Positions 1 through 64,000 of a DNA stretch of 64,000 nucleotides are shown one piece after another (within the stretch, counting starts at the first letter, position 1; each line of letters opens with the position of its first letter). The notes under the pieces are model-generated. The model saw only the letters and a list, made by a program, of their open reading frames with translations. It was not told where the DNA came from and did not search any database. Source of the stretch: Curtobacterium sp. TC1 (lineage in GTDB: Bacteria > Actinomycetota > Actinomycetes > Actinomycetales > Microbacteriaceae); assembly GCF_019844075.1 (NCBI RefSeq), contig NZ_CP081964.1:3844001-3908000 (forward strand), read 5' to 3'. The position numbers were made by a program, and so were the translations under genes.

Positions 1-2
1 TC

Positions 3-482
3 GGCACCGGGCTGGCCAGTGCGCTGGTCGTCGACGGCCAGGTGGTGTCCGGGGGCGGATGGGCGGGGGAGATCGGCCAGGTGCTGATCCCGTCCGGACC
101 GCACGCGGGGCTCCGGGTCGAGGAGATCGCGTCGGCCGGGGGAGTCGCACGCCGCTCCGGCTCCGCGTCGGCGCACGCAGCCATGCTCCGGGTTCGCGAC
201 GGCGACCCCGTGGCGACCGCCGTCTGGGACGACTGCGTCGCCGTCCTCGCTGACGCGCTCGCGTGGACGACCGCGGTCGCCGGGTGCCACACCGTCATCG
301 TCGGCGGGGGACTCGCCGAGTCCGGCCCGCTGCTGTTCGGGCCGCTGCGCACGGCGGTGGCCGAACGGCTCGTCGGGGTCCGCGCTCCGGAGGTCCGGCC
401 TGCCGCCCACGGCGACGCTGCCGGAGCCATCGGCGCGGGCCTGCTCGCTCGGCGGCTGCTCGAGAGCGGAGTCCTGCTGTGA
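3..482 (+). CDS. ROK-family sugar kinase, C-terminal part (5' end outside window)
   Basis: The reading frame is open from the window edge and ends at TGA 480-482, leaving 159 residues. The fragment opens with the ROK signature (GTGLASALVVDG) followed by GGGWAGEIGQ, and ends with the C-terminal GGG and GAAGAGLLA segments of sugar kinases and glucokinases. The usual ROK zinc site (GH followed by CxCGxxGC) is not present: there is EIGQ instead of EIGH, and no cysteines follow. Its stop overlaps the nagA start by 4 nt, so it is probably the amino-sugar kinase of this operon (GlcNAc or GalNAc to its 6-phosphate). ROK membership is firm; the substrate is inferred from the neighbours. Confidence 0.85.
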   Translation, partial: GTGLASALVVDGQVVSGGGWAGEIGQVLIPSGPHAGLRVEEIASAGGVARRSGSASAHAAMLRVRDGDPVATAVWDDCVAVLADALAWTTAVAGCHTVIVGGGLAESGPLLFGPLRTAVAERLVGVRAPEVRPAAHGDAAGAIGAGLLARRLLESGVLL

Positions 483-1600
483 CCACGCTCGTCCGCGCGC
501 CGCGCATCGTGACCGCTGCCCACGACCTGCACCACGGCTGGATCCTCCTCGGCGACGACGCCACCGTGCTCGCGGTCGGTGTCGGCACACCGCCGCGCGC
601 AGGCACTGCGGTCACCGTCGAGGGCACCGTCGTGCCGGGCTTCGTCGACCTGCACGCCCACGGCGCCCTCGGCCACGACTTCGCGACCTGTTCCACGGAG
701 GATGCCCGGGCAGCGGCGGCACACCACCGGTCGCGGGGGACCACGACCCTCGTCGCCTCGATCGCCACCGGACGCCCCGACGACACCGTCGCAGCGCTCA
801 CGCGCCTTCGACCGCTCACCTCGGACGGCACGCTGGCGGGCCTGCACCTCGAAGGGCCGTGGTTGTCCCCGGCCCGCCGCGGAGCCCATCGGATGGACCT
901 GCTCCACGCCCCGGACCCCCTCGAGGTCGAGGCGTACCTGGCGGCCGCCGACGGCGCGCTGCGGATCGTCACGCTCGCACCCGAGCTCCCCGGCGCCCTC
1001 GACACCGTGGCGCGGTTCGTCGCCGCCGGGGTCGTCGTGGCGATCGGGCACACCGACGCCACCGCCGAGCAGACCCGCCGCGCGATCGACGCCGGTGCCT
1101 CGGTCGTCACTCACCTGTTCAACGGCATGCCACCGCTGCACCACCGCACGCCGGGGCCGGTCGGGGTCGCCCTGACCGACGACCGGGTCCTGCTCGAGTG
1201 CATCGTCGACGGACACCACCTCGACCCGACCACGATCGAGCTCGTCCAGCGGAGCGCACCGGACCGCCTGGTCCTCGTGTCCGACGCGATGTCGGCGACG
1301 GGCTGCCCCGACGGCGACCACACCATCGCCGGGTCCGCAGTCTCGGTCCGCGGCGGTGTCGCGATGCTCGCCGACGGGTCGTCGTTGGCGGGCAGCACGA
1401 TCACCGTCGCCGACGCGGTCCGCCGGCTGCTGACGAGCGGGGTCGCGGTACCCGAGGTCGTCGCCGCCTCTGCCACCCGCGCGGCTCGGCTGCTCGGTCG
1501 ACCGGCGCCGCTCACCGTCGGCGCGCCCGCCGACCTCCTCGTCCTCGACCCCGACACCGGTTCGGTGCGGAGCCCCCTGACACCGGCGGTGGTCGCGTGA
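479..1600 (+). CDS. nagA: N-acetylglucosamine-6-phosphate deacetylase
   Basis: This 373-residue protein matches the NagA amidohydrolase family in length. Metal-binding and catalytic landmarks are visible: VDLHAHG (HxH at about 59 and 61), HLEGPW (Glu about 125), GHTDAT (His about 191), THLFNGM (His about 212) and the catalytic aspartate in VSDAMSATG (about 269). It removes acetate from N-acetylated hexosamine 6-phosphate in the cytoplasm. The GTG start lies in a GTGA overlap with the upstream kinase, and the gene overlaps the next one the same way, so the four genes are translationally coupled. With a tagatose/fructose-type kinase and aldolase downstream, an AgaA-like role on GalNAc-6-phosphate is possible. 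Confidence 0.92.
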   Translation: MTTLVRAPRIVTAAHDLHHGWILLGDDATVLAVGVGTPPRAGTAVTVEGTVVPGFVDLHAHGALGHDFATCSTEDARAAAAHHRSRGTTTLVASIATGRPDDTVAALTRLRPLTSDGTLAGLHLEGPWLSPARRGAHRMDLLHAPDPLEVEAYLAAADGALRIVTLAPELPGALDTVARFVAAGVVVAIGHTDATAEQTRRAIDAGASVVTHLFNGMPPLHHRTPGPVGVALTDDRVLLECIVDGHHLDPTTIELVQRSAPDRLVLVSDAMSATGCPDGDHTIAGSAVSVRGGVAMLADGSSLAGSTITVADAVRRLLTSGVAVPEVVAASATRAARLLGRPAPLTVGAPADLLVLDPDTGSVRSPLTPAVVA

Positions 1601-2556
1601 TCGTCGTCGTCACGCCGAACCCCGCCGTCGACGTCACGTACCGGGTCGCCGAACAGCGCATCGGCGAGACCCAGCGGGTGCTCGACGTCGCGCGGCACCC
1701 GGGTGGCAAGGGCCTGAACGTCGGCCGGGTCCTGGCGGCGACCGGTGTCGCGACGCACGCGGTCCTGCCCCTCGGGGAGACGCCCGGCCGCTGGATCTCG
1801 ACCGCGCTCGACCGCCTGGGCCTCGACCACACCGACGTCGTGGTGTCCGGTACGACCCGCACGACGGTCACCGTGGTCGACGACATCGCCCACCCGACGA
1901 TGTTCGGTGAGCCCGGCCCGGTGCTCACGGCCGTCGAGTGGGACGCCGTCGCCACGGCGGTCGGCGGACTGCTCGCCGACGCCGACACCACCGCCCTCGT
2001 CGTGTCCGGTTCGCTGCCCAGCGGAACCGCGCCCGACGTCGTCGCGAGCTGGGTCGCCACGGCGCACGGGCACGGCGTCCTGAGCGTCGTGGACTGCTCC
2101 GGTGCCGCACTGCTGGCGGCGGCGAGCGCCGGCGCCACGGTCTGCAAGCCGAACCGCGAGGAACTGCTCGAGGCCACCGGTGCCACGGACGAACGTGCCG
2201 GCGCGCTCCGGCTGCTGGAACTCGGTGCCGGTGTCGTGGTGGTATCCCGCGGGGCGCACGGCATCGCCGCCCACACCGCGGACCGCGTGCTCGAGGTCCC
2301 GGCGGTGCCCGGTGTGTCCGGCAACCCGACGGGCGCGGGCGACGCGGCGACCGCCGGTCTCGTCGGCGCTCTGGTCGGCGCGGGTACCCAGCAGGTCCCC
2401 GGTGCACCGTTCGCTGACGACACCCTGCTCCGGGCCCTCCGGTCCGCTGCCGCCCACGGGGCCGCCGCCGTCCTGCGCCCGGTGGCCGGCGAGGTCGACC
2501 CCGGCGACGTCCACCGCTTCCTGACCCACCCCGACCGAACGAGGACCCCAGCATGA
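1597..2556 (+). CDS. PfkB-family hexose-phosphate kinase (1-phosphofructokinase / tagatose-6-phosphate kinase type)
   Basis: The 319-residue protein has both PfkB signatures: GGKGLNVGRVLA near residue 36 and NPTGAGDAATAG at about 243, which contains the catalytic aspartate of GAGD. The N-terminal TPNPAVDVTY is typical of the FruK/LacC subfamily, which phosphorylates fructose 1-phosphate or tagatose 6-phosphate. GTG start at 1597 in a 4-nt overlap with nagA; its own TGA overlaps the aldolase ATG. Next to a deacetylase and a class II aldolase, the best reading is production of a ketohexose 1,6-bisphosphate for the next enzyme. Fructose versus tagatose cannot be decided from sequence alone. Confidence 0.88.
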   Translation: MIVVVTPNPAVDVTYRVAEQRIGETQRVLDVARHPGGKGLNVGRVLAATGVATHAVLPLGETPGRWISTALDRLGLDHTDVVVSGTTRTTVTVVDDIAHPTMFGEPGPVLTAVEWDAVATAVGGLLADADTTALVVSGSLPSGTAPDVVASWVATAHGHGVLSVVDCSGAALLAAASAGATVCKPNREELLEATGATDERAGALRLLELGAGVVVVSRGAHGIAAHTADRVLEVPAVPGVSGNPTGAGDAATAGLVGALVGAGTQQVPGAPFADDTLLRALRSAAAHGAAAVLRPVAGEVDPGDVHRFLTHPDRTRTPA

Positions 2557-3389
2557 TCACCGACCTGGCCCTGACCGGCCTGCTCGACACCGCCCGCACG
2601 GCACACCGCGGGGTCGGCGCGTTCAACGTCGTCCTGCTCGAGCACGCCGAGGCCATCGTCACCGGGGCCGAGCAGGCCGGGCTGCCCGTCATCCTGCAGA
2701 TCAGCGAGAACTGCGTCCGGTACCACGGCGGGCTCGCGCCGATCACGACCGCGACCCAGGCGATCGCCCGGGCCGCCGACGTCGACGTCCTGGTCCACCT
2801 CGACCACATCGAGGACCCGGACCTCGTCGCCGCCGGGATCGACCTCGGCGTGGACTCCGTCATGTACGACGGCTCCCACCTGGACTTCGCGGCGAACGTC
2901 GCCGCCACCCACGACCTCGCGGTGCGGTGTCACGCCGCCGGCGTCGCCATCGAGGCCGAGCTCGGCGAGGTGGGCGGCAAGGACGGTGTGCACGCTCCCG
3001 GCGTCCGCACCGACCCGACCGACGCCGCCGCGTTCGTGGCCGACACCGGGGTGGACGCCCTGGCCGTCGCCGTCGGGACGTCGCACGCGATGCAGACCCG
3101 CGAGGCCTCGGTCGACCGCGACCTGGTGGAACGCCTGCGCGACGCGGTACCGGTCTCGTTGGTCCTGCACGGCTCGTCGGGTCTGTCCGACGACGAACTG
3201 CGCGGGGCGGTGCGCGCCGGCATGACGAAGATCAACATCTCGACGCACCTGAACGGCCTGTTCACCCGTGCCCTGCGCACCGTGCTCGACGAGCGACCCG
3301 ACCTGGTCGACCCGCGGAAGTACGTGTCGGCGGGGCGCGAGGCGATCTCCACTGAGACCGCACGACTGCTGACGCTCCTGCACGGCTGA
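2553..3389 (+). CDS. class II ketose-bisphosphate aldolase (tagatose/fructose-bisphosphate type)
   Basis: 278 residues, the length of GatY/KbaY/FbaA-type enzymes. Zinc and catalytic residues are visible in VHLDHIED (His82, Asp84, His85), EAELGEVGG (about 130), HGSSGL (about 208) and TKINIST near 225. It cleaves tagatose or fructose 1,6-bisphosphate into dihydroxyacetone phosphate and glyceraldehyde 3-phosphate. It is the last gene of the coupled operon (ATGA overlap with the kinase). No sugar isomerase/deaminase is visible here; it may lie upstream of the window. Confidence 0.9.
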   Translation: MITDLALTGLLDTARTAHRGVGAFNVVLLEHAEAIVTGAEQAGLPVILQISENCVRYHGGLAPITTATQAIARAADVDVLVHLDHIEDPDLVAAGIDLGVDSVMYDGSHLDFAANVAATHDLAVRCHAAGVAIEAELGEVGGKDGVHAPGVRTDPTDAAAFVADTGVDALAVAVGTSHAMQTREASVDRDLVERLRDAVPVSLVLHGSSGLSDDELRGAVRAGMTKINISTHLNGLFTRALRTVLDERPDLVDPRKYVSAGREAISTETARLLTLLHG

Positions 3390-3444
3390 GCGGAAGCAGC
3401 GACAACGCGAGCAGCGCCAGCGCCCGCAGCGACAGGGAGCCCGT

Positions 3445-4833
3445 TCAGCAGAGCGGGACGTTCACCGCGAGCCCGCCCATGGCGGTCTCCTTGTACTTCG
3501 ACGACATGTCCGCCCCGGTCTGCCGCATCGTCTCGACGACCTGGTCGAGTGACACGTGGTGCACACCGTCCCCGCGCAGGGCCATGCGTGCGGCGTTGAT
3601 CGCCTTGTTCGCCGCGATCGCGTTCCGCTCGATGCACGGGATCTGCACCAGGCCGCCGATGGGGTCGCACGTCAGCCCCAGGTTGTGCTCCATGGCGATC
3701 TCGGCGGCGTTCTCGACCTGTTCCGGTGTGCCCCCGAGGACCTCGGCGAGCCCGGCGGCCGCCATCGAGGCAGCGGATCCGACCTCGCCCTGGCACCCGA
3801 CCTCGGCGCCGGAGATCGACGCACGCTCCTTGTAGATCGAGCCGATGGCGCCCGCGGTGAGCAGGAACCGCACCACGGCGTCGTCCCGGTCGGCGGCGGT
3901 GATCGCGGGGACGTACGTCAGCGCGTAGTACAGGACGGCGGGGATGATGCCGGCGGCGCCGTTGGTGGGCGCGGTGACGACCCGGCCACCGGTGGCGTTC
4001 TCCTCGTTCACCGCCATGGCGACGAGGTTCACCCACTCCATGGCGAACAGCGGGTCGTGGTCGGGGTCCTCTCGGGTGAGCTGCTCGTGCCAGGTGCTGG
4101 CGCGGCGGCGGACGTCCAGGCCACCGGGCAGGCAGCCGTCCCGTCGGACGGAGCGCTCGACGCACGAGTCCATGACGGCGTGGATGCCGAGCAGTCCGGT
4201 GCGGACGTCGGCGTCGGTCCGGGTGACCGACTCGTTGGCGAGCGCCACCCCGCTGATCGGCAGGCCGGACGCGGCACAGGCGGCCAGCAGTTCCGCGCCG
4301 CTGGAGAACGGAAACGGGACACGGTCGTCGACGGGGATCGCCGCGCCCGCGACGACGGCCCCGTCGCCCTCGTCCTCGCTGTCGCGCGCGATGAAGCCGC
4401 CGCCGATCGAGTAGTAGGTCTCGTCGGCCAGGTCGGTACCGGACGCGTCACGGGCGCGCAGCCGCATGGCGTTCGGGTGCCGGGGCAGCATGGTCAGGGG
4501 GTGCAGCACGATGTCGGCGAGCCGGAACGGCACGGGCGCTCCGCCGTCGAGTCGGAGCACGCCGTCCCGTTCGAGGGCATCGAGCGCCGCTGACATCGCG
4601 TCCGGGTCGACGGTCTCGGGGTGGGACCCCATCAGGCCGGCGACCACGGCGCCGAGGGTGCCGTGGCCCTGCCCGGTCGACGCGAGCGAGCCGTACAGGT
4701 CGACGGCGACGGACGCGACCGGGAGCCCGGCCACCAGGGTGGCGAACTCGGCACCGGCCCGCATCGGCCCGACGGTGTGCGAGCTCGAGGGACCGACACC
4801 CACGCTGAACAGATCGAAGACGGAGACCGGCAC
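3445..4833 (-). CDS. sdaA: L-serine ammonia-lyase, single-chain iron-sulfur type
   Basis: 462 residues, the usual size for one-chain SdaA. The N-terminal beta domain contains [16 protein letters not shown], and the alpha domain contains [18 protein letters not shown] and [14 protein letters not shown], which carry cysteines of the [4Fe-4S] cluster. It deaminates L-serine to pyruvate and ammonia in the cytoplasm. GTG start at 4833 is six nt after TAGTGT (4840-4845), so the transcript is probably leaderless. The gene converges on the aldolase operon with a 55-bp gap in which I see no strong terminator. Confidence 0.95.
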
Positions 4834-4883
4834 GCCGCCACACTAACCCGTCCGGACGGACCGGGTCTCGGACTGGCCGCGTC

Positions 4884-4949
4884 GAGTCTCGGGCTGAGCG
4901 ACAGATCACGGACCCACGAGCGCGAGAACTGTCGCTCACCGCGAGACTC
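4884..4949. repeat. Palindromic intergenic element, family B copy 1
   Basis: Arms of 21 nt (4884-4904 and 4929-4949) carrying GAGTCTCG and GAGCGACAG on one side and their near-complements on the other, separated by 24 nt. A second copy lies at 40809-40874. It lies downstream of the PspC gene (read leftward) and upstream of sdaA. Function unknown; it could be a terminator or a mobile palindrome. Confidence 0.75.
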
Positions 4950-4959
4950 GGCGCGTGGG

Positions 4960-5154
4960 CTAGCGGCGGGCGTTGCCCTCGGCCGGCACCACGAACCACA
5001 GGACGACGTAGGCGATCCACAAGGGGCCGGGGAAGAGGCTCAGGATCACCCAGCCGATGCGGACGAGGGTGCGGGAGAGGCGGAAGCGATCGGCGAGGCC
5101 GGCGCAGACACCGGCGAGGATGCGGCCGTTGCGGGGACGGGAGAGTGTGCTCAT
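4960..5154 (-). CDS. PspC-domain small membrane protein
   Basis: 64 residues, essentially one PspC domain: basic N-terminus (RPRNGRILAGVCAGLADRF) with the conserved GVCAGLA motif, then a hydrophobic stretch ending in YVVLWFVVPAEG. The family is named after the phage-shock protein C and is linked to envelope stress. In actinobacteria, stand-alone PspC domains of this size are common and their exact role is unclear. ATG at 5152-5154 is preceded by TAGCGT with 7 nt spacing, a leaderless start. Confidence 0.85.
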   Translation of the reverse strand: MSTLSRPRNGRILAGVCAGLADRFRLSRTLVRIGWVILSLFPGPLWIAYVVLWFVVPAEGNARR

Positions 5155-5291
5155 GGGGACGACGCTACGCACCAGCGACGAGCAAGGGCATCCGGGCAGT
5201 ACCCCGGAGCACGGTGGGGACAACCCCCGAACGACCCCCGACCCCCGAGCCCCCGCCGCACACCGAGCCGCCGAACGGCCCCCGGCACCCG

Positions 5292-6230
5292 TCAGGGGAT
5301 CAGCACGATCTTCCCGCGGGTGTGCCGCTGCTCCAGCTGCTCGTAGGCGTCCTGCACCCGGTCGAGCGGGTAGGTGGCCGCGATCGGCACCTCGACCTCG
5401 CCGTTCGCCACCTGCATCGCGAGGGCGCCGAGGATCTCCGGGTCGGCCGTGTCCGCACTGCCGGATGCCTTCGCACCGACCTCGGCTGCGGCCTCGAACG
5501 CGATGATCGTCTCGATGCGGTCGACCGGCACGCCCAGGGCGATCCCCAGGTGCACGTACTCGGGTCCGTAGGTGTCGATGACGGCGTCGATGCCGTTGGT
5601 CGCGAGTTCGGTGATCCGCTCCTGCAGGCCCTCGCCGTACGCGACGGGTCGTGCTCGCTTCGACCGGAGCCACTCGTGGTTCGCCTCAGACGCGATCGCG
5701 ATGACGTCGATGCCCTCGTTCGTCAGCAGTTGGGTGACGAACCCGCCGACACCACCGGCAGCCCCGGACACGACGACGGTCTCGCCGGGACGGGGATCGA
5801 CGGCACGGACGGCGGCGGCCGCGGTCGTCGCGACGATGTCGAGCCCGCCGGCGACGGTCCAGTCGAGCAGGCGCGGCTTCTGCACGACCTGTTCGGCCGG
5901 CACCGACACGTACTCCGCCTGGCTCGCGCGGTCCCACGACCACCCGAGGACCTCTTCGCCCTCGTCGACGCCGTCGACGCCCTCGCCGACCGCGACGACG
6001 ATGCCGGCGAAGTCGGTGCCCTGTCCGGACGGCAGCGCGTCTGCGGACCCGCCGTCGAACAGCCCCTGGCGGATCGCCGATTCGCCGGGGTTGATGCCGG
6101 CGGCGCGGACGCGCACGAGCACCCGGCCGGCGGAGGCCTCGGGGACGGGGACCTCGGCGACGTGCAGCACGGACCGGTCTCCCCACTCGTCGAAGCGGAC
6201 AGCGCGCATGGTCTCCGGGATCTCAGTCAT
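5292..6230 (-). CDS. NAD(P)H:quinone oxidoreductase-like zinc-free medium-chain dehydrogenase
   Basis: 312 residues of the MDR superfamily, QOR-type. Visible are the N-terminal MRAVRFDEWG strand, RVRAAGINPGE, the Rossmann motif SGAAGGVGGF near the middle and the C-terminal PLDRVQDAYEQLEQRHTRGK that ends most quinone oxidoreductase homologues. No zinc-ligand cysteines are visible. It probably reduces quinones or other alpha,beta-unsaturated carbonyls with NADPH. ATG at 6228-6230 lies 8 nt after TACCGT, fitting a leaderless start; an internal ATG at 6209 (MRAVRF) is an alternative. Confidence 0.85.
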   Translation of the reverse strand: MTEIPETMRAVRFDEWGDRSVLHVAEVPVPEASAGRVLVRVRAAGINPGESAIRQGLFDGGSADALPSGQGTDFAGIVVAVGEGVDGVDEGEEVLGWSWDRASQAEYVSVPAEQVVQKPRLLDWTVAGGLDIVATTAAAAVRAVDPRPGETVVVSGAAGGVGGFVTQLLTNEGIDVIAIASEANHEWLRSKRARPVAYGEGLQERITELATNGIDAVIDTYGPEYVHLGIALGVPVDRIETIIAFEAAAEVGAKASGSADTADPEILGALAMQVANGEVEVPIAATYPLDRVQDAYEQLEQRHTRGKIVLIP

Positions 6231-6309
6231 CGCGTCCGACGGTACCCCGAGCACGACGAACGGTCCGCGTGGACCGCTCCATCGGCGTGACGGTGGGAGA
6301 CTGGGCGAC

Positions 6310-7128
6310 ATGCCCATCCTCAACAAGGACATGCAGGTCTGCATGTCGCTCGCGGCCCGGCCGAGCAACATCGGCACCCGGTTCCACAACTTCCTGTACG
6401 ACGAGCTCGGGCTCAACTTCCTGTACAAGGCGTTCACCACGACCGACCTGCCCGGCGCCGTAGCCGGCATCCGTGCCCTCGGCATCCGAGGCTGCTCGGT
6501 GTCGATGCCCTTCAAGGAGGCGATCATCCCGCTCGTCGACCACATCGAGGAGTCCGCCGCCGCCATCCAGTCGGTGAACACGGTCGTGAACGACGACGGC
6601 GTGCTCACCGCGTCGAACACCGACTACGAGGCGATCGCCGCGCTGCTCGCCTCGCACGACGTCGACACCGCTTCTCGCGTGCTGCTCCGCGGTTCCGGCG
6701 GCATGGCGAAGGCCGTCACCGCGGCGTTCCGTGGCGCCGGCTTCGACCACCTGACGGTCGTCGCCCGCAACGAGCAGACCGGCCCGGCACTCGCGTCGCA
6801 GTACGGCTACGAGTGGGTCGCCGAGGAGCGCGAGGCGGGGGAGACCGACCTGGTCGTGAACGTCACGCCCCTCGGCATGCGCGGCGACCAGCAGGACGCG
6901 CTCGCCTTCGCCCAGGACCGGATCGAGGCGGCCCACACGGTCTTCGACGTGGTCGCGTTCCCGTCGGAGACCCCGCTGGTCCGCGCCGGCCGCCAGGCCG
7001 GCAAGCACGTCATCACCGGAGCCGAGGTCATCGCGCTGCAGGCAGCACGTCAGTTCGAGCGCTACACGGGCGTCGCCCTGACCGACGACCAGGTGGCGCG
7101 CGCCAGCGAGTTCTCGCGCGCCGAGTAG
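6310..7128 (+). CDS. shikimate dehydrogenase-like oxidoreductase (AroE family)
   Basis: 272 residues with the AroE fold: an N-terminal substrate domain (CSVSMPFKEAIIP, with the catalytic lysine of the MPFKE motif; then VNTVVN and NTDY) and a C-terminal Rossmann domain (LLRGSGGMAKAV, VARNEQTG, VNVTPLGMRG). Canonical AroE has GAGGxxRA; here it is GSGGMAKA, seen in the AroE-like/quinate branch, so the physiological substrate may not be shikimate. ATG at 6310. It is divergent from the quinone oxidoreductase and followed by a palindromic terminator candidate. Confidence 0.82.
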   Translation: MPILNKDMQVCMSLAARPSNIGTRFHNFLYDELGLNFLYKAFTTTDLPGAVAGIRALGIRGCSVSMPFKEAIIPLVDHIEESAAAIQSVNTVVNDDGVLTASNTDYEAIAALLASHDVDTASRVLLRGSGGMAKAVTAAFRGAGFDHLTVVARNEQTGPALASQYGYEWVAEEREAGETDLVVNVTPLGMRGDQQDALAFAQDRIEAAHTVFDVVAFPSETPLVRAGRQAGKHVITGAEVIALQAARQFERYTGVALTDDQVARASEFSRAE

Positions 7129-7208
7129 TCGACGCAACCACGAGGACGGACGGGAGGTGGGCCCCACACGCCGGTTCCGGCGTGACGCGCCAGCGGCACG
7201 ACGGCCGT

Positions 7209-7248
7209 GACGGGAGGGACGGTGCCAGCTGGCACCGTGCCTCCCGTC
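7209..7248. terminator. Palindrome family A copy 1 (bidirectional terminator candidate)
   Basis: Two 20-nt arms with one mismatch, centred on CAGCTG (7226-7231 region), stem containing GACGGGAGG. It lies between the convergent AroE-like gene (ends 7128) and the SRPBCC gene (ends 7265). A partial left arm (GACGGACGGGAGG) also occurs near 7144, 60 nt upstream. There is no U-tract. Confidence 0.75.
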
Positions 7249-7264
7249 CGTCCGTGGGGACGTC

Positions 7265-7708
7265 TCAGGCGTTCGCCGCGCGTCCGACGGCCACCCACCC
7301 GAGCCGGCGCAACGTCTCGTGGTTGCGGACCCAGATGAGCGGCTGCATGAGGAAGTCTGGGACGTACGAGCCCGGACCGGCGACCGCGTTCTCGACGATC
7401 GTCACCTTGCAGCCCTTGCGGTGCGGCTCCACGGTCAGTTCCACGCGTGCCTCGCCGATCGGCCACCCCTTCGGCTGGATCACCATGCGGTGCGGCGGGT
7501 CCCACACCAACGAGGTCGTGACGTCGTCGATGACGACCGGCCACGCGCCGAACGAGTGGTGCAGGTGCGTGCCGACCTGCGGCCACCCGGGCTCCTGCGC
7601 GCGCATGCGTGAGGCGCCGACCACCCAGGTCGTGTAGAGCCAGCCGTCGGCGAGCACGTCGAAGACGTCCTCGGGCGAGCAGTGCAGGATGCGGACGTTC
7701 TTGGCCAT
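7265..7708 (-). CDS. SRPBCC-family protein
   Basis: 147 residues. The opening MAKNVRILHCSPEDVFDVLADGW, central GTHLHHSF and the KGCKVTIVEN strand match the SRPBCC (START/Bet v1-like) polyketide-cyclase/dehydrase group, which bind hydrophobic ligands in a helix-grip cavity. ATG at 7706-7708 with GGAAGG upstream. It starts 5 nt after the CrtI-like oxidoreductase stop, so the two are one transcription unit; a joint role in modifying or carrying a hydrophobic molecule is inferred only from that pairing. Confidence 0.8.
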   Translation of the reverse strand: MAKNVRILHCSPEDVFDVLADGWLYTTWVVGASRMRAQEPGWPQVGTHLHHSFGAWPVVIDDVTTSLVWDPPHRMVIQPKGWPIGEARVELTVEPHRKGCKVTIVENAVAGPGSYVPDFLMQPLIWVRNHETLRRLGWVAVGRAANA

Positions 7709-7713
7709 GGTGT

Positions 7714-9159
7714 TCAGCCTTCCGGGGTGAGGTCGACGTCGTCGGGCAGCCCGAAGGTGTGCCGGAGCGCGCTCTTCGCGGCACGCCAACCAGCCATGCC
7801 GTGCACACCGGGTCCGGGCGCGGACGACTCCGAGCACAGGTACATGCCGCCGCCCATCCGCCACGGGTCGCTGGACAGCACCGGGCGCTTCACGAGCTGC
7901 CAGAAGCTCGCAGCACCGGCAGCGATGTCGCCGCCGACGTAGTTCGGGTTGTGGTCCGACATGTGCGCCGCCGTGCGGCTCGACGACTGCAGGATCGTGT
8001 CGCGGAACCCCGGAGCGAACCGCTCGACCTGCCGCGTGATCGCCTCGGTCTGGTCGACGTCGGACCCCGCCGGCACGTGCGCGTAGGCCCAGAACACGTG
8101 CTTGCCCCCCGGTGCACGGGTCGGGTCGACGACGGTCGGCTCCGAACCGAGCACGTACGGCCGTTCGGCGTGTCGGCCGTGCGCGACCGAGCCCTCCGCC
8201 GCGGCGATCTCGGCTCGCGTCCCGCCGATGTGCACGGTGCCCGCCCTGCGCAGCGCCTCGTTCGTCCACGGCACCGGGTCGGACAGTGCGAAGTCGACCT
8301 TCGCGGCCGCGTTGCCGAACCGGAACCGGCGGAGCGCACCGCGCTTCGGGGTCGGGATCTGCGAACCGGCGATCCGCAGCATGCCGGGCACGCTCGTGTC
8401 GAACAGCACCGCCTTCGCCGGGGTGAGGTCACCGAGCGACCGGACCTCGTGCCCGGTGACGATGCGGCCGCCGTGCGCGACGAGGTCGTCGGCGAGCGCG
8501 TCGACGATCGCCTGGCTGCCGCCGATCGGCACGGGCCAGCCGCGGGCGTGTGCGTAGGCGCCGAGCGACAGGGCCGCGGCGGCCGTCGACAGCGAGGGCA
8601 TGTGCTGGATGGAGTGTGCGGCGACGCCGGACACCATCGCCGGCGCGGCGTCCTGCCGGAAGCGGGCGTTCCAGGCGCTGCTGCCCTGCTCGAGGGCGCG
8701 CAGGCCGAACCGCAGCACCGTGAGCGGGTGCCGCGGCACGTGCAGCAGGGCGTCGGTCGCGAAGTCGGCGACCTGGTCGGCGGAACGGGCGAGCGGGCCC
8801 ATCAGGTTCCGGAAGGCGGGGCCGTCCACACCGAGCTCGGCGGCCGTCCGCTCGAGGTCCTGGTACGCGATGCCCGCGCGACCGCCGTCGAGCGGGTGCC
8901 CGTACTGCACCTCGGGCAGGCGGAGCTCGATGCGCTCCTCCATCCGGAACAGCCGGAAGAACTCGGACTGCAGCGCCATCGGGTGCACGGCCGAGCAGAC
9001 GTCGTGCAGGAACCCCGGCAGCGTGAGCTCCGCGGTGCGCGCCCCACCGCCGATGGTGTCGTTCCGCTCGACGACCTCGACGGACAGGCCCGCTCGGGCG
9101 AGCGTCACCGCCGCCGCGAGTCCGTTCGGTCCGGCCCCGACGACCACCGCATCAACCAT
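7714..9159 (-). CDS. CrtI/phytoene-dehydrogenase-like FAD oxidoreductase
   Basis: 481 residues. N-terminal dinucleotide-binding motif VVVGAGPNGLAAAVTLARAG followed by the ERNDTIGGGARTAE segment typical of the phytoene desaturase/NAD(P)-FAD oxidoreductase superfamily. The C-terminal GGGMYLCSESSAPGPGVHG is also characteristic. No carotenoid synthase genes are adjacent, so it should not be called crtI; many actinobacteria have such paralogues of unknown substrate. Start ATG at 9159 is six nt after TAGGCT (leaderless). Probable operon with the SRPBCC gene. Confidence 0.85.
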   Translation of the reverse strand: MVDAVVVGAGPNGLAAAVTLARAGLSVEVVERNDTIGGGARTAELTLPGFLHDVCSAVHPMALQSEFFRLFRMEERIELRLPEVQYGHPLDGGRAGIAYQDLERTAAELGVDGPAFRNLMGPLARSADQVADFATDALLHVPRHPLTVLRFGLRALEQGSSAWNARFRQDAAPAMVSGVAAHSIQHMPSLSTAAAALSLGAYAHARGWPVPIGGSQAIVDALADDLVAHGGRIVTGHEVRSLGDLTPAKAVLFDTSVPGMLRIAGSQIPTPKRGALRRFRFGNAAAKVDFALSDPVPWTNEALRRAGTVHIGGTRAEIAAAEGSVAHGRHAERPYVLGSEPTVVDPTRAPGGKHVFWAYAHVPAGSDVDQTEAITRQVERFAPGFRDTILQSSSRTAAHMSDHNPNYVGGDIAAGAASFWQLVKRPVLSSDPWRMGGGMYLCSESSAPGPGVHGMAGWRAAKSALRHTFGLPDDVDLTPEG

Positions 9160-9198
9160 GGTCCGAGCCTAGGGACTCGTGTCTGCGCGTGGTAGCGG

Positions 9199-10245
<1,047 letters not shown>

Positions 10246-10289
10246 CGCAAAGCTCCTGACGCGCGCGCACGTCGGCGGGGGAGACGCGC

Positions 10290-10817
10290 CTAGAGCAGCA
10301 GGCCGTAGACGGCGACGTCGGCGCGGACGGGCCCGAGCGGCAGCGCACCCCGCAGGGTCCCCTCGTGGGCGAACCCGAGCCGTTCGGCGAGCGCGCGGCT
10401 GCGGACGTTGTCGACGCCGGTCCGGATCTCGAGCCGTGCGGTGCCGCGTGCCCGCGCGACCTCGACCAGCACGCCGGCGGCCCGCCCTGCGACACCACGA
10501 CCCTCGTGTCCGGCGTCCACCCAGTAGCCGAGGGACGCCTGGCCCAGGTACGGGTCGAAGGTCAGCGACGCCACCCCGACGATGCGGTCGTCGGACCGGA
10601 TGACGCACGGGAGCGCGCGGTCCATCGCGAACTGGCCGAGCAGCCGTTCGGTGTGCAGCCCGATGGTCTCGCGGTCCTGCGGGTCCCACGCCCACGGTTC
10701 GGCCGCACGCAGCCGGTCCAGGTTCGCGCGCACGAGCTCCAGCACCGGGTCGACCGTCGTCAGGTCGCGCAGCGTCAGCGTGTACCCGTCGCCGAGGTCC
10801 CGCCCGAATGCCGCCAC
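10290..10817 (-). CDS. GNAT-family N-acetyltransferase (RimJ/RimL-like)
   Basis: 175 residues. Visible landmarks are the substrate-side strands (LTLRDLTTVDPVLELV), ASLGYWVDAGHEGRGVAGRA, which is the acetyl-CoA-binding motif A of RimJ/RimL acetyltransferases, and NVRSRALAERLGFAHEGTLR, their motif B. It probably acetylates a protein N-terminus or a small amine. GTG start at 10817, seven nt after TAGTCT on the minus strand. Convergent with the DUF4190 gene. Confidence 0.88.
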   Translation of the reverse strand: MAAFGRDLGDGYTLTLRDLTTVDPVLELVRANLDRLRAAEPWAWDPQDRETIGLHTERLLGQFAMDRALPCVIRSDDRIVGVASLTFDPYLGQASLGYWVDAGHEGRGVAGRAAGVLVEVARARGTARLEIRTGVDNVRSRALAERLGFAHEGTLRGALPLGPVRADVAVYGLLL

Positions 10818-10843
10818 CCGTCAGAGACTATGCACGCGGAGCC

Positions 10844-12121
10844 CTACTCGTACCGGAGCGCCTCGATCGGGTTCTGCCGTGCGGCGCGGCGTGCGGGGAG
10901 GGTGCCGGCGAGGAACGCGATGAACATCACGACGAGGATGATCGTCGCCACCGAACTCGGTGCGAACTGCATGATCTGCAGGCCCGGCAGGTCCTTGAGT
11001 ACCGTGCCGGCGAGGACGTTCGAGATGCCCGTGCCGAGCAGGATCGCGACACCGGCACCGATCGCGCTGCCGAGGAACCCGATGAACACCGCCTCGAGCG
11101 AGAACAGGGTGTACACCTTGCCGCCGCCCATGCCCATGGCCTTCATCAGGCCGATCTCGCGGGTGCGCTCCTGCACGCTCATGAGCAGCGTGTTGATGAT
11201 GCCGAAGCCCGCCGCCACCAGGGCGATGACGGCGAAGGCGTTCAGGACCCCGACGATGCCGCTGATGACGGTCTGGAACTGACCGAGCTGGTCCTGGATG
11301 GTCTGCCCGAGGAACCCGTCGTCCGACAGTGCCTTCTTGACCGTGGTCGCGGAGGCCCCGGAGTCGAGCGTCGCGGTGGCGCTGGCGTACGAGGTCGCGA
11401 TCGAGTCCGGCTTGCCGACCTCTTGCGCGGCCTGCATCGCGTCGGTGAGCGCGGCGTTCGCCCCGGCCCCGCCTCCGAACAACGACTCGTTCTGCACACC
11501 GACCACCGTGGCGGTGAGGGTGTGCTCCTTGCCCTGGTAGTCGTCCACCGCGAAGGTGAGCTCCTTGCCGACGGCGGCCTTCGCGCTGCCGAGTCCGAGG
11601 TTCTCCAGGTAGTTCGTCGGCAGGATCACCTGGTTCGTGTCGGTGTCGTCGTCGAGCTGCTTCCCGCTCGCCAGGTCGGCGTCGAGCTCGCCGGCGTTGG
11701 CCGTGAGCGAGACGACGTACTTGCCGTCGTCTCCGTGCTCGGCGTACTTCGGTGCGAGGGCGACCGCCGGACGGATGCTCTCGATGCCGTCGATCGCACG
11801 GATGTCGTCGACGTCGGACTGCGACAGGTACGAGAACGACGCCGGACCACGGTCGACGCTCTGGCCGGACTCGTCGGGGTCGTACTCCGCGGGGCCGCTG
11901 TCGGTCGACGCGGTGTCGACGGCCTTCGTGATGGTCAGGGAGCCGGTGTCGCCGATCGAGGAGACCTGGGTGTCGATGTAGTTGCTGACACCCGTGCCGA
12001 TCGCCGAGGTGAGCGTGATCGTGAAGGCGCCGATGAAGATCGCGATGACCGTCAGGGTCGTGCGCAGCTTCGACCGGAAGGTGTTCGCGACCGCGGTGCG
12101 GAGCAGGTCGAGGAAGTTCAT
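10844..12121 (-). CDS. ABC transporter permease, MacB/FtsX type
   Basis: 425 residues. One N-terminal membrane helix (TLTVIAIFIGAFTITLTSAIG), a large extracytoplasmic domain of roughly 220 residues, then three C-terminal helices (AFAVIALVAAGFGIINTLL, GSAIGAGVAILLGTGI, SVATIILVVMFIAFLAG) and the ending ARRAARQNPIEALRYE, which is diagnostic of MacB-type permeases. Its ATG overlaps the stop of the ATPase gene (ATGA), so they form one exporter. MacB-type systems use mechanotransmission to expel peptides, lipoproteins or drugs. Confidence 0.92.
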   Translation of the reverse strand: MNFLDLLRTAVANTFRSKLRTTLTVIAIFIGAFTITLTSAIGTGVSNYIDTQVSSIGDTGSLTITKAVDTASTDSGPAEYDPDESGQSVDRGPASFSYLSQSDVDDIRAIDGIESIRPAVALAPKYAEHGDDGKYVVSLTANAGELDADLASGKQLDDDTDTNQVILPTNYLENLGLGSAKAAVGKELTFAVDDYQGKEHTLTATVVGVQNESLFGGGAGANAALTDAMQAAQEVGKPDSIATSYASATATLDSGASATTVKKALSDDGFLGQTIQDQLGQFQTVISGIVGVLNAFAVIALVAAGFGIINTLLMSVQERTREIGLMKAMGMGGGKVYTLFSLEAVFIGFLGSAIGAGVAILLGTGISNVLAGTVLKDLPGLQIMQFAPSSVATIILVVMFIAFLAGTLPARRAARQNPIEALRYE

Positions 12122-12864
12122 GCGGAGTGCCTTCCGTGCGTGGCCTGCTGGTCGACGGCGGCGCCGGCCGTGGGCACGCCGTCCGATCCGCCGACGATGA
12201 GTCCGTCGCGGACGTTGACGCTGCGGTCGCAGCGGGCGGCGAGTTCTTCGTCGTGGGTCACCACGACGAGCGTGATCCCGCGTTCGCGCTGCAGGCCGAA
12301 GAGCATGTCCTCGACCACCTGCCCGGTGTTCGTGTCGAGGTTGCCGGTCGGCTCGTCGGCGAAGATGACGCTCGGCTCGCCGACCAGCGCGCGTGCGATG
12401 ACCACGCGCTGCTTCTGCCCGCCGGACAGGTCGTTGGCGTCGTTCTTCGCCTTGTCGGCGAGGCCGAGGGAGTCGAGCGCCGCCATGCCGCGGCGCTTCC
12501 GTTCAGCACCGGAGACGCCGGCGATCTTGAGGGGGAGAACGACGTTGTCGAGCACCGAGGTCTTGGGGGTCAGGAAGAACTGCTGGAACACGAACCCGAA
12601 GGTGCTGTTGCGCGTGCGGTTCACCTGCCGCGCACCGAGGGTCGCCGCATCGGTGCCGTCGAGCAGGACCTGCCCGGTCGACGGCTTGTCGAGCAGTGCG
12701 AGCAGGTGCATGAGCGTCGACTTGCCCGAGCCGGACTTGCCGACGATCGCCAGGCTCTCGCCCTGGTGCACCTGGAGCGACACCCCCTTGAGCGCGTCGA
12801 ACCGCGTCGGGCCTCGGCCGTAGGTCCTGGCGAGGTCACGGGCCTCGAGCACGGGAGTGGTCAT
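12118..12864 (-). CDS. ABC transporter ATP-binding protein, LolD/MacB type
   Basis: 248 residues with Walker A GKSGSGKST, Q-loop in FVFQQFFL, signature LSGGQKQRV, Walker B VIFADEP and the H-loop VVTHDEE. RQVNRTRNSTFGFVFQ is typical of the LolD/MacB subfamily. It pairs with the downstream permease (4-nt overlap). ATG at 12864 lies six nt after TACGGT, i.e. a leaderless start; a longer reading frame upstream lacks such a signal. Divergent from a TetR gene 80 bp away that probably controls it. Confidence 0.93.
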   Translation of the reverse strand: MTTPVLEARDLARTYGRGPTRFDALKGVSLQVHQGESLAIVGKSGSGKSTLMHLLALLDKPSTGQVLLDGTDAATLGARQVNRTRNSTFGFVFQQFFLTPKTSVLDNVVLPLKIAGVSGAERKRRGMAALDSLGLADKAKNDANDLSGGQKQRVVIARALVGEPSVIFADEPTGNLDTNTGQVVEDMLFGLQRERGITLVVVTHDEELAARCDRSVNVRDGLIVGGSDGVPTAGAAVDQQATHGRHSA

Positions 12865-12944
12865 GGCCCCACCGTAGTGTCCGGTGCACGACTGCAAGTT
12901 TGCGTTTGCTGTAGATCATGTGACGTTCCGGTTACAGTCGGGCC

Positions 12945-13574
12945 ATGTCCGACACCGCGCCCGCCACCGAGATGGGTCTGCGCGACCGCAAGCGCATCGA
13001 GACCCGCAACCGCATCGCGGAGGCGGCTCGATCGTTGGCCCTCGAGCAGGACATCGACCGCACCACGATCGAGCAGATCGCCGCCCGCGCCGAGGTGTCA
13101 CCGCGGACGTTCTTCAACTACTTCGAGAGCAAGGAGGACGCGGTCCTCGGGCACACCGAGCTCGACCTCGACCCTGCCACCCTCGACGCACACCTGGCCG
13201 CCGTCGCGGGGGAGCCGGCGGCGCAGGCCGTGGTCGACCTGGCGTTCCTGGTGTTCGGCTCGTCGTTCGGCGACGAGCACGAGCGACTCGAGCGCAAGGA
13301 GGTCATCGTGCGGTTCCCGCAGCTGATGCGCCGCCAGGTCGCGCGGATGACCACGGTCGCCGAGGCGATGACCGGCGCGGTGCGCACGATCCTCGAACGC
13401 GACCCCGCCTGGGGGCCGGACGCCGCGACACCGCAGGCGGCCGAGATGCTGCTCGGCATGTGCATGACGGGACTGCGCAGCGCCGCCCGGCACGAGGGCT
13501 CCGACCCGGAGCAGGTGCGTGCCGCGGTGGTCGCGTCGATCCGCGACGCCGCGGCCCGCATCACGGCTTCGTGA
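12945..13574 (+). CDS. TetR/AcrR-family transcriptional regulator
   Basis: 209 residues. The N-terminal helix-turn-helix reads RIAEAARSLALEQ...TTIEQIAARAEVSPRTFFNYFESKEDAVLG, a typical TetR DNA-binding domain; the rest is an all-alpha ligand-binding domain. ATG at 12945 follows TACAGT with six nt. It is divergent from the MacB-type exporter and likely represses it. The 80-bp shared intergenic region is locally AT-rich (TTTGCGTTTGC around 12899-12909), but I do not see a clean operator palindrome. Its 3' end overlaps the convergent opuCC-like gene by 14 nt. Confidence 0.9.
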   Translation: MSDTAPATEMGLRDRKRIETRNRIAEAARSLALEQDIDRTTIEQIAARAEVSPRTFFNYFESKEDAVLGHTELDLDPATLDAHLAAVAGEPAAQAVVDLAFLVFGSSFGDEHERLERKEVIVRFPQLMRRQVARMTTVAEAMTGAVRTILERDPAWGPDAATPQAAEMLLGMCMTGLRSAARHEGSDPEQVRAAVVASIRDAAARITAS

Positions 13575-14571
13575 TGAAGCCCTCCTCGACCATCCAGTCG
13601 AACGCGACGTCGGCGGGCTCGCGCCCCTCGACGTCGACCTGACGGTTCAGCTCCTGCAGCACGGCGTCGGTGAGCTTCGGCGAGATCTGGTCGTAGACGT
13701 CGGCGAGCTGCGGGTACTCCTTGAGCGTCTTCGAGTCGAGGACCGGGGCGACGTTGTACGCCGGGAAGAAGCCCTTGTCGTCCTCGAGCACCGTCAGACC
13801 GAGGGACTTGATGCGGCCGTCGGTCGTGAAGACCTCACCGAAGTTGCACTTGCCGCGGTCGGTGGCCGTGTAGACCGTGCCGGTGTCGAGGATGCTGACG
13901 TTGTCACTGGGGATCCCGTTCTCACCCGAACCGCCGAGCTCCAACCCGTACTTCTTCAGCATCGGCTTGAACCCGTCGGCACGCGAGTTGAACTCCGACT
14001 CCACGCAGAAGGTGCGTTGGTCGACGGGCAGCCTCGCGATGTCGGAGAGCGTCGTGACGTCCCCGAGCTCCTTGACCGCCTCGTCCCGGACCGCGAACGC
14101 GTAGGTGTTGTTCATCGGCGCCGGCTCGAGCCAGGTCAGCCCGTTGCGGGCGTCCTCCTGCTTGACCGCTTCCCACTGCTCGGTCTTGTCCGGGATCCCC
14201 TCGGCGTGGCCCATGTAGGTCAGCCACGCGGTGCCGGTGTACTCGTACGTCATGTCCGCGTCGTGCGTGGTCATGAGCTGCCGGGCGGGGACGCTTCCCG
14301 GCACGTTCGTCTCGTCAGTGACGTCGAACCCGGCGGCCTTCGCCGCGAGCACGGCGACCTTGCCGAGGACGAGCTGCTCGGTGAAGTTCTTCGACGTCAC
14401 GGTGATGTGGGCGTCGTCCGGCAGGTCGTCGATGCGCTCGATGGTGCCGGGACCGGCCTCGGGGACGAAGGACGTCGCGGGCTGCAGGCCACAGCCGGCC
14501 AGGACGAGCGCGGTGGTGCCGGCGAGGGCGACGGCGGCCCCGCGGCGGAGGCGGCGGGTACGGCGGTTCAT
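13561..14571 (-). CDS. osmoprotectant ABC transporter substrate-binding lipoprotein (OpuCC/OsmF type)
   Basis: 336 residues. Basic N-terminus (MNRRTRRLRRG), hydrophobic stretch and lipobox LVLAGC make it a lipoprotein. TVTSKNFTEQLVLGKVAVLAAKAAG is the hallmark of glycine betaine/choline/carnitine binding proteins, and MTYEYTGTAW is also conserved. It captures quaternary ammonium osmoprotectants outside the cell for the permeases encoded upstream. ATGA overlap with the preceding permease; last gene of the operon. It runs 14 nt into the 3' end of the convergent TetR gene. Confidence 0.92.
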   Translation of the reverse strand: MNRRTRRLRRGAAVALAGTTALVLAGCGLQPATSFVPEAGPGTIERIDDLPDDAHITVTSKNFTEQLVLGKVAVLAAKAAGFDVTDETNVPGSVPARQLMTTHDADMTYEYTGTAWLTYMGHAEGIPDKTEQWEAVKQEDARNGLTWLEPAPMNNTYAFAVRDEAVKELGDVTTLSDIARLPVDQRTFCVESEFNSRADGFKPMLKKYGLELGGSGENGIPSDNVSILDTGTVYTATDRGKCNFGEVFTTDGRIKSLGLTVLEDDKGFFPAYNVAPVLDSKTLKEYPQLADVYDQISPKLTDAVLQELNRQVDVEGREPADVAFDWMVEEGFITKP

Positions 14572-15329
14572 CGGAGTCCCTTCGGTCGTGCGACGGTCTC
14601 GACCAAGCGGCCGAGCCAGTCGATGGAGAGGGCGAGGAGGGCGACCAGCAGCGCGCCGGACACCAGCACCTTCGGCAGGAACAGGCTCACCCCGGTGGTG
14701 ATGAGCAGACCGAGGCCTCCCGCGCCGATGAAGGTCGCCAGGCTCGCCGTGCCGACGAGCAGCACGAGGGCGGTCCGGATGCCCGAGAGCATCACGGGCA
14801 CCGCGAGCGGCAGTTCGACGCGCATCAGCACGCTGAACGCGCTCATGCCCATGCCACGGCCGGCCTCGACCAGTCGGGCGTCGACGCTCTGCACACCGAT
14901 CATGGTGTTCCGGAGCACCGGCAGGATCGCGTAGAGCACGAGCGCGACCACGGCGGACCACGAGTTCAGGCCGAGCCACGCCCCGAGGAGCACGATCAGG
15001 CCGACCGCGGGGGCCGCCTGCCCGAAGTTCGCGACGGCGAGCACGTACGGGCTCGCCCGACGGAGCGGTCCGCGCGTGAGGACGATGCCGAGCGGGATGC
15101 CGATGACGAGCACCAGCACCGTCGACTGCAGCGTGAGCACCAGGTGCTGCCCGGTGAGCGCCAGGATGTCCGACGGGTTGAGCGTCGTGCGCTCGGTCGG
15201 GGTCAGGTCCGCCGTGGCGAGCCAGATCGCGAACCCGGCGAGCACGACGAGGATCGCGATCGGCTGGAACAGCAGGCCCTTCCAGGACGTGCTGGCGCCG
15301 GTGGCGGGCCCGGCGGCGACAGCACTCAC
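14568..15329 (-). CDS. osmoprotectant ABC transporter permease (OpuCD/OpuCB type)
   Basis: 253 residues with about six membrane helices. LTLQSTVLVLVIGIPLGI, the EAGRGMGMSAFSVLMRVELP cytoplasmic EAA loop and GIRTALVLLVGTASLATFIGAGGLG are typical of betaine/choline/carnitine permeases. GTG start at 15329 overlaps the ATPase stop (GTGA). Forms the second half of the membrane channel together with the 16590-17237 permease. Confidence 0.92.
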   Translation of the reverse strand: MSAVAAGPATGASTSWKGLLFQPIAILVVLAGFAIWLATADLTPTERTTLNPSDILALTGQHLVLTLQSTVLVLVIGIPLGIVLTRGPLRRASPYVLAVANFGQAAPAVGLIVLLGAWLGLNSWSAVVALVLYAILPVLRNTMIGVQSVDARLVEAGRGMGMSAFSVLMRVELPLAVPVMLSGIRTALVLLVGTASLATFIGAGGLGLLITTGVSLFLPKVLVSGALLVALLALSIDWLGRLVETVARPKGLR

Positions 15330-16603
15330 AGGTCTTCCCCGGAGGGCGCGATCACGGGCGCCGCCGGCGAGGACGGCAGCGTCTCGATCTGGTTGGTGTT
15401 CGTGCCGACCGGCGTGTACGCGCGGTCGTCAGCGGCGGCCGCACGCGACCGGGTGATGGCCTCCATGACGACCTCGACCGTGATGACACCGCGGAACGCC
15501 TCGCCCCGTCCGGTGACGAGTGCGGCGCCCGCGCTGGAGACGAGCATGGTGTCGAGCGCGTCGTTGAGCGTCGAGGCCTCGCCCACGATCGGCAGTTCCG
15601 GGTCGACGCCGTCCGGGATCCGGTCCAGGCGCTCGAGCTGCCGGCGCGACGGCCAGCCGATCGGCCGCTGCCGACGGTCGACCACGACGGCGTGCCCGTG
15701 GCCCCCGGCCTCCTGCATGCGCTGCAGGACGGCCTTCGCCTCTTCGCCGGGGGAGCAGGTCACCGCGGAGACGACCTCGACGTCGCGGACCCGGTTCAGG
15801 GTGAGCTGCTTCAGCCCGGCACCCGAGCCGATGAAGTTCTCGACGAACTCGTTCGCCGGCTCGGCCAGGATCCGCTCCGGGGTGTCGTACTGCACGATGT
15901 GCGCGCCCTCGGTGAAGATGACGATCCAGTCGCCGAGCTTCACGGCCTCGTCGAAGTCGTGGCTGACGATGACGATCGTCTTGTGCAGCTCTTCCTGGAT
16001 CCGCAGGAGCTCGTCCTGCAGCCGCTGCCGGGTGATCGGGTCCACCGCACCGAACGGCTCGTCCATCAGCAGGACGGGCGGGTCGGCGGCGAGCGCCCGG
16101 GCGACGCCGACGCGCTGCTGCTGGCCGCCGGAGAGTTCGCGGGGGTAGCGGTCGCGGTAGGTGTCGGGGTCGAGCGAGACGAGGTCGAGCAGCTCGTCGA
16201 CGCGCGCCGCGATCTTCTCCTTCGACCAGCCGAGCATCCTCGGCACGATCGCGATGTTCGCGGCGACGGTCATGTGCGGGAAGAGGCCGCCGGCCTGGAT
16301 GACGTAGCCCATCCGGCGGCGGAGCTCGTCGGCGTCGATGCCGGTCACGTCGTCGTCCCCGACGACGATGCGGCCCTCGGTGGGCTCGATCAGCCGGTTG
16401 ATCATCTTGAGCGTGGTCGTCTTGCCGCAGCCGGACGGGCCGACGAGCATGACGATCTTGCCGGCGGGGATCTCGAGCGTGATGCCGTCGACGGCGGGCT
16501 TCGACTGTCCGGGGTACCGCTTGGTGACCTCGTCGAGCAGGATGCTGCGGCCGGTGACGTCCCCGTCGGGCGCGGTGGTGGTGGCGGAGTCAGTGCTGGA
16601 CAC
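15326..16603 (-). CDS. osmoprotectant ABC transporter ATP-binding protein with CBS pair (OpuCA type)
   Basis: 425 residues. ABC domain: Walker A GPSGCGKTT, signature LSGGQQQRV, Walker B LLMDEP, H-loop VSHDFDEA. C-terminal part (about residues 270-390) holds two CBS motifs, which in OpuA/OpuC systems sense ionic strength or c-di-AMP. Start is GTG at 16603, overlapping the end of the upstream permease by 14 nt. The tail after the CBS pair is low-complexity and unlike the core family. Together with two permeases and a binding lipoprotein it makes a complete importer. Confidence 0.93.
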   Translation of the reverse strand: MSSTDSATTTAPDGDVTGRSILLDEVTKRYPGQSKPAVDGITLEIPAGKIVMLVGPSGCGKTTTLKMINRLIEPTEGRIVVGDDDVTGIDADELRRRMGYVIQAGGLFPHMTVAANIAIVPRMLGWSKEKIAARVDELLDLVSLDPDTYRDRYPRELSGGQQQRVGVARALAADPPVLLMDEPFGAVDPITRQRLQDELLRIQEELHKTIVIVSHDFDEAVKLGDWIVIFTEGAHIVQYDTPERILAEPANEFVENFIGSGAGLKQLTLNRVRDVEVVSAVTCSPGEEAKAVLQRMQEAGGHGHAVVVDRRQRPIGWPSRRQLERLDRIPDGVDPELPIVGEASTLNDALDTMLVSSAGAALVTGRGEAFRGVITVEVVMEAITRSRAAAADDRAYTPVGTNTNQIETLPSSPAAPVIAPSGEDL

Positions 16604-17237
16604 GGATACCTCTCGAGATGGTCAGGCGGCCGAGGCCGATGAGGAGCAGGTCGAGGACGAGGGCGAGCAGGACGACGCCGATCACCCCGACGACCACGGA
16701 GTACAGGGCGTTCGCGCCGCCGAGGCGCGAGAGTCCGGAGAAGATGAAGCCGCCGAGCCCCGGACCGAGGGCGTACGCGGCGATGGCCGCGATGCCCATC
16801 ACCATCTGTGCGGACACGCGGACGCCGCTCAGGATGATCGGCCAGGCCATCGGCAGTTCGACCTGCACGAGGGTCCGGAACCGGCTCATGCCGATGCCCC
16901 GCGCCGACTCGACGACGCTGGGCGGGATCTCGGCGAGGCCGACGACCGCGTTGCGCAGGATCGGCAGGGCGGCGAAGAAGACGACCGTCACGACGGACGG
17001 CAGCACGCCGAAGCCGAGCGGGACGATGAGCAGGCCGATGACCGCGAAGGACGGCAGGGTGAGGCCGATGGCGGACACCCCGTTCGCGACGGAGGTCAGC
17101 CGGGGGCTGCGGTAGACGAGTGTGGCGAGCACCACGGCGATGACCGTGGCGAGCACCGTGCACTGGACCACCAGCGAGAAGTGCTGCCACGACGAGAACC
17201 AGATCTGGCTCCATCGCTCCACGACGTACTGGAACAC
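16590..17237 (-). CDS. osmoprotectant ABC transporter permease (OpuCB type), first gene of operon
   Basis: 215 residues with the same permease pattern as its partner: QCTVLATVIAVVLATLVY, ANGVSAIGLTLPSFAVIGL, ESARGIGMSRFRTLVQVELP (EAA loop) and GVRVSAQMVMGIAAIAAYA. I chose the GTG at 17235-17237 (MFQYVVERWSQIW) because GGGGAG lies about 9 nt upstream and the alignment of the family starts here; the frame stays open further upstream but that part looks non-coding. The 208-bp gap upstream (17238-17445) must hold the operon promoter. Confidence 0.9.
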   Translation of the reverse strand: MFQYVVERWSQIWFSSWQHFSLVVQCTVLATVIAVVLATLVYRSPRLTSVANGVSAIGLTLPSFAVIGLLIVPLGFGVLPSVVTVVFFAALPILRNAVVGLAEIPPSVVESARGIGMSRFRTLVQVELPMAWPIILSGVRVSAQMVMGIAAIAAYALGPGLGGFIFSGLSRLGGANALYSVVVGVIGVVLLALVLDLLLIGLGRLTISRGIRVQH

Positions 17238-17445
17238 GGGTGGGCGCTCCCCTTCCGGTCGGCCGAACTGCCCACGGGTCGGGGCACAAGCTGCGCCAAA
17301 GCTACGCAGGGCACGGACCGGTCGCACGACGAAGCGCAGTGGAAGCGATCGTTTCCTGTGCAGGTGGCCGGACGAGAACCCCTGTTCAACGGGCGGTTCG
17401 ACCGTCGAGCCTGAGAGAACGGTAACGATCGTGAGGGGCCATCGG

Positions 17446-18150
17446 CTACGTGGTCAGGCCCCGCAGTCCGGAGCGCTCGGCGATGTCGACGAGCTGCTCG
17501 CGCCAGAGGACCCACTCTTCCGGGCTCTTGTCGGCCAGGTTGCCGTCCCCGTCGCCCGCCAGTCCGTCGAGCATCTCGCGCACGATGTCCGCGTGCCCCG
17601 CGTGCCGGGCGGTCTCGTACGCCATGTGCACCAAGATCCGGTGGAGCGTGACCTCGCGGTGCTCCTCCGGCCACCACGGGACGGTGCCGCGGGCGTCCAG
17701 GTCGAGTGCCTCGATGGTCGCGTCGGCGTGCGCGGCACTGCGGTGGTGGAAGGCCACGACGTCGTCCAGGGTCTCGTCGAGGGACGCGTACATGTCGTCG
17801 CCGTCCTCCGAGTCGAGCCAGGCGGGCGCGTCCGGCAGCGGTCGGCCGAACACCTCGCCGAAGTAGCCGGCCTGCACCCCCGCGACGTGCTTCACGAGTC
17901 CGAGCACGTTCGTACCGGTCGGGGTCACCGGCCAGCGGGCCTGCCGTTCGGCCAGGCCGTCGAGCTTGCCGAGGAGCGCGGCGCGGTGCTTCTGGAGGTA
18001 CCGGTGCAGCGTCCGCTTCACCCCGGCGGCCGAGGCCAGGGGATCGGTGTCCGACGATGCTCCCTCGTCCGACAGGGCCGCGTTCCCGCTGGACGCGAGA
18101 CCGGTGGTCGTCGCGGGGTGGACCTCGGGGACGGCGTCGGTGCTGCTCAT
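17446..18150 (-). CDS. DinB-family (DUF664-type) protein
   Basis: 234 residues. The HRYLQKHRAALLGKLDGL start, NVLGLVKHVAGVQAGYFGEVFG (first metal histidine), and MAYETARHAGHADIVREMLDG (two further histidines) give the three-His site of the DinB/YfiT four-helix bundle. Members are metal-dependent thiol transferases or of unknown function. The first about 45 residues are low-complexity and not part of the domain. It overlaps the upstream DUF6197-like gene by 4 nt. Confidence 0.87.
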   Translation of the reverse strand: MSSTDAVPEVHPATTTGLASSGNAALSDEGASSDTDPLASAAGVKRTLHRYLQKHRAALLGKLDGLAERQARWPVTPTGTNVLGLVKHVAGVQAGYFGEVFGRPLPDAPAWLDSEDGDDMYASLDETLDDVVAFHHRSAAHADATIEALDLDARGTVPWWPEEHREVTLHRILVHMAYETARHAGHADIVREMLDGLAGDGDGNLADKSPEEWVLWREQLVDIAERSGLRGLTT

Positions 18151-18758
18151 GCCCTCGATCGAGCCACCACGACGTCCTGCAGGCGTGCCGATTCCTGCAC
18201 GGCCACGCGCTCCGCGGTGAGCAGCAGCCCGGCCACCTCGGCCGAGGTCCGCGCGGGGGCGTCGTTCCAGCTCGTCAGGTCACGCACGCGGCCCATCCGG
18301 ACGTCGGGCGCTGGGCACCACAGCACCGGCGCACCCTCGTCCACGGCGAGCGCGTGCCAGACGAGGTCGAGCGAGTGCTGGACCCGCGGCGAGTGCACGG
18401 CGTGCGGTCCGCCGGCGGCCGAGACGACGGCGCCGACCAGGCAGGCGGCGACGAGCGGCCGACCCTGCACGTCCATCGCGGCGGCGCTCGTGGCGTTCCG
18501 CGTCCGGCCGTGCTCGTCGAGGTACGCGAACCAGGCGTGCTGGATCCAGCCGCGTTCGACGACGCCGCGCGCCTCGGACAGCAGGTGCTCGAGCTCGCCG
18601 AGTTCCTGCAGCCGGGCCTCGACCCGTCGGACACGCGCGGCGGCGCGGCGCTCGGCGAGGCGGTCGAGGAACCCGCGCAGGCCGGTTCGGTCGGATCGGG
18701 TGGGAGCGGGAGAGGCGTCGGTGGCGACGTCGTGCTGGACGCGGAACTCGAGGGTCAT
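18147..18758 (-). CDS. DUF6197-like hypothetical protein
   Basis: 203 residues. After an Arg/Ala-rich N-terminal region with coiled-coil character (about residues 30-65), the sequence GWIQHAWFAYLDEHGR, CLVGAVVSAAGG and LTSWNDAPARTSAEV resembles the pattern of DUF6197 proteins (GW, C-x-x-GA and WND-x-x-x-R motifs). Function unknown. ATG at 18758 has GGAGGGG upstream. Co-transcribed with the DinB gene (ATGA overlap). Confidence 0.65.
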   Translation of the reverse strand: MTLEFRVQHDVATDASPAPTRSDRTGLRGFLDRLAERRAAARVRRVEARLQELGELEHLLSEARGVVERGWIQHAWFAYLDEHGRTRNATSAAAMDVQGRPLVAACLVGAVVSAAGGPHAVHSPRVQHSLDLVWHALAVDEGAPVLWCPAPDVRMGRVRDLTSWNDAPARTSAEVAGLLLTAERVAVQESARLQDVVVARSRA

Positions 18759-18816
18759 GAGGGCCCCTCCGATCGGCTGTGCACGGTTGGTGCGGTCACG
18801 ATAGCCCCGCGGGGTC

Positions 18817-19695
18817 TCAGCCGTCCAGCACCGCGTCGATGCTGCGCCGGGCGACGCTCCGGAAGGCGCGTTCGTCGGACGTCGCGAGCGCGGAGGCGAG
18901 CGCGATCGCCCACCCGCGGGCGCGTCCCCAGGTGGTGTCCGGGGCGGCGACCAGCGCCCGGAACGCGTGGCGGGCCTCCCGGTCGAGCGTCAGCCAGGCG
19001 GTGGCGAGGTCGACGGCGGGGTCCCCCGAGGTCACGTCGCCGAAGTCGACGACCGCCGACAGGCGTTCGTCGCCGTCCGGCGCGCGGTCGACGAGCACGT
19101 TGAAGGGGTGCAGGTCGCCGTGCACCCAGACGGGAGGCCCGGTGTGCGTCGGCAGCGCCGCCGCGGTCCGCCAGGCCGCTGCCAGCTCCACGGCCCGGGG
19201 CACGTCCTGCGTGGCGAGTCGCGCCAGGACGGCGTCGCTGCGCGTCGCCAGCGGTACCGCACGGAACGGGTTCGCCGGCGCCTCGGCCGGAGCCGGCACG
19301 TGCAGCCGTCGCACGAACTCCCCGAGCGCCTCGGCGACCCGTACCCCGGCGGCACGCTCACCGACGGGCGCACCGGGGAGCCACGGGACGACGCTCCACG
19401 ACCAGGGGTACCCGAGCGCAGGACGGCCCACGCGCACGGGGGCGGGCACAGGCGCGATCGGTGCGACGCGGACGGCGATCTCCGGCAGCCACCGCTGCTC
19501 GTGCTCGACCAGGCGTGCCGCGAGCTCCCGCCGCGGCAGGCGCACGGCGTACTCGTCGCCGAGCCGCACGATGACGTTGTCCCAGCCGTTGGCGACCACC
19601 ACGAGCGGCAGGTCCGCCAGGTCGGGGTGCTGGTCGTGGAGCAGCGCCCGGACGAGCGGGACGTCGACGTCGACCTCTGCCGGTGGGGTGGGCAC
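18817..19695 (-). CDS. APH-family small-molecule phosphotransferase
   Basis: 292 residues with the aminoglycoside/choline kinase fold. VHGDLHPFNVL holds the catalytic aspartate (Brenner motif), VVDFGDV the Mg-binding DFG-like aspartate, and NGWDNVIVRLGDEYAVRLP the N-lobe with ATP-site lysine-like region (here VRLPRR). Family members phosphorylate aminoglycosides, macrolides, homoserine or sugars; resistance should not be assumed. GTG start at 19695 lies six nt after TAGCCT. Confidence 0.85.
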   Translation of the reverse strand: MPTPPAEVDVDVPLVRALLHDQHPDLADLPLVVVANGWDNVIVRLGDEYAVRLPRRELAARLVEHEQRWLPEIAVRVAPIAPVPAPVRVGRPALGYPWSWSVVPWLPGAPVGERAAGVRVAEALGEFVRRLHVPAPAEAPANPFRAVPLATRSDAVLARLATQDVPRAVELAAAWRTAAALPTHTGPPVWVHGDLHPFNVLVDRAPDGDERLSAVVDFGDVTSGDPAVDLATAWLTLDREARHAFRALVAAPDTTWGRARGWAIALASALATSDERAFRSVARRSIDAVLDG

Positions 19696-19812
19696 CGATC
19701 CAGGCTAGTGGGCCGCCGGACACATGCCCGCGAACGGGGGCGGGTGCGGAAACCGACCGCTGGGTATCCTCGGGAGGACGGTGACGTGGGTGTTTCCCTG
19801 GGGGGACCCGCG

Positions 19813-20463
19813 TCACTCCGGGGCGATGATCGCGACGAGTCGGGGGACCTCGGGTCGCAGACGTTCCGTGACCAGCGCGGCGAGCAGCACCGTCCAGAGC
19901 TCCCGCAGGCGCTCGTACAGGTCGGTGCGGTCGGCGAGCACGTCCGACACCGTCTGCACGCCCGTGTAGGCGGGGATGACCACGCGACCCACCAGGTCCG
20001 GGTCCCACCGGGCGTCGACCTCGCCGGCGTCGATCGCCTGGCGGACGGTCTGCGCGATCACCGCCATCCAGTCGGTGTACGGGTCCTGACGGGGGACGTC
20101 GCGCGTCGCGACCTCGGTCGACAGACGGATGCCGGCGCTCACGACGACCTCGGTCACCATCTGGGTCGCCAGTCCCTGCGACATCCACATGAGGGCCTCG
20201 AGCGGTGTCCTGCTCCGGGCGATCGCGGCCTCGCCGTACCGCCGGGAGACCTCGTGCTGCTGGACGATCACGGCGCCGGCCAGGTCGGCCTTCGAGGCGA
20301 AGTGGAAGTAGAGCGCACCCTTGGTCAGACCGATCCGCTCGGCGACGCCGTCCATCGACGCACCGAGGTACCCGCGGTCGTCGAACTCGGCGGCCGCGGC
20401 CCCGATGATCGCCGCGCGGGTCTCGAGCGCGCGCTGCTGCCGGGTGCGTCCGTCCTGCGCCAT
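19813..20463 (-). CDS. TetR-family regulator of the gamma-butyrolactone receptor (ScbR/AvaR) type
   Basis: 216 residues. The DNA-binding part, AAAEFDDRGYLGASMDGVAERIGLTKGALYFHFASKADLA taken together, matches ScbR/ArpA-type autoregulator receptors more closely than generic TetR (GYxGAS, TKGALYFHF and SKxxLA). In Streptomyces such proteins sense gamma-butyrolactones. No AfsA-type synthase is visible in the window. Start ATG 20463; TACGAT lies 9 nt upstream. A GTG at 20496 is a longer alternative. Divergent from the membrane protein at 20538. Confidence 0.82.
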   Translation of the reverse strand: MAQDGRTRQQRALETRAAIIGAAAAEFDDRGYLGASMDGVAERIGLTKGALYFHFASKADLAGAVIVQQHEVSRRYGEAAIARSRTPLEALMWMSQGLATQMVTEVVVSAGIRLSTEVATRDVPRQDPYTDWMAVIAQTVRQAIDAGEVDARWDPDLVGRVVIPAYTGVQTVSDVLADRTDLYERLRELWTVLLAALVTERLRPEVPRLVAIIAPE

Positions 20464-20537
20464 CACCTCCCGATCGTAGTCCCGCTCCCGGGGCACGCAC
20501 GGCCCGCGTCCGGGCGGGTGCCCTACGGTTGGCGGCC

Positions 20538-20981
20538 ATGGACGGATGGCGGAACCCCGCGCGGTGGGCGCGGACCGGACGGTGGCTGCTGCTGCCGATC
20601 GCGGTGCTCGACTGGGTGGCCCTCGCGCCGCAGACCGTGGTCGTGGTCGCGTTCCTGATCGCCGTCGTCGGCCTGGCGGGCATGGCGGCCGCGCTCGTGG
20701 TGCACATGCTCGGGCGCTCCCGCGGGGCGATGGCCCTGCTCGGCGTCGTGCTGCTGCTCGGCGGGCTCGTGGTGTTCGGCCTCGACCCGTTCCCCGGTTC
20801 GTTCCCGCTCATCGACGCGTGGTGGCCCGAGTCGATCACGCAGCCGCAGGTGGTCGGCAGCGCCTACTGGCAGCTGGCCGGTCTCGGCATCGAGCTCGCC
20901 GGCTTCGGGCTGCTGGCCACGCTGCTCGTCGTCGCGCTCACCGGGGCACCGCGATCACGGCAGGACCGCTTCCGTTCCTGA
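20538..20981 (+). CDS. hypothetical four-helix membrane protein
   Basis: 147 residues; I do not recognise a family. About four hydrophobic segments are visible: LLLPIAVLDWVALA, VVVVAFLIAVVGLAGMAAALVV, AMALLGVVLLLGGLVVFG and GLGIELAGFGLLATLLVVAL. ATG at 20538 is eight nt after TACGGT (20524-20529). Divergent from the ScbR-like regulator 74 bp away, so it could be a target of it. Confidence 0.75.
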   Translation: MDGWRNPARWARTGRWLLLPIAVLDWVALAPQTVVVVAFLIAVVGLAGMAAALVVHMLGRSRGAMALLGVVLLLGGLVVFGLDPFPGSFPLIDAWWPESITQPQVVGSAYWQLAGLGIELAGFGLLATLLVVALTGAPRSRQDRFRS

Positions 20982-21003
20982 CCGCGGTGCGGCAGGACGC
21001 CGT

Positions 21004-22161
21004 TCAGTGACGGCCCAGCAGCACGACGGTGACGTCCCGGCGGTTGTCCGCCTGCACGAGCGCGCGGATCCGCTCGACGGCCGCGGCACCGGCCGGCTCG
21101 GACCGCACCAGGTCGGCCAGGTCATCGAGGTGCCGGATGCCCTCGAGCGCCAGGACACCCTCGGTGCACACCGCCAGCCGATCGCCCGCCGCCAGGTCGA
21201 GCGTGGCGGGGGACCTCGGCACGGACTCCGGCTGCAGGCCGAGCGGCAGGTCGAGCGAGTGCAACGCACGGCTGCTGCCGTCGGCGCGGATGAGCACCGC
21301 GAGGCCGTGGCCCGCGTCCCCGAAGTCGACGTGCCCCGACGTCGGGTCGAGCCGCAGGTGGAAGAGCGAGCCGACGGCGTCCGCAGCGGACAGGTCGGCG
21401 GTGATCTGGGCCTCCAGACCGCCGATCGCGTCCGGCATGGCGGTCTCGGTCCGCGCGACCACGGCACCACGGACGGCCGAGGCGAGCAGGCCGGACGCGC
21501 GGCCGGCCGCCGCGACGCTGCCCACGGTGACGTGCAGCGCACCGTCGGCGGCGAGTCGCCAGTCGGCGACGTCCCCGCCGCCCTGCTGACGACGCAGCGC
21601 GAGCGTGTCCAGGTCGTGGCCGGGGACCTCGACGCGTTCGGGGACCAGGCTCTCGCGCACACGGCTGATCCGACCACGGTCGATCGCCTGACCGAGCTCG
21701 CGCTCGGCCCAGCGCGCGAGGTCGCGGAGCAGGTCGAGGTCCGCGGCCGACATCTCGCGCGGGGTCGCGTCCATGATGCACAGCGTGCCGACCCGGGTGC
21801 CGTCGAGCATCGTCAACGGCGCCCCCGCGTAGAAGCGGATCCCGTGCTCCGCCACCGCCGCGGTGTGCGCGTACCGGTCGTCGAGCGAGGCGTCGGGGAT
21901 CACCATCGGCTCCGGACTGAGCACCGTCGTGGCGCAGAACTGCTCGCTCGCGGGCACGCTCGAACCCTGGTGCCAGCCGAACGTCGACTGCGTCGTGACG
22001 ACGTCACTGTGGACGAGGTTGAGGAAGGTCAGCGGCACGCCGAACGCCTCGTGGGTCATGCGGGTGATGCGGTCGAAACGCTCCTCGGGGCCTGCCCCCA
22101 AGACCTCGAGCGCCTCGATCACCGCGGTGCGTCGGTCCGCACCGTCGAGATGGTTGGTCAC
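21004..22161 (-). CDS. GAF-domain protein with SpoIIE-like (PP2C-type) phosphatase domain
   Basis: 385 residues. N-terminal GAF domain (about residues 25-165: FDRITRMTHEAFGVPLTFLNLV, SEQFCATT, FYAGAPL, GTLCIMDATPREMS). C-terminal PP2C/SpoIIE-type domain follows: GGGDVADWRL in place of the canonical GGDFYD, GHVDFGDAGHGLAVLI (GH motif) and RRDVTVVLLGR (final Asp). Family members dephosphorylate anti-sigma antagonists; with the first aspartate motif degenerate (GGGDVADW), activity is uncertain. GTG start at 22161, six nt after TAGACA. No anti-sigma gene is adjacent. Confidence 0.82.
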   Translation of the reverse strand: MTNHLDGADRRTAVIEALEVLGAGPEERFDRITRMTHEAFGVPLTFLNLVHSDVVTTQSTFGWHQGSSVPASEQFCATTVLSPEPMVIPDASLDDRYAHTAAVAEHGIRFYAGAPLTMLDGTRVGTLCIMDATPREMSAADLDLLRDLARWAERELGQAIDRGRISRVRESLVPERVEVPGHDLDTLALRRQQGGGDVADWRLAADGALHVTVGSVAAAGRASGLLASAVRGAVVARTETAMPDAIGGLEAQITADLSAADAVGSLFHLRLDPTSGHVDFGDAGHGLAVLIRADGSSRALHSLDLPLGLQPESVPRSPATLDLAAGDRLAVCTEGVLALEGIRHLDDLADLVRSEPAGAAAVERIRALVQADNRRDVTVVLLGRH

Positions 22162-22178
22162 ACGCCCTGTCTACCCGC

Positions 22179-22934
22179 TCAGTCCGTCAGGAACCAGTCC
22201 CGCGGGTGGGGGTCGGCACTGAGCGTGCGCCGCTCGGACACCGGGGCCGCCCACGACGCCGCGTTCGACAACACCTGCTGGATGTCCGAGTGGTGGTAGA
22301 CGGGGTACTCCTGGTCGCCGGGGGAGAAGTAGAAGACCTTCCCCAGACCGCGGCGGTAGGCGACGCCGGACCGGAACACCTCGCCGCCCGCGAACGTCGA
22401 CAGGAAGACCTCCTCGTCGGGGCGCGGGATGTCGAAGAACTCGCCGTACATCTCCTGCCGGTCGATCACGATCGGGTGCGGGACCCCGGCGGCGATCGGG
22501 TGCTCCGGCGCGATCGTCCAGACGAGCTCGCGTTCGCCGTCGTTCCGCCACTTCAGCGAGCAGGTGGTGCCCATCAGGCGCTTGAACGGCTTCGAGTAGT
22601 GCCCGGAGTGCAGTACCACCAGGCCCATGCCGGCGTGAACGGCGTCGACGACCAGGTCGACGACGGCGTCGCTGACCTCCTCGTGGGCGGCGTGGCCCCA
22701 CCAGAACAGGACGTCGGTCGTGGCCAGGCGCTCGGCAGTGATGCCGTGGTCGGGCTCCTGCAGCGTGGCGGTGCTCACGGTGGCGTCGGGGTGGTGCTCG
22801 CGGAGCGCTGCGGCGATCACGGTGTGCATGCCGTCCGGGTAGTGCCCGATGACCGTCGCGTCACCGCGGGTCTCGTGCACGTTCTCGTTCCAGACGACGA
22901 TGTTCAGGGGACGGGATTCGGTCGGCACTGACAT
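22179..22934 (-). CDS. ThuA-domain protein (trehalose utilisation family)
   Basis: 251 residues. Visible motifs: VVWNENVHE near the N-terminus, VLFWWGHAAHEEVSD, GLVVLHSGHYSKPFKRLMG (the glutamine-amidotransferase-like core), and GKVFYFSPGDQEYPVYHH. This is the ThuA class I glutamine-amidotransferase-like fold, connected with trehalose/trehalulose use in rhizobia. Enzymatic activity is not established for most members. ATG at 22934 is six nt after TAGCGT. Confidence 0.9.
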   Translation of the reverse strand: MSVPTESRPLNIVVWNENVHETRGDATVIGHYPDGMHTVIAAALREHHPDATVSTATLQEPDHGITAERLATTDVLFWWGHAAHEEVSDAVVDLVVDAVHAGMGLVVLHSGHYSKPFKRLMGTTCSLKWRNDGERELVWTIAPEHPIAAGVPHPIVIDRQEMYGEFFDIPRPDEEVFLSTFAGGEVFRSGVAYRRGLGKVFYFSPGDQEYPVYHHSDIQQVLSNAASWAAPVSERRTLSADPHPRDWFLTD

Positions 22935-22984
22935 GGCTCCACGCTAGCGGGTCTTCTCCAGGGGCGGTCCGCGACGATGTGGGC

Positions 22985-23437
22985 ATGACTCCCCGCTCCC
23001 TGTTCCGCGCCGCCGCGGTCGCCGAACTCGTGACCTGGACCATGCTCATCGCCGGGATGGTGCTCAAGTACGGCCTGGACGCCGGCGACTGGGGCGTCCG
23101 GATCGGCGGCGGGGTGCACGGCTTCGTGTTCCTGGCCTACCTGGTGGTGACGACCGTCGTCGCGGTCAACCAGCGCTGGTCCGTCGGCGCGCTCCTGCTC
23201 GGCTGGGCGAGTGCCGTCGTGCCGTACGCCACGGTGCCGTTCGAGGTCGCGGTGGCCCGGCGCGGCATGCTCGAGGGCTCGTGGCGCCGCTCGCCGGACG
23301 CGCACTCGGGCTTCTGGGACCGCCTGCTGTTCTTCGTGGTGCGTCGTCCGGTGGTCGCGGTCGGCATCGGGGTGGTGGCGGTCGCCCTGGTGTTCGTGGT
23401 GCTGCTCGCCGCGGGTCCGCCCGTGCCGCGCTCCTGA
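22985..23437 (+). CDS. DUF3817-family membrane protein
   Basis: 150 residues with the DUF3817 pattern: N-terminal LFRAAAVAELVTWTMLIAGM, then KYGLD...GGGVHGFVFLAYLVVTTVVAV (conserved His-Gly), then GWASAVVPYATVPFE, i.e. three helices; an extra C-terminal helix (VVAVGIGVVAVALVFVVLLAAG) follows. Function unknown. ATG at 22985 is preferred; an in-frame GTG lies two codons upstream. Confidence 0.82.
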   Translation: MTPRSLFRAAAVAELVTWTMLIAGMVLKYGLDAGDWGVRIGGGVHGFVFLAYLVVTTVVAVNQRWSVGALLLGWASAVVPYATVPFEVAVARRGMLEGSWRRSPDAHSGFWDRLLFFVVRRPVVAVGIGVVAVALVFVVLLAAGPPVPRS

Positions 23438-23464
23438 CGGGCGCGGGCGGTGAGTTCGTGCCGT

Positions 23465-23584
23465 CGCGAGGTCGCGCCGCCGCGAGGTCGCGCCGTCCCG
23501 AGGTCGCGCCGTCCCGAGGTCGCGCCGTCCCGAGGTCGCGCCGCCGCGAGGTCGCGCCGTCCCGAGGTCGCGCCGCCGCGAGGT
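23465..23584. repeat. 16-bp tandem repeat, seven copies plus a partial
   Basis: Unit CNCGAGGTCGCGCCGN repeated head to tail from 23465 to 23576, then a partial copy to 23584. Only positions 2 and 16 vary (C/G and T/C). It starts 27 nt after the DUF3817 stop, in the 342-bp convergent gap before the isocitrate dehydrogenase gene. No ORF or promoter is recognisable in it. Confidence 0.95.
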
Positions 23585-23609
23585 TCCACAACACGCCGCT
23601 CAGGTTCGC

Positions 23610-23665
23610 CGAGGTTCCGGAAACGAGCCGTGCGCGACGCGACATGCCGAGATTTCGGAACCTCG
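23610..23665. repeat. Inverted repeat with CGAGGTTCCG arms
   Basis: CGAGGTTCCGGAAA (23610-23623) faces TTTCGGAACCTCG (23653-23665), complementary except for one extra G. The GAGGTT core echoes the end of the neighbouring 16-bp tandem repeat (CGAGGTT at 23579). It may be the remains of a small intergenic palindrome. Confidence 0.6.
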
Positions 23666-23720
23666 GGGGCGGGTGACGGGCGGGTGACGGGGGCGACGAG
23701 CGGGGGCCGGCGCGCGTGAC

Positions 23721-23768
23721 GACGGACGGGAGGCCCGGTGCCAGCTGGCACCGGGCCTCCCGTCCGTC
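23721..23768. terminator. Palindrome family A copy 2 (perfect 48-bp palindrome)
   Basis: The arms 23721-23744 and 23745-23768 are exactly complementary, with GTGCCAGCTGGCAC at the centre. It lies 12 nt beyond the isocitrate dehydrogenase stop and in the convergent gap with DUF3817. It probably acts as a terminator for both. Confidence 0.8.
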
Positions 23769-23779
23769 AGGTGGTGCTC

Positions 23780-25990
<2,211 letters not shown>

Positions 25991-26183
25991 GCTGGCGGGT
26001 ACTCCCTTGTTCGACCGTCGGTACGTCCACGGTACTCGTGGCGCAGGATGTCTCGACATCAAGATACATGGTGCGACCTGCGTTCGGCAGGTGCTCGGCA
26101 GACGTCCTGGAGGCGCACTGGCGACACATAGGAATGCCCGGTGGACTGGTCTTCCGCAGTTCCCGAGCCGCAGGAGGGTGACC

Positions 26184-26549
26184 ATGTCGACGACACGTCA
26201 GACGCCGGAGGATTTCGGGTGGACCGCGGAGGACCTGCGCTCCGCCTACGCCTCGGACGGCAGTGGCCCGTACCGGTACGCCCCGGACGGCAGTGGGCCC
26301 TTCTCGTACGACGTCGACGGGTCCGGTCCGTGGCTCGTCGGCCCGGAGCCCCGCCGCGGGCCGGCACGGTTCGCCCCGCGCGACCGGAGCGGGCGCGGGC
26401 GACTCCGCAGGTTCGGGACCGCCTGCACCGCCGGAGCGCTGGCCCTCGTGCTCGCCGTCGGCAGCGTCGCGGTCATCGCCCACGCCGCCCCTCCACACCC
26501 CTCGGTCCAGGCGAGTGTTCTCCACAGCGGTGAGCCCGACGGGACCTGA
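26184..26549 (+). CDS. small membrane protein with three DGSGP repeats
   Basis: 121 residues, family not recognised. Residues about 13-50 hold three spaced repeats, each an aromatic or Asp-rich stretch followed by DGSGP ([30 protein letters not shown]). A basic Arg-rich stretch then leads to one hydrophobic helix ([20 protein letters not shown]) and a short tail. The topology suggests a cytoplasmic repeat domain with a single anchor. ATG at 26184 has AGGAGGG at 26172-26178. Its stop is 27 nt from the antiporter start. Confidence 0.75.
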
Positions 26550-26576
26550 TCGCGCGGACGGTGCCACGCTGGACCG

Positions 26577-28268
26577 GTGACCGAACTCCTCGTGGTCGGC
26601 GTCATCGCCGTCATCGCCATCGCGGGTGCTGCCGTGCTCGGGCCCCGCATCGGGGTCGCGGCGCCGCTCGTGCTCGTCGTCGTCGGGATCGTCGCGAGCC
26701 TGCTGCCGTTCGTCCCGGACGCCGACATCGAACCGGAGTGGATCCTGGCGGGGGTCCTACCACCGCTGTTGTACTCGTCAGCGGTGTCGATGCCGTCGAT
26801 GAACTTCCGGCGCGAGTTCGGCGCCATCAGCGGCCTGTCGGTGCTGCTCGTCATCGCGTCGAGCCTGGTGCTCGGCCTGTTCTTCGCCTGGGTGGTGCCG
26901 GACCTCGGGTTCTGGTGGGGGATCGCCCTCGGGGCGATCGTCAGTCCCACCGACGCCGTCGCCACCTCGATCGTCAAGCAGACCTCGGTGTCGCGCCGGG
27001 CGATCTCGATCCTCGACGGCGAATCGCTGCTCAACGACGCGACCGCGCTCGTGCTCCTGCGCACGGCGATCTTCACCGCGGGTGCATCGTTCTCGTTCTG
27101 GGGCGCGCTCGGCGACTTCGCGAAGGCCGTCGCCATCGCCGTGGCCATCGGCTGGTTCGTCGGCTGGTTGAACGTCTTCGTCCGCGCCCGGGTGCCGAGT
27201 GCCGCGGTGAACACGGCACTGTCCTTCGCGGTGCCGTTCGTCGCTGCCCTGCCGACCGAGCACTTCGGCGGATCCGGGCTCGTGGCCGCGGTCGTCGCGG
27301 GTCTGTTCACCGGCATCGTCGGGCCGCGCAAACTCCCGCCGGGCCACCGACTGTCGGACGCGCAGAACTGGCAGACCATCGAGCTCGTGCTCGAGGGCGC
27401 GGTGTTCCTGACGATGGGGCTCGAACTCGCGTCGATCCTCGGCGACGTCCAGCGGGAGCACGCGGGCATCGCTCCGGCGCTGCTGATCGCCGTCGGCGCC
27501 CTCGTGCTCACCGTGCTCGTCCGTGCGGCGTACGTCGTGCCGCTGCTGCTGGCGCTGTCGGCGAGCGCCAAGCGCGGCGAGCGGATGCAGGAGCGCTTCG
27601 CCGAGATGCACGCCGGCGACCGCGACGCGATGAGCGAGGTGATCCGCGAGCACCGGCCCGGCAACCGCGCACCCTCGGAACGAGAGCTCGACCGGTTCAC
27701 GACGCGCGTCCGCCGCACCCTGGCGGACATCGCGTACTACACGAAGGCACCGCTGGGCTGGCGGGAGGGCACCGCCGTGGTCTGGGCGGGCATGCGTGGA
27801 GCGGTGACCGTCGCCGCTGCGCAGACCCTGCCCGAGGGCACGCCGCAGCGATCGCTCCTGGTCTTCATCGCGTTCACGGTCGCCCTGTTGTCGCTCGTGG
27901 TCCAGGGCGGCACGATCGGCCCGCTGCTCCGGCGGATCGCGGCACCGGCACCGGACACCGCTGCGAAGGACACCGAGGAACGCCGGCGACTGCTCGACCT
28001 CATGCGCGGTGCTGCCGAACAGGTCCCGGGGACGCGTGAGCAGCCGCCGGCGACGAACGAGGAGCTCCGGGCCGCCGACCCGGCCGAGCTGCGGGCGTGG
28101 ATGGGCCGCGAGAAGGCCCGACGGCTCGCGGTGCTCGAGGCGCAGCGCGCGGCGATCCTCGATGCCCGCGACGACGGCACGTTCGACGCCGAGGTGCTCG
28201 AGTCGATGCTGCAGAACCTCGACGCCGAGCAGATCGCCCTCGAGCTCCGCGGGGCGCCTGCCCGCTGA
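26577..28268 (+). CDS. Na+/H+ antiporter, CPA1 (NhaP) family
   Basis: 563 residues with about 11-12 membrane helices. [14 protein letters not shown] and [14 protein letters not shown] carry the paired Asp residues of the CPA1 ion site, and the [21 protein letters not shown] segment is characteristic of NhaP/NHE proteins. The last about 130 residues are a cytoplasmic helical tail ([27 protein letters not shown]). It exchanges sodium or potassium for protons. GTG start at 26577; the preceding small gene ends 27 nt upstream. Confidence 0.93.
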
Positions 28269-28283
28269 CGGCTGTCACGCCGG

Positions 28284-28778
28284 TCAGGTGCCGATCGAGA
28301 CGCGGAACACCCGCACGCCGGCGGCCCGGAGTGCTGCGAGCCCGAGCCGCATCCGCATGCTGCGGAACGGCCGCTCGAACCCCGACGGTGCCGATGCCGC
28401 GTCGATCTGGTGCAGCACCTCGGAGGTCAGGGTGCGCTCGACCTTTGGCGCCAGCCGCGTCAGACCCGAGACCGTCACGACGATCCGGACGGCGTGCGGC
28501 ACGAGCAGGGGGTCGATGAGTTCGGCGGCCTCTTGTGCGCGGTGGAACGCGGGGTCGTCACCGGGGCGGCGGATCGCGATGACCGCGAGTTCGGCGTCCC
28601 AGGTCTCCTCCGGGTCCGGCAGGTCGTCGACCCCGATGACCCGCATGCGGGCAGCGTCGATGCCCGCGCGCACCGCGGCGGCGCGGAGCACGGGCAGGAG
28701 TTCCTGGGTGCCGGCGAGCACGACGTCGGCGGTGCCGAGGTCGACCTGCGCGGGCCGCTCTCGCGGCGATCGGGCCAT
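28284..28778 (-). CDS. hypothetical protein
   Basis: 164 residues, no signal peptide or membrane segment and no family I can name. It reads as an alternating strand/helix protein (ADVVLAGTQELLPVLRAAAVRAG, DAELAVIAIRRPGDDP, AVRIVVTVSGLTRL), i.e. a possible small alpha/beta fold. ATG at 28778 with GGAAGG about 11 nt upstream. Convergent with the antiporter, 15 nt between stops; divergent from the peptidase gene at 28940. Confidence 0.6.
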   Translation of the reverse strand: MARSPRERPAQVDLGTADVVLAGTQELLPVLRAAAVRAGIDAARMRVIGVDDLPDPEETWDAELAVIAIRRPGDDPAFHRAQEAAELIDPLLVPHAVRIVVTVSGLTRLAPKVERTLTSEVLHQIDAASAPSGFERPFRSMRMRLGLAALRAAGVRVFRVSIGT

Positions 28779-28939
28779 GGTGCGGGTCCTTCCGTCGCTT
28801 TCCCACGACGCTACCGATGTCGGACGGTCGGGGGACGTCGGGGCCCGCGGTGATCAGGTGCCTCCCAGCCCTGCGGTAACGAAAAGATCACGGTGAGGCC
28901 TGTACAAAGCGACAGAGTCGTGCAGAATGGTGGGCGGCC

Positions 28940-29974
28940 ATGACGACTGCACCCGAACTCGACCAGCACCCGGAGACCCCGGTGGTGCACCTGTCCCGTC
29001 GCGCTGCCCTCGAGGCCGAGCGCGCCGCAGCCCGGAAGCCCCAGCGCCGAGCGGACAAGCCGGAGAAGTCCGCCAAGGTCGCGAGGCCCGCAAAGGCAGC
29101 GAAGGTCATCGAAGCAGCAACGGTCGCGAAGCCCGTCGGCCGCCGCGCCACCGCAGCCCGCGCGACGACCGAACACGTCGACACCCGCATCACGCGCGTG
29201 GTCCGCCGCCCCGCTGCCACCGTGACGAGCGTCACGAAGGCCCCACGGGCCTCCCGGTCCGGTCGAGCCGGGCGGATCACCCTGACCAGCGCGGCTGCGG
29301 CGATCGCGATGTTCGCCGCCTCGGCGATGCCCGCCCACGCCAGCGCCGGTACCTCGATGGCGACCTCGACCATCGCGCCGATCGTGCGCACCCAGGACTA
29401 CGCGGTCACCCAGGCGGTCACCGCGACCGGGCTCGACCGCGACGGGTTCACCGTCGGCGGCGGCACGACACGCACGGTCGTCACGGCGGGCGGCACGGCG
29501 GACGCGAGCGGGATCGCAGGCGAAGCCGTGTCCTACGGCGGAGCCGTCCGATCCCCGTTCCCCGGCCCGGTGCAGATGAGCTCGGGCTTCGGCTACCGCG
29601 CGGCACCGTGCGGCGCGTGCTCCTCGCTGCACCAGGGCCTCGACTTCACGCCCGGCATGGGAACGCCCATCGGCGCCGTCGCCGCCGGCACCGTCCGGAT
29701 CTCGGGCACGTACTTCTCGTACGGCAACGCCGTGATCATCGACCACGAGATCGACGGCCGCCAGGTGTCGACGCTGTACGGGCACATGATCCCGGGGTCG
29801 TCGCCGCTCAAGGTCGGCGACCAGGTCGAGGCGGGCCAGTTCATCGGCCTCGTGGGCTCCTCGGGCGTCTCGACGGGCGCGCACCTGCACCTCGAGGTCT
29901 TGATGGACGGCGTGACCCCGATCGACCCCGAGGCGTGGCTCGAAGCCCGCATCGGCCGCTCGCTCACCACGTAG
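28940..29974 (+). CDS. M23-family peptidase (LytM-type), membrane-anchored or secreted
   Basis: 344 residues. The first about 110 residues are cytoplasmic-looking and rich in Ala, Lys and Arg, then one helix (ITLTSAAAAIAMFAASAMPA) with AHA downstream (signal-anchor or cleaved). The catalytic domain has LHQGLDFTPGMGTPI (His and Asp of HxxxD), VIIDHEIDGRQVSTLYGHM and GAHLHLEV (HxH), all zinc ligands of LytM peptidases. It should cut peptidoglycan cross-bridges. Between 28779 and 28939 a candidate promoter (TGTACA 28901-28906, CAGAAT 28923-28928, 16-nt spacing) precedes it, weakly supported. Confidence 0.92.
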   Translation: MTTAPELDQHPETPVVHLSRRAALEAERAAARKPQRRADKPEKSAKVARPAKAAKVIEAATVAKPVGRRATAARATTEHVDTRITRVVRRPAATVTSVTKAPRASRSGRAGRITLTSAAAAIAMFAASAMPAHASAGTSMATSTIAPIVRTQDYAVTQAVTATGLDRDGFTVGGGTTRTVVTAGGTADASGIAGEAVSYGGAVRSPFPGPVQMSSGFGYRAAPCGACSSLHQGLDFTPGMGTPIGAVAAGTVRISGTYFSYGNAVIIDHEIDGRQVSTLYGHMIPGSSPLKVGDQVEAGQFIGLVGSSGVSTGAHLHLEVLMDGVTPIDPEAWLEARIGRSLTT

Positions 29975-30103
29975 CGCCGAGGCACGCACAGCAGACGTCG
30001 AGCGCTGGTGGGGTGACATCCCAGCAGCCCTGTGCAGACTCACAGGCATGGACGATCACCACAGACCGCCCGCCCGTCGTCGATCCGAGGAAGCTGCCCG
30101 CTG

Positions 30104-31363
30104 ATGGGCGCCGACACCTGGATCGCCTTCGGGCTCGTCATCCTCTTCGTGCTCGTCGGCGGGGTCTTCGCCGCTGCCGAGATCGCACTCGTCTCGCTCC
30201 GTGAGTCGCAGTTGCAGCAACTCGAACGCCGGGGCTCCCGTGGCCTTCGCGTCGCCGAGCTCGGACGCGACCCGAACCGGTTCCTCGCGGCCGTGCAGAT
30301 CGGCGTGACCGTCGCCGGGTTCTTCTCGGCTGCGTACGGTGCCTCGTCGATCGCACCCGACGTCGCGCCCCTGTTCACCGGCCTCGGTCTCGGTCAGGGC
30401 GCCGCCGAGACGGTCGCCCTCGTGCTGATGACCCTCGTCATCGCCTACCTGTCGCTCGTGTTCGGTGAACTCGTGCCGAAGCGACTCGCCCTGCAGCGCG
30501 CCGAGGGCTTCTCGATGCTCGTCGCGCCGACCCTCGACCGCTTCGCGACCCTGATGCGCCCGGTGATCTGGGTGCTGTCCGCCTCGACGAACCTGGTCGT
30601 CCGTGCACTCGGCGGCGACCCGAACGCCCGCAGTGAGTCGATGAGCACCGAAGAGCTCCGCGGACTCGTCGACGAGCACACCGGTGTCGACGAGCAGGGC
30701 CGCCGGATCGCCCGGAGCGCGCTGGACGCCGGTGACCGGATCCTCCGCGAGTCGATGCGCCCCTGGTACGACGTGTCGACGATCGACGCCGCACTGACCA
30801 TCGCCGAGGCCACCGACCACGCGATCGAGGTCGGGCACACCCGGTACCTCGTGACCTCCGGCGGGCGCGACGAGGTCGACGGCTTCGTGCACCTCCGCGA
30901 CCTGCTCCGGCCGAGCGACCCGTCCGCACCGGTGTCGACCCTGGTCCGCCCCGTGTTGGCGCTGCCGGAGACGAAGTCGCTGTCGGGCGCCATCGCGGAC
31001 ATGCGGACCGACGGGCACCAGATCGCCCTGGTCGTGGACGAGTACGGCGGCAGCGCGGGCATGGTCACGCTCGAGGCGCTGCTCGAGGACCTCGTCGGAC
31101 GCATCCGCGACGAGTACGACGAACCGACGGCCGAGCACGACGGCGTGGACGGGTCGACGGTGCTCGAGGACCTCGTCGCGGACGGCGGCCCGGCGCTGCC
31201 CGACGGCGACTACGAGACCGTCGGGGGGCTCGTGCAGGTCCACCTGGACCGCGTGCCCGAGGTCGGCGACGTCGTCGCCGCCGGCGGCCACCGCCTCGAG
31301 GTGACCGCCATGGACGGTCACCGGGTGGCGCGGGTGCGGATCACGGCCGACGTCGGCCGGTAG
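30104..31363 (+). CDS. CNNM/CBS/CorC_HlyC-type membrane protein (hemolysin family)
   Basis: 419 residues. N-terminal CNNM (DUF21) domain with three or four helices (WIAFGLVILFVLVGGVFAAAEIALVSL; VQIGVTVAGFFSAAYG; VALVLMTLVIAYLSLVFGELVPKRLALQ), then two CBS motifs (MSTEELRGLVDEH... and VVDEYGGSAGMVTLEALLEDLVG) and a C-terminal CorC_HlyC domain (VGGLVQVHLDRVPEVGD). Likely a Mg2+ or other divalent cation efflux protein. ATG at 30104 with GAGGAAG upstream. Confidence 0.88.
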   Translation: MGADTWIAFGLVILFVLVGGVFAAAEIALVSLRESQLQQLERRGSRGLRVAELGRDPNRFLAAVQIGVTVAGFFSAAYGASSIAPDVAPLFTGLGLGQGAAETVALVLMTLVIAYLSLVFGELVPKRLALQRAEGFSMLVAPTLDRFATLMRPVIWVLSASTNLVVRALGGDPNARSESMSTEELRGLVDEHTGVDEQGRRIARSALDAGDRILRESMRPWYDVSTIDAALTIAEATDHAIEVGHTRYLVTSGGRDEVDGFVHLRDLLRPSDPSAPVSTLVRPVLALPETKSLSGAIADMRTDGHQIALVVDEYGGSAGMVTLEALLEDLVGRIRDEYDEPTAEHDGVDGSTVLEDLVADGGPALPDGDYETVGGLVQVHLDRVPEVGDVVAAGGHRLEVTAMDGHRVARVRITADVGR

Positions 31364-31380
31364 ACGCGACCGCTGGTGCT

Positions 31381-31416
31381 CGGGAGGCCCGTGGCGGCGC
31401 CGCCACGGGCCTCCCG
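31381..31416. terminator. Palindrome family A copy 3
   Basis: Perfect 36-bp palindrome of two 18-nt arms, CGGGAGGCCCGTGGCGGC and its complement. It starts 18 nt after the hemolysin-family stop at 31363 and lies upstream of a tandem gene on the same strand. Confidence 0.8.
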
Positions 31417-31478
31417 TCCGCCCGGCGGGTACCGCCAGTGCCTGCCGGACGGACAGCGCCGCCACGTACGCTCTCCCC

Positions 31479-32390
31479 ATGGGTATCGACGTGCGCAACG
31501 AGATCCGCGACTTCCTGTCCTCCCGACGGGCGCGCCTCACGCCGGAGCAGGTCGGCATGCCGTCCTTCGGCGGCGGCGTCCGCCGCGTCCCGGGGCTCCG
31601 GCGCCACGAGGTCGCCATGCTCGCCGGCGTCAGCGTCGACTACTACACACGACTCGAGCGCGGATCGCTGAAGGGCGTCTCGGACAGCGTGCTCGAGGGC
31701 CTCGCGAGCGCACTGCAGCTCGACGAGGACGAGCGCGTCCACCTGTGGGACCTGACCCGACTGGCGAACTCCGGCGTCAAGACGATGCACCGGAACGTGC
31801 CCACCCGGGTCCGCCCCGGCGTGCAGCGCCTGCTCGACGCGATCACCGGGGCGCCGGCGTGGGTACGCAACGAGCGTGGTGACGTGGTCGCGACGAACGA
31901 ACTCGGTCGCGCGCTGTACTCGCCGATGTTCGCTGGCCCCGGGCGCCCCGTGAACACCGCCCGCTTCACGTTCCTCGACCCGGCGGCCCGAGACTTCTTC
32001 CCGGATTGGGCGCAGACCGCGAAGGACGCCGTCGCCGTGCTCCGTGCGGCCGCGGTGTCGAACCCGTGCGAGCCCGGACTCATCACCCTCGTCGGGGAGC
32101 TCTCCACGCGCAGCGAGGAGTTCCGCGGCTGGTGGGCCGCGCACGACGTCCGACTGCAGCGTGCCGGCGGGAAGCGCATCGACCACCCGATCGTCGGGGA
32201 ACTCCGGCTGGCGTACGAGGCGCTCGACCTGGTCGCCGACCCCGGCCTGACACTGTTCACGTACTCGGCCGAGCCGGGCAGCGAGACCGAACGGTCGCTG
32301 GCGCTGCTCGGCACCTGGGCGGCGACGGAGCGGGCCGAGCAGTACGCGGCCCTGCGCGCGGCGGAGTCCGAGTCCGAGTCGGTCGACTGA
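31479..32390 (+). CDS. MmyB-type helix-turn-helix regulator
   Basis: 303 residues. N-terminal XRE/HTH domain (RNEIRDFLSSRRARLTPEQ, PGLRRHEVAMLAGVSVDYYTRLERG) and C-terminal MmyB-like ligand-binding domain (AWVRNERGDVVATNELGRAL, RFTFLDPAARDFFPDW, ELSTRSEEFRGWWAAHDV, GSETERSLALLG). These regulators usually control a neighbouring oxidoreductase; here the next gene is a methyltransferase. ATG at 31479 is six nt after TACGCT (31467-31472), so leaderless. Two paralogues lie at 51195 and 52126. Confidence 0.9.
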   Translation: MGIDVRNEIRDFLSSRRARLTPEQVGMPSFGGGVRRVPGLRRHEVAMLAGVSVDYYTRLERGSLKGVSDSVLEGLASALQLDEDERVHLWDLTRLANSGVKTMHRNVPTRVRPGVQRLLDAITGAPAWVRNERGDVVATNELGRALYSPMFAGPGRPVNTARFTFLDPAARDFFPDWAQTAKDAVAVLRAAAVSNPCEPGLITLVGELSTRSEEFRGWWAAHDVRLQRAGGKRIDHPIVGELRLAYEALDLVADPGLTLFTYSAEPGSETERSLALLGTWAATERAEQYAALRAAESESESVD

Positions 32391-32430
32391 ACCGCTGGTC
32401 GGCCCGGTGCACGGTTCGTAGGCTGGGGAC

Positions 32431-33201
32431 GTGACCAGGACGACGGACGGATCAGCGGGGGACGCCGACTACGCCCGCATCGGCCAGGACTACCGGCAGT
32501 ACCGGCGCCCCGAGCCGACGTTCGCCCGGGCGATCGCGAAGGCCCTCGGCGACGCCCGCACCGTCCTCAACGTGGGTGCCGGTGCCGGGTCCTACGAGCC
32601 GACCGACCGGCAGGTCACTGCGGTGGAACCCTCGGCATCGATGCGCGCCCAACGACCGGACACCCTGTCGACGGCGATCGACGCCACCGCCGAGGACCTG
32701 CCCTTCGACGACGACACGTTCGACGCTGCGATGACGACGTTCTCGGTGCACCAGTGGGGCGACCTCGAGCGCGGGCTGGCCGAGCTGCGCCGGGTGACCC
32801 GGGGTCCGATCGTGATCCTGACGTGCGACCCGGCCCGCGTCGAGGACTTCTGGCTCGCCGAGTACGCACCAGAGGTGATGGCGACCGAGGCCCGGCGCTA
32901 CCCCGCGCTCGACCGCATCGCCGCCGCACTGGGCGACGACACCGTCACGAACACCCCGCTGCCGATCCCGTTCACGTGCGTCGACGGCTTCTCCGAGGCG
33001 TACTACGCCCGGCCGGAGCGCCTGCTCGACCCGGGCGCCCGGAAGGCGAACTCGGCGTGGAGCTTCGTCGACGAGCTCACCGCACGGCGTTCGGTGGCCG
33101 CGCTCGACTCCGGCGAGTGGGACCGGCGGCACGGGGCGCTGCGGATCCGGCCGACCTACGAGGGCGCCCTCGTCCTGGTGACGGCCGTCCCCGCCGCTTG
33201 A
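32431..33201 (+). CDS. class I SAM-dependent methyltransferase
   Basis: 256 residues. VLNVGAGAGSYEP is the SAM-binding motif I, AVEPSASM the acidic loop after strand 2, and FDDDTFDAAMTTFSVHQW the motif II/III region. The family acts on small molecules (UbiE/arsenite/natural-product types); the substrate is not inferable. GTG start at 32431 lies six nt after TAGGCT (32419-32424). Its TGA (33199-33201) lies within TTGACA just before the next leaderless unit. Confidence 0.88.
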   Translation: MTRTTDGSAGDADYARIGQDYRQYRRPEPTFARAIAKALGDARTVLNVGAGAGSYEPTDRQVTAVEPSASMRAQRPDTLSTAIDATAEDLPFDDDTFDAAMTTFSVHQWGDLERGLAELRRVTRGPIVILTCDPARVEDFWLAEYAPEVMATEARRYPALDRIAAALGDDTVTNTPLPIPFTCVDGFSEAYYARPERLLDPGARKANSAWSFVDELTARRSVAALDSGEWDRRHGALRIRPTYEGALVLVTAVPAA

Positions 33202-33211
33202 CACGTCGACG

Positions 33212-33217
33212 TAGGCT
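33212..33217 (+). promoter_or_regulatory. -10 box TAGGCT of leaderless upstream ORF
   Basis: TAGGCT ends six nt before the GTG at 33224. The same hexamer at the same distance precedes the methyltransferase (32419), a TetR gene (48149) and others in this window. The transcript would begin at or very near the GTG. Confidence 0.55.
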
Positions 33218-33223
33218 GGTCGC

Positions 33224-33274
33224 GTGAGCTTCCAGGAGGTGGTCGGCGCCCGTTTCGCCGGCATCAGGGCGTGA
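33224..33274 (+). CDS. 16-residue upstream ORF (candidate leader peptide) of the FBP gene
   Basis: GTG to TGA gives MSFQEVVGARFAGIRA. It is leaderless by position of the -10 box and is followed 10 nt later by a strong hairpin and then the FBP gene. It ends in GIRA-stop; the next codons would read Gly-Pro. The SecM arrest sequence ends GIRAGP, so the resemblance is worth noting but may be chance. No database evidence; called from position and architecture only. Confidence 0.45.
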   Translation: MSFQEVVGARFAGIRA

Positions 33275-33280
33275 GGCCCC

Positions 33281-33362
33281 CGGTCGTGCCCGCAGGCACG
33301 GCCGCCCTCGTCGAACCCTGACCTCCTCCGCCCGGTGCGGTGTGCGTCCGCACGCCCCGGGC
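33281..33362 (+). promoter_or_regulatory. Structured leader between upstream ORF and FBP gene (attenuator candidate)
   Basis: Hairpin 1: CGGTCGTGCC (33281-33290) with CGGCCGTGCC's complement at 33295-33304, loop CGCA. Hairpin 2: GCCCGG (33330-33335) pairs with CCGGGC (33357-33362) and GTGCG with CGCAC inside. AGGAGGT inside the upstream ORF (33234-33240) is complementary to ACCTCCT (33321-33327). These are potential pairings read by eye; no folding energies were computed. Confidence 0.5.
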
Positions 33363-33382
33363 CCGCTCGAAAGCGATGCACC

Positions 33383-33865
33383 ATGCTCCCCATCACGGAG
33401 AAGACCCTCCGCACGTCCTTCGTCAACGCCTCCCGCAAGGAGACGACCGACATCACGCTGCCCGCCGACTTCGAGGCGATCGACTGGGACGCCCTCGACT
33501 TCCTGGGCTGGCGCGACCCGAAGATCGGTCGGCGTGCGTACGCCGTCGTGCCGACCCTGGACGGCGAACTGATCGGCATCCTGTTCCGGCAGGCCGAGGC
33601 CTCGTCGCGCTCGCGCGCCCAGTGCTCGTGGTGCCAGGACGTCAAGCTGCCGAACGACGTCGCGTTCTACAGCGCGAAGCGGTCCGGGCCGGCCGGCCGC
33701 AACGGCAACACCGTCGGCACGCTGGTCTGCCAGGACTTCCAGTGCTCGCGGAACGTCCGGAAGCTGCCGCCGCCCGCGTACGAGGGCTACGACGTCGAGG
33801 CCGCGCGCCTGCGGCGCATCGAGGACCTGCAGCTGCGGGCCGCGTTCTTCGCAACGGAGGTCTGA
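33383..33865 (+). CDS. FBP-domain protein (FusB-like, elongation factor G-binding treble-clef)
   Basis: 160 residues. The FBP_C pattern is clear: ITEKTLRTSFVNASRKE, DFLGWRDPKIGRRAY, then a zinc treble clef with CSWC about 75 residues in and CQDFQCSR after GNTVGTLV, ending with KLPPPAYEGYDVEAARLRRI. Staphylococcal FusB uses this domain to bind EF-G and relieve fusidic-acid stalling; for actinobacterial proteins the role is inferred. ATG at 33383 lacks a good Shine-Dalgarno (nearest GAAAG), in contrast to its neighbours. Confidence 0.88.
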   Translation: MLPITEKTLRTSFVNASRKETTDITLPADFEAIDWDALDFLGWRDPKIGRRAYAVVPTLDGELIGILFRQAEASSRSRAQCSWCQDVKLPNDVAFYSAKRSGPAGRNGNTVGTLVCQDFQCSRNVRKLPPPAYEGYDVEAARLRRIEDLQLRAAFFATEV

Positions 33866-33901
33866 GACGCCGGCGTCTCGCGTCCGCAACGCGACGGACG
33901 G

Positions 33902-33945
33902 CGGACGGGAGGCGCGGGGCGGGGCCGCCACGGGCCTCCCGTCCG
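33902..33945. terminator. Palindrome family A copy 4
   Basis: Arms 33902-33922 and 33925-33945 (21 nt, two mismatches), built on CGGACGGGAGGC. It follows the FBP stop by 36 nt and is upstream of the uraD-hiuH gene. Confidence 0.72.
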
Positions 33946-34035
33946 GCAGACGCGAGCGTTTCAGGGCCGCGGGTCGCGTTGCGGGGGAAACCGCCCGGTA
34001 ACGCGGGTGAAACGGTCGTTCCGTAGCCTCGGCGC

Positions 34036-34890
34036 ATGGACCTCGGCGACCTCGACGACGCGACCGCCCCCGACGCTGCCGCGGTGATCCGGAAATGGGC
34101 CGACGTGCCCGCGTGGGTCGACGCCCTGGTGGCCGCGCGCCCGTTCGGCACGGTGCCGGCGCTGCTCGACCGCGCGCGCACCGAGGCGGCGTCGTGGGGT
34201 GCGCCGGAACTCGACCACGCCCTCGCCCAGCACCCGCGGATCGGCGAACGGACGACCGATGCCTCGTCGGCCCGCGAGCAGTCGTCGATGCGCACCGCCC
34301 ACGACGACGTCGCCCGCCGGATCGCCGACGGCAACGCCGCGTACGAGCAGCGCTTCGGTCGGGTGTTCCTGGTGCGGGCCGCCGGCCGGACCCCCGAGGA
34401 GCTGTTGGCCGAGCTCGACCGGCGCCTCGCGGGCGACCCGGCGGTCGAGACGCAGGAAGCCGCGGCTGCCCTCGCCGACATCGCCCTGCACCGCATCCGT
34501 GCGACCTTCGCCGTCCCGCACCTGACCACCCACGTGCTCGATGCCACCAGCGGCACCCCGGCGGTCGGCGTCGGCCTGACGCTCAGCACCGTCGACGGTG
34601 CCGTCGTCGCGACCGGCACGACGGACGCCGACGGTCGCGCCGCGACCGTCGACGGTGCCGTCGTCGCGACCGGCACGACGGACGCCGACGGTCGCGCCGC
34701 GCTCGGCCCCGACGTGCTCGCGCGCACCGACCACGTCCTGCGGTTCGACACCGGTGCCTACTTCGCCAATGCCGGGACCCCGACCTTCCACCCGTTCGTG
34801 ACCGTGGCCTTCCGCGTCACGGGCACCGAGCACCTGCACGTCCCGCTGCTGCTGAGCCCCTTCGCCTACAGCACCTACCGAGGGAGTTGA
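34036..34890 (+). CDS. OHCU decarboxylase / 5-hydroxyisourate hydrolase fusion
   Basis: 284 residues in two domains. Residues about 1-160: OHCU decarboxylase (UraD) with catalytic QHPRIGE and the REQSSM segment. Residues about 165-284: transthyretin-like 5-hydroxyisourate hydrolase (HiuH) with LTTHVLD (catalytic His), ADGRAALG (Arg), FHPFVTV and the C-terminal YRGS. It carries out two of the steps from urate to allantoin. A perfect in-frame 57-bp duplication lies between the first beta strands of HiuH (34588-34701), so the domain is 19 residues longer than usual. ATG at 34036 is six nt after TAGCCT. No uricase is present in the window. Confidence 0.9.
   Translation: MDLGDLDDATAPDAAAVIRKWADVPAWVDALVAARPFGTVPALLDRARTEAASWGAPELDHALAQHPRIGERTTDASSAREQSSMRTAHDDVARRIADGNAAYEQRFGRVFLVRAAGRTPEELLAELDRRLAGDPAVETQEAAAALADIALHRIRATFAVPHLTTHVLDATSGTPAVGVGLTLSTVDGAVVATGTTDADGRAATVDGAVVATGTTDADGRAALGPDVLARTDHVLRFDTGAYFANAGTPTFHPFVTVAFRVTGTEHLHVPLLLSPFAYSTYRGS
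34588..34701 (+). repeat. Perfect 57-bp tandem duplication inside hiuH domain
   Basis: 34588-34644 and 34645-34701 are identical, encoding two copies of the 19-residue unit TVDGAVVATGTTDADGRAA. Identity at DNA level, including third positions, means a recent event (slippage or unequal recombination). Confidence 0.97.
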
Positions 34891-35044
34891 CCGCACCGCG
34901 CCTGGGACTTCCTCGCACTGCTCGTCGACCAGTCCCGGGGAGCACCTGCACGCCGTCGTCTCACCGCGATATTTGATGTGTTTCATCCAGCGGCTGAGCC
35001 GTGACAGGATCGATCTTGTTCTGTTTCGTTAGCGAGGGCGAGCC

Positions 35045-36094
35045 GTGACAAATTACGAAATATCAGCTTCCGTACCGAAGCGGGGCCGGCCGGCCCGCCA
35101 AGCCGTGGACAAACGGTTCGAAGCTGCAATCGACGAGCTCGCGAACTACGGCGGTCTCCCGAAACCATACGAAGCAAAGGGACTCTGGGACAGGCTCTGG
35201 CATCTCGAGGCACACCACTCGACCGCGATCGAGGGCAACACGCTCGTGCTGCGCGAAGTGGAACAGCTTCTCGAGCAGGGGCGCGCGGTGGGCGCGAAAG
35301 AACTCAAGGACTACCTCGAAGTCCTCGGGTACGGCGAGGCTGCGAAATGGGTCTACGAGCAAGCTCTCCAGCCAGCGGCGGGCGATCAGCTCATCACCCT
35401 GCAGGAGGTTCGCCAGATCCACAAGGTCGCACTCAGCGGCGCCTGGGACGTGACGCCGCATCCGGACGCCAACGACAGTGAGGGTCCCGGGAACTTCCGC
35501 GAACACGAGATCGCGCCGTTCGCGCACGGAATGACACCGCCGTCGTTCCCGCTCGTCCATGCGGAACTGACGAACTGGGTCGACCGCGCGAACGACTTCG
35601 GCGTCGGGGTGGCCGACGGGTCGATCCTCTTGGCCGAAGTCCCGGAGTGGCTCGCGCAGATGCACCGGAACTTCGAGCACATCCACCCGTTCATCGACGG
35701 GAACGGCCGTACCGGCCGCCTCTGTTTGAACCTCATCCTGGTGCGACTCGGCTGGCCACCGGCAATCGTCTTCAAGGACCAGCGGAAGAAGTACCTCAAA
35801 GCGCTTGACCGCGCAGACAACGAAGACTTCGGTCCGCTGGCGGAACTGCTGAGCCGGTCAGTCATCGACAACCTGCACACCCTCATCCCGAACATCGCTG
35901 GCCCCGCGAAGTACGTTCCGCTTCCCGCCTTGGTCGATGACGACTTCTCCCTCGTCGCCCTCAAAGCAGCGGCGGCTCGTGGGCGACTCGAGGCGATCAG
36001 GGGGACTGATGGACAATGGCGATCGAGTCGCGCCGCGGTCGATGCCTACAAGGAATCACGGTTCAAGCGGAAGCCGAGGGACACGACGTTCTGA
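35045..36094 (+). CDS. Fic-family protein (probable AMPylator) with C-terminal HTH
   Basis: 349 residues. Core Fic motif HPFIDGNGRTGR (about residue 218) with all catalytic residues, and an N-terminal inhibitory motif STAIEGNTL (about 60) of class II Fic proteins, so autoinhibition is built in. The last about 60 residues (LKAAAARGRLEAIRGTDGQWRSSRAAVDAY) look like a DNA-binding winged-helix/excisionase type. Start GTG at 35045. Codon use is less GC-biased and the 5' flank is the most AT-rich stretch of the window, so it was probably acquired by transfer, splitting a purine catabolism cluster. An 11-bp direct repeat GAGCCGTGACA (34996-35006, 35040-35050) precedes and overlaps its start. Confidence 0.9.
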   Translation: MTNYEISASVPKRGRPARQAVDKRFEAAIDELANYGGLPKPYEAKGLWDRLWHLEAHHSTAIEGNTLVLREVEQLLEQGRAVGAKELKDYLEVLGYGEAAKWVYEQALQPAAGDQLITLQEVRQIHKVALSGAWDVTPHPDANDSEGPGNFREHEIAPFAHGMTPPSFPLVHAELTNWVDRANDFGVGVADGSILLAEVPEWLAQMHRNFEHIHPFIDGNGRTGRLCLNLILVRLGWPPAIVFKDQRKKYLKALDRADNEDFGPLAELLSRSVIDNLHTLIPNIAGPAKYVPLPALVDDDFSLVALKAAAARGRLEAIRGTDGQWRSSRAAVDAYKESRFKRKPRDTTF

Positions 36095-36118
36095 TTCCGT
36101 CCTCGGGACGGGTGTCGA

Positions 36119-37531
36119 TCAACGTGCTCCTGACCTGCCCGAGTCGGGCAACGCGATCGGCGCCGTCGACCGCACCCCGTCGTACGAGCCGACCGCCGGG
36201 TCCTCGCCGTACCGCTCGGCCACGGAGCGCGACCCGAGCAGCAGGTTGAGCAGGATCGCCGCGACGGCACCGGCCGAGATCCCCGAGTCGAACACCAGCG
36301 TGAACCAGGTCGGGAACTGCCCGTAGATCTCCGGGGCAACGGTCGGCAGCAGCGCGATGCCGAGCGGCAGCGCCACCACGAGGACGTTCCGGTTGTCGAA
36401 CCGCACCTTCGACAGCGTCCTGATGCCCGAAGCCGCCACCATGCCGAACAGGGCGACGCCGGCACCACCGAGCACCGCGTGCGGGATCGCCTCGACCACC
36501 GCAGCGACCTTCGGCACCAGGCCGAGCACGACGAGGATGCCGCCGGCCGCCGTCGCCACGTACCGGGAGCGCACGCCGGTCAGTGCGACGAGCCCGACGT
36601 TCTGCGCGAACGCCGTGTACGGGAACGTGTTGAACACCCCGCCGACGACCGTGCCGAGCCCGTCCGCCCGCAGGCCGTCAGCGAGCGTGCGCTTCGACAC
36701 CGGGCGGCCGGTGACCTCGCCGACCGCGATCACGTCGCCGGTGGTCTCGGTCATGATCACGAGTCCGACGACGAGCATCGACACGATCGAGGCGAGGTCG
36801 AACGTCGGCAGCCCGAAGTGGAACGGCGTGACGACGGCGAACCAGCCCGCGTCACCGATGCCCGACCCGTCGACCATGCCGGGGACGAACAGGGCCACGA
36901 CGGTGCCGAGCAGCAGCCCGAACAGCACCGACACCCGCGCGAGACCGCGCGGAGCGAAGCGTTCGACCAGGACGATCGCGAGCAGCACCCCGGCGGCGAA
37001 CGCGACGTCGAGCGGGTCCGCAGCACCGTCCTCCCCGCCGTCGGTCACCCAACCGGCCGCGACGCTCATGAGCGACAAGCCGATGATGAGGATGACCGTG
37101 CCGGTGACGATCGGCGGGAACAGCCGGACGAGCTGCGCGAACCACGGCGCGACGACCACCATGAAGACCCCGCACGCGATCGTCGCCCCGTAGACGGCGG
37201 TGATGCCGTGCTCGGTGCCGATCGCGATCATCGGGCCGACCGCGGCGAAGGTGACGCCCTGCACGAGCGGCAGCCGGACCCCGAACCGCCAGAAGCCCAC
37301 GGACTGCACGATCGTGGCGAGGCCCGCGACGAACAGGTCCGCGCTGATGAGGAACGCCAGGTCGGCACTGTCGAACCCGAGCGCACCGCCGACGATGAGC
37401 GGGACGGCGATCGCGCCCGCGTACATCGCGAGCACGTGCTGCAGGCCGAGCGGCAGGAGTCTCGCGAGTGGTGGGACGGAGTCCACTCCGTCGTCACTCC
37501 GGGTCGTGCGCGGTGTCTTCTCGGTCGTCAT
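36119..37531 (-). CDS. nucleobase:cation symporter-2 (uracil/xanthine/urate permease)
   Basis: 470 residues, about 12-14 helices. LPLGLQHVLAMYAGAIAVPLIVGGALG, the signature QNVGLVALTGVRSRYVA (NCS2 motif), VQGVTFAAVGPMIAIG and the GLVIMTETTGDVIAVGE region are typical of xanthine/urate and uracil permeases. Next to uraD-hiuH it is probably a purine or urate importer. ATG with GGGGAC upstream. Convergent with the Fic gene, 24 nt between stops. Confidence 0.92.
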   Translation of the reverse strand: MTTEKTPRTTRSDDGVDSVPPLARLLPLGLQHVLAMYAGAIAVPLIVGGALGFDSADLAFLISADLFVAGLATIVQSVGFWRFGVRLPLVQGVTFAAVGPMIAIGTEHGITAVYGATIACGVFMVVVAPWFAQLVRLFPPIVTGTVILIIGLSLMSVAAGWVTDGGEDGAADPLDVAFAAGVLLAIVLVERFAPRGLARVSVLFGLLLGTVVALFVPGMVDGSGIGDAGWFAVVTPFHFGLPTFDLASIVSMLVVGLVIMTETTGDVIAVGEVTGRPVSKRTLADGLRADGLGTVVGGVFNTFPYTAFAQNVGLVALTGVRSRYVATAAGGILVVLGLVPKVAAVVEAIPHAVLGGAGVALFGMVAASGIRTLSKVRFDNRNVLVVALPLGIALLPTVAPEIYGQFPTWFTLVFDSGISAGAVAAILLNLLLGSRSVAERYGEDPAVGSYDGVRSTAPIALPDSGRSGAR

Positions 37532-37649
37532 GGCGTCCCCTTCGAGCGGTGGTCTCCCTGTGCTCCGGACGCTATGCAGCTCGTGTTTCCCCGGGATGAC
37601 GGACGTGGGTCGCGTCGGTCACCGGGCTCCGGCCCGAAACGCACGCCGA

Positions 37650-37697
37650 GACGGACTGGAGGCCCGTGGCGGATCCGCCACGGGCCTCCAGGCCGTC
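37650..37697. terminator. Palindrome family A copy 5
   Basis: Two 24-nt arms with one mismatch, centre GGATCC, stem containing GACGG and GGAGGCCCGTGG. It is 12 nt beyond the aldo/keto reductase stop (37709, minus strand). Confidence 0.78.
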
Positions 37698-37708
37698 GTC
37701 CGGTTGCG

Positions 37709-38695
<987 letters not shown>

Positions 38696-39010
38696 GCTGC
38701 AGGTCTACTCCGGGTGCGCCGCTCGGAGGAAGGCACTGCCGGTGCCGGTCAGACACGGGCACCGTTCGTGTGGATCCTCCAAGGTCCACGCGGGGGCAGC
38801 GCGGCCTTCTGGTGTGATCGCCGTGGGCGGAGCACCAGCTGACCGCGAACTGCCCGAGTGGGTGCACGGGTGGGCGGGCGCCGTCCGGATCAGCAGCACC
38901 GCCTGACGGTCACGGAACGGCGACAGATCCCGGCTCCGTTGGATGGCGTCGCACCGCCGGCGCTACGCTGCGAGCACGGGGTGGACGCCCCGGGACGGAA
39001 GGGGAACGTC
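38696..39010. other. Gap of 315 bases without a confident gene
   Basis: Contains the upstream sequence of the aldo/keto reductase and, on the plus strand, a candidate promoter for the small membrane protein (TTGGAT 38939-38944, TACGCT 38964-38969, spacing 19) and its Shine-Dalgarno GGAAGGGGA just before 39011. The short open frames in it lack start signals and codon bias. I see nothing else. Confidence 0.6.
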
Positions 39011-39247
39011 ATGGTCGTCGTGTGGATCGTCGTCGGAGTGGTCGTGGCCATCGCCGCGCTGCTCACCGTGCTCGAGGTGCAGAACCGCCGTCGTGCGAAG
39101 CGCCTCGCCCACCTCGAACCGGTCGACCCGACCCTCGTCGCCCGCTCCCTCGCCGACGCCGAGGCAGCGCACTCGATGACCGAGGGCCTCGCGAAGTCCG
39201 CACACCCCGGCATCACCGGTGCCGGCGGGGGACTCGCCGGCTCGTGA
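39011..39247 (+). CDS. small single-helix membrane protein
   Basis: 78 residues: MVVVWIVVGVVVAIAALLTV forms an N-terminal helix, followed by a basic stretch (EVQNRRRAKRLAHLE) and a flexible Gly-rich tail (GITGAGGGLAGS). No family recognised. ATG with GGAAGGGGA seven nt upstream. Its TGA overlaps the GTG of the FAD oxidoreductase (GTGA), so the two are coupled. Confidence 0.72.
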   Translation: MVVVWIVVGVVVAIAALLTVLEVQNRRRAKRLAHLEPVDPTLVARSLADAEAAHSMTEGLAKSAHPGITGAGGGLAGS

Positions 39248-40782
39248 GCCGCACGTCGACCCGGCGCACCCTGCTCGCCGGGGGCGTCGGACTCGGGCTC
39301 GCCGGGGTCCTGGCAGCGTGCACCCGACCGGGCCCCGCTCCCTCGGGCTCGCCGCGCCCGACTGCCAGCGGCTCCGCCGAGCCGACGAGCACGCCGACGC
39401 CGGGCGGCCCCGACTCGTGGGACGCCCTCGCCGCCGCGGTCTCCGGCACGCTGCTCCGGTCCGGGTCGAACGGGTGGGACGGCGCACGCGTGCTCGAGAA
39501 CCCGCGCTACGACGACGCCGACCCACAGGGGATCCTCCGGGTCGCGGGGATCCCCGACGTGCAGGCCGGCCTCGCGTTCGCGCGCACGACCCACACGCCC
39601 GTCGCACTGCGAGCAGGCGGGCACTCGTACACGGGGTGGTCGGCCGGTGGCGCCCCGGGCACCGACGTCCCGCGGTCGCTCGTGATCAGCACGCAGGACC
39701 TCGACGACATCGAACTGCACGACGACGACACCGTCACGATCGGTCCGGGCGCGCAGCTCGGGGACGTCTACGCCGCGCTCGCGAAGGCCGGTCGGGCCAT
39801 CGGCGCCGGGTCCTGCCCGACCGTCGGCATCGGCGGGCTCACCCTCGGCGGTGGGGTCGGCGTGCTCGTCCGCTCGTTCGGGCTGACCTGCGACCAGCTC
39901 ACCGGCGTGACGCTCGTCACCCCGGACGGCTCCGTGCACGAGGTCTCGACGTCCCGCGAACCCGACCTGTTCTGGGCCTGCCGCGGTGGGGGCGGTGGAA
40001 CCGTCGGCGTCGTGACCGCACTGACGTACCGGACGCAGGCCGCGCCTCCCGTCCTGCTCTTCACCATCACGTTCGCGTGGTCGGCGGCCGCTGCCGTGGT
40101 GCGCGCCTGGCAGGACTGGGCGCCCACCGCCGAGCCGGAGCTGTGGTCGACGCTCAAGCTGCTCAACGGCAGTCGGCACACCGCCCCGACGGTCACCGTG
40201 ACCGGCGTGTGGACCGGTTCGAAGACCGGCGCCGACACCTCCGTCGACGGTTTCATCGCCGCCACGGGTGCGAAGCCGCTGGCGCACACCGGTCAGGAAC
40301 TGACCTACGGCGCCGCCATGTCCGCGTTGGCGGGGAAGCCCCAGCGGGTGTCCGAGGCGGCGACCTCGTCGATCGGATCGACGAAGCTCACCGACGCACA
40401 GATCGACGTGCTCGTCGCGCAGGCGGCAGCGGCGGGCGACGTCGACGGCAACCTGGAGGGCGGGGTCGCGCTCGACGCCCTCGGCGGCGTCGTGGCGGAC
40501 GTCGGCCGCACCGACTCGGCGTTCCCGTGGCGGTCCGCGCTCATGACCGTGCAGTACACGGCGGTCTTCACCGACGGCGCGGACCCCGCACCGTTCGACG
40601 CGTACGTGCGCGGGTTCCGCCGGGCCATGCGTCCAGCGTGGGGCGACGCGGCGTACGCGAACTACTGCGACGCGGCCATCACGGACCCGTCGGCCTACTT
40701 CGGGGACAACACCTCGCGCCTGCACCGCATCGCGGAACAGGCGGACCCGACGGGCGTGCTGGACCAGCCGAACTGGGTCTGA
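39244..40782 (+). CDS. secreted FAD-binding oxidoreductase (BBE-like) lipoprotein
   Basis: 512 residues. N-terminus SRTSTRRTLLAGGVGLG followed by a lipobox-like LAAC suggests a Tat-dependent lipoprotein. The PP-loop FAD domain shows VALRAGGHSYTGWSAGG (His for covalent FAD), GPGAQLGDVYAAL and CPTVGIGGLTLGGGVGVLVR; the C-terminal berberine-bridge motif is YANYCDAAI near the end. It would oxidise an alcohol or sugar-type substrate outside the cell. GTG start is set by the overlap with the small membrane protein gene. Confidence 0.9.
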   Translation: MSRTSTRRTLLAGGVGLGLAGVLAACTRPGPAPSGSPRPTASGSAEPTSTPTPGGPDSWDALAAAVSGTLLRSGSNGWDGARVLENPRYDDADPQGILRVAGIPDVQAGLAFARTTHTPVALRAGGHSYTGWSAGGAPGTDVPRSLVISTQDLDDIELHDDDTVTIGPGAQLGDVYAALAKAGRAIGAGSCPTVGIGGLTLGGGVGVLVRSFGLTCDQLTGVTLVTPDGSVHEVSTSREPDLFWACRGGGGGTVGVVTALTYRTQAAPPVLLFTITFAWSAAAAVVRAWQDWAPTAEPELWSTLKLLNGSRHTAPTVTVTGVWTGSKTGADTSVDGFIAATGAKPLAHTGQELTYGAAMSALAGKPQRVSEAATSSIGSTKLTDAQIDVLVAQAAAAGDVDGNLEGGVALDALGGVVADVGRTDSAFPWRSALMTVQYTAVFTDGADPAPFDAYVRGFRRAMRPAWGDAAYANYCDAAITDPSAYFGDNTSRLHRIAEQADPTGVLDQPNWV

Positions 40783-40808
40783 CGCACGAGTCTCGGCCCG
40801 ACGCACGC

Positions 40809-40874
40809 GAGTCTCGGTGTGAGCGACAGTTCTCGTGGCGCGCACCGCGAGAACAGTCGCCCACACCGAGTCTC
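40809..40874. repeat. Palindromic intergenic element, family B copy 2
   Basis: Arms 40809-40835 and 40848-40874 (27 nt, three mismatches), again carrying GAGTCTCGG and GAGCGACAG. It lies 26 nt after the FAD oxidoreductase stop; a run of GGCCGGCCGG-type repeats follows. Confidence 0.75.
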
Positions 40875-40925
40875 GGGTCGGCCGGCCGGCCGGCCGACCG
40901 ACCGGCCGCGTCCTACGATGACCGC

Positions 40926-41042
40926 ATGGACATCGTCGACCTGGTGCTGCCGGACGCCGCGGCCTGGCGGACCTGGCTCGACGAGCACGAGGGCGACACC
41001 CGGGGGACACCGACTCAGGGACCGGCAACGCCTCCGGCGTAG
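40926..41042 (+). pseudogene. YdeI/OmpD-associated family gene remnant (N-terminus only)
   Basis: 38-codon frame. MDIVDLVLPDAAAWRTWLDE matches the N-terminal start of YdeI/OmpD-associated proteins (typically DLxLPDxxAWRxWL, then VWLxxxKKG), but after EGDTRG the frame reads TPTQGPATPPA and stops, and no YdeI sequence continues in any frame before the next gene at 41052. The promoter looks intact (TACGAT 40914-40919, six nt to ATG). A deletion has probably removed the body of the gene. Confidence 0.6.
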
Positions 41043-41051
41043 ACCGGGGGC

Positions 41052-41933
41052 ATGACCACTGGCACCGACACCACCAACCGTCCGGCCGCCGCCTCCGGCA
41101 CCTTCCGCATCGGGGGCGACCTCGAGGTGCACCGTCTCGGCTACGGCACCATGCAGCTCACCGGCCCCGGCGTCTGGGGACCCCCGAAGGACCACGACGA
41201 GGCCGTCCGCGTGCTCAAGCGCGCCGTCGAGCTCGGCGTGGACTTCTTCGACACCGCCGACTCCTACGGCCCCTACGTCGCCGAGGACCTCCTGCACGAA
41301 GCGCTCCACCCCTACGGCGACGACGTCGTGATCGCGACGAAGGCCGGACTCACCCGCACCGGCCCGAACGAGTGGCCGCCGGTCGGCCGTCCGGAGTACC
41401 TGCGGCAGGAGGCGGAGATGAGCCTCCGCCGTCTGGGCCTCGAGCGCATCGACCTGTTCCAGCTGCACCGCATCGACCCGAAGGTCCCGCTCGAGGACCA
41501 GGTCGGCGAGTTGAAGAAGCTGCAGGACGAGGGCAAGATCCGGCACATCGGGCTGTCCGAGGTGTCGGTCGACGACGTCAAGGCCGCGCAGGAGATCGCC
41601 ACGATCGTCTCCGTCCAGAACCTGTACAACCTGCAGAAGCGCGACGCCGAGGAACTCCTCGACTGGTCGACCGAGCAGGGCATCGCGTTCATCCCGTGGT
41701 TCCCGCTCGCGACGGGCGGCCTGACCGGCGAGGACTCGCCGCTCACCGAGATCGCCGAGCGGAAGGGCGCGTCGCCGGCACAGCTCGCACTCGCCTGGCT
41801 GCTCAAGCGCTCGCCCGTCGTCCTGCCGATCCCCGGCACGTCGAGCGTCTCGCACCTGGAGGACAACCTGCAGGGCGCGACCATCGAGCTCACCGACGAG
41901 GAGTTCGAGGAGCTGTCGAAGCTGGGTTCCTGA
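41052..41933 (+). CDS. aldo/keto reductase
   Basis: 293 residues. [35 protein letters not shown] (Asp, Tyr), [12 protein letters not shown] (Lys), [11 protein letters not shown] (His), and [17 protein letters not shown] (cofactor) give a full AKR active site; the opening resembles YghZ/IolS-like reductases. ATG at 41052 follows TAGACC by six nt and lies 9 nt after the YdeI remnant stop. Confidence 0.92.
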
Positions 41934-41961
41934 CCCTTCGGTCGCGGACGCGACCCAAGGG

Positions 41962-42005
41962 CGGACGGGAGGCACGGTGCCAGCTGGCACCGTGCCTCCC
42001 GTCCG
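41962..42005. terminator. Palindrome family A copy 6
   Basis: Perfect 44-bp palindrome (22 + 22) with GTGCCAGCTGGCAC core, 29 nt after the aldo/keto reductase stop and upstream of the PadR promoter. Confidence 0.8.
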
Positions 42006-42030
42006 TCTCCCGCGCTTTCCACCTCCGCGC

Positions 42031-42067
42031 TTGCGGATGCATACGCGGTATGGGCATACTCGGTATG
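42031..42067 (+). promoter_or_regulatory. PadR promoter with two tandem CATACnnnGTATG operators
   Basis: CATACGCGGTATG (42040-42052) and CATACTCGGTATG (42055-42067) are two 13-bp palindromes 15 nt apart centre to centre. A candidate -35 TTGCGG (42031-42036) and -10 CATACT (42055-42060, 18-nt spacing) overlap them. Binding would block RNA polymerase, which fits autorepression by the adjacent PadR protein. Confidence 0.7.
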
Positions 42068-42098
42068 TCCACGGTGGACGAGAGACGGGGGAAGTGTC

Positions 42099-42683
42099 AT
42101 GAGCGTACGGATGGGCGTACTCGCGCTGCTGGTGGGGGGACCCGGGTACGGGTACCAGCTCAGGGGGGAGTTCGAGCACCGCACCGGCGGGAGCTGGCCG
42201 CTGAACATCGGCCAGGTCTACACGACCCTCGACCGCCTGGAACGCGACGGCCTCGTGGCCCGCGGCGACACCGACGACGACGGCCACGTCGTCTACACGG
42301 TGACCGACGCGGGTCGCGGGGAAGTGGCGCGCTGGTTCAGTGAGCCGGTGCCGGCCAAGCGCGGCCGCGACGAGCTGGCGATCAAGTTCGCCCTCGCGGT
42401 CACCGTGCCCGGCGTCGACGTCGCCAAGCTCGTGCAGGTGCAGCGCGGGGCCGCGATCCGCAACCTGCAGGACCTGACGCGGCTCAAGCGCACGGCCGAC
42501 CCGGCGACCGACCTGGCGTGGTCGCTCGTGCTCGAGTCGATGGTGTTCCAGGCCGAGGCCGAGGTGCGCTGGCTCGACCACGTGGAGTCGACCGTGGCGC
42601 GGTACCGGCCGGACGAGCACCCGGCGGCTGACGCCGGCTCCTCGTCCCCGACCGCTGCCGACGTCGCGCGGAGCGCACGGTGA
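42099..42683 (+). CDS. PadR-family transcriptional regulator
   Basis: 194 residues. MGVLALLVGGPGYGYQLRGEF, SWPLNIGQVYTTLDRLERDGLV (winged helix with PadR hallmark QVYTTLxRLExDGLV) and HVVYTVTDAGRGEVARWF are the PadR DNA-binding domain; the second half is the helical dimerisation part. ATG at 42099 with GGGGGAAG upstream. First gene of a coupled operon with an ABC ATPase and FtsX-type permease, which it probably represses until a transported compound binds. Confidence 0.93.
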   Translation: MSVRMGVLALLVGGPGYGYQLRGEFEHRTGGSWPLNIGQVYTTLDRLERDGLVARGDTDDDGHVVYTVTDAGRGEVARWFSEPVPAKRGRDELAIKFALAVTVPGVDVAKLVQVQRGAAIRNLQDLTRLKRTADPATDLAWSLVLESMVFQAEAEVRWLDHVESTVARYRPDEHPAADAGSSSPTAADVARSAR

Positions 42684-43408
42684 GCGCCGCACCGCTCCTG
42701 CAGCTCGACGCCGTCAGCGTGCACTACGGCTCCGGTGCGAAGGCCGTCACGGCCCTGGCCGGCATCGACCTGGCCGTCCAGCGCGGCGAGATGGTCGCCG
42801 TGATGGGGACCTCGGGCTCCGGCAAGTCGACGCTGCTCGCCTGCGCCGGCACCCTGCTGCCGCCCACGAGCGGCGAGGTCCTGATCGACGCCGCGTTCGT
42901 GTCCGATCGGCCTGCCAAGGAACTCGCGGCCCTGCGCCGTCGCCTCATCGGGTTCGTGTTCCAGGACTTCAACCTGATCCCCTCGCTCACCGCCGTCGAG
43001 AACGTGGCGCTGCCGCTCGAACTCGACGGCTGGAAGGCATCGCAGGCCCGCCGCGCCGCGGAACTGGCGCTCGACAACGTCGAACTCGCACACCGCGCCG
43101 ACGCCTACCCGGACGACCTGTCCGGCGGCCAGCAACAGCGCGTCGCGATCGCCCGGGGCGTGGTCGGTGAACGTCGGCTCGTGCTGGCCGACGAGCCGAC
43201 CGGCGCACTGGACTCGCAGACCGGCGAGGTCGTGCTCCGCATGCTCCGACGACACGTGGACGCCGGAGCCGGTGCGCTCCTCGTCACCCACGACGCCCGG
43301 CACGCGGCCTGGGCGGACCGGATCGTCTTCCTGCGCGACGGTCGCGTGGTCGACGAGACCGTGTACTCGGGCGTCGAACTCGCCCTGGCGGACCGGAACG
43401 CGTCGTGA
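42680..43408 (+). CDS. ABC transporter ATP-binding protein (LolD/MacB subfamily)
   Basis: 242 residues with Walker [11 protein letters not shown]-loop FVFQDFNL, signature [14 protein letters not shown], Walker B LVLADEP and H-loop [14 protein letters not shown] at 42680 overlaps the PadR stop (GTGA). Partner of the 939-residue permease. Confidence 0.93.
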
Positions 43409-46224
43409 GCCGGCGTCGGCGTCGGGGGATCGGCCGGACGCCGTTCGCCCTCCGACCGGCGCTCCGCCTGGGGCGTCGACTGGCCTTCGCGAAGGCCGGT
43501 CGTGCGGCACTGATCATCGCGCTCATCGGCATCCCGACCGCCGGATTCGCCGCGGTGGCGGTCGTCGTGCAGTCGACGCAACCCACGACCTCGGAGTCGC
43601 TGGACTACGACCTCGGCAAGGCGGCGGCGCAGATGCGGGTGTCCGGACCGGACCTGCCCGGCATGCGGCAGGACCCGGTGCAGTGGCAGTTCACCGACTC
43701 GAAGCGGAACAGCCCGGTCACGAAGGCCGACGAGGACGCCCCGTTCGCGAACGTCCTCGCCCACGTGCCGGACGGTGCCCTGTCGATCCCGGTCGGCAGC
43801 ACCCCCGTCGTGGTGCAGGGTCCGCGGGGCCCGGTGGGTCTGGCCGCGGTGGAGGGCAGCGTCTGGGACCCGTCCCTCGAGGGGCACTGGCGCGTCCTCG
43901 ACGGCTCGGCACCGACCGCACGCAACCAGCTCATGGTCACGCCCGCGACCCTCGACCGGCTCGGTGCGCACATCGGTGACACCGTCGACCTCACCGACCC
44001 CGTCACGAAGCGGTTCACGATCACCGGGACGATGCGCGACCTCGGCTCGGCGCCGAGCGAGCAGGGGGTGTTCCTGCCCTGGGGGACGACGCTGTCGACG
44101 ACCGACACCACCGACGACGTCGGTCTGACGGACGTCACCGTCTACCTGCCGTCCGACGCCCCGACCTGGTCGGAGATCCGGCAGCTCAACGCGCACGGCA
44201 TCGTCGTGCAGTCACGCCCCGTGGTCCTCGACCCGCCGGACGCCCGCCTGCCCGGCGGCCAGATGAGCTCCTCGCTCCTGTGGTACCTCGGTGCGATGGC
44301 GCTGCTCGGTGTCTTCGCGATGTTCGAGGTCGCGCTGCTCGCCGGGGCCGCGTTCCTGGTCGGGACCCGGGCGGACACCCGTTCGTACGCGATCGTGACG
44401 AGTGTCGGCGGGGACAAGCGGTTCGTCCGGACGATCGTCGCCGGGTCCGGCCTCGTGCTCGGGTCGATCGGCGCGGTCCTCGGCGTCGCGGCGGGCACCG
44501 GGCTCGGCGTCGTGGTGTTCCGACTGATCGACAACGGCGACGTCGTGTCGTTCCCGGGCCTGCACGTGCCCCCGCTCCTGCTGCTCGTGGTCGCGGCCGC
44601 GGGCATCCTGGCCGGGCTGGTCTCGGCCCTCGTCGCCGCTCGGGCCGCCACGCGCATCAACGTGCTCGCAGCGCTGCGGGGTTCGCTCCGTCCCGCGCCC
44701 GTCGACCGTCCGGCCCGCCGTCGGCGCCGCGTCTGGGGGCCGGCGCTCGTCGTCGCCGGCGCCGTGATGACGCTGGCCTGCGGCGTCGGGGTGCTGATGC
44801 TCAACGACCGCCCGGTGCAGGACGACCACTGGGCCTGGGTGGCCGGTGCCGGAGTCGCGCTCGGTCCGTGTCTGATGCAGCTCGGCATCGCGATCTGCTC
44901 GCCGTGGCTCCTCGCCCTCGTCACGCGGCTGTCGTCGCGCCTCGGGTTGTCGGCGCGTCTCGCCGCCCGCGATGCCCGGCGCAACCCGGTCCGGACGGTG
45001 CCGGTGCTCGCGAGCGTGATGAGCGTCGTGTTCGTCGCGTCGGTGGTGATCACGTGGAGTGCGTCGAGCCACGCCCAGTACGTCCGTGGGTACGAGTACC
45101 GCACGGCCGTCGGGGTGGCGACGACCGAGGTGCAGCTCTCCAGCGAGGACGGCGCCTCCAGCGGTCACGACGCGGCGTTGACGGCACACGCGGCGAAGGT
45201 CGTGGCCCGGGTGTTCGACCACGACCGGATCCGGGTGCTCGGCGTGGCCGAGGGCTGGGCGGGCGACACCCCGTCGTCCGTGACGCTGCCGCACCGGTGG
45301 ACGGACTTCGACTGCCCCGCGAACGACACCACCGGCTGCGCGTACTACCTCGACACCGCTGACGCGAGTACGCCGCACATCTGGACGGGCACCGTCGACG
45401 ACTACGCCGTGCTCACCGGCCACCGCCCGTCGGCTGCCGTGCGGGATGCGCTCGAGGGCGGCAAGGCGGTGTCCCTGTGGCCGGAGTACGCCCACGACGG
45501 CGCGGTCCGCATCGACACGTTCCACGACCGCACGTGGGAGAGCCCGACGATCACGACGAGGACGAAGCCGGACGCCAGCTTGTCCATCCCTGCGGTGCTC
45601 GACGTGCAGTCGCCGCGGATCCAGGTCGGCGTCTTCATGACGAAGGCGACCGCTGCGCAGTACGGGGTCCCGGCCGTCGACGGCATGCTCGTCACGACGC
45701 TGCCCGGGGACATCGCCCCCGAACAGTGGGACGAGCTGAGTTCCGCCTGGCAGAGCTTCGGCGGCGCGGACCGAGCCCGGTGGGACGGCCCGCAGTTCTC
45801 CTACGAAGCCGGTCCGGTCGACAACGGCGCGCTCATCCGCGCGATCGTGCTCGCGCTGGCCGCGGCCGTGACGATCGGTGCGACTGCGGTGGCCATCGGG
45901 CTCGCACGGTCCGACGGCCGCCGAGACGACGAGGTGCTCGACGCGATCGGTGCGGCACCACGACTCCGGCGGCGGGTGTCGACCTGGCAGGCGGCGATCC
46001 TGGCCTCGGTGGGCGCGGTGATCGGAACCCTGCTGGGGCTGCTGCCGATGCGGGCGCTCACCCTGCGGTTCACGGAGCCCGTGGTGGGGACGAACCACAT
46101 GCCGTTCGTGCCGGACTGGTCGATGCTGGCCCTGCTGGCGATCGGGCTGCCGCTGGTCGTGACCGCGGGGGCGTGGCTCACCGCGCACGGCCGACGCCGG
46201 GTGGCGGTGCGGCGGGCGCACTGA
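43405..46224 (+). CDS. ABC transporter permease, FtsX-type, ten helices
   Basis: 939 residues. About ten membrane helices in two blocks: an N-terminal anchor near residue 35, three helices around 285-410 ([59 protein letters not shown]), a second set from 445, and a final trio ([54 protein letters not shown]). Large extracytoplasmic domains lie between. This layout is that of bacitracin/antimicrobial-peptide exporters in actinobacteria. Coupled to the ATPase by a GTGA overlap. Confidence 0.9.
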
Positions 46225-46239
46225 GGCGGGGCGGCCCGG

Positions 46240-46677
46240 TCAGGCGCCGGGCTGCACCACCATGAGCACGGCGACCACGACCCACACCAGGTTGAACGAA
46301 CCGACCAGCGCCGCGAGCTTCCGCGGCGATCGCTCGGTCCCGTTGCCGCGGAGGACCTGGCGCTGCTCCGGCAGGACCCCGAGCGCGAGGATCGCCGCAG
46401 CCACGGCGGTCAGACCGATCGACACGAGCAGCCAGGCCTCGTCGAGCGCCCCGACCTCGAACGCCAGCGCCGTGCCGAACGTCGGGACGGCGAGCGAGAT
46501 GATCGAGTACACGTGGCAGATCCGGTGCAGGACCGTCGCGACGGCTCGAGCGGCCTGGTCGTCCGGATCGGCGACGAGCGCGCGTGCGGGCTTCGGGAAC
46601 GTGCTCCCGGCGACCGCGACGGGCCCGAGGGTGAGCAGCGCCGCCACGACGTGCACGGTGAGGAGGACGCTGGACAT
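46240..46677 (-). CDS. DUF2269-like small membrane protein
   Basis: 145 residues, four helices: VLLTVHVVAALLTLGPVAVAG with the His/Pro pattern of DUF2269, VYSIISLAVPTFGTALAF, AWLLVSIGLTAVAAAILALG, and SFNLVWVVVAVLMVV. Function unknown. ATG at 46677, seven nt after TAGGCT. Convergent with the permease gene. Confidence 0.72.
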   Translation of the reverse strand: MSSVLLTVHVVAALLTLGPVAVAGSTFPKPARALVADPDDQAARAVATVLHRICHVYSIISLAVPTFGTALAFEVGALDEAWLLVSIGLTAVAAAILALGVLPEQRQVLRGNGTERSPRKLAALVGSFNLVWVVVAVLMVVQPGA

Positions 46678-46707
46678 CCCTTCCAGCCTAGGGCGCGGGT
46701 GTCGTGC

Positions 46708-47724
46708 TCACGTGCCGGTGCAGAAGGACTCGACGTCGACGTGCACCCCGCCGGGTCCACCGCCGAGCCGCATCCGTTCCACCGCGGCGTCCCCGCGGAG
46801 CGGCATGACGAGGTCGGTGCCCATCGCCCGGTCGACCGCCGCGTAGCCCGCTGCGTCCCACCCCGCCTGCACCCGCGGTGCCAGGTCCTGCGGCGGCCGG
46901 GCAGCGGCGGGCGTCGGTGACGACAGGTCGTCGAGGGGGCCGGCCCAGCGGACCGTGTCCTCGAGCAACGAGCGGGTGTCCGCCTCGATCGCGTCGGCGT
47001 CGAGCGTCGTCGTCGTGGTCGGCACCGGCCCGGGCCAGTCCGGGTCCGTCGTCGGTGCGGCGGTCACCGCGACGTCCGGAGCAGGGCCGACCGACCCGTC
47101 CGGCAACCCGCTCCCCGTGAGCAACGGACCGACGGCGAGCGACCCGACCACCGCGATCGCGACCACCGCGCCCAGGGGCCACGTCGACTCCGGCTGCTGG
47201 CGGACCTCGCCCGCCCTGCGGACCCGTCGCTCGCGCAGCCACACCGCGACGGTGAGGAACGACAGACCCACTGCGACCACCGGCAGCTCGACCGCGATCG
47301 GCACGATCCCGAGCCCGACGGCCCACCACGTCGCGGGGAGGGCAGCCGCGAGCGCCATGGTCAGGTACGACGCGACGACCAGCCGGGTCTCCCGCCGGGG
47401 CAGCACCTCGTCGGCGCGGGGCGAGCGGAACACGATCCACGCCGTCGCCACCACCGCGTTGACACCGACCCCGATGCGTCCGAGACCGAGCCCGACGAAC
47501 TGACCGAAGTGCCACCCGAAGTGCGAGTGGTCCTCCACCTCGTACCGGGTGTGCCCCGCGCCGTGCAGCAGCACGAGGACGCCGGCCACCCCGAGCAGGT
47601 AGAACACCCACGACCACCGCGGCACCGCGAGTCGTCGGAGCGCGGCGGCGACGAACAGCACCGACACGGGCATGAGCAGCAGCAGCCCGACACCGGCCAC
47701 GCTGTCGAACGCGTTCGGATCCAC
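46708..47724 (-). CDS. hypothetical membrane protein with extracytoplasmic C-terminal domain
   Basis: 338 residues; no family recognised. About six helices in the first two thirds (VAGVGLLLLMPVSVLFVAAAL; VFYLLGVAGVLVLLHG; GLGRIGVGVNAVVATAWIV; LVVASYLTMALAAALPATW; IAVELPVVAVGLSFLTVAVWL; LGAVVAIAVVGSLAVGPLL), then a Pro/Thr-rich linker (VPTTTTTLDADAIEADTRSLL) and an outside domain ending near a cysteine (SFCTGT). GTG start at 47724, six nt after TAGCGT. Confidence 0.65.
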   Translation of the reverse strand: MDPNAFDSVAGVGLLLLMPVSVLFVAAALRRLAVPRWSWVFYLLGVAGVLVLLHGAGHTRYEVEDHSHFGWHFGQFVGLGLGRIGVGVNAVVATAWIVFRSPRADEVLPRRETRLVVASYLTMALAAALPATWWAVGLGIVPIAVELPVVAVGLSFLTVAVWLRERRVRRAGEVRQQPESTWPLGAVVAIAVVGSLAVGPLLTGSGLPDGSVGPAPDVAVTAAPTTDPDWPGPVPTTTTTLDADAIEADTRSLLEDTVRWAGPLDDLSSPTPAAARPPQDLAPRVQAGWDAAGYAAVDRAMGTDLVMPLRGDAAVERMRLGGGPGGVHVDVESFCTGT

Positions 47725-47774
47725 GTCACGACGCTAGGGCCTCGACCGCCGGGCGGCGGCCCCTGACAGCGCTG

Positions 47775-48107
47775 CTACGTCCGAGGACCCATCGCGATCG
47801 GCACCTCGGCCAGCACGACCTCGTCGTCCATCGGGATCGGCCCCCGGATCCGCGGGAGCCCGTCGACCCACTCGACGGGCACCCCCGCGGCCGCGAGCCC
47901 CGCGACGCTCAGGTCGATCCGGAGCAGGGGCAGTGCGAGGTCGCCGTACCGCTCGGCGACGACCTCGGACACCCGGTCCGGCGTCGTCGCGCGGACGTAC
48001 CCGTCGGGTTCGAGCGGCACCCCGCGGGTCGCGACCTCGTACTCGCCGAACCCGCGGCTCATCTCCCAGTCGTCGGCGATCGCCACGTGACAGACCACAT
48101 CGGTCAT
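47775..48107 (-). CDS. DUF952-family protein
   Basis: 110 residues. VVCHVAIADDWEMSR, GEYEVATRGVPLEPDGYVRAT and the C-terminal PRIRGPIPMDDEVVLAEV fit DUF952 (hxHha...dG[FY]hh.s...GPi). The conserved GF-IHxS is here GYVRAT, so a degenerate member. Function unknown. ATG 48107 with GAGGAGGG upstream; divergent from a TetR gene 53 bp away which may repress both. Confidence 0.72.
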   Translation of the reverse strand: MTDVVCHVAIADDWEMSRGFGEYEVATRGVPLEPDGYVRATTPDRVSEVVAERYGDLALPLLRIDLSVAGLAAAGVPVEWVDGLPRIRGPIPMDDEVVLAEVPIAMGPRT

Positions 48108-48121
48108 GGACCCTCCTCGTC

Positions 48122-48154
48122 AATGAGACGGGAGCGTATCATTACGGGTAGGCT
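48122..48154. promoter_or_regulatory. TetR operator and -10 box in divergent intergenic region
   Basis: AATGA-N-ACG-N4-CGT-N-TCATT (48122-48143) is a 22-bp palindrome of the size bound by TetR dimers. TAGGCT (48149-48154) is six nt before the GTG of the TetR gene at 48161. The site sits between the two divergent starts (48107 and 48161). Confidence 0.7.
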
Positions 48155-48160
48155 GGTCTC

Positions 48161-48703
48161 GTGAACAAGCGAGGACGTCCGACCGCCGACGAGCGGGTCG
48201 CCCGCGACGAGCGGATCCTCGACGTCGCGACCGACCTGTTCCTCGAGCACGGCTTCACAGGAGTCGCGCTCGATCGCATCGCCGCCGAGGCCGGGGTCAC
48301 GAAGCGCACGCTCTACACCGCGTTCGGCGACAAGCCCGCGCTGCTCCGCGCGGTCGTCCGGCGGCAGCACACGTACGCGGACGGGCCGACCCGCGACCTC
48401 GAGGCCACTGCGTCGTCGATCGGCGGCGCGTTGCTCTCGGACCGCGCCGTCGCCCTGCACCGGCTCGTCATCGCGGAGTCGACCCGGTCGCCCGAGCTCG
48501 CCCGCGAGTTCCACGAGGCCGGCCCGATCGCCGCCCAGCAGGCCCTGGTCCGTGCCGGCGCGACTCCGGAGACCGCCGCCGAACTCTTCACGCTGCTGCT
48601 CGGGGAGCTCCACCGCGAGCGCCTGCTCGGCCTGGCTCCGGCGCCGACGGCCACCGAGGTCGCCGCACGCGCCGCGCGTGCCGTCGCGGTGCTCTCGACG
48701 TGA
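48161..48703 (+). CDS. TetR-family transcriptional regulator
   Basis: 180 residues. N-terminal RDERILDVATDLFLEHGFTGVALDRIAAEAGVTKRTLYTAFGDKPALLR taken as separate motifs is a typical TetR helix-turn-helix; remaining helices sense a ligand. GTG start, leaderless. The palindrome 48122-48143 just upstream is likely its own operator. Convergent with the SDR gene across palindrome A7. Confidence 0.9.
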   Translation: MNKRGRPTADERVARDERILDVATDLFLEHGFTGVALDRIAAEAGVTKRTLYTAFGDKPALLRAVVRRQHTYADGPTRDLEATASSIGGALLSDRAVALHRLVIAESTRSPELAREFHEAGPIAAQQALVRAGATPETAAELFTLLLGELHRERLLGLAPAPTATEVAARAARAVAVLST

Positions 48704-48711
48704 CCCGAGGG

Positions 48712-48755
48712 CGGACGGGAGGCCCGGTGCCAGCTGGCACCGGGCCTCCCGTCCG
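48712..48755. terminator. Palindrome family A copy 7
   Basis: Perfect 44-bp palindrome with GTGCCAGCTGGCAC core. It starts 8 nt after the TetR stop and ends 20 nt before the SDR stop, so it serves two convergent genes. Confidence 0.82.
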
Positions 48756-48775
48756 TCACATGGTGACGACCGCGC

Positions 48776-49447
48776 TCAGGCGGGGTCGGGCAGCGCCTCC
48801 GCGTACGTGCGGAACTCGCCGCGCTCCGCGTGGATCGCCCACAGCCGGTCCGCGATGGACGCGCCGGAGTGCTCCGGCTGCCCGTCGTCGATGCCGAACG
48901 GGATGATGAGCTGGCCGACGTGGACCTGCTCGTCGCGCACGGCGTCGTGCAGGAGCTGGGCGTAGGCGCTCTCCGCCGCGAACGCGACCGAGGTGCCGGT
49001 GACTCGGGCGCCGGGCCGGACCGCACTGCCGCCGTTGACGAACAGGATCGTGCCGTGGCCGATCGCCCGCATGCCGGGCAGCACCTGCCGGACCGCGTTG
49101 ACCGAGCCGTAGACCGAGAACTCGATCGGACCGACCAGGTCGTCGGCGGTGGTCTCGAGGACCGGGCGCATGTACTCCTTGGCGGGGAGCGGGCTGTACT
49201 GCAGCACCTCGATCGGGCCGAGCTGCTCGGTCGCGTGCTCGAGGGCGGTGCGGAGCGAGTCGCCGTCACGGACGTTCGCGGCGAACCCGGCGGCGGTGAT
49301 GCCCTGCTCGCGCAGCGACGCGGCGAGGCCGTCCAGCCGGTCCTGGTTGCGGGAGACCAAGGCGATCGAGAAGCCCTCACGGCCGAAGCGCTCGGCGACG
49401 GCGAGTCCGAGGCCCTTGCCGGCCCCGATGATGGCGATGGTGGTCAT
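48776..49447 (-). CDS. SDR-family protein with atypical catalytic site
   Basis: 223 residues. The Rossmann motif GAGKGLGLAVAERFG and FVNGGSAVRPGARV (catalytic Ser region) are standard short-chain dehydrogenase landmarks. At the YxxxK position the sequence is FAAES, so the catalytic Tyr and Lys appear to be missing; it may be inactive, regulatory, or use another mechanism. ATGA overlap with the cupin gene, one operon. Confidence 0.85.
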   Translation of the reverse strand: MTTIAIIGAGKGLGLAVAERFGREGFSIALVSRNQDRLDGLAASLREQGITAAGFAANVRDGDSLRTALEHATEQLGPIEVLQYSPLPAKEYMRPVLETTADDLVGPIEFSVYGSVNAVRQVLPGMRAIGHGTILFVNGGSAVRPGARVTGTSVAFAAESAYAQLLHDAVRDEQVHVGQLIIPFGIDDGQPEHSGASIADRLWAIHAERGEFRTYAEALPDPA

Positions 49448-49842
49448 GCGGAGTACTCCTCGTCGGTGACGTGCTCGAGCCAGGTGGTGGTGGTCGCCGG
49501 GTCGTCGGCGAGGTCGAGCATCGCGAGGTGCTCCATGGAGTCCGTCGGGGTCGCACCGTGCCAGTGTTCCTCACCGGCCGGCGTGTAGACGGTCTGCCCG
49601 GTCTGGACCTCGACGACGCCGCCGTCACGGGTCCCCATCCGCGCGACGCCCTCGGTGACGTGCAGGGTCTGCCCCTTGGCGTGCGAGTGCCACGCGGTCC
49701 GCGCGCCGGGCAGGAACCGGACCTTGGCGACGGTCATCGACTGGCCGTCCTCCTTCGGGCTGGCGATGGCGTCGAGGTACACGTCGCCGGTGAACTGCGC
49801 GGCCGGGTTCTTGACGGTCGGCTGCTTCGGTTGGATCTCCAT
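49444..49842 (-). CDS. cupin-domain protein
   Basis: 132 residues. TAWHSHAKGQTLHVTEGVARMGTRDG is cupin motif 1 (HxH and Glu-like), YTPAGEEHWHGATPTDSMEHLAM motif 2, with metal-binding His. It resembles the small YhhW/quercetinase-like cupins often encoded beside SDR/AKR genes. Leaderless start at 49842 (TACCGT seven nt upstream). Overlaps the SDR gene by 4 nt. Confidence 0.9.
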   Translation of the reverse strand: MEIQPKQPTVKNPAAQFTGDVYLDAIASPKEDGQSMTVAKVRFLPGARTAWHSHAKGQTLHVTEGVARMGTRDGGVVEVQTGQTVYTPAGEEHWHGATPTDSMEHLAMLDLADDPATTTTWLEHVTDEEYSA

Positions 49843-49951
49843 GGCCCCGACGGTAGGCCGATGTGCGCACCGGAGGGAGGTGCCGGTCGTACCCCTCAGC
49901 CGTTTCCCGAACACGACGTGTGTGATCGACGCACGATCCGGGAGGACCACC

Positions 49952-51121
49952 GTGGACAGCAGCGAACACCCGCACCAGCACCCGAGCCCCGCCCGAGCCC
50001 GACGCGCCTGGTCCGCAGCGGGCATCGCCGCGGTGGCCGCGCTCGCCCTGAGCGGCTGCGCCGGTGCCGCACCCGACGACGACCGCGGCTCGTCGGCGAG
50101 CGCCCGCGCCACCGCCCCCGCCGACCTGCCGACCGGGCAGGTCGCGCCCGACGGCGACACCACCGACGTCGTCACGGGGCTCGACGCACCATGGTCGGTC
50201 GTCCGCACCGGCGACGACGGCGACGCCCTGGTCAGCGAGCGCGACTCCGCGAAGGTCCTCGAGCTGCAGGACGACGGCACGACGCGCGAGGTCGGCACGG
50301 TCGAGGGCGTCCGCCACGGCGGCGAGGGCGGACTGCTCGGCCTGGCCCTGCACGACGACGACCTGTTCGTGTACTCGACGGCCGACGACGGCAACCGGAT
50401 CCAGCGGTACGACCTGACCGGCACCACGGGCTCGTGGGCGCTCGGCGACGCCACGACGATCATCGACGGACTGCCGTCGAACACGTTCCACGACGGCGGC
50501 CGGATCGCGTTCGGCCCCGACGACATGCTCTACGCCAGCGTCGGGGACGCCGGCGCGAGCAGCGACGCGCAGGACGAGGACTCGCTCGCGGGCAAGATCC
50601 TGCGGCTCACCCCGGACGGCGACGTGCCGGACGACAACCCCGTCGACGGGTCCCCGGTGTGGAGCCTCGGGCACCGCAACGTGCAGGGCATGGGCTGGTC
50701 GTCCGACGGCACGATGTTCGCGTCGGAGTTCGGCGAGAACACCCTCGACGAGTTGAACGTCATCGAGGCGGGGGAGAACTACGGCTGGCCCGAGGTCGAG
50801 GGGGAGGGCGGCGAGGACCAGGGCTTCGTCGACCCGGTGCAGCAGTGGTCGACGGACGAGGCCTCCCCGAGTGGCCTGACGGTCGTCGACGACACCGTGT
50901 TCGTGGCCAACCTGCGCGGCGAGGTGCTCCGGGCCATCCCGGCGGACGACCCGGATTCGTCGACCGAGTACTTCCAGGGCGACTTCGGCCGGATCCGGAC
51001 CGTGCTCGAGGGACCGTCGGACACGCTGTGGTTCGTCACGAACAACACCGACGGCCGCGGTGACCCTGTGGAGGGCGACGACCGCATCGTGTCCGTGCCC
51101 CTGACCCGCGCCGCGGGGTGA
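49952..51121 (+). CDS. PQQ-dependent sugar dehydrogenase-like lipoprotein
   Basis: 389 residues. GTG with GGGAGGA eight nt upstream; N-terminal helix ends ALALSGC, a lipobox, so the protein is anchored outside. The six-bladed propeller shows LDAPWSVVRTGDDGDALVSER, GGEGGLLGLALHDD (with the GEGGLLG family motif), LGHRNVQGMGW and EFGENTLDELNVIEAGENYGWP, all characteristic of the soluble glucose dehydrogenase/Hip-like group. Substrate unknown. Whether PQQ is used is not shown; no PQQ synthesis genes are here. Confidence 0.9.
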   Translation: MDSSEHPHQHPSPARARRAWSAAGIAAVAALALSGCAGAAPDDDRGSSASARATAPADLPTGQVAPDGDTTDVVTGLDAPWSVVRTGDDGDALVSERDSAKVLELQDDGTTREVGTVEGVRHGGEGGLLGLALHDDDLFVYSTADDGNRIQRYDLTGTTGSWALGDATTIIDGLPSNTFHDGGRIAFGPDDMLYASVGDAGASSDAQDEDSLAGKILRLTPDGDVPDDNPVDGSPVWSLGHRNVQGMGWSSDGTMFASEFGENTLDELNVIEAGENYGWPEVEGEGGEDQGFVDPVQQWSTDEASPSGLTVVDDTVFVANLRGEVLRAIPADDPDSSTEYFQGDFGRIRTVLEGPSDTLWFVTNNTDGRGDPVEGDDRIVSVPLTRAAG

Positions 51122-51194
51122 GCCGACGGAGCGCTGCCACGGGGGTTCCGACAGCCCCTCGCTCGCACGCTCCCCGGCCCGTTACCGTGACGAC

Positions 51195-52073
51195 ATGAAC
51201 CACCGCGACGAAGCCCGCGACTTCCTGTCCAGCCGTCGCGCCCGCATCACCCCCGAGCAGGCCGGGGTCGAGACGTTCGGCACCCGCCGCAGGGTCACCG
51301 GGCTCCGGCGCGAAGAGGTCGCCCGGCTGGCAGGCGTCAGCATCGACTACTACACGCGACTGGAGCGGGGGAACCTGCAGGGCGTCTCGGACAGCGTGCT
51401 CGAGGCCATCGCCGGCGCACTGCAGCTCGACGCGGCCGAGCTGGAACACCTCCGTGACCTGTCCCGGCACCAGAACGCGACCCCGCGGCGGGCGGGCACG
51501 GTCGTGCCGGTCGCCGCGGTCCGCCCGGAGCTGCAGTACCTGCTCGACGTCATCACCGACGCTCCGGCGATGATCATCAACAACCGCCAGGACATCGTCG
51601 CCGCCAACGCCCTCGGCTACGCCATGCACTCGGACCTGGTGTCGGCGCCGGCCCGACCGATGAACTTCTCGCGCTTCATCTTCCTCGACCCGCAGGCGCG
51701 GAACTTCTACCAGGACTGGCAGCGGGCGGCGCACACGAACGTCGCGATCCTGCGGCGCGAGGCCGGCCGCACGCCGAACGACCGTGACCTCGCGGCGCTC
51801 ATCGGGGAACTCTCGATGCGGAGCGACGACTTCCGCGCGCTCTGGGCCGCGCACGACGTCCGGCGCCACTACGCCGGCGTGAAGTCCTTCCACCACGCCG
51901 TCGTCGGCCCGCTCGAGCTGCACTTCCAGACGCTCGAACTCGCCGAGGACCCGGGACTCGCGCTGACGATCTACCCGGCGACCCCGGGCAGCCCGACCGC
52001 CGACGCGCTCCGCCTGCTCGCTTCGTGGGCGGCGACGGAACGCATCGCGGAACGTGCCCACGACGTCGTCTGA
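51195..52073 (+). CDS. MmyB-type helix-turn-helix regulator
   Basis: 292 residues, same two-domain design as the 31479 gene: HTH (ARDFLSSRRARITPEQAG, TGLRREEVARLAGVSIDYYTRLERGN) and MmyB-like domain (IINNRQDIVAANALGYAM, FSRFIFLDPQARNFYQDW, ELSMRSDDFRALWAAHDVRRH). ATG at 51195 is six nt after TACCGT (51183-51188). It lies directly before a second copy at 52126, suggesting a duplication. Confidence 0.9.
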   Translation: MNHRDEARDFLSSRRARITPEQAGVETFGTRRRVTGLRREEVARLAGVSIDYYTRLERGNLQGVSDSVLEAIAGALQLDAAELEHLRDLSRHQNATPRRAGTVVPVAAVRPELQYLLDVITDAPAMIINNRQDIVAANALGYAMHSDLVSAPARPMNFSRFIFLDPQARNFYQDWQRAAHTNVAILRREAGRTPNDRDLAALIGELSMRSDDFRALWAAHDVRRHYAGVKSFHHAVVGPLELHFQTLELAEDPGLALTIYPATPGSPTADALRLLASWAATERIAERAHDVV

Positions 52074-52125
52074 CGGGTACCAGCAACCCCTGCTTCCCCG
52101 GCCCGCACGGTCCTACCGTGGACGC

Positions 52126-52998
52126 ATGGACACCAGAAGCGAAGTGCGCGACTTCCTCCGCACCCGCCGCGAGCGGGTCACACCGCAGCAGGTCGGGTTG
52201 CCCGACTTCGGTGGCGTCCGACGGGTCAAGGGGCTCCGTCGCGAGGAGCTCGCGCTCATCGCCGGCATGAGCGTCGACTACTACATCCGCCTCGAGCGCG
52301 GGAACCTCACCGGCGTCTCGGAGAGCGTGCTCGAGTCACTGTCGCGTGCGCTGCGCCTCGACGACGCCGAGCACGCGCACCTCTTCGACCTGGCCCGCGT
52401 GCAGAACACCTCGGCGACCACGCGGCGGAAGCCCCCGACGTCGAAGGTCCGGCCGCCCGTGCAGCGCATGCTCGACGGCATGACCATGCCCGCGTGGGTC
52501 CGGAACGGCCGCTCCGACTTCCTGGCCGGCAACGCCCTGGCACGCGCGCTGTACTCGCCGCTGTTCCTCGACCCCGCCGGCACCCCGAACACCGCCCGCT
52601 TCGCGTTCCTCGACCCACGCGGTCGGGAGTTCTGGCGCGACTGGGACATCGTCGCGAGCGACATGGTGGCCGTGCTCCGCGCCGAGGCCGCCCGACAGCC
52701 CCACGACAAGGGCCTGACCGACCTGATCGGTGAGCTCTCCACCCGCAGCGAGGAGTTCCGGCAGCGGTGGGCCGCGCACGGCGTCATGCGCCACCTGAAC
52801 GGCGAGAAGCGGGTGCACCACCCCGAGGTCGGCGACATCGACCTGACCTACGAGACCATGGAGCTCACGACCGACACCGGTCTGACGCTCATCGCCTACG
52901 GCACCGAGCCGGGCTCACCGTCCGAGGAGCGCCTGCAGCTGCTCGCGAACCTCGTCGCCACGACGGCCGCAGCCGTCCCGGAACCAGAGGACGCATGA
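52126..52998 (+). CDS. MmyB-type helix-turn-helix regulator
   Basis: 290 residues; HTH (VRDFLRTRRERVTPQQVGLP, KGLRREELALIAGMSVDYY) and MmyB domain (PAWVRNGRSDFLAGNALARAL, RFAFLDPRGREFWRDW, GELSTRSEEFRQRWAAH). Start ATG 52126 has TACCGT (52114-52119) six nt upstream; an earlier start at 52054 is not preferred. Overlaps the next small gene by 4 nt. Confidence 0.9.
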   Translation: MDTRSEVRDFLRTRRERVTPQQVGLPDFGGVRRVKGLRREELALIAGMSVDYYIRLERGNLTGVSESVLESLSRALRLDDAEHAHLFDLARVQNTSATTRRKPPTSKVRPPVQRMLDGMTMPAWVRNGRSDFLAGNALARALYSPLFLDPAGTPNTARFAFLDPRGREFWRDWDIVASDMVAVLRAEAARQPHDKGLTDLIGELSTRSEEFRQRWAAHGVMRHLNGEKRVHHPEVGDIDLTYETMELTTDTGLTLIAYGTEPGSPSEERLQLLANLVATTAAAVPEPEDA

Positions 52999-53198
52999 GC
53001 GAGACCGAGTCCGTCCCGACGACCGCAACCGCCACACCGCCAGGGTTCCTGGGCCGGGTTCGGTTCCGCTGGCGCGCCGAGCAGGAGATCCACGAGCTGA
53101 CACGCGACCGTGCGCTCGAGGAGCGCGTTCGCGCCGAGGCCGCCGTGCGGCTCGCGCCCGGCCCGTGGCACCTCGGCGAGCTGTTCCGGCGTCGCTGA
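52995..53198 (+). CDS. small basic hypothetical protein
   Basis: 67 residues, ATGA overlap with the upstream regulator. MSETESVPTTATATPPG is flexible and the rest, GFLGRVRFRWRAEQEIHELTR... to RLAPGPWHLGELFRRR, is a charged, probably helical segment. No family recognised. Palindrome A8 follows 34 nt after the stop. Confidence 0.6.
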   Translation: MSETESVPTTATATPPGFLGRVRFRWRAEQEIHELTRDRALEERVRAEAAVRLAPGPWHLGELFRRR

Positions 53199-53231
53199 CG
53201 CCGACCGGCACTGCGCGTGACCAGACGGCGA

Positions 53232-53269
53232 ACGGGAGGCCCGTGGCGATGCCGCCACGGGCCTCCCGT
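53232..53269. terminator. Palindrome family A copy 8
   Basis: Stem of 17 nt (53232-53248 with 53253-53269) containing ACGGGAGGCCCGTGGC, loop ATGC. It lies 18 nt beyond the stop of the convergent aldo/keto reductase. Confidence 0.78.
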
Positions 53270-53286
53270 CCGTCAGTCGGTCGCGT

Positions 53287-54303
53287 TCACCGACGACGTG
53301 CGGCCGGCACGAGGGTGTGCTGCCCGTAGCTGTTGTCGTCGGGGTTGATCGTCACGCCGGGTGCGACGAGCTCGTCGATGCGGTCCAGGACCTCGTCGCT
53401 GAGCACACGGTCGGCGGCGGGGAGCTGCGACTCGAGCTGCTCCATGGTGCGCGGGCCGATGATCGCGCTCGTGACGCCGGGGTGCCGGATGACCCACGCC
53501 AGGGACATCTCGATCAGGGACATGTCCTGCGACTCCGCCAGCAGCGCGAGTTCCTCGACCACGTCGAGCTTCCGCTGGTTCGCGGGCGTCGACATGTCGA
53601 ACCGGGCCGCGGGGCGGTGCTTCGCCGTCGGGGTGCCGGGAGCGTCCTTGCGCCAGCGACCGCTGAGCCACCCGCCCGCGAGCGGGCTGTAGACGAGGGT
53701 GCCCATGCCGTAGCGCTGCGTGGTCGGCAGGACGTCCTCCTCGATGCCGCGCACCAGGATCGAGTAGGGCGGCTGCTCGGTGCGGAAGCGCTCCAGGCCG
53801 CGGCGCTCGGAGGCCCACTGGGCCTCGACGATCTCGGCGCCCGAGTACGACGACGAGCCGATGTTCCGGACCTTGCCCTGACGGACCAGGTCGGTCAGGG
53901 CGCCCAGGGTCTCCTCGACGTCCGTCGTCGGGGACGGACGGTGCACCTGGTACAGGTCGATGTGGTCGGTGCCGAGGCGGCGCAGGGAGTTCTCGACCTC
54001 CTGCATGATCCAGCGGCGCGAGCCCCCGGAACGGTTCGGGCCCTCGCCCATCGGCATGAAGAACTTGGTGGCGAGCACGACGTCGTCACGGCGGCCCTTG
54101 ATGGCCTTGCCGACGATCTCCTCGGAGACGCCGTCCGAGTAGGCGTCGGCGGTGTCGACGAAGTTGATGCCGGCGTCGAGCGCGCGGTGGATGATCCGGA
54201 TCGAGTCGTCCACGTCGGCGTTCGCCCACGGACCGAACATCATGGTGCCCAGCGCGAGCGGGCTCACCTCGACGCCGGTGCGTCCGAGCTGGCGGTACTC
54301 CAT
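53287..54303 (-). CDS. aldo/keto reductase
   Basis: 338 residues. YRQLGRTGVEVSPLALGTMMFG, NFVDTADAYSDGVSEEIV (Asp, Tyr), DDVVLATKFFMPMG (Lys), HIDLYQVHRP (His) and IIGPRTMEQLESQL form a complete AKR site; the start resembles the YajO/Tas-like group. ATG at 54303 with GAGAGG upstream; a frame that stays open further upstream lacks a start signal. Divergent from the carboxymuconolactone decarboxylase-like gene. Confidence 0.93.
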   Translation of the reverse strand: MEYRQLGRTGVEVSPLALGTMMFGPWANADVDDSIRIIHRALDAGINFVDTADAYSDGVSEEIVGKAIKGRRDDVVLATKFFMPMGEGPNRSGGSRRWIMQEVENSLRRLGTDHIDLYQVHRPSPTTDVEETLGALTDLVRQGKVRNIGSSSYSGAEIVEAQWASERRGLERFRTEQPPYSILVRGIEEDVLPTTQRYGMGTLVYSPLAGGWLSGRWRKDAPGTPTAKHRPAARFDMSTPANQRKLDVVEELALLAESQDMSLIEMSLAWVIRHPGVTSAIIGPRTMEQLESQLPAADRVLSDEVLDRIDELVAPGVTINPDDNSYGQHTLVPAARRR

Positions 54304-54425
54304 GGTTTCCTCTCCGTGCCCGCGGGTCTCGCCGGGCACGGCTGCCACGCTAGGCCGGTCATCCACGGTGAAAGGGGGGAGGACCGTACCTCCCTCGGTC
54401 GGCGGGGCCGTCGTAGCGTCGGGAC

Positions 54426-55124
54426 ATGACGTTCGCCGAGACCGACCCCGAGTTCGCGAAGTACCACGCCGACTTCGTGGACGAGACACTGCAGCACGCG
54501 TCGCTCAGCAGCCACGACCGCGCGGTCGTGCAGCTCGGCGCGATGATCGCCGCCGGCGCGCAGACTGCCTTCCGACAGCTGCTCGGCACCGCGCTCGACG
54601 GCTCGCTGACGCCCGTCGAGGCGAAGGAGATCGGGTACCAGGCCGTCGCCTACGTCGGGTCCGGGCGCGCCTCGGACTTCCTCACGATCACGAACGACGT
54701 GCTGATCGCGCGCGGTGTCGAGCTACCGTTGCCGGGTCAGTCGACGACCACCCCCGGCAACCGACTCGAACGGGGCCGTGCGGTCCAGAGCGCCGTCGTC
54801 GGCGCCGGACGTGTCGACGCGATGTACGAGGACGCGGCCGACGACACCGTGCACTTCCAGCGGTTCCTGTCCGGCAACTGCTTCGGCGACACCGTCGGAC
54901 GGGACGGGCTCGACCTGCCGACACGTGAGCTGCTGACGTTCGCGGTCCTCGTCGCGCTCGGCGGTGCGGACGCGCAGGTCGAGGGACACGTCGCGGGCAA
55001 CCTGCACGTCGGGAACACCCGGCAGCAACTGCTCGACGTGCTCACCGTCCTGGTGCCCGTGATCGGCTACCCACGGACGCTCAACGGGCTCGCCGTGGTG
55101 AACGAGGGTGCGCCGGCCGACTGA
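54426..55124 (+). CDS. carboxymuconolactone decarboxylase-family protein, two CMD domains
   Basis: 232 residues. Two CMD repeats are visible, first about 20-95 (LSSHDRAVVQLGAMIAAG, VEAKEIGYQAVAYVG), second about 140-225 (LDLPTRELLTFAVLVALGG, VEGHVAGNLHVGNTRQQLLDVLTVLVPVIGYPR with the HxxxN pattern). The CxxC of the AhpD peroxidase subclass is absent. Function unclear. ATG at 54426 is six nt after TAGCGT (54414-54419). Confidence 0.9.
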   Translation: MTFAETDPEFAKYHADFVDETLQHASLSSHDRAVVQLGAMIAAGAQTAFRQLLGTALDGSLTPVEAKEIGYQAVAYVGSGRASDFLTITNDVLIARGVELPLPGQSTTTPGNRLERGRAVQSAVVGAGRVDAMYEDAADDTVHFQRFLSGNCFGDTVGRDGLDLPTRELLTFAVLVALGGADAQVEGHVAGNLHVGNTRQQLLDVLTVLVPVIGYPRTLNGLAVVNEGAPAD

Positions 55125-55127
55125 CGC

Positions 55128-55463
55128 TCAGATCGCGAGCTCGACGTCGTGACCGTTGACGGTCACGATGATGCGTGGGTTCTCGGCACCGGTCGCGGTG
55201 ATGTAGCTGCGGAGCGTGGAGAGCAGCATGTCTTCTCGCCGCTCCATCTGGGACACCGCGCCCTGACTGATGCCGAGCTCGTGCGCGATCTCGGCTTGGG
55301 TGCGCTTGCCGGCTTCGCGGACCATCGCGAGGCTCATCGCGTGGATGCGGTCGAGTTCGTCCGCTTCGACCTCGAGTGCGGCCACCGCGTCTGCGACGCC
55401 CGGCCGCTGCATCATCTGTTCGAGGCGGTCGTTCCCACGTACGAAGTCTTCCTTGCCCATCAT
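55128..55463 (-). CDS. higA: HigA-type antitoxin (XRE HTH)
   Basis: 111 residues. AMSLAMVREAGKRTQAEIAHELGISQGAVSQMERR is an XRE helix-turn-helix; the protein ends VNGHDVELAI. In the order toxin first, antitoxin second, as in HigBA. Start is ATG at 55461-55463 in an ATGA overlap with the toxin stop. Confidence 0.85.
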   Translation of the reverse strand: MMGKEDFVRGNDRLEQMMQRPGVADAVAALEVEADELDRIHAMSLAMVREAGKRTQAEIAHELGISQGAVSQMERREDMLLSTLRSYITATGAENPRIIVTVNGHDVELAI

Positions 55464-55747
55464 GCTTCCTCGGTCTCGTTCCGCCATCGGTTGATCAGGC
55501 GATCAGCTCGGACGCCGACCGTGTCGTAGAACACGTCACCCATTGACGCTTTGTCGCCGGAGAACAGTGCCACCACGACTCGGTCCTCGTCCGGCGGGAA
55601 CCAGCAGATCAAGCGGAGCGCCACTCCCGCGACGTAGGGGTGTGACACCAGCCAGATCGGATGCTGCTTGGACTGCCGTACACGCTTGATCATCGCGGTG
55701 TCCTGAACCGGAGCGGAGTCCAGGTCCCGATCTGCGTGCGGCGACAT
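55460..55747 (-). CDS. higB: HigB/RelE-type toxin
   Basis: 95 residues. HPIWLVSHPYVAGVALRLICWF, VVVALFSGDKASMGDVFYDTV and ADRLINRWRNE match RelE/ParE/HigB toxins (conserved R at the alR position, GDK motif, AD-x-L tail). Presumably cleaves mRNA at the ribosome. ATG at 55747. The 24-nt N-terminal extension (MSPHADRDLDSAPVQDT) before MIKRVRQSK is unusual and may be non-translated if a later start is used. Confidence 0.85.
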   Translation of the reverse strand: MSPHADRDLDSAPVQDTAMIKRVRQSKQHPIWLVSHPYVAGVALRLICWFPPDEDRVVVALFSGDKASMGDVFYDTVGVRADRLINRWRNETEEA

Positions 55748-55780
55748 TACCTGCGACTGATAATAGCTGCAACTAATATC
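55748..55780 (-). promoter_or_regulatory. higBA promoter with candidate HigA operator
   Basis: On the minus strand TATTAT (55760-55765) is a good -10 box 12 nt before the toxin ATG. AGCTGCAACT (55765-55774) overlaps it and is a near-perfect 10-bp palindrome, the position expected for an autoregulatory HigA site. Local A+T content is far above the surroundings. Confidence 0.55.
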
Positions 55781-55816
55781 GAGCGCAAGGGCAACGACGT
55801 GGTGAGGGTGCGTTCC

Positions 55817-56788
55817 TCAGATGACGAGGGGGCCAGCCACCTCGAGCTGGTCGTGGTCGACCTGCCAGCGGACGGCATCGAGCACCGTCTGTCCGGCGGT
55901 GAACGCGGGCGTGTAGCCGAGCAGACGGCGGGCCTTCTCGACGCTGAACACCTGGCTGCGTGACAGGTGCTCCCAGCTGGCGTCAGCGTGCTCTGGAGTC
56001 GTGGTCTCGCGGAACCGGTCCCAGCTGACGGGCTCGAGCCGGGCCTCCTGGCCGAACCACGACGCTGCCAGGTGGGCGTACCCACGCGCGGTGAGCGCCG
56101 TCGGGGCCGTGATGAAGAAGTCCTCGCCGACCGCCGCATCGCGGCGTTCGACGGCGAGCTGGAAGGCCTGGGCGACGTCGTCGGCGTGCACGTGGGCCAT
56201 CGTCTCGGCGCCGAGACCGGGGACCTCGATGGTCTCGCCGGCGGACAGCCGCGTCAGCACCGACGGGTCGAGGTTGCCGAGCGGACCGATCGGCATCCAG
56301 CCCGGCCCGCTGATGTGGCCAGGGTGCAGCGTCGTCGTCACCAAACCCCCTGACGCGGTTTCTTCCTTGAGCATCCGGGCGATCGCGTCCTTCTGGACGC
56401 CGTAGTCACCGAAGGGCGGCGTGAAGTCGTCCTCGGTGATCGGCAGCACACGGGATGCACCCGCGCGCCAGATCGAGCCGCAGTGCACGAGGTGCGTGCC
56501 CGTCCCGCGGAGCGCTTCGACGAGGGCGGCGGCGGACGACTCGGTGAAGCCGACGAGGTCGACGACGGCGTCGGCGCCGAGCGCGGCGATCCGCGTGCCG
56601 AACGTACCCTCGCGATCCGCCTGCTCGCGGTCCGCGGTGACGCGTTCGACCTGCTGCCACTCGGGGGAGTCGGCGTAGGGGGTACTGGTACCGCGACTGA
56701 TGGCGACGACCTCGTGACCGCCGCGGACGAGGCGGGGGACGAGGAACGTGCCGATGTGGCCGGTGGCTCCGATGACGACGATGCGCAT
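55817..56788 (-). CDS. NAD-dependent epimerase/dehydratase-like protein (extended SDR)
   Basis: 323 residues. Rossmann motif VIGATGHIGTFLVPRLVRGG, YGVQKDAIARML in place of YxxxK (Tyr-Gly-Val-Gln-Lys present), and a C-terminal substrate domain (EVPGLGAETMAHVHADDVAQAF). Family: NAD(P)H-dependent sugar epimerases/dehydratases of unknown substrate. Leaderless start at 56788, TACCGT seven nt upstream. Convergent with the higBA unit? No: both read leftward and may be separate; divergence is from the SDR gene to its right only through the palindrome at 56821. Confidence 0.82.
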   Translation of the reverse strand: MRIVVIGATGHIGTFLVPRLVRGGHEVVAISRGTSTPYADSPEWQQVERVTADREQADREGTFGTRIAALGADAVVDLVGFTESSAAALVEALRGTGTHLVHCGSIWRAGASRVLPITEDDFTPPFGDYGVQKDAIARMLKEETASGGLVTTTLHPGHISGPGWMPIGPLGNLDPSVLTRLSAGETIEVPGLGAETMAHVHADDVAQAFQLAVERRDAAVGEDFFITAPTALTARGYAHLAASWFGQEARLEPVSWDRFRETTTPEHADASWEHLSRSQVFSVEKARRLLGYTPAFTAGQTVLDAVRWQVDHDQLEVAGPLVI

Positions 56789-56820
56789 GCGGCACACGGT
56801 AGGCCGAGCCGCTTCGGATC

Positions 56821-56871
56821 GTGAGCAGGAACGGTCGGGTGCCGATGAGCGACCCGACCGTTCCTGCTCAC
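56821..56871. terminator. Perfect 20-nt inverted repeat
   Basis: GTGAGCAGGAACGGTCGGGT (56821-56840) faces its exact complement (56852-56871) across an 11-nt loop. It is 30 nt beyond the stop of the SDR gene at 56902 and before the epimerase gene's start. Not a member of family A. Confidence 0.75.
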
Positions 56872-56901
56872 GAAGCGCGCGCGGCGCCGTGCCTCCACCC
56901 G

Positions 56902-57645
56902 CTACGCGGAGGGCTCCGCGACGACGGCGCGCATCGCGGCCTCGGTCGCGGCTGCGAGTGCTTCCGCGGGCTCCGACATCAGGCTCTTCACGAAACGTGA
57001 GTCGTCGTCGGCGAGGACCTCGAACACACCGGCGACGGTGCCCTCGTAGGCCTGGGCGACCACGTCCTCCGGGCGGGACTTCGGGACGTCGAACCGAGCC
57101 CCCATCGCCGTGTCGACCATGCCCACGATGAGTCCCGTGACCGTGGTGCCCCGCGGTGCGAGCTCCACCCGGAGCCCGTTGGTCGCGGACCAGGCAGCCG
57201 CCTTCGACGCGGCGTACACGGTGGGGATCGGGGTCCACGCGGCGAGCGACAAGACGTTGAGGATCGCACCACCGCCGTTCGCCGCCAGGATCGGTGCGAA
57301 CGCGGCCGACATCCGGATGGTGCCGAAGGTGTTCGTCGCGAAGACCCGCTCGAGGGACTCGTCCGAGGGTGCGGCGATGGAGGCGTCCGCAGCGGGCGCG
57401 ATGCCCGCGTTGTTCACCAGCAGGTCGACGTCCGGCGCCGCCGCGGCTGCGGCCGCGATCGACGACGGGTCGGTGAGGTCGAGCACGAGCGGCTGGACAC
57501 GGTCGTCCTCCCACGCGCGCGGCGAGCGAGCCGCTGCGTAGACCCGGCGCGCACCACCATCGAGCGCCTGCCGGACGAACTCGGTTCCGAGGCCCCCGTT
57601 GGCGCCGGTGACGAGGACGGTGCGGTTCTCGAGCTGGTTGGACAT
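56902..57645 (-). CDS. short-chain dehydrogenase (classical SDR)
   Basis: 247 residues. TGANGGLGTEFVRQ (TGxxxGxG), NNAGIAPAAD (NNAG) and VYAASKAAAWSATN (YxxxK) with the catalytic Ser (VLSLAAWT) make a complete SDR. ATG at 57643-57645, GGAG upstream; a longer frame to 57693 would run through the operator region. Divergent from a TetR gene through twin GGGGAnnnTCCCC operators, so probably regulated by it. Confidence 0.92.
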   Translation of the reverse strand: MSNQLENRTVLVTGANGGLGTEFVRQALDGGARRVYAAARSPRAWEDDRVQPLVLDLTDPSSIAAAAAAAPDVDLLVNNAGIAPAADASIAAPSDESLERVFATNTFGTIRMSAAFAPILAANGGGAILNVLSLAAWTPIPTVYAASKAAAWSATNGLRVELAPRGTTVTGLIVGMVDTAMGARFDVPKSRPEDVVAQAYEGTVAGVFEVLADDDSRFVKSLMSEPAEALAAATEAAMRAVVAEPSA

Positions 57646-57672
57646 GATCACTCCTGCAGTAGGCTGACGAAA

Positions 57673-57713
57673 CGGGGAACCTCCCCGGATCATTATGTGG
57701 GGACGTTCCCCAC
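57673..57713. promoter_or_regulatory. Twin TetR operators GGGGAnnnTCCCC between divergent SDR and TetR genes
   Basis: CGGGGAACCTCCCCG (57673-57687) and GTGGGGACGTTCCCCAC (57697-57713) share the GGGGA-N3-TCCCC core (57674-57686 and 57699-57711), centres 25 nt apart. CATTAT at 57691-57696, between the two sites, is a plausible -10 box for the TetR gene. Occupancy would switch off both divergent genes. Confidence 0.78.
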
Positions 57714-57735
57714 TTACGTCAAGCCAGGAGTGCAG

Positions 57736-58281
57736 ATGCGTGCCGATGCCCAGCGGAACCGGGACGCGATCCTCGCCGCAGCGCGCGAGGTGTTCGACGC
57801 CGACGGCATACTCGCGCCCATCGACGGCATCGCCACCCGCGCCGGAGTCGGGAACGCGACGTTCTACCGGAACTTCCCCACCCGCGACGACCTGCTCGCG
57901 GCCGTGATGGACGACAGCGTCCGCGCGATCATCGAAGACTCGGCGGGACTGGATGCCCTCGACGCCGACTCGGCGCTGCGCGAGTGGATGTTCCGACTGA
58001 CGTGGCAGCTGCGCGTGTGGCAGAACCTGCCCTCGTGCATCGCCGACGCGATCGAGGACGAGGATTCCCCGATCCGGACACTGTGCGCACGACTGACCGC
58101 ACGCACCGCGGAGCTGCTCGATCGTGCTCGGGCGGCGGGAACCGCGTCCGCGGTGGAGGCCGCTGCGGTGTTCGAACTGCTGACGACGGTGTCGTGGGGG
58201 GTCGACCGGTTCGGGGACGACGAAGAGCGGGCCCGGGAACGTGTCCGGCTCGCGACCGCCGGAGTGCTCGCCGCGCGGTGA
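57736..58281 (+). CDS. TetR-family transcriptional regulator
   Basis: 181 residues. RNRDAILAAAREVFDADG, IDGIATRAGVGNATFYRNFPTRDDLLAAV give the HTH; the family member is typical of regulators beside reductases. I prefer ATG 57736, which has AGGAG five nt upstream, over GTG 57697, which would place the operator inside the coding sequence. Divergent from the SDR gene it likely controls. Confidence 0.88.
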   Translation: MRADAQRNRDAILAAAREVFDADGILAPIDGIATRAGVGNATFYRNFPTRDDLLAAVMDDSVRAIIEDSAGLDALDADSALREWMFRLTWQLRVWQNLPSCIADAIEDEDSPIRTLCARLTARTAELLDRARAAGTASAVEAAAVFELLTTVSWGVDRFGDDEERARERVRLATAGVLAAR

Positions 58282-58308
58282 GGCGTGCCGCCCGCCGCCT
58301 CGCGCCGA

Positions 58309-58797
58309 TCAGTCGGCGGTGATGACCTTCACGGAGCCGGCGATGGTCGCGGCGTCCTCGGCGAGCGCCACGACCGGGTCGGGCAGGCGCGTGGTGGCAC
58401 CGACGAGCTTGCGGGCACCCCACCCGACGAACGACCCGACGATCGCACCGACGCCTCCGAGGATCGCGCCCTCGATGCGCAGGTCGCGCTTGCCGGTCGT
58501 CCCGAGCGCGGCGCCGACGAGTGCGCCGGAGCCGATGCGACCGACGAGGCCGGCGGGGGAGATGCGGTTCGGGGTCATCGGCAGCTTGTCACCGATGAGC
58601 TCACCGACGGCCGAGGCGACGAGGAGTCCGCGGCCGAGCGGGGTGCTGAAGACCTTCCAGTCCTGCCACGAACCCTTCAGCGAGGACCGGTCGTGGTTCA
58701 GCGCCAGCACCGCGAGCGGGGTGGCGCTGCGGCCACCGCTCAGGATGCCGAGCACCAGGGTGCGGACCAGGGTGTGCTGCTCGTGCTGCTTGCTCAT
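58309..58797 (-). CDS. DUF4126-like membrane protein
   Basis: 162 residues. The sequence GILSGGRSATPLAVLALN opens like DUF4126 (GLRS-x-x-P), and the remainder holds several glycine-rich helices (LVGRIGSGALVGAALG, GAILGGVGAIVGSFVGWG). Function unknown. ATG with GGAG upstream. Confidence 0.72.
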   Translation of the reverse strand: MSKQHEQHTLVRTLVLGILSGGRSATPLAVLALNHDRSSLKGSWQDWKVFSTPLGRGLLVASAVGELIGDKLPMTPNRISPAGLVGRIGSGALVGAALGTTGKRDLRIEGAILGGVGAIVGSFVGWGARKLVGATTRLPDPVVALAEDAATIAGSVKVITAD

Positions 58798-58904
58798 CGT
58801 GTCTCCAGTCGTGATCAGGTCCGACCGTACGCACGTGGGCCGCGAGCGCTCCGAGGGTCCTCACGAACTGCGGGTACTGAGCCGGCCCGAGTAGCGTCCG
58901 CCGC

Positions 58905-59555
58905 ATGAGCAACGTCATCGTCTTCGGCGGCCACGGCAAGGTCGCACTCCTCACCACCCGCATCCTCAGCGAGCGCGGCCACACGGTCACCTCGGTCATC
59001 CGCGACGCGGACCAGTCCGACGAGATCCGGGCCCACGGCGGCGAGCCCCGGGTCGCGGACATCCAGCAGCAGTCCCTGACCGACTTCGCGGAGCTCGTCC
59101 GCGGGCACGACGCCGTCGTGTGGTCCGCCGGTGCCGGCGGCGGGTCCGTCGACCGGACGTGGGCGATCGACCGCGACGCCGCGATCCTGTCGGTGCAGGG
59201 CGCGAAGCAGGCCGGCGTCGACCGCTACGTCATGGTCTCGTGGTCCGGGTCGCAGCTCGACCACGGGGTGCCGCAGGACGACGACTTCTTCGCCTACGCG
59301 CAGTCGAAGGCGATCGCCGACGCCGTGGTGCGCGACTCCGGTCTGCAGTGGACGATCGTGGCGCCGAGCACCCTGACGGACGACGACGCGACGGGCTCGG
59401 TGGACTGGGACGGCTCCTCGACCGACGTGCCGCGTGGCGACGTCGCGCACGTGATCGCCGACGTGCTCGAGACCCCCGGCACGGCGGGCAACACCATCCG
59501 GTTCAACTCGGGATCGACGCCGGTGGCGGACTTCCTGCATGCCGACGCGGTCTGA
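58905..59555 (+). CDS. NAD(P)H-binding atypical SDR
   Basis: 216 residues. VIVFGGHGKVALLTTRILSERGH is the Rossmann motif; VVWSAGAGGGSVDRT and YVMVSWSGSQLDHG, then YAQSKAIADAVVRDSGLQWTIVAPSTLTDD show the YAQSK active site of SDR-a5-type (HSCARG/YwnB-like) proteins. Likely an NADPH-dependent reductase or sensor. ATG 58905 is seven nt after TAGCGT (58892-58897). Its stop codon lies inside an 18-bp tandem repeat. Confidence 0.85.
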   Translation: MSNVIVFGGHGKVALLTTRILSERGHTVTSVIRDADQSDEIRAHGGEPRVADIQQQSLTDFAELVRGHDAVVWSAGAGGGSVDRTWAIDRDAAILSVQGAKQAGVDRYVMVSWSGSQLDHGVPQDDDFFAYAQSKAIADAVVRDSGLQWTIVAPSTLTDDDATGSVDWDGSSTDVPRGDVAHVIADVLETPGTAGNTIRFNSGSTPVADFLHADAV

Positions 59556-59614
59556 CGGCGTCGACAGGTCTGACGGCGTCGACAGGTCTGACGGCGTCGA
59601 CAGGTCTGACGGTC
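59550..59614 (+). repeat. 18-bp tandem repeat spanning a stop codon
   Basis: GTCTGACGGCGTCGACAG occurs three times in a row (59550-59567, 59568-59585, 59586-59603) followed by a partial copy to 59614. The first copy contains the stop of the SDR gene (GTC TGA). 18 bp is six codons, so frame is kept if the repeat expands. Confidence 0.95.
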
Positions 59615-59636
59615 GGGCGCTGCCCGGTGCCACGCG

Positions 59637-60635
59637 TCAGTAGATCGCCGCGATGCCGGTCATGTCACCGAGCCCGAGCGTCCGCGATCCGGTGTCGCAG
59701 TACCCGCCGGACGGCTCCATGACCTGACCGGTGCCGGTCTTCACGTGGCCGAGCCCGTACAGGTGCCCCCACTCGTGCGTGGCGACGGCCTGGGTGTCGA
59801 ACCGGGCGCCCGAGCAGGTGGCCGTGGAACTCCACTTGTAGCTCGTGGCGTACCGCTGGTCGGACTCCTTGGCGATGCCGTTGCCGTCGTACCAGACGCA
59901 CGTCACGCCGAGGGTCCCGGAGGGCAGCTTGCCCCACCCGACGACGCTGTAGCCGTTGCTCTTCGAGCACGCGCCCTTGTCGGTGAGCCCGGGTGCCTGG
60001 GTCGCCAGGCGCACGTAGGAGTTCCGCGCGGACGAGGTCACGGTGCGGTCGCACGACGAGATCGTGCCCGTCCACGCGTTCGCCGCCTTGCGCAGGGCGT
60101 CCTTGGCGTACGACGACTTCTGGCCGGACTCGTTGTAGTACCACTGCACCGTGCTCGACCAGCGGTACCCGTTCCGTGCGTTGGCCGTGCTGGTGCACTT
60201 GGTGGTGGCCGCGGTCGTGGCGGCCGGCGCGGCAGCCGCCTCGCTGGCCGCGGCGCTCCGCGCCTGCTCCCGGCGCACCGCCGGTGCCGAACCGCTCCAC
60301 GCCTCGTCGATGCGGACCGCGACACCCCCGGTGCCGGTGTTCGCGATGACGACCTCCGCCAGCTCGGGAGCACCCGGCGCCGCGGAGCTGCTCGCCATCA
60401 CGCTCTCACCGGGGTCCGGCACGGCGAACGTGCGGCCGTCCGGCAACACGACCGTGCCGGACGCGACCGTGCACCCCGTCCGGAGCGTCTGCACCGAGAG
60501 CGTCCCCGCGGCGCAACGGCTGCCGGCCGCCGACGCGCTCGGCGTCGCCGCCTGCGCGGGTGCCGCCGTGGCGGTGAGGCCGACGACGAGTGCGATGACC
60601 GCCCCGGTGGTGAGCGTGTTCCTGACAGGACGCAT
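59637..60635 (-). CDS. secreted zinc metalloprotease, matrixin-like (metzincin)
   Basis: 332 residues. Signal peptide (MRPVRNTLTTGAVIALVVGLTA...AQA, cleavage near 30). HEWGHLYGLGH (about 288-298) is the extended zinc motif HExxHxxGxxH of matrixins and related metzincins; the Met-turn is QVMEPSG. Six or more cysteines indicate disulfides. Probably digests host or environmental protein. ATG 60635 with GGGAAGG upstream. Confidence 0.9.
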   Translation of the reverse strand: MRPVRNTLTTGAVIALVVGLTATAAPAQAATPSASAAGSRCAAGTLSVQTLRTGCTVASGTVVLPDGRTFAVPDPGESVMASSSAAPGAPELAEVVIANTGTGGVAVRIDEAWSGSAPAVRREQARSAAASEAAAAPAATTAATTKCTSTANARNGYRWSSTVQWYYNESGQKSSYAKDALRKAANAWTGTISSCDRTVTSSARNSYVRLATQAPGLTDKGACSKSNGYSVVGWGKLPSGTLGVTCVWYDGNGIAKESDQRYATSYKWSSTATCSGARFDTQAVATHEWGHLYGLGHVKTGTGQVMEPSGGYCDTGSRTLGLGDMTGIAAIY

Positions 60636-60760
60636 GGTTGCCCTTCCCGCGGCGAGCCCCTGTGCCCGCCGTCCCTGATCGGGTCCATGCTCGCCGATGG
60701 GTACCCGTCAGGTCCAGGGCTGCGCCAACAGGACAGGCCCTGCTCCGCCGTCGCGGTGGG

Positions 60761-61852
60761 TCAGCGCAGCCGTTCGACCATCGGACAGGCGAACGGGTCG
60801 CGCGCCGCCAGACCGACCTCGTTGAGGTAGCGGACCACGATGACGTAGGAGTGCACCAGCGTCGTCTCGGTGTACGGCACGCCCTGGTCCGCGCAGTACT
60901 TCCGGACCATGTCCCGGGCCGCGCGCAGGTTCGGGCGCGCCATGCTCGGGAACAGGTGGTGCTCCACCTGGTGGTTCAGCCCGCCCATGAAGTACTCGAC
61001 CCACGCGCCGCCCCCGATGTCGCGCGAGGTCAGGACCTGGCGTGAGAAGAAGTCCACGCGGCGGCCGGGTTCGATGACGGGCATGCCCTTGTGGTTCGGT
61101 GCGAACGCGATGCCCATGAGGAACCCGAACACGGCGAGCTGCACGCCGAGGAACGCGAAGGCCATGCCGACCGGCAGGAACCAGAACACGACGCCCAGGT
61201 AGAGCACGAACCGCCCGACGAAGACGGATCCCTCGGCCCACCGGCGCTTCACCGGGCCGCGGCTGGTGTACGTGCGGATCGACTGCCAGTGCAGGTTCAC
61301 ACCCTCGACCAAGAGCATCGGGAAGAACGCGTAGCCCTGCACCCGGACGAGCACGCGCAGGAAGCCGGTCCGGCTGGCGGCGTCCTCGGGCCGGAACGAG
61401 ATCGCGTCGAACGAGATGTCGGGGTCCTTGCCGACCGTGTTCGGGTTGGCGTGGTGCCGGGTGTGCTTGTTCATCCACCACGCGTAGCTGATCCCGGTCA
61501 GGAACGTGCCGGCGTAGCGGGCCGCTCGGTCGTTCCAGTGGTGCGACGCGAAGACCTGACGGTGTGCGGCCTCGTGGGACAGGAAGGCGAACTGCGTGAA
61601 CAGTGCGCCCAGCACGCCGGCCACGATCAGCTGGTACCAGGAGCCGCCGAGCACGGCGAACGCCCCACCCGTGATGCCGAGCAGCACGGCGAGCACGGCG
61701 ATGAGACCCCAGTACCAGCCCGTGCGCCGGCCGAGGAGCCCCGCGGTGCGCACCTGCGCGAGCAGCGCGGTGTACGTCGAGGTGGTGTCGGCTCGGGGCG
61801 ACCGTCGTTCGGTCTTCCGGTAGCCCGTCGGTACGACCAGTTCGTCGCCCAT
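60761..61852 (-). CDS. membrane fatty acid desaturase
   Basis: 363 residues with four or so helices. Three histidine boxes are present: HEAAHRQ, HTRHHANPN (HxxHH) and HQVEHHLFP (QxxHH), all di-iron ligands of acyl-lipid/acyl-CoA desaturases of the DesA3/linoleoyl type. It introduces double bonds into membrane acyl chains. ATG at 61852 with AGGAGG upstream; the frame that stays open to 61942 is not preferred. Confidence 0.93.
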   Translation of the reverse strand: MGDELVVPTGYRKTERRSPRADTTSTYTALLAQVRTAGLLGRRTGWYWGLIAVLAVLLGITGGAFAVLGGSWYQLIVAGVLGALFTQFAFLSHEAAHRQVFASHHWNDRAARYAGTFLTGISYAWWMNKHTRHHANPNTVGKDPDISFDAISFRPEDAASRTGFLRVLVRVQGYAFFPMLLVEGVNLHWQSIRTYTSRGPVKRRWAEGSVFVGRFVLYLGVVFWFLPVGMAFAFLGVQLAVFGFLMGIAFAPNHKGMPVIEPGRRVDFFSRQVLTSRDIGGGAWVEYFMGGLNHQVEHHLFPSMARPNLRAARDMVRKYCADQGVPYTETTLVHSYVIVVRYLNEVGLAARDPFACPMVERLR

Positions 61853-61948
61853 GGTGTCCTCCTGGATCCAGTGCTGCGGCTGCAACCGGGGTCCGGGGCT
61901 ACGACTTGCTGGTGATCGTACGCCGGTCAGGACCGGGGACACACGGGA

Positions 61949-62665
61949 TCAGGCGGGGAGGACCAGACGGCGTTCGACGATCGCGCGGGCGACGTCGGCG
62001 AGCCGCTCCTGGTGGGACCGCGCGTACTGTCGCAGCAGCTCGAACGCCGCATCGGTCTCGACCGAGTGCGTGTACGCCACGAAGCCCTTGGCCTGCTCGA
62101 TCACGACCCGACTGTCGAGCGCTCGCTGCAACTGCGCCTGCGTCAGTGCCGCGTGTTGCAGGGTGCGCTGCTGCAGGATGCTGATGGTCGCGACGTCGGT
62201 CAGTGCCTGCGCGGCCAGCGCGTCGTCACGGTTCAGCGCACCCTCGGTCTCGCGGAACAGGTTGAGCGATCCGAGCGTCGTGTCCCGCAACCGCATCGGG
62301 ATCGCGTGCACCGACGCGTACCCCGACTCGGCGGACGCGGCGGCGAACGTCGGCCACCGGCGTTGCATCTCCGCCTGGTCGCCGACGGACACGGGACGCC
62401 CGGTCGCGAAGCACTCCACGCACGGGCCCTCGCCGGCATCGAGCTGCAGGAGTCCGACGAAGCTCGATCGTTCACTGGTCGACGCCACGACCTCGAGTTC
62501 CTGGTTCTGGTTCGCCAGCAGGATCCCCGCGGCCGAGGCGTCGAAGATGTCGACGACGCTGTCGACCAGGTTCTGCAGCAGGTCGACGACGTCGTACTCG
62601 TCGACGAGGGTGTCGGTCAGTGTGACGAAGGTGTCGATGAGCCGGCGCTCGCGGGTCGGTGCCAT
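61949..62665 (-). CDS. GAF-ANTAR protein
   Basis: 238 residues. GAF domain about residues 20-155 (ASAAGILLANQNQELEVV, GEGPCVECFATGRPVSVG, LGSLNLFRETEGAL) and C-terminal ANTAR domain (LDSRVVIEQAKGFVAYTHS, AFELLRQYARSHQERLADVARAIVERR). ANTAR proteins bind paired RNA hairpins to prevent termination; the target here is not visible. ATG 62665 with GAGGAG. 12 nt behind the partner gene at 62678. Confidence 0.9.
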   Translation of the reverse strand: MAPTRERRLIDTFVTLTDTLVDEYDVVDLLQNLVDSVVDIFDASAAGILLANQNQELEVVASTSERSSFVGLLQLDAGEGPCVECFATGRPVSVGDQAEMQRRWPTFAAASAESGYASVHAIPMRLRDTTLGSLNLFRETEGALNRDDALAAQALTDVATISILQQRTLQHAALTQAQLQRALDSRVVIEQAKGFVAYTHSVETDAAFELLRQYARSHQERLADVARAIVERRLVLPA

Positions 62666-62677
62666 GGGGCGTGCTCC

Positions 62678-63376
62678 TCAGTTCTCGGAACCGTACGGCC
62701 GGGCGAGGTCGATGCGGCGAGCGATGACGTCGTTCGAGACGTCGCGGACGGTGCGTTCGGTGGCGAAGGCGTGCGCCTGCAGCACGAGGAGGGCGTCGGA
62801 GACGTCCACCCCGAGTTGCGCTGCGACCATGCCGGTCGCCTGGTGCACCTCACGTCGGGAGTACCGGCTGGTCTCCATGTCGGCACGCCCGTCCGCGGCC
62901 GCCGCGAGCAGCGCACCACGGAGTACCCGACGGGCGGTGACCTCGGTGAGTTCCACCGCGCCGCGGATCTGGCCCACGGTCAGGGTGCGCTCACTGTCCA
63001 CGGACAGGTCGACCGCGCCGACCGGGATCGTCCCGATGCGCATCGGGAACGAGAACACGGCCCCGACCCCGGCGCGCAGGAGTTCCTCGAGTGCGAGCGG
63101 CCAACCGGTGTTCGTCGTGTTGGACAGGTCGGACTCCAGAACCGGGCGGCGGGTCGTCAGCGCCTGCCAGCACGGGCCCTCGCCGAGGTCGAACTGGATC
63201 TCGTCGATCCGCTCCGCTCGCGCGTCGCTCGCGCACACCGTCCCCGACCCGAGCGGGTTGCCGAGCGTCGAGATGCCGACCCCGGTGACGGGCAGCGTCG
63301 ACAGGAACGGCGGGCACATGTCCGCGCCGTCGGGGGCGGCTTGCAGTGCGGTCACCGCCGTCGTGAAGTCGTTCAT
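62678..63376 (-). CDS. GAF-ANTAR protein, second copy
   Basis: 232 residues; GAF (GVGISTLGNPLGSGTVCASD, FDLGEGPCWQALTTRRPVL, VGAVDLSVDSERTL) and ANTAR (YSRREVHQATGMVAAQLGV, LLVLQAHAFATERTVRDVSNDVIARR). ATG 63376 chosen because the GAF alignment starts near it; a longer frame to 63505 is not preferred. Co-transcribed with the 61949 gene; a sensor pair that may hetero-oligomerise. Confidence 0.88.
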   Translation of the reverse strand: MNDFTTAVTALQAAPDGADMCPPFLSTLPVTGVGISTLGNPLGSGTVCASDARAERIDEIQFDLGEGPCWQALTTRRPVLESDLSNTTNTGWPLALEELLRAGVGAVFSFPMRIGTIPVGAVDLSVDSERTLTVGQIRGAVELTEVTARRVLRGALLAAAADGRADMETSRYSRREVHQATGMVAAQLGVDVSDALLVLQAHAFATERTVRDVSNDVIARRIDLARPYGSEN

Positions 63377-63471
63377 CAGAGGGACACCGTCCTGGTCCGG
63401 GTCGAACGCGGGGGCTGATCCGGTCCCCGCGTGCTGCCACGCTAGCGCAGTGCTCCGCAGCCGTCGCCTGC

Positions 63472-63523
63472 CCGGGCCGTCGACGGCACGTGCCGGCGAC
63501 GGCACGAGCCGTCGACGGCCCGG
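63472..63523. terminator. Inverted repeat with inner stem (terminator candidate)
   Basis: CCGGGCCGTCGACGGC (63472-63487) pairs with its exact complement at 63508-63523, with a smaller CGTGCC/GGCACG stem inside. It ends 7 nt from the stop of the minus-strand gene at 63530 and lies upstream of the GAF-ANTAR pair. Confidence 0.65.
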
Positions 63524-63529
63524 ACACCG

Positions 63530-63988
63530 TCACCCGGCGTGGAGGCGCGCGGGCTCCGGCACGAAGTGGATCCGCTCCGCCGCCCGCGTGACCTCGCGGG
63601 CTCGAGCGGCGCGGTCGTCGAACTCGATGCGGGCGGCGTCGCGGACCTGCTCCTTGTCGAAGAGCGCGGCCCGACTCACGACGTCGACGATCGTCGCCAC
63701 CACCGTCGCGAGACCGCGTTCGAGCTGGCCGAGGTTCGTGTTGCCGATGACGAGACGCCGGTCCTGCACGTCCAGCGTGACGTCGGGGTAGCCGGCGGTC
63801 ACGAGCTGCGCGTGCCCTTCGGCACCGCGCAGGCCCGCCATCTCGACCGCGTCGGGTCGGCGGTTGAACACCGCCGGGACGTCGTAGTACTTCGCCGCCG
63901 TGGGCTTGCCGAGTTCGGTGGGCAGGCCGGAGGCCACCACACTCGTGAGCGCGAGCGGCGTCGAGGCCGCCTCGGACTGGTCCGTCAT
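63530..63988 (-). CDS. hypothetical protein
   Basis: 152 residues, no signal peptide, membrane segment or family recognised. Central YPDVTLDVQDRRLVIGNTNLGQLERGLATVVATIVDVVSRAALF suggests an alpha/beta domain followed by a helix, with an Arg/Ala/Glu-rich helical C-terminus. ATG at 63988 with GGGAG nine nt upstream, close to the window edge. First gene left of the edge, separated from the ANTAR genes by a terminator candidate. Confidence 0.6.
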   Translation of the reverse strand: MTDQSEAASTPLALTSVVASGLPTELGKPTAAKYYDVPAVFNRRPDAVEMAGLRGAEGHAQLVTAGYPDVTLDVQDRRLVIGNTNLGQLERGLATVVATIVDVVSRAALFDKEQVRDAARIEFDDRAARAREVTRAAERIHFVPEPARLHAG

Positions 63989-64000
63989 GATGACTCCCTT

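Follow-up and report, generated by a model that had tools for sequence, protein, structure and literature searches.

On balance, we favor the view that positions 33212–33382 of the window, the whole 64,000-nucleotide stretch of Curtobacterium sp. TC1 DNA that was analysed, are a cis-acting leader that senses ribosomes and thereby sets the expression of the FusB-like protein FBP. Sequence comparison supports well the existence of a cis-acting leader as such; we infer an attenuation step from it and, with least certainty, poor EF-G function as the inducing cue. FusB-like proteins are common in actinobacteria, and the literature that we found gives neither a role nor a timing of expression for them there. 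A conserved leader on one FBP type would mean that this type is regulated, with ribosome behaviour as the probable cue.

Organization of the leader locus

All parts of the leader locus lie on the forward strand. A −10 promoter element, TAGGCT (33212–33217), stands six bases before a GTG at 33224 that opens a 16-codon ORF, MSFQEVVGARFAGIRA (33224–33274, stop TGA at 33272–33274). The ORF contains (i) a Shine-Dalgarno (SD)-like core, AGGAGGU (33234–33240; family form GGRGGU); (ii) a 7-bp hairpin, HP-II (33242–33262), formed by GUCGGCG (33242–33248) and CGCCGGC (33256–33262); and (iii) a rare Arg codon, AGG (33266–33268), one codon ahead of the stop. Six bases past the stop begins a 10-bp hairpin, HP-A (33281–33304), and behind it comes a conserved CGAACCCUGA (33312–33321), which complements the AGG-Ala-stop region and in the MFE fold makes a tentative basal helix beneath HP-A. 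ACCUCCU (33321–33327), the complement of the leader SD core and a feature at the genus level only, precedes a second GC hairpin, HP-B (33330–33362, from the window fold), which ends 20 nt upstream of the FBP ATG. The FBP gene (33383–33865, ATG at 33383) encodes a 160-aa FusB-like protein with a C4 zinc finger (PF16571). The original prediction, made from the letters of this DNA, had listed TAGGCT, the GTG, the 16-codon ORF and its stop, HP-A, HP-B, FBP and the AGGAGGT/ACCTCCT pair, and all of them lie at the positions it gave; HP-II, within the ORF, was absent from it.

TTGACA (33198–33203) is not a normally spaced −35 element, as it stands only 8 nt from the −10 element and the upstream gene has its stop codon within it. 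The neighbouring genes for a methyltransferase (32431) and an OHCU decarboxylase (34036) also carry TAGGCT or TAGCCT about six bases before their starts, and therefore leaderless starts may be common in this region of the window. A perfect 57-bp tandem duplication, in frame, was seen at 34588–34701 in the OHCU decarboxylase/transthyretin fusion gene (34036–34890).

The window FBP matches PF16571 FBP_C with 174.6 bits (cut-off 27.2) over nearly its whole length, and C81, C84, C116 and C121 are invariant in 40/40 aligned FBP sequences. Among solved structures, a sequence search found FusC alone (2yb5, E 0.0072, FusC 108–202 against query 28–126), and the NCBIfam fusC model reaches an E of 0.036 only. 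The layout of FusB includes an N-terminal four-helix domain (PMC3352095). In the predicted model of the window FBP (mean pLDDT 90.4), only helices 6–11 and 18–22 precede the first strand, and the protein as modelled appears to be without the N-terminal four-helix bundle of FusB/FusC. Because it belongs to the FBP/FusB family, we presume that this short FBP binds EF-G.

The leader accompanies one of two FBP types

PF16571 is found in 276/398 genomes of the window's family. Within the genus, an FBP orthologue (at least 72% identity to the window FBP) occurs in 65/66 genomes; the only exception, G002, carries a second FBP paralogue alone. This paralogue is about 44% identical (locus L067, G000:C3:1053791-1054183) and is listed in nearly every genus genome. 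The leader is intact in 64/65 genus orthologues, counting one that falls outside the search pattern and was read by eye (L037) and two that were read through a named copy, L238 (L063 and L064); the orthologue without an intact leader, L006, has lost the leader stop. Genus leaders are 16, 17 or 18 codons long, with length changes always in frame, and across the bacteria carrying it the leader spans roughly 15 to 25 codons. Removal of L065 (FBP broken, no start found) and of two duplicates from the 65 left a unique genus set of 62, in which L006 alone has no leader.

Beyond the genus set, we turned to named genomes and took their best 80 FBP loci, selected on the protein alone; this set overlaps the genus set in that 40/80 are labelled Curtobacterium. 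A leaderless short ORF lies upstream in 76/80 (39/40 Curtobacterium, 37/40 others), and GGRGGT is found inside all 76 ORFs even though the last scan required no motif. An intact leader is missing from L200, which has lost the stop, L229, which keeps a remnant, L245 (Glaciihabitans) and L259 (Subtercola). Genera bearing the leader include Agrococcus, Frigoribacterium, Leifsonia, Demequina, Herbiconiux, Plantibacter, Leucobacter, Rathayibacter, Agromyces and Frondihabitans, and the leader extends to four further families of the order and to one locus outside the order. In a family sample of 40 FBP loci (39 unique), hand-picked from the PF16571 matches at about one per genus, the leader was found in 20/27 window-type loci (19 by pattern plus the variant L110) and in 0/12 second-type loci, direct scan included. 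The seven remaining window-type loci have no leader or hold a remnant (L108 a remnant; L082, L087, L095, L099, L114 and L118 none; L100 is not among them). For leader frequency, only such FBP-chosen sets count, loci fetched by the motif model being uninformative, and related sequences are non-independent in every control. Upstream of the second paralogue, in the window's genome and four such loci (L066–L070), we found neither a leaderless ORF nor GGRGGT. By these comparisons, the leader appears to be attached to one of the two FBP types and was not seen with the other.

The contig of L108/L229 is labelled Acidobacteria MAG G2_35 and its FBP is about 81% identical to the window's; the taxon label looks doubtful; its leader is cut after MSFREVVGARL and the spacer hairpins are missing. 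L232, labelled Microbacterium pullorum, has an FBP 79% identical to the window's and a leader of the genus type, with gene transfer or mislabelling as possible origins.

We also searched with a covariance model of the leader, R1. In the family, 80/199 genomes matched at an E of 0.01 or better, no genome gave a second strong match, and FBP is the next gene downstream in 30/30 of the best 30 loci. The order search matched 34/297 genomes, and FBP is present at all of its best 20 loci, of which 9 belong to the window's family and 11 to families f6, f8 and f16. Among 20 further loci (14 weaker order matches and 6 weak family matches), 11 have FBP, f10 included; the nine fetched matches without FBP all score below 39 bits. 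In the class search, 10/296 genomes matched, four of them outside the order and weakly. One locus outside the order, L190, has FBP and a proper leader, MSTMNPILESEVVGASGAGIR, as read by eye; the weak class matches L192, L194 and L195, also outside the order, have no FBP with a proper leader. A motif serving many genes was rejected given the lack of a second strong match per genome and the low scores of the matches without FBP. Run on second-type and paralogue loci, the model gave no match upstream of FBP; weak antisense matches in three second-type loci, L102, L107 and L112 (632–672, minus strand, 14.5–23 bits), are probably chance matches from GC-rich coding sequence.

Could the ORF be a conserved leaderless small protein, or a promoter remnant, with no effect on FBP? 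Some lineages do lack the leader (4/80 named loci are without an intact one), but the hairpins covary, the leader goes with one FBP type and several families conserve it, which makes this reading very improbable. Nor is the leader a known Rfam element, as judged by the lack of a match at the gathering score over the whole window; at a relaxed threshold 33180–33400 gave no match either, and among 8 relatives two matches only appeared, far below their cut-offs. No title or abstract on an actinobacterial FBP leader was among the literature matches listed, which covered mostly non-subscription papers. The leader would be a new RNA family to annotate.

Evidence for leaderless translation

A start candidate was defined as TANNNT followed after 5–8 nt by ATG or GTG, 14–100 nt upstream of the motif and in any frame. 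Exactly one candidate was found in 61/61 unique genus loci and in 66/67 loci of other genera, the remaining locus having none. All 127 candidates are in frame with the motif, against a chance expectation of a third, in a 128-locus set that was pre-filtered so that G precedes the E codon and GGT follows it, and that includes several loci each from other genera. L168 and L193 (both of genus g85), in which the ORF reads the motif in another frame, are outside this set. Because every locus but one has a single start candidate and that candidate is in frame with the motif, the leader ORF appears to be leaderless and translated.

Conservation falls on the RNA and the codons

What is conserved in the leader? 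A 56-base stretch aligns gap-free in 18 genera (18/20 segments given), with the consensus CGCCC-NNN-GGGCG, GU-NNG, GGRGGU, GUCGGCG-loop-CGCCGRC and NNN-AGR-stop. We examined codon choice in 129 leaders selected by peptide alone, with no base filter (61 from the genus and 68 others). G precedes the E codon in 128/129 (the exception is L110), although the codon that it closes varies in amino acid (Gln, Leu, Glu, Ser, Gly, Lys and others). GAG or GGG serves as the E codon in 128/129 leaders, and the Gly codon is GGC in 129/129. For the near-stop Arg, 102 of the 129 leaders use AGG and 27 use AGA, and CGN never occurs; in the FBP genes of these loci, the AGR share of Arg codons is 67/2200 (3.0%; 17/996 in the genus and 50/1204 elsewhere). 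Stop codons are also biased: TGA ends 61/61 genus leaders, and outside the genus TAG ends 50/67 leaders versus 9/48 of the FBP genes whose end lies within the fetched stretch. The leader core forms a strong duplex with the 16S tail (mean −13.6 kcal/mol), compared with means of −5.2 and −6.0 kcal/mol at FBP starts.

HP-II is likewise under constraint. In 61 sequences of other genera, 97.2% of 427 cells are paired, compared with 29–58% in slid versions, and the covariation of 0.171 exceeds both shuffled (0.120; 0 of 500) and slid versions (at most 0.101); double-change cells, 5 versus up to 11 in slid versions, do not separate HP-II by this count alone. HP-I, a hairpin absent from the window genus, is 85.6% paired with 24 double-change cells versus 5.4 shuffled; slid by +2, it is 62.6% paired with 28 cells, and its register is less certain.

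The position of the rare codon varies among lineages. A strict rule of AGR followed by the stop fails: the genus has one intervening codon, Plantibacter and Agromyces have tails, and Leucobacter has no AGR. In the named set, AGR is among the last four codons in 68/76 leaders. It lies further upstream, before a longer tail, in L255 (AGA) and L275, and the leaders of L262 and L264, also without AGR among the last four codons, resemble that of L255. No AGR is present in 4/76 (L250, L265, L271 and L272). These four, from Leucobacter (L265, L271, L272) and an Agrococcus assembly (L250), have a leader of the form RELxxQR-x-EVVG that ends in Asp or Glu; they perhaps respond to a different cue.

Judged by sequence, the conserved part of the leader is RNA and codons rather than peptide. 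The best natural evidence for this comes from L168 and L193, in which the SD core and the hairpin are kept, the peptide is wholly different, and the shifted frame has an AGA with a single codon between it and TGA. A conserved peptide function was rejected, as the SD core, the hairpins and AGR account for the residues that are conserved.

SecM arrests ribosomes through the motif GIRAGP, and the original prediction had considered a similar arrest at the GIRA ending of the leader, with Gly-Pro codons directly after the stop. An IRA ending (GIRA or DIRA) is indeed found on nearly all genus leaders, but such nascent-peptide arrest is extremely unlikely on several counts. The SD core, hairpin pairing and AGR explain the conserved residues. 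GIRA is mostly special to the genus; other leaders usually end in AGxR-stop or ADxR-stop, and Ile precedes Arg in 15/67 loci of other genera. The frame-shifted alleles L168 and L193 place unrelated peptides on the same RNA. Finally, Gly-Pro after the stop is unconserved, the first base there being C, G, T or A.

Constraint on the RNA would also be expected if FBP or another factor bound the GGRGGU/HP-II RNA and autoregulated, translation of the ORF being secondary. Strong model matches do sit upstream of FBP, and FusB reportedly binds nucleic acids during purification (PMC3352095). Protein binding would leave unexplained, however, why the start is so strictly in frame with the motif and why the rare Arg codon is retained even in frame-shifted alleles, and GGRGGU is exactly the sequence with which the ribosome pairs. 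We regard a protein-bound leader as improbable.

Hairpins and pairings in the spacer

HP-A was tested in 44 of the 57 genus sequences that have a short spacer. It is 97.5% paired, with double changes in 6/10 pairs; double-change cells number 43 versus 10.8 shuffled and at most 13 slid, and covariation is 0.442 versus 0.273 shuffled. A leaderless translated leader with hairpins, tied to FBP, was the core of the original prediction, and the check that it had set was conservation of the ORF and hairpins in relatives: both are conserved, HP-A with compensatory changes, and the idea survived. In a folding sample of 30/61 genus loci and 67 others, 44-base windows form more stable folds than shuffles directly behind the stop (z −1.9 genus, −1.3 others) and before the FBP start (z −2.2 genus, −1.3 others), while the average FBP start region is open (z +0.3, others). 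Release of a hidden FBP ribosome site, as once envisaged, is not an obvious mode of action with an FBP start region that is open on average.

A pairing switch between AGGAGGU in the leader and ACCUCCU in the spacer had also been proposed. Support for it is confined to the genus. The two are paired in the MFE fold of 33224–33400 (−88.7 kcal/mol, z −2.54, 4/200 shuffles as good), and genus spacers are enriched in CCTCC (49/61, 20.6 expected), ACCTCC (20/61, 4.1 expected) and ACCTCCT (10/61, 0.2 expected). In other genera, by contrast, CCTCC occurs in 24/67 spacers (25.0 expected) and ACCTCCT in 2/67 (0.6 expected). Leader-spacer duplex energies outside the genus are no better than shuffles, and within it a slight excess was found for the SD core only (z −0.8 to −0.9). 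A general SD/anti-SD switch was rejected given the lack of enrichment or excess complementarity outside the genus.

A second pairing involves the rare codon itself. CG-NN-CCCU, found after HP-A in the genus, complements AGGG-CG across this codon and pairs with it in the MFE fold, so that the last leader codons may form the foot of HP-A. CCCT occurs in 60/61 genus spacers (34.4 expected) and CG-NN-CCC in 61/61, but with 49.9 expected. We keep this reading tentative because CG-NN-CCC is largely expected and the pairs never vary. A trp-like helix between the 3' arm of HP-II and the 5' arm of HP-A seemed convincing on inspection of the genus sequences and was rejected, complementarity being no better than shuffles.

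TTTTT was found after the hairpins in 0/61 genus spacers and in 5/67 elsewhere. With no U-tract in the genus, classical terminators lack support; HP-A and HP-B are putative terminators. Across lineages, the sensing part is widely conserved and the downstream part differs.

The absence of U-tracts in the genus would also suit translational control, in which ribosomes that finish the leader reinitiate at an FBP start with little to mark it, at a rate tuned by the hairpins. The weak SD matches at FBP starts point the same way. Reinitiating ribosomes would nevertheless have to travel 102–194 nt in the genus, or 49–255 nt in others, from the leader to the FBP start and melt stable hairpins on the way, and the FBP start region is itself open; we think reinitiation unlikely, and prefer attenuation in the spacer.

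A possible mechanism for ribosome sensing

How could the leader set FBP expression by attenuation? Transcription would begin at the leader GTG and a 70S ribosome would initiate on the leaderless message. This ribosome would have to pass the in-frame SD core, melt HP-II and decode the rare AGR at or next to the stop. If ribosomes move and leave normally, HP-A and HP-B would form and most transcripts would end or pause there. The footprint of a ribosome reaches some 15 bases beyond its first P-site base on the 3' side. If it dwells at the leader end, its footprint would hold the base of HP-A open, RNA polymerase would read on and FBP would be made.

The likely inducer would be poor EF-G function, since translocation through the SD and hairpin and recycling at the stop both need EF-G. 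We propose this cue because FusB acts in translocation/elongation and in recycling, both of which are EF-G steps. In published work, a non-slippery dnaX codon with SD and hairpin takes about four EF-G bindings per codon (PMC5600365), fusidic acid harms recycling more than elongation and FusB is active in both (PMC3352095), and, from a title cited in PMC2998420, rare Arg codons ahead of stops lead to SsrA tagging. It is conceivable, though we rather doubt it, that the leader exists specifically to gauge how competent EF-G is, with obstacles costly in EF-G that switch on the EF-G-rescuing FBP when translocation or recycling slows, whatever the cause. If true, this would be an RNA sensor of a translation factor's activity, not of a drug or an amino acid.

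Several findings count against the mechanism: (i) outside the genus, no alternative leader-spacer pairing goes beyond shuffles; (ii) the SD core and HP-II adjoin and would act in succession, not simultaneously as in dnaX; (iii) some leaders have no AGR, or have extra codons after it; and (iv) seven of the 27 window-type family loci have no leader or hold a remnant.

Relation to known leaders

The leader would belong to the known class of ribosome-sensing leader ORFs, unusual there in that obstacles in the RNA and the codons count for more than a peptide. In staphylococci, fusB expression is under leader-peptide control. The LP-fusB arrangement there likewise has a leader ORF ahead of a FusB-family gene, and the staphylococcal aj1-LP-fusB structures are located on phage-related islands (PMC12561750); the phylum is different, and we liken the two by arrangement, not by sequence. 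The ABC-F uORFs of cplR, vmlR, lsaA and msrD are also short translated ORFs ahead of a translation-protecting factor, and ribosome stalling on such a uORF sets read-through of the antibiotic-resistance ABC-F gene (PMC10201436; PMC10314930). Unlike these, the Curtobacterium leader appears leaderless, conserves RNA and codons rather than a short drug-specific peptide, serves a FusB-like target and has no U-tract after the genus hairpins.

Like the FBP leader, the dnaX frameshift signal uses an in-frame SD and a hairpin that hinder EF-G-driven translocation (PMC5600365). In the FBP leader, however, we noticed no slippery site, the SD and hairpin adjoin rather than flank the decoding site, and reading ends in frame. 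The comparison with trp-type attenuators is also partial. These have a leader ORF with an internal hairpin followed by more hairpins, as does the FBP leader, and several regulatory codons. The FBP leader differs in having no run of regulatory codons (usually a single AGR), and no antiterminator pairing was found outside the genus.

In high-GC bacteria, the leader could be used to report the state of translation in a compact form, and nature supplies variants for comparison, with a lost stop, no AGR, a shifted frame or missing hairpins. In the stop-less variant (L006/L200, Curtobacterium sp. VKM Ac-1376), the leader frame continues without a stop to the FBP ATG, so that leader and FBP are naturally fused.
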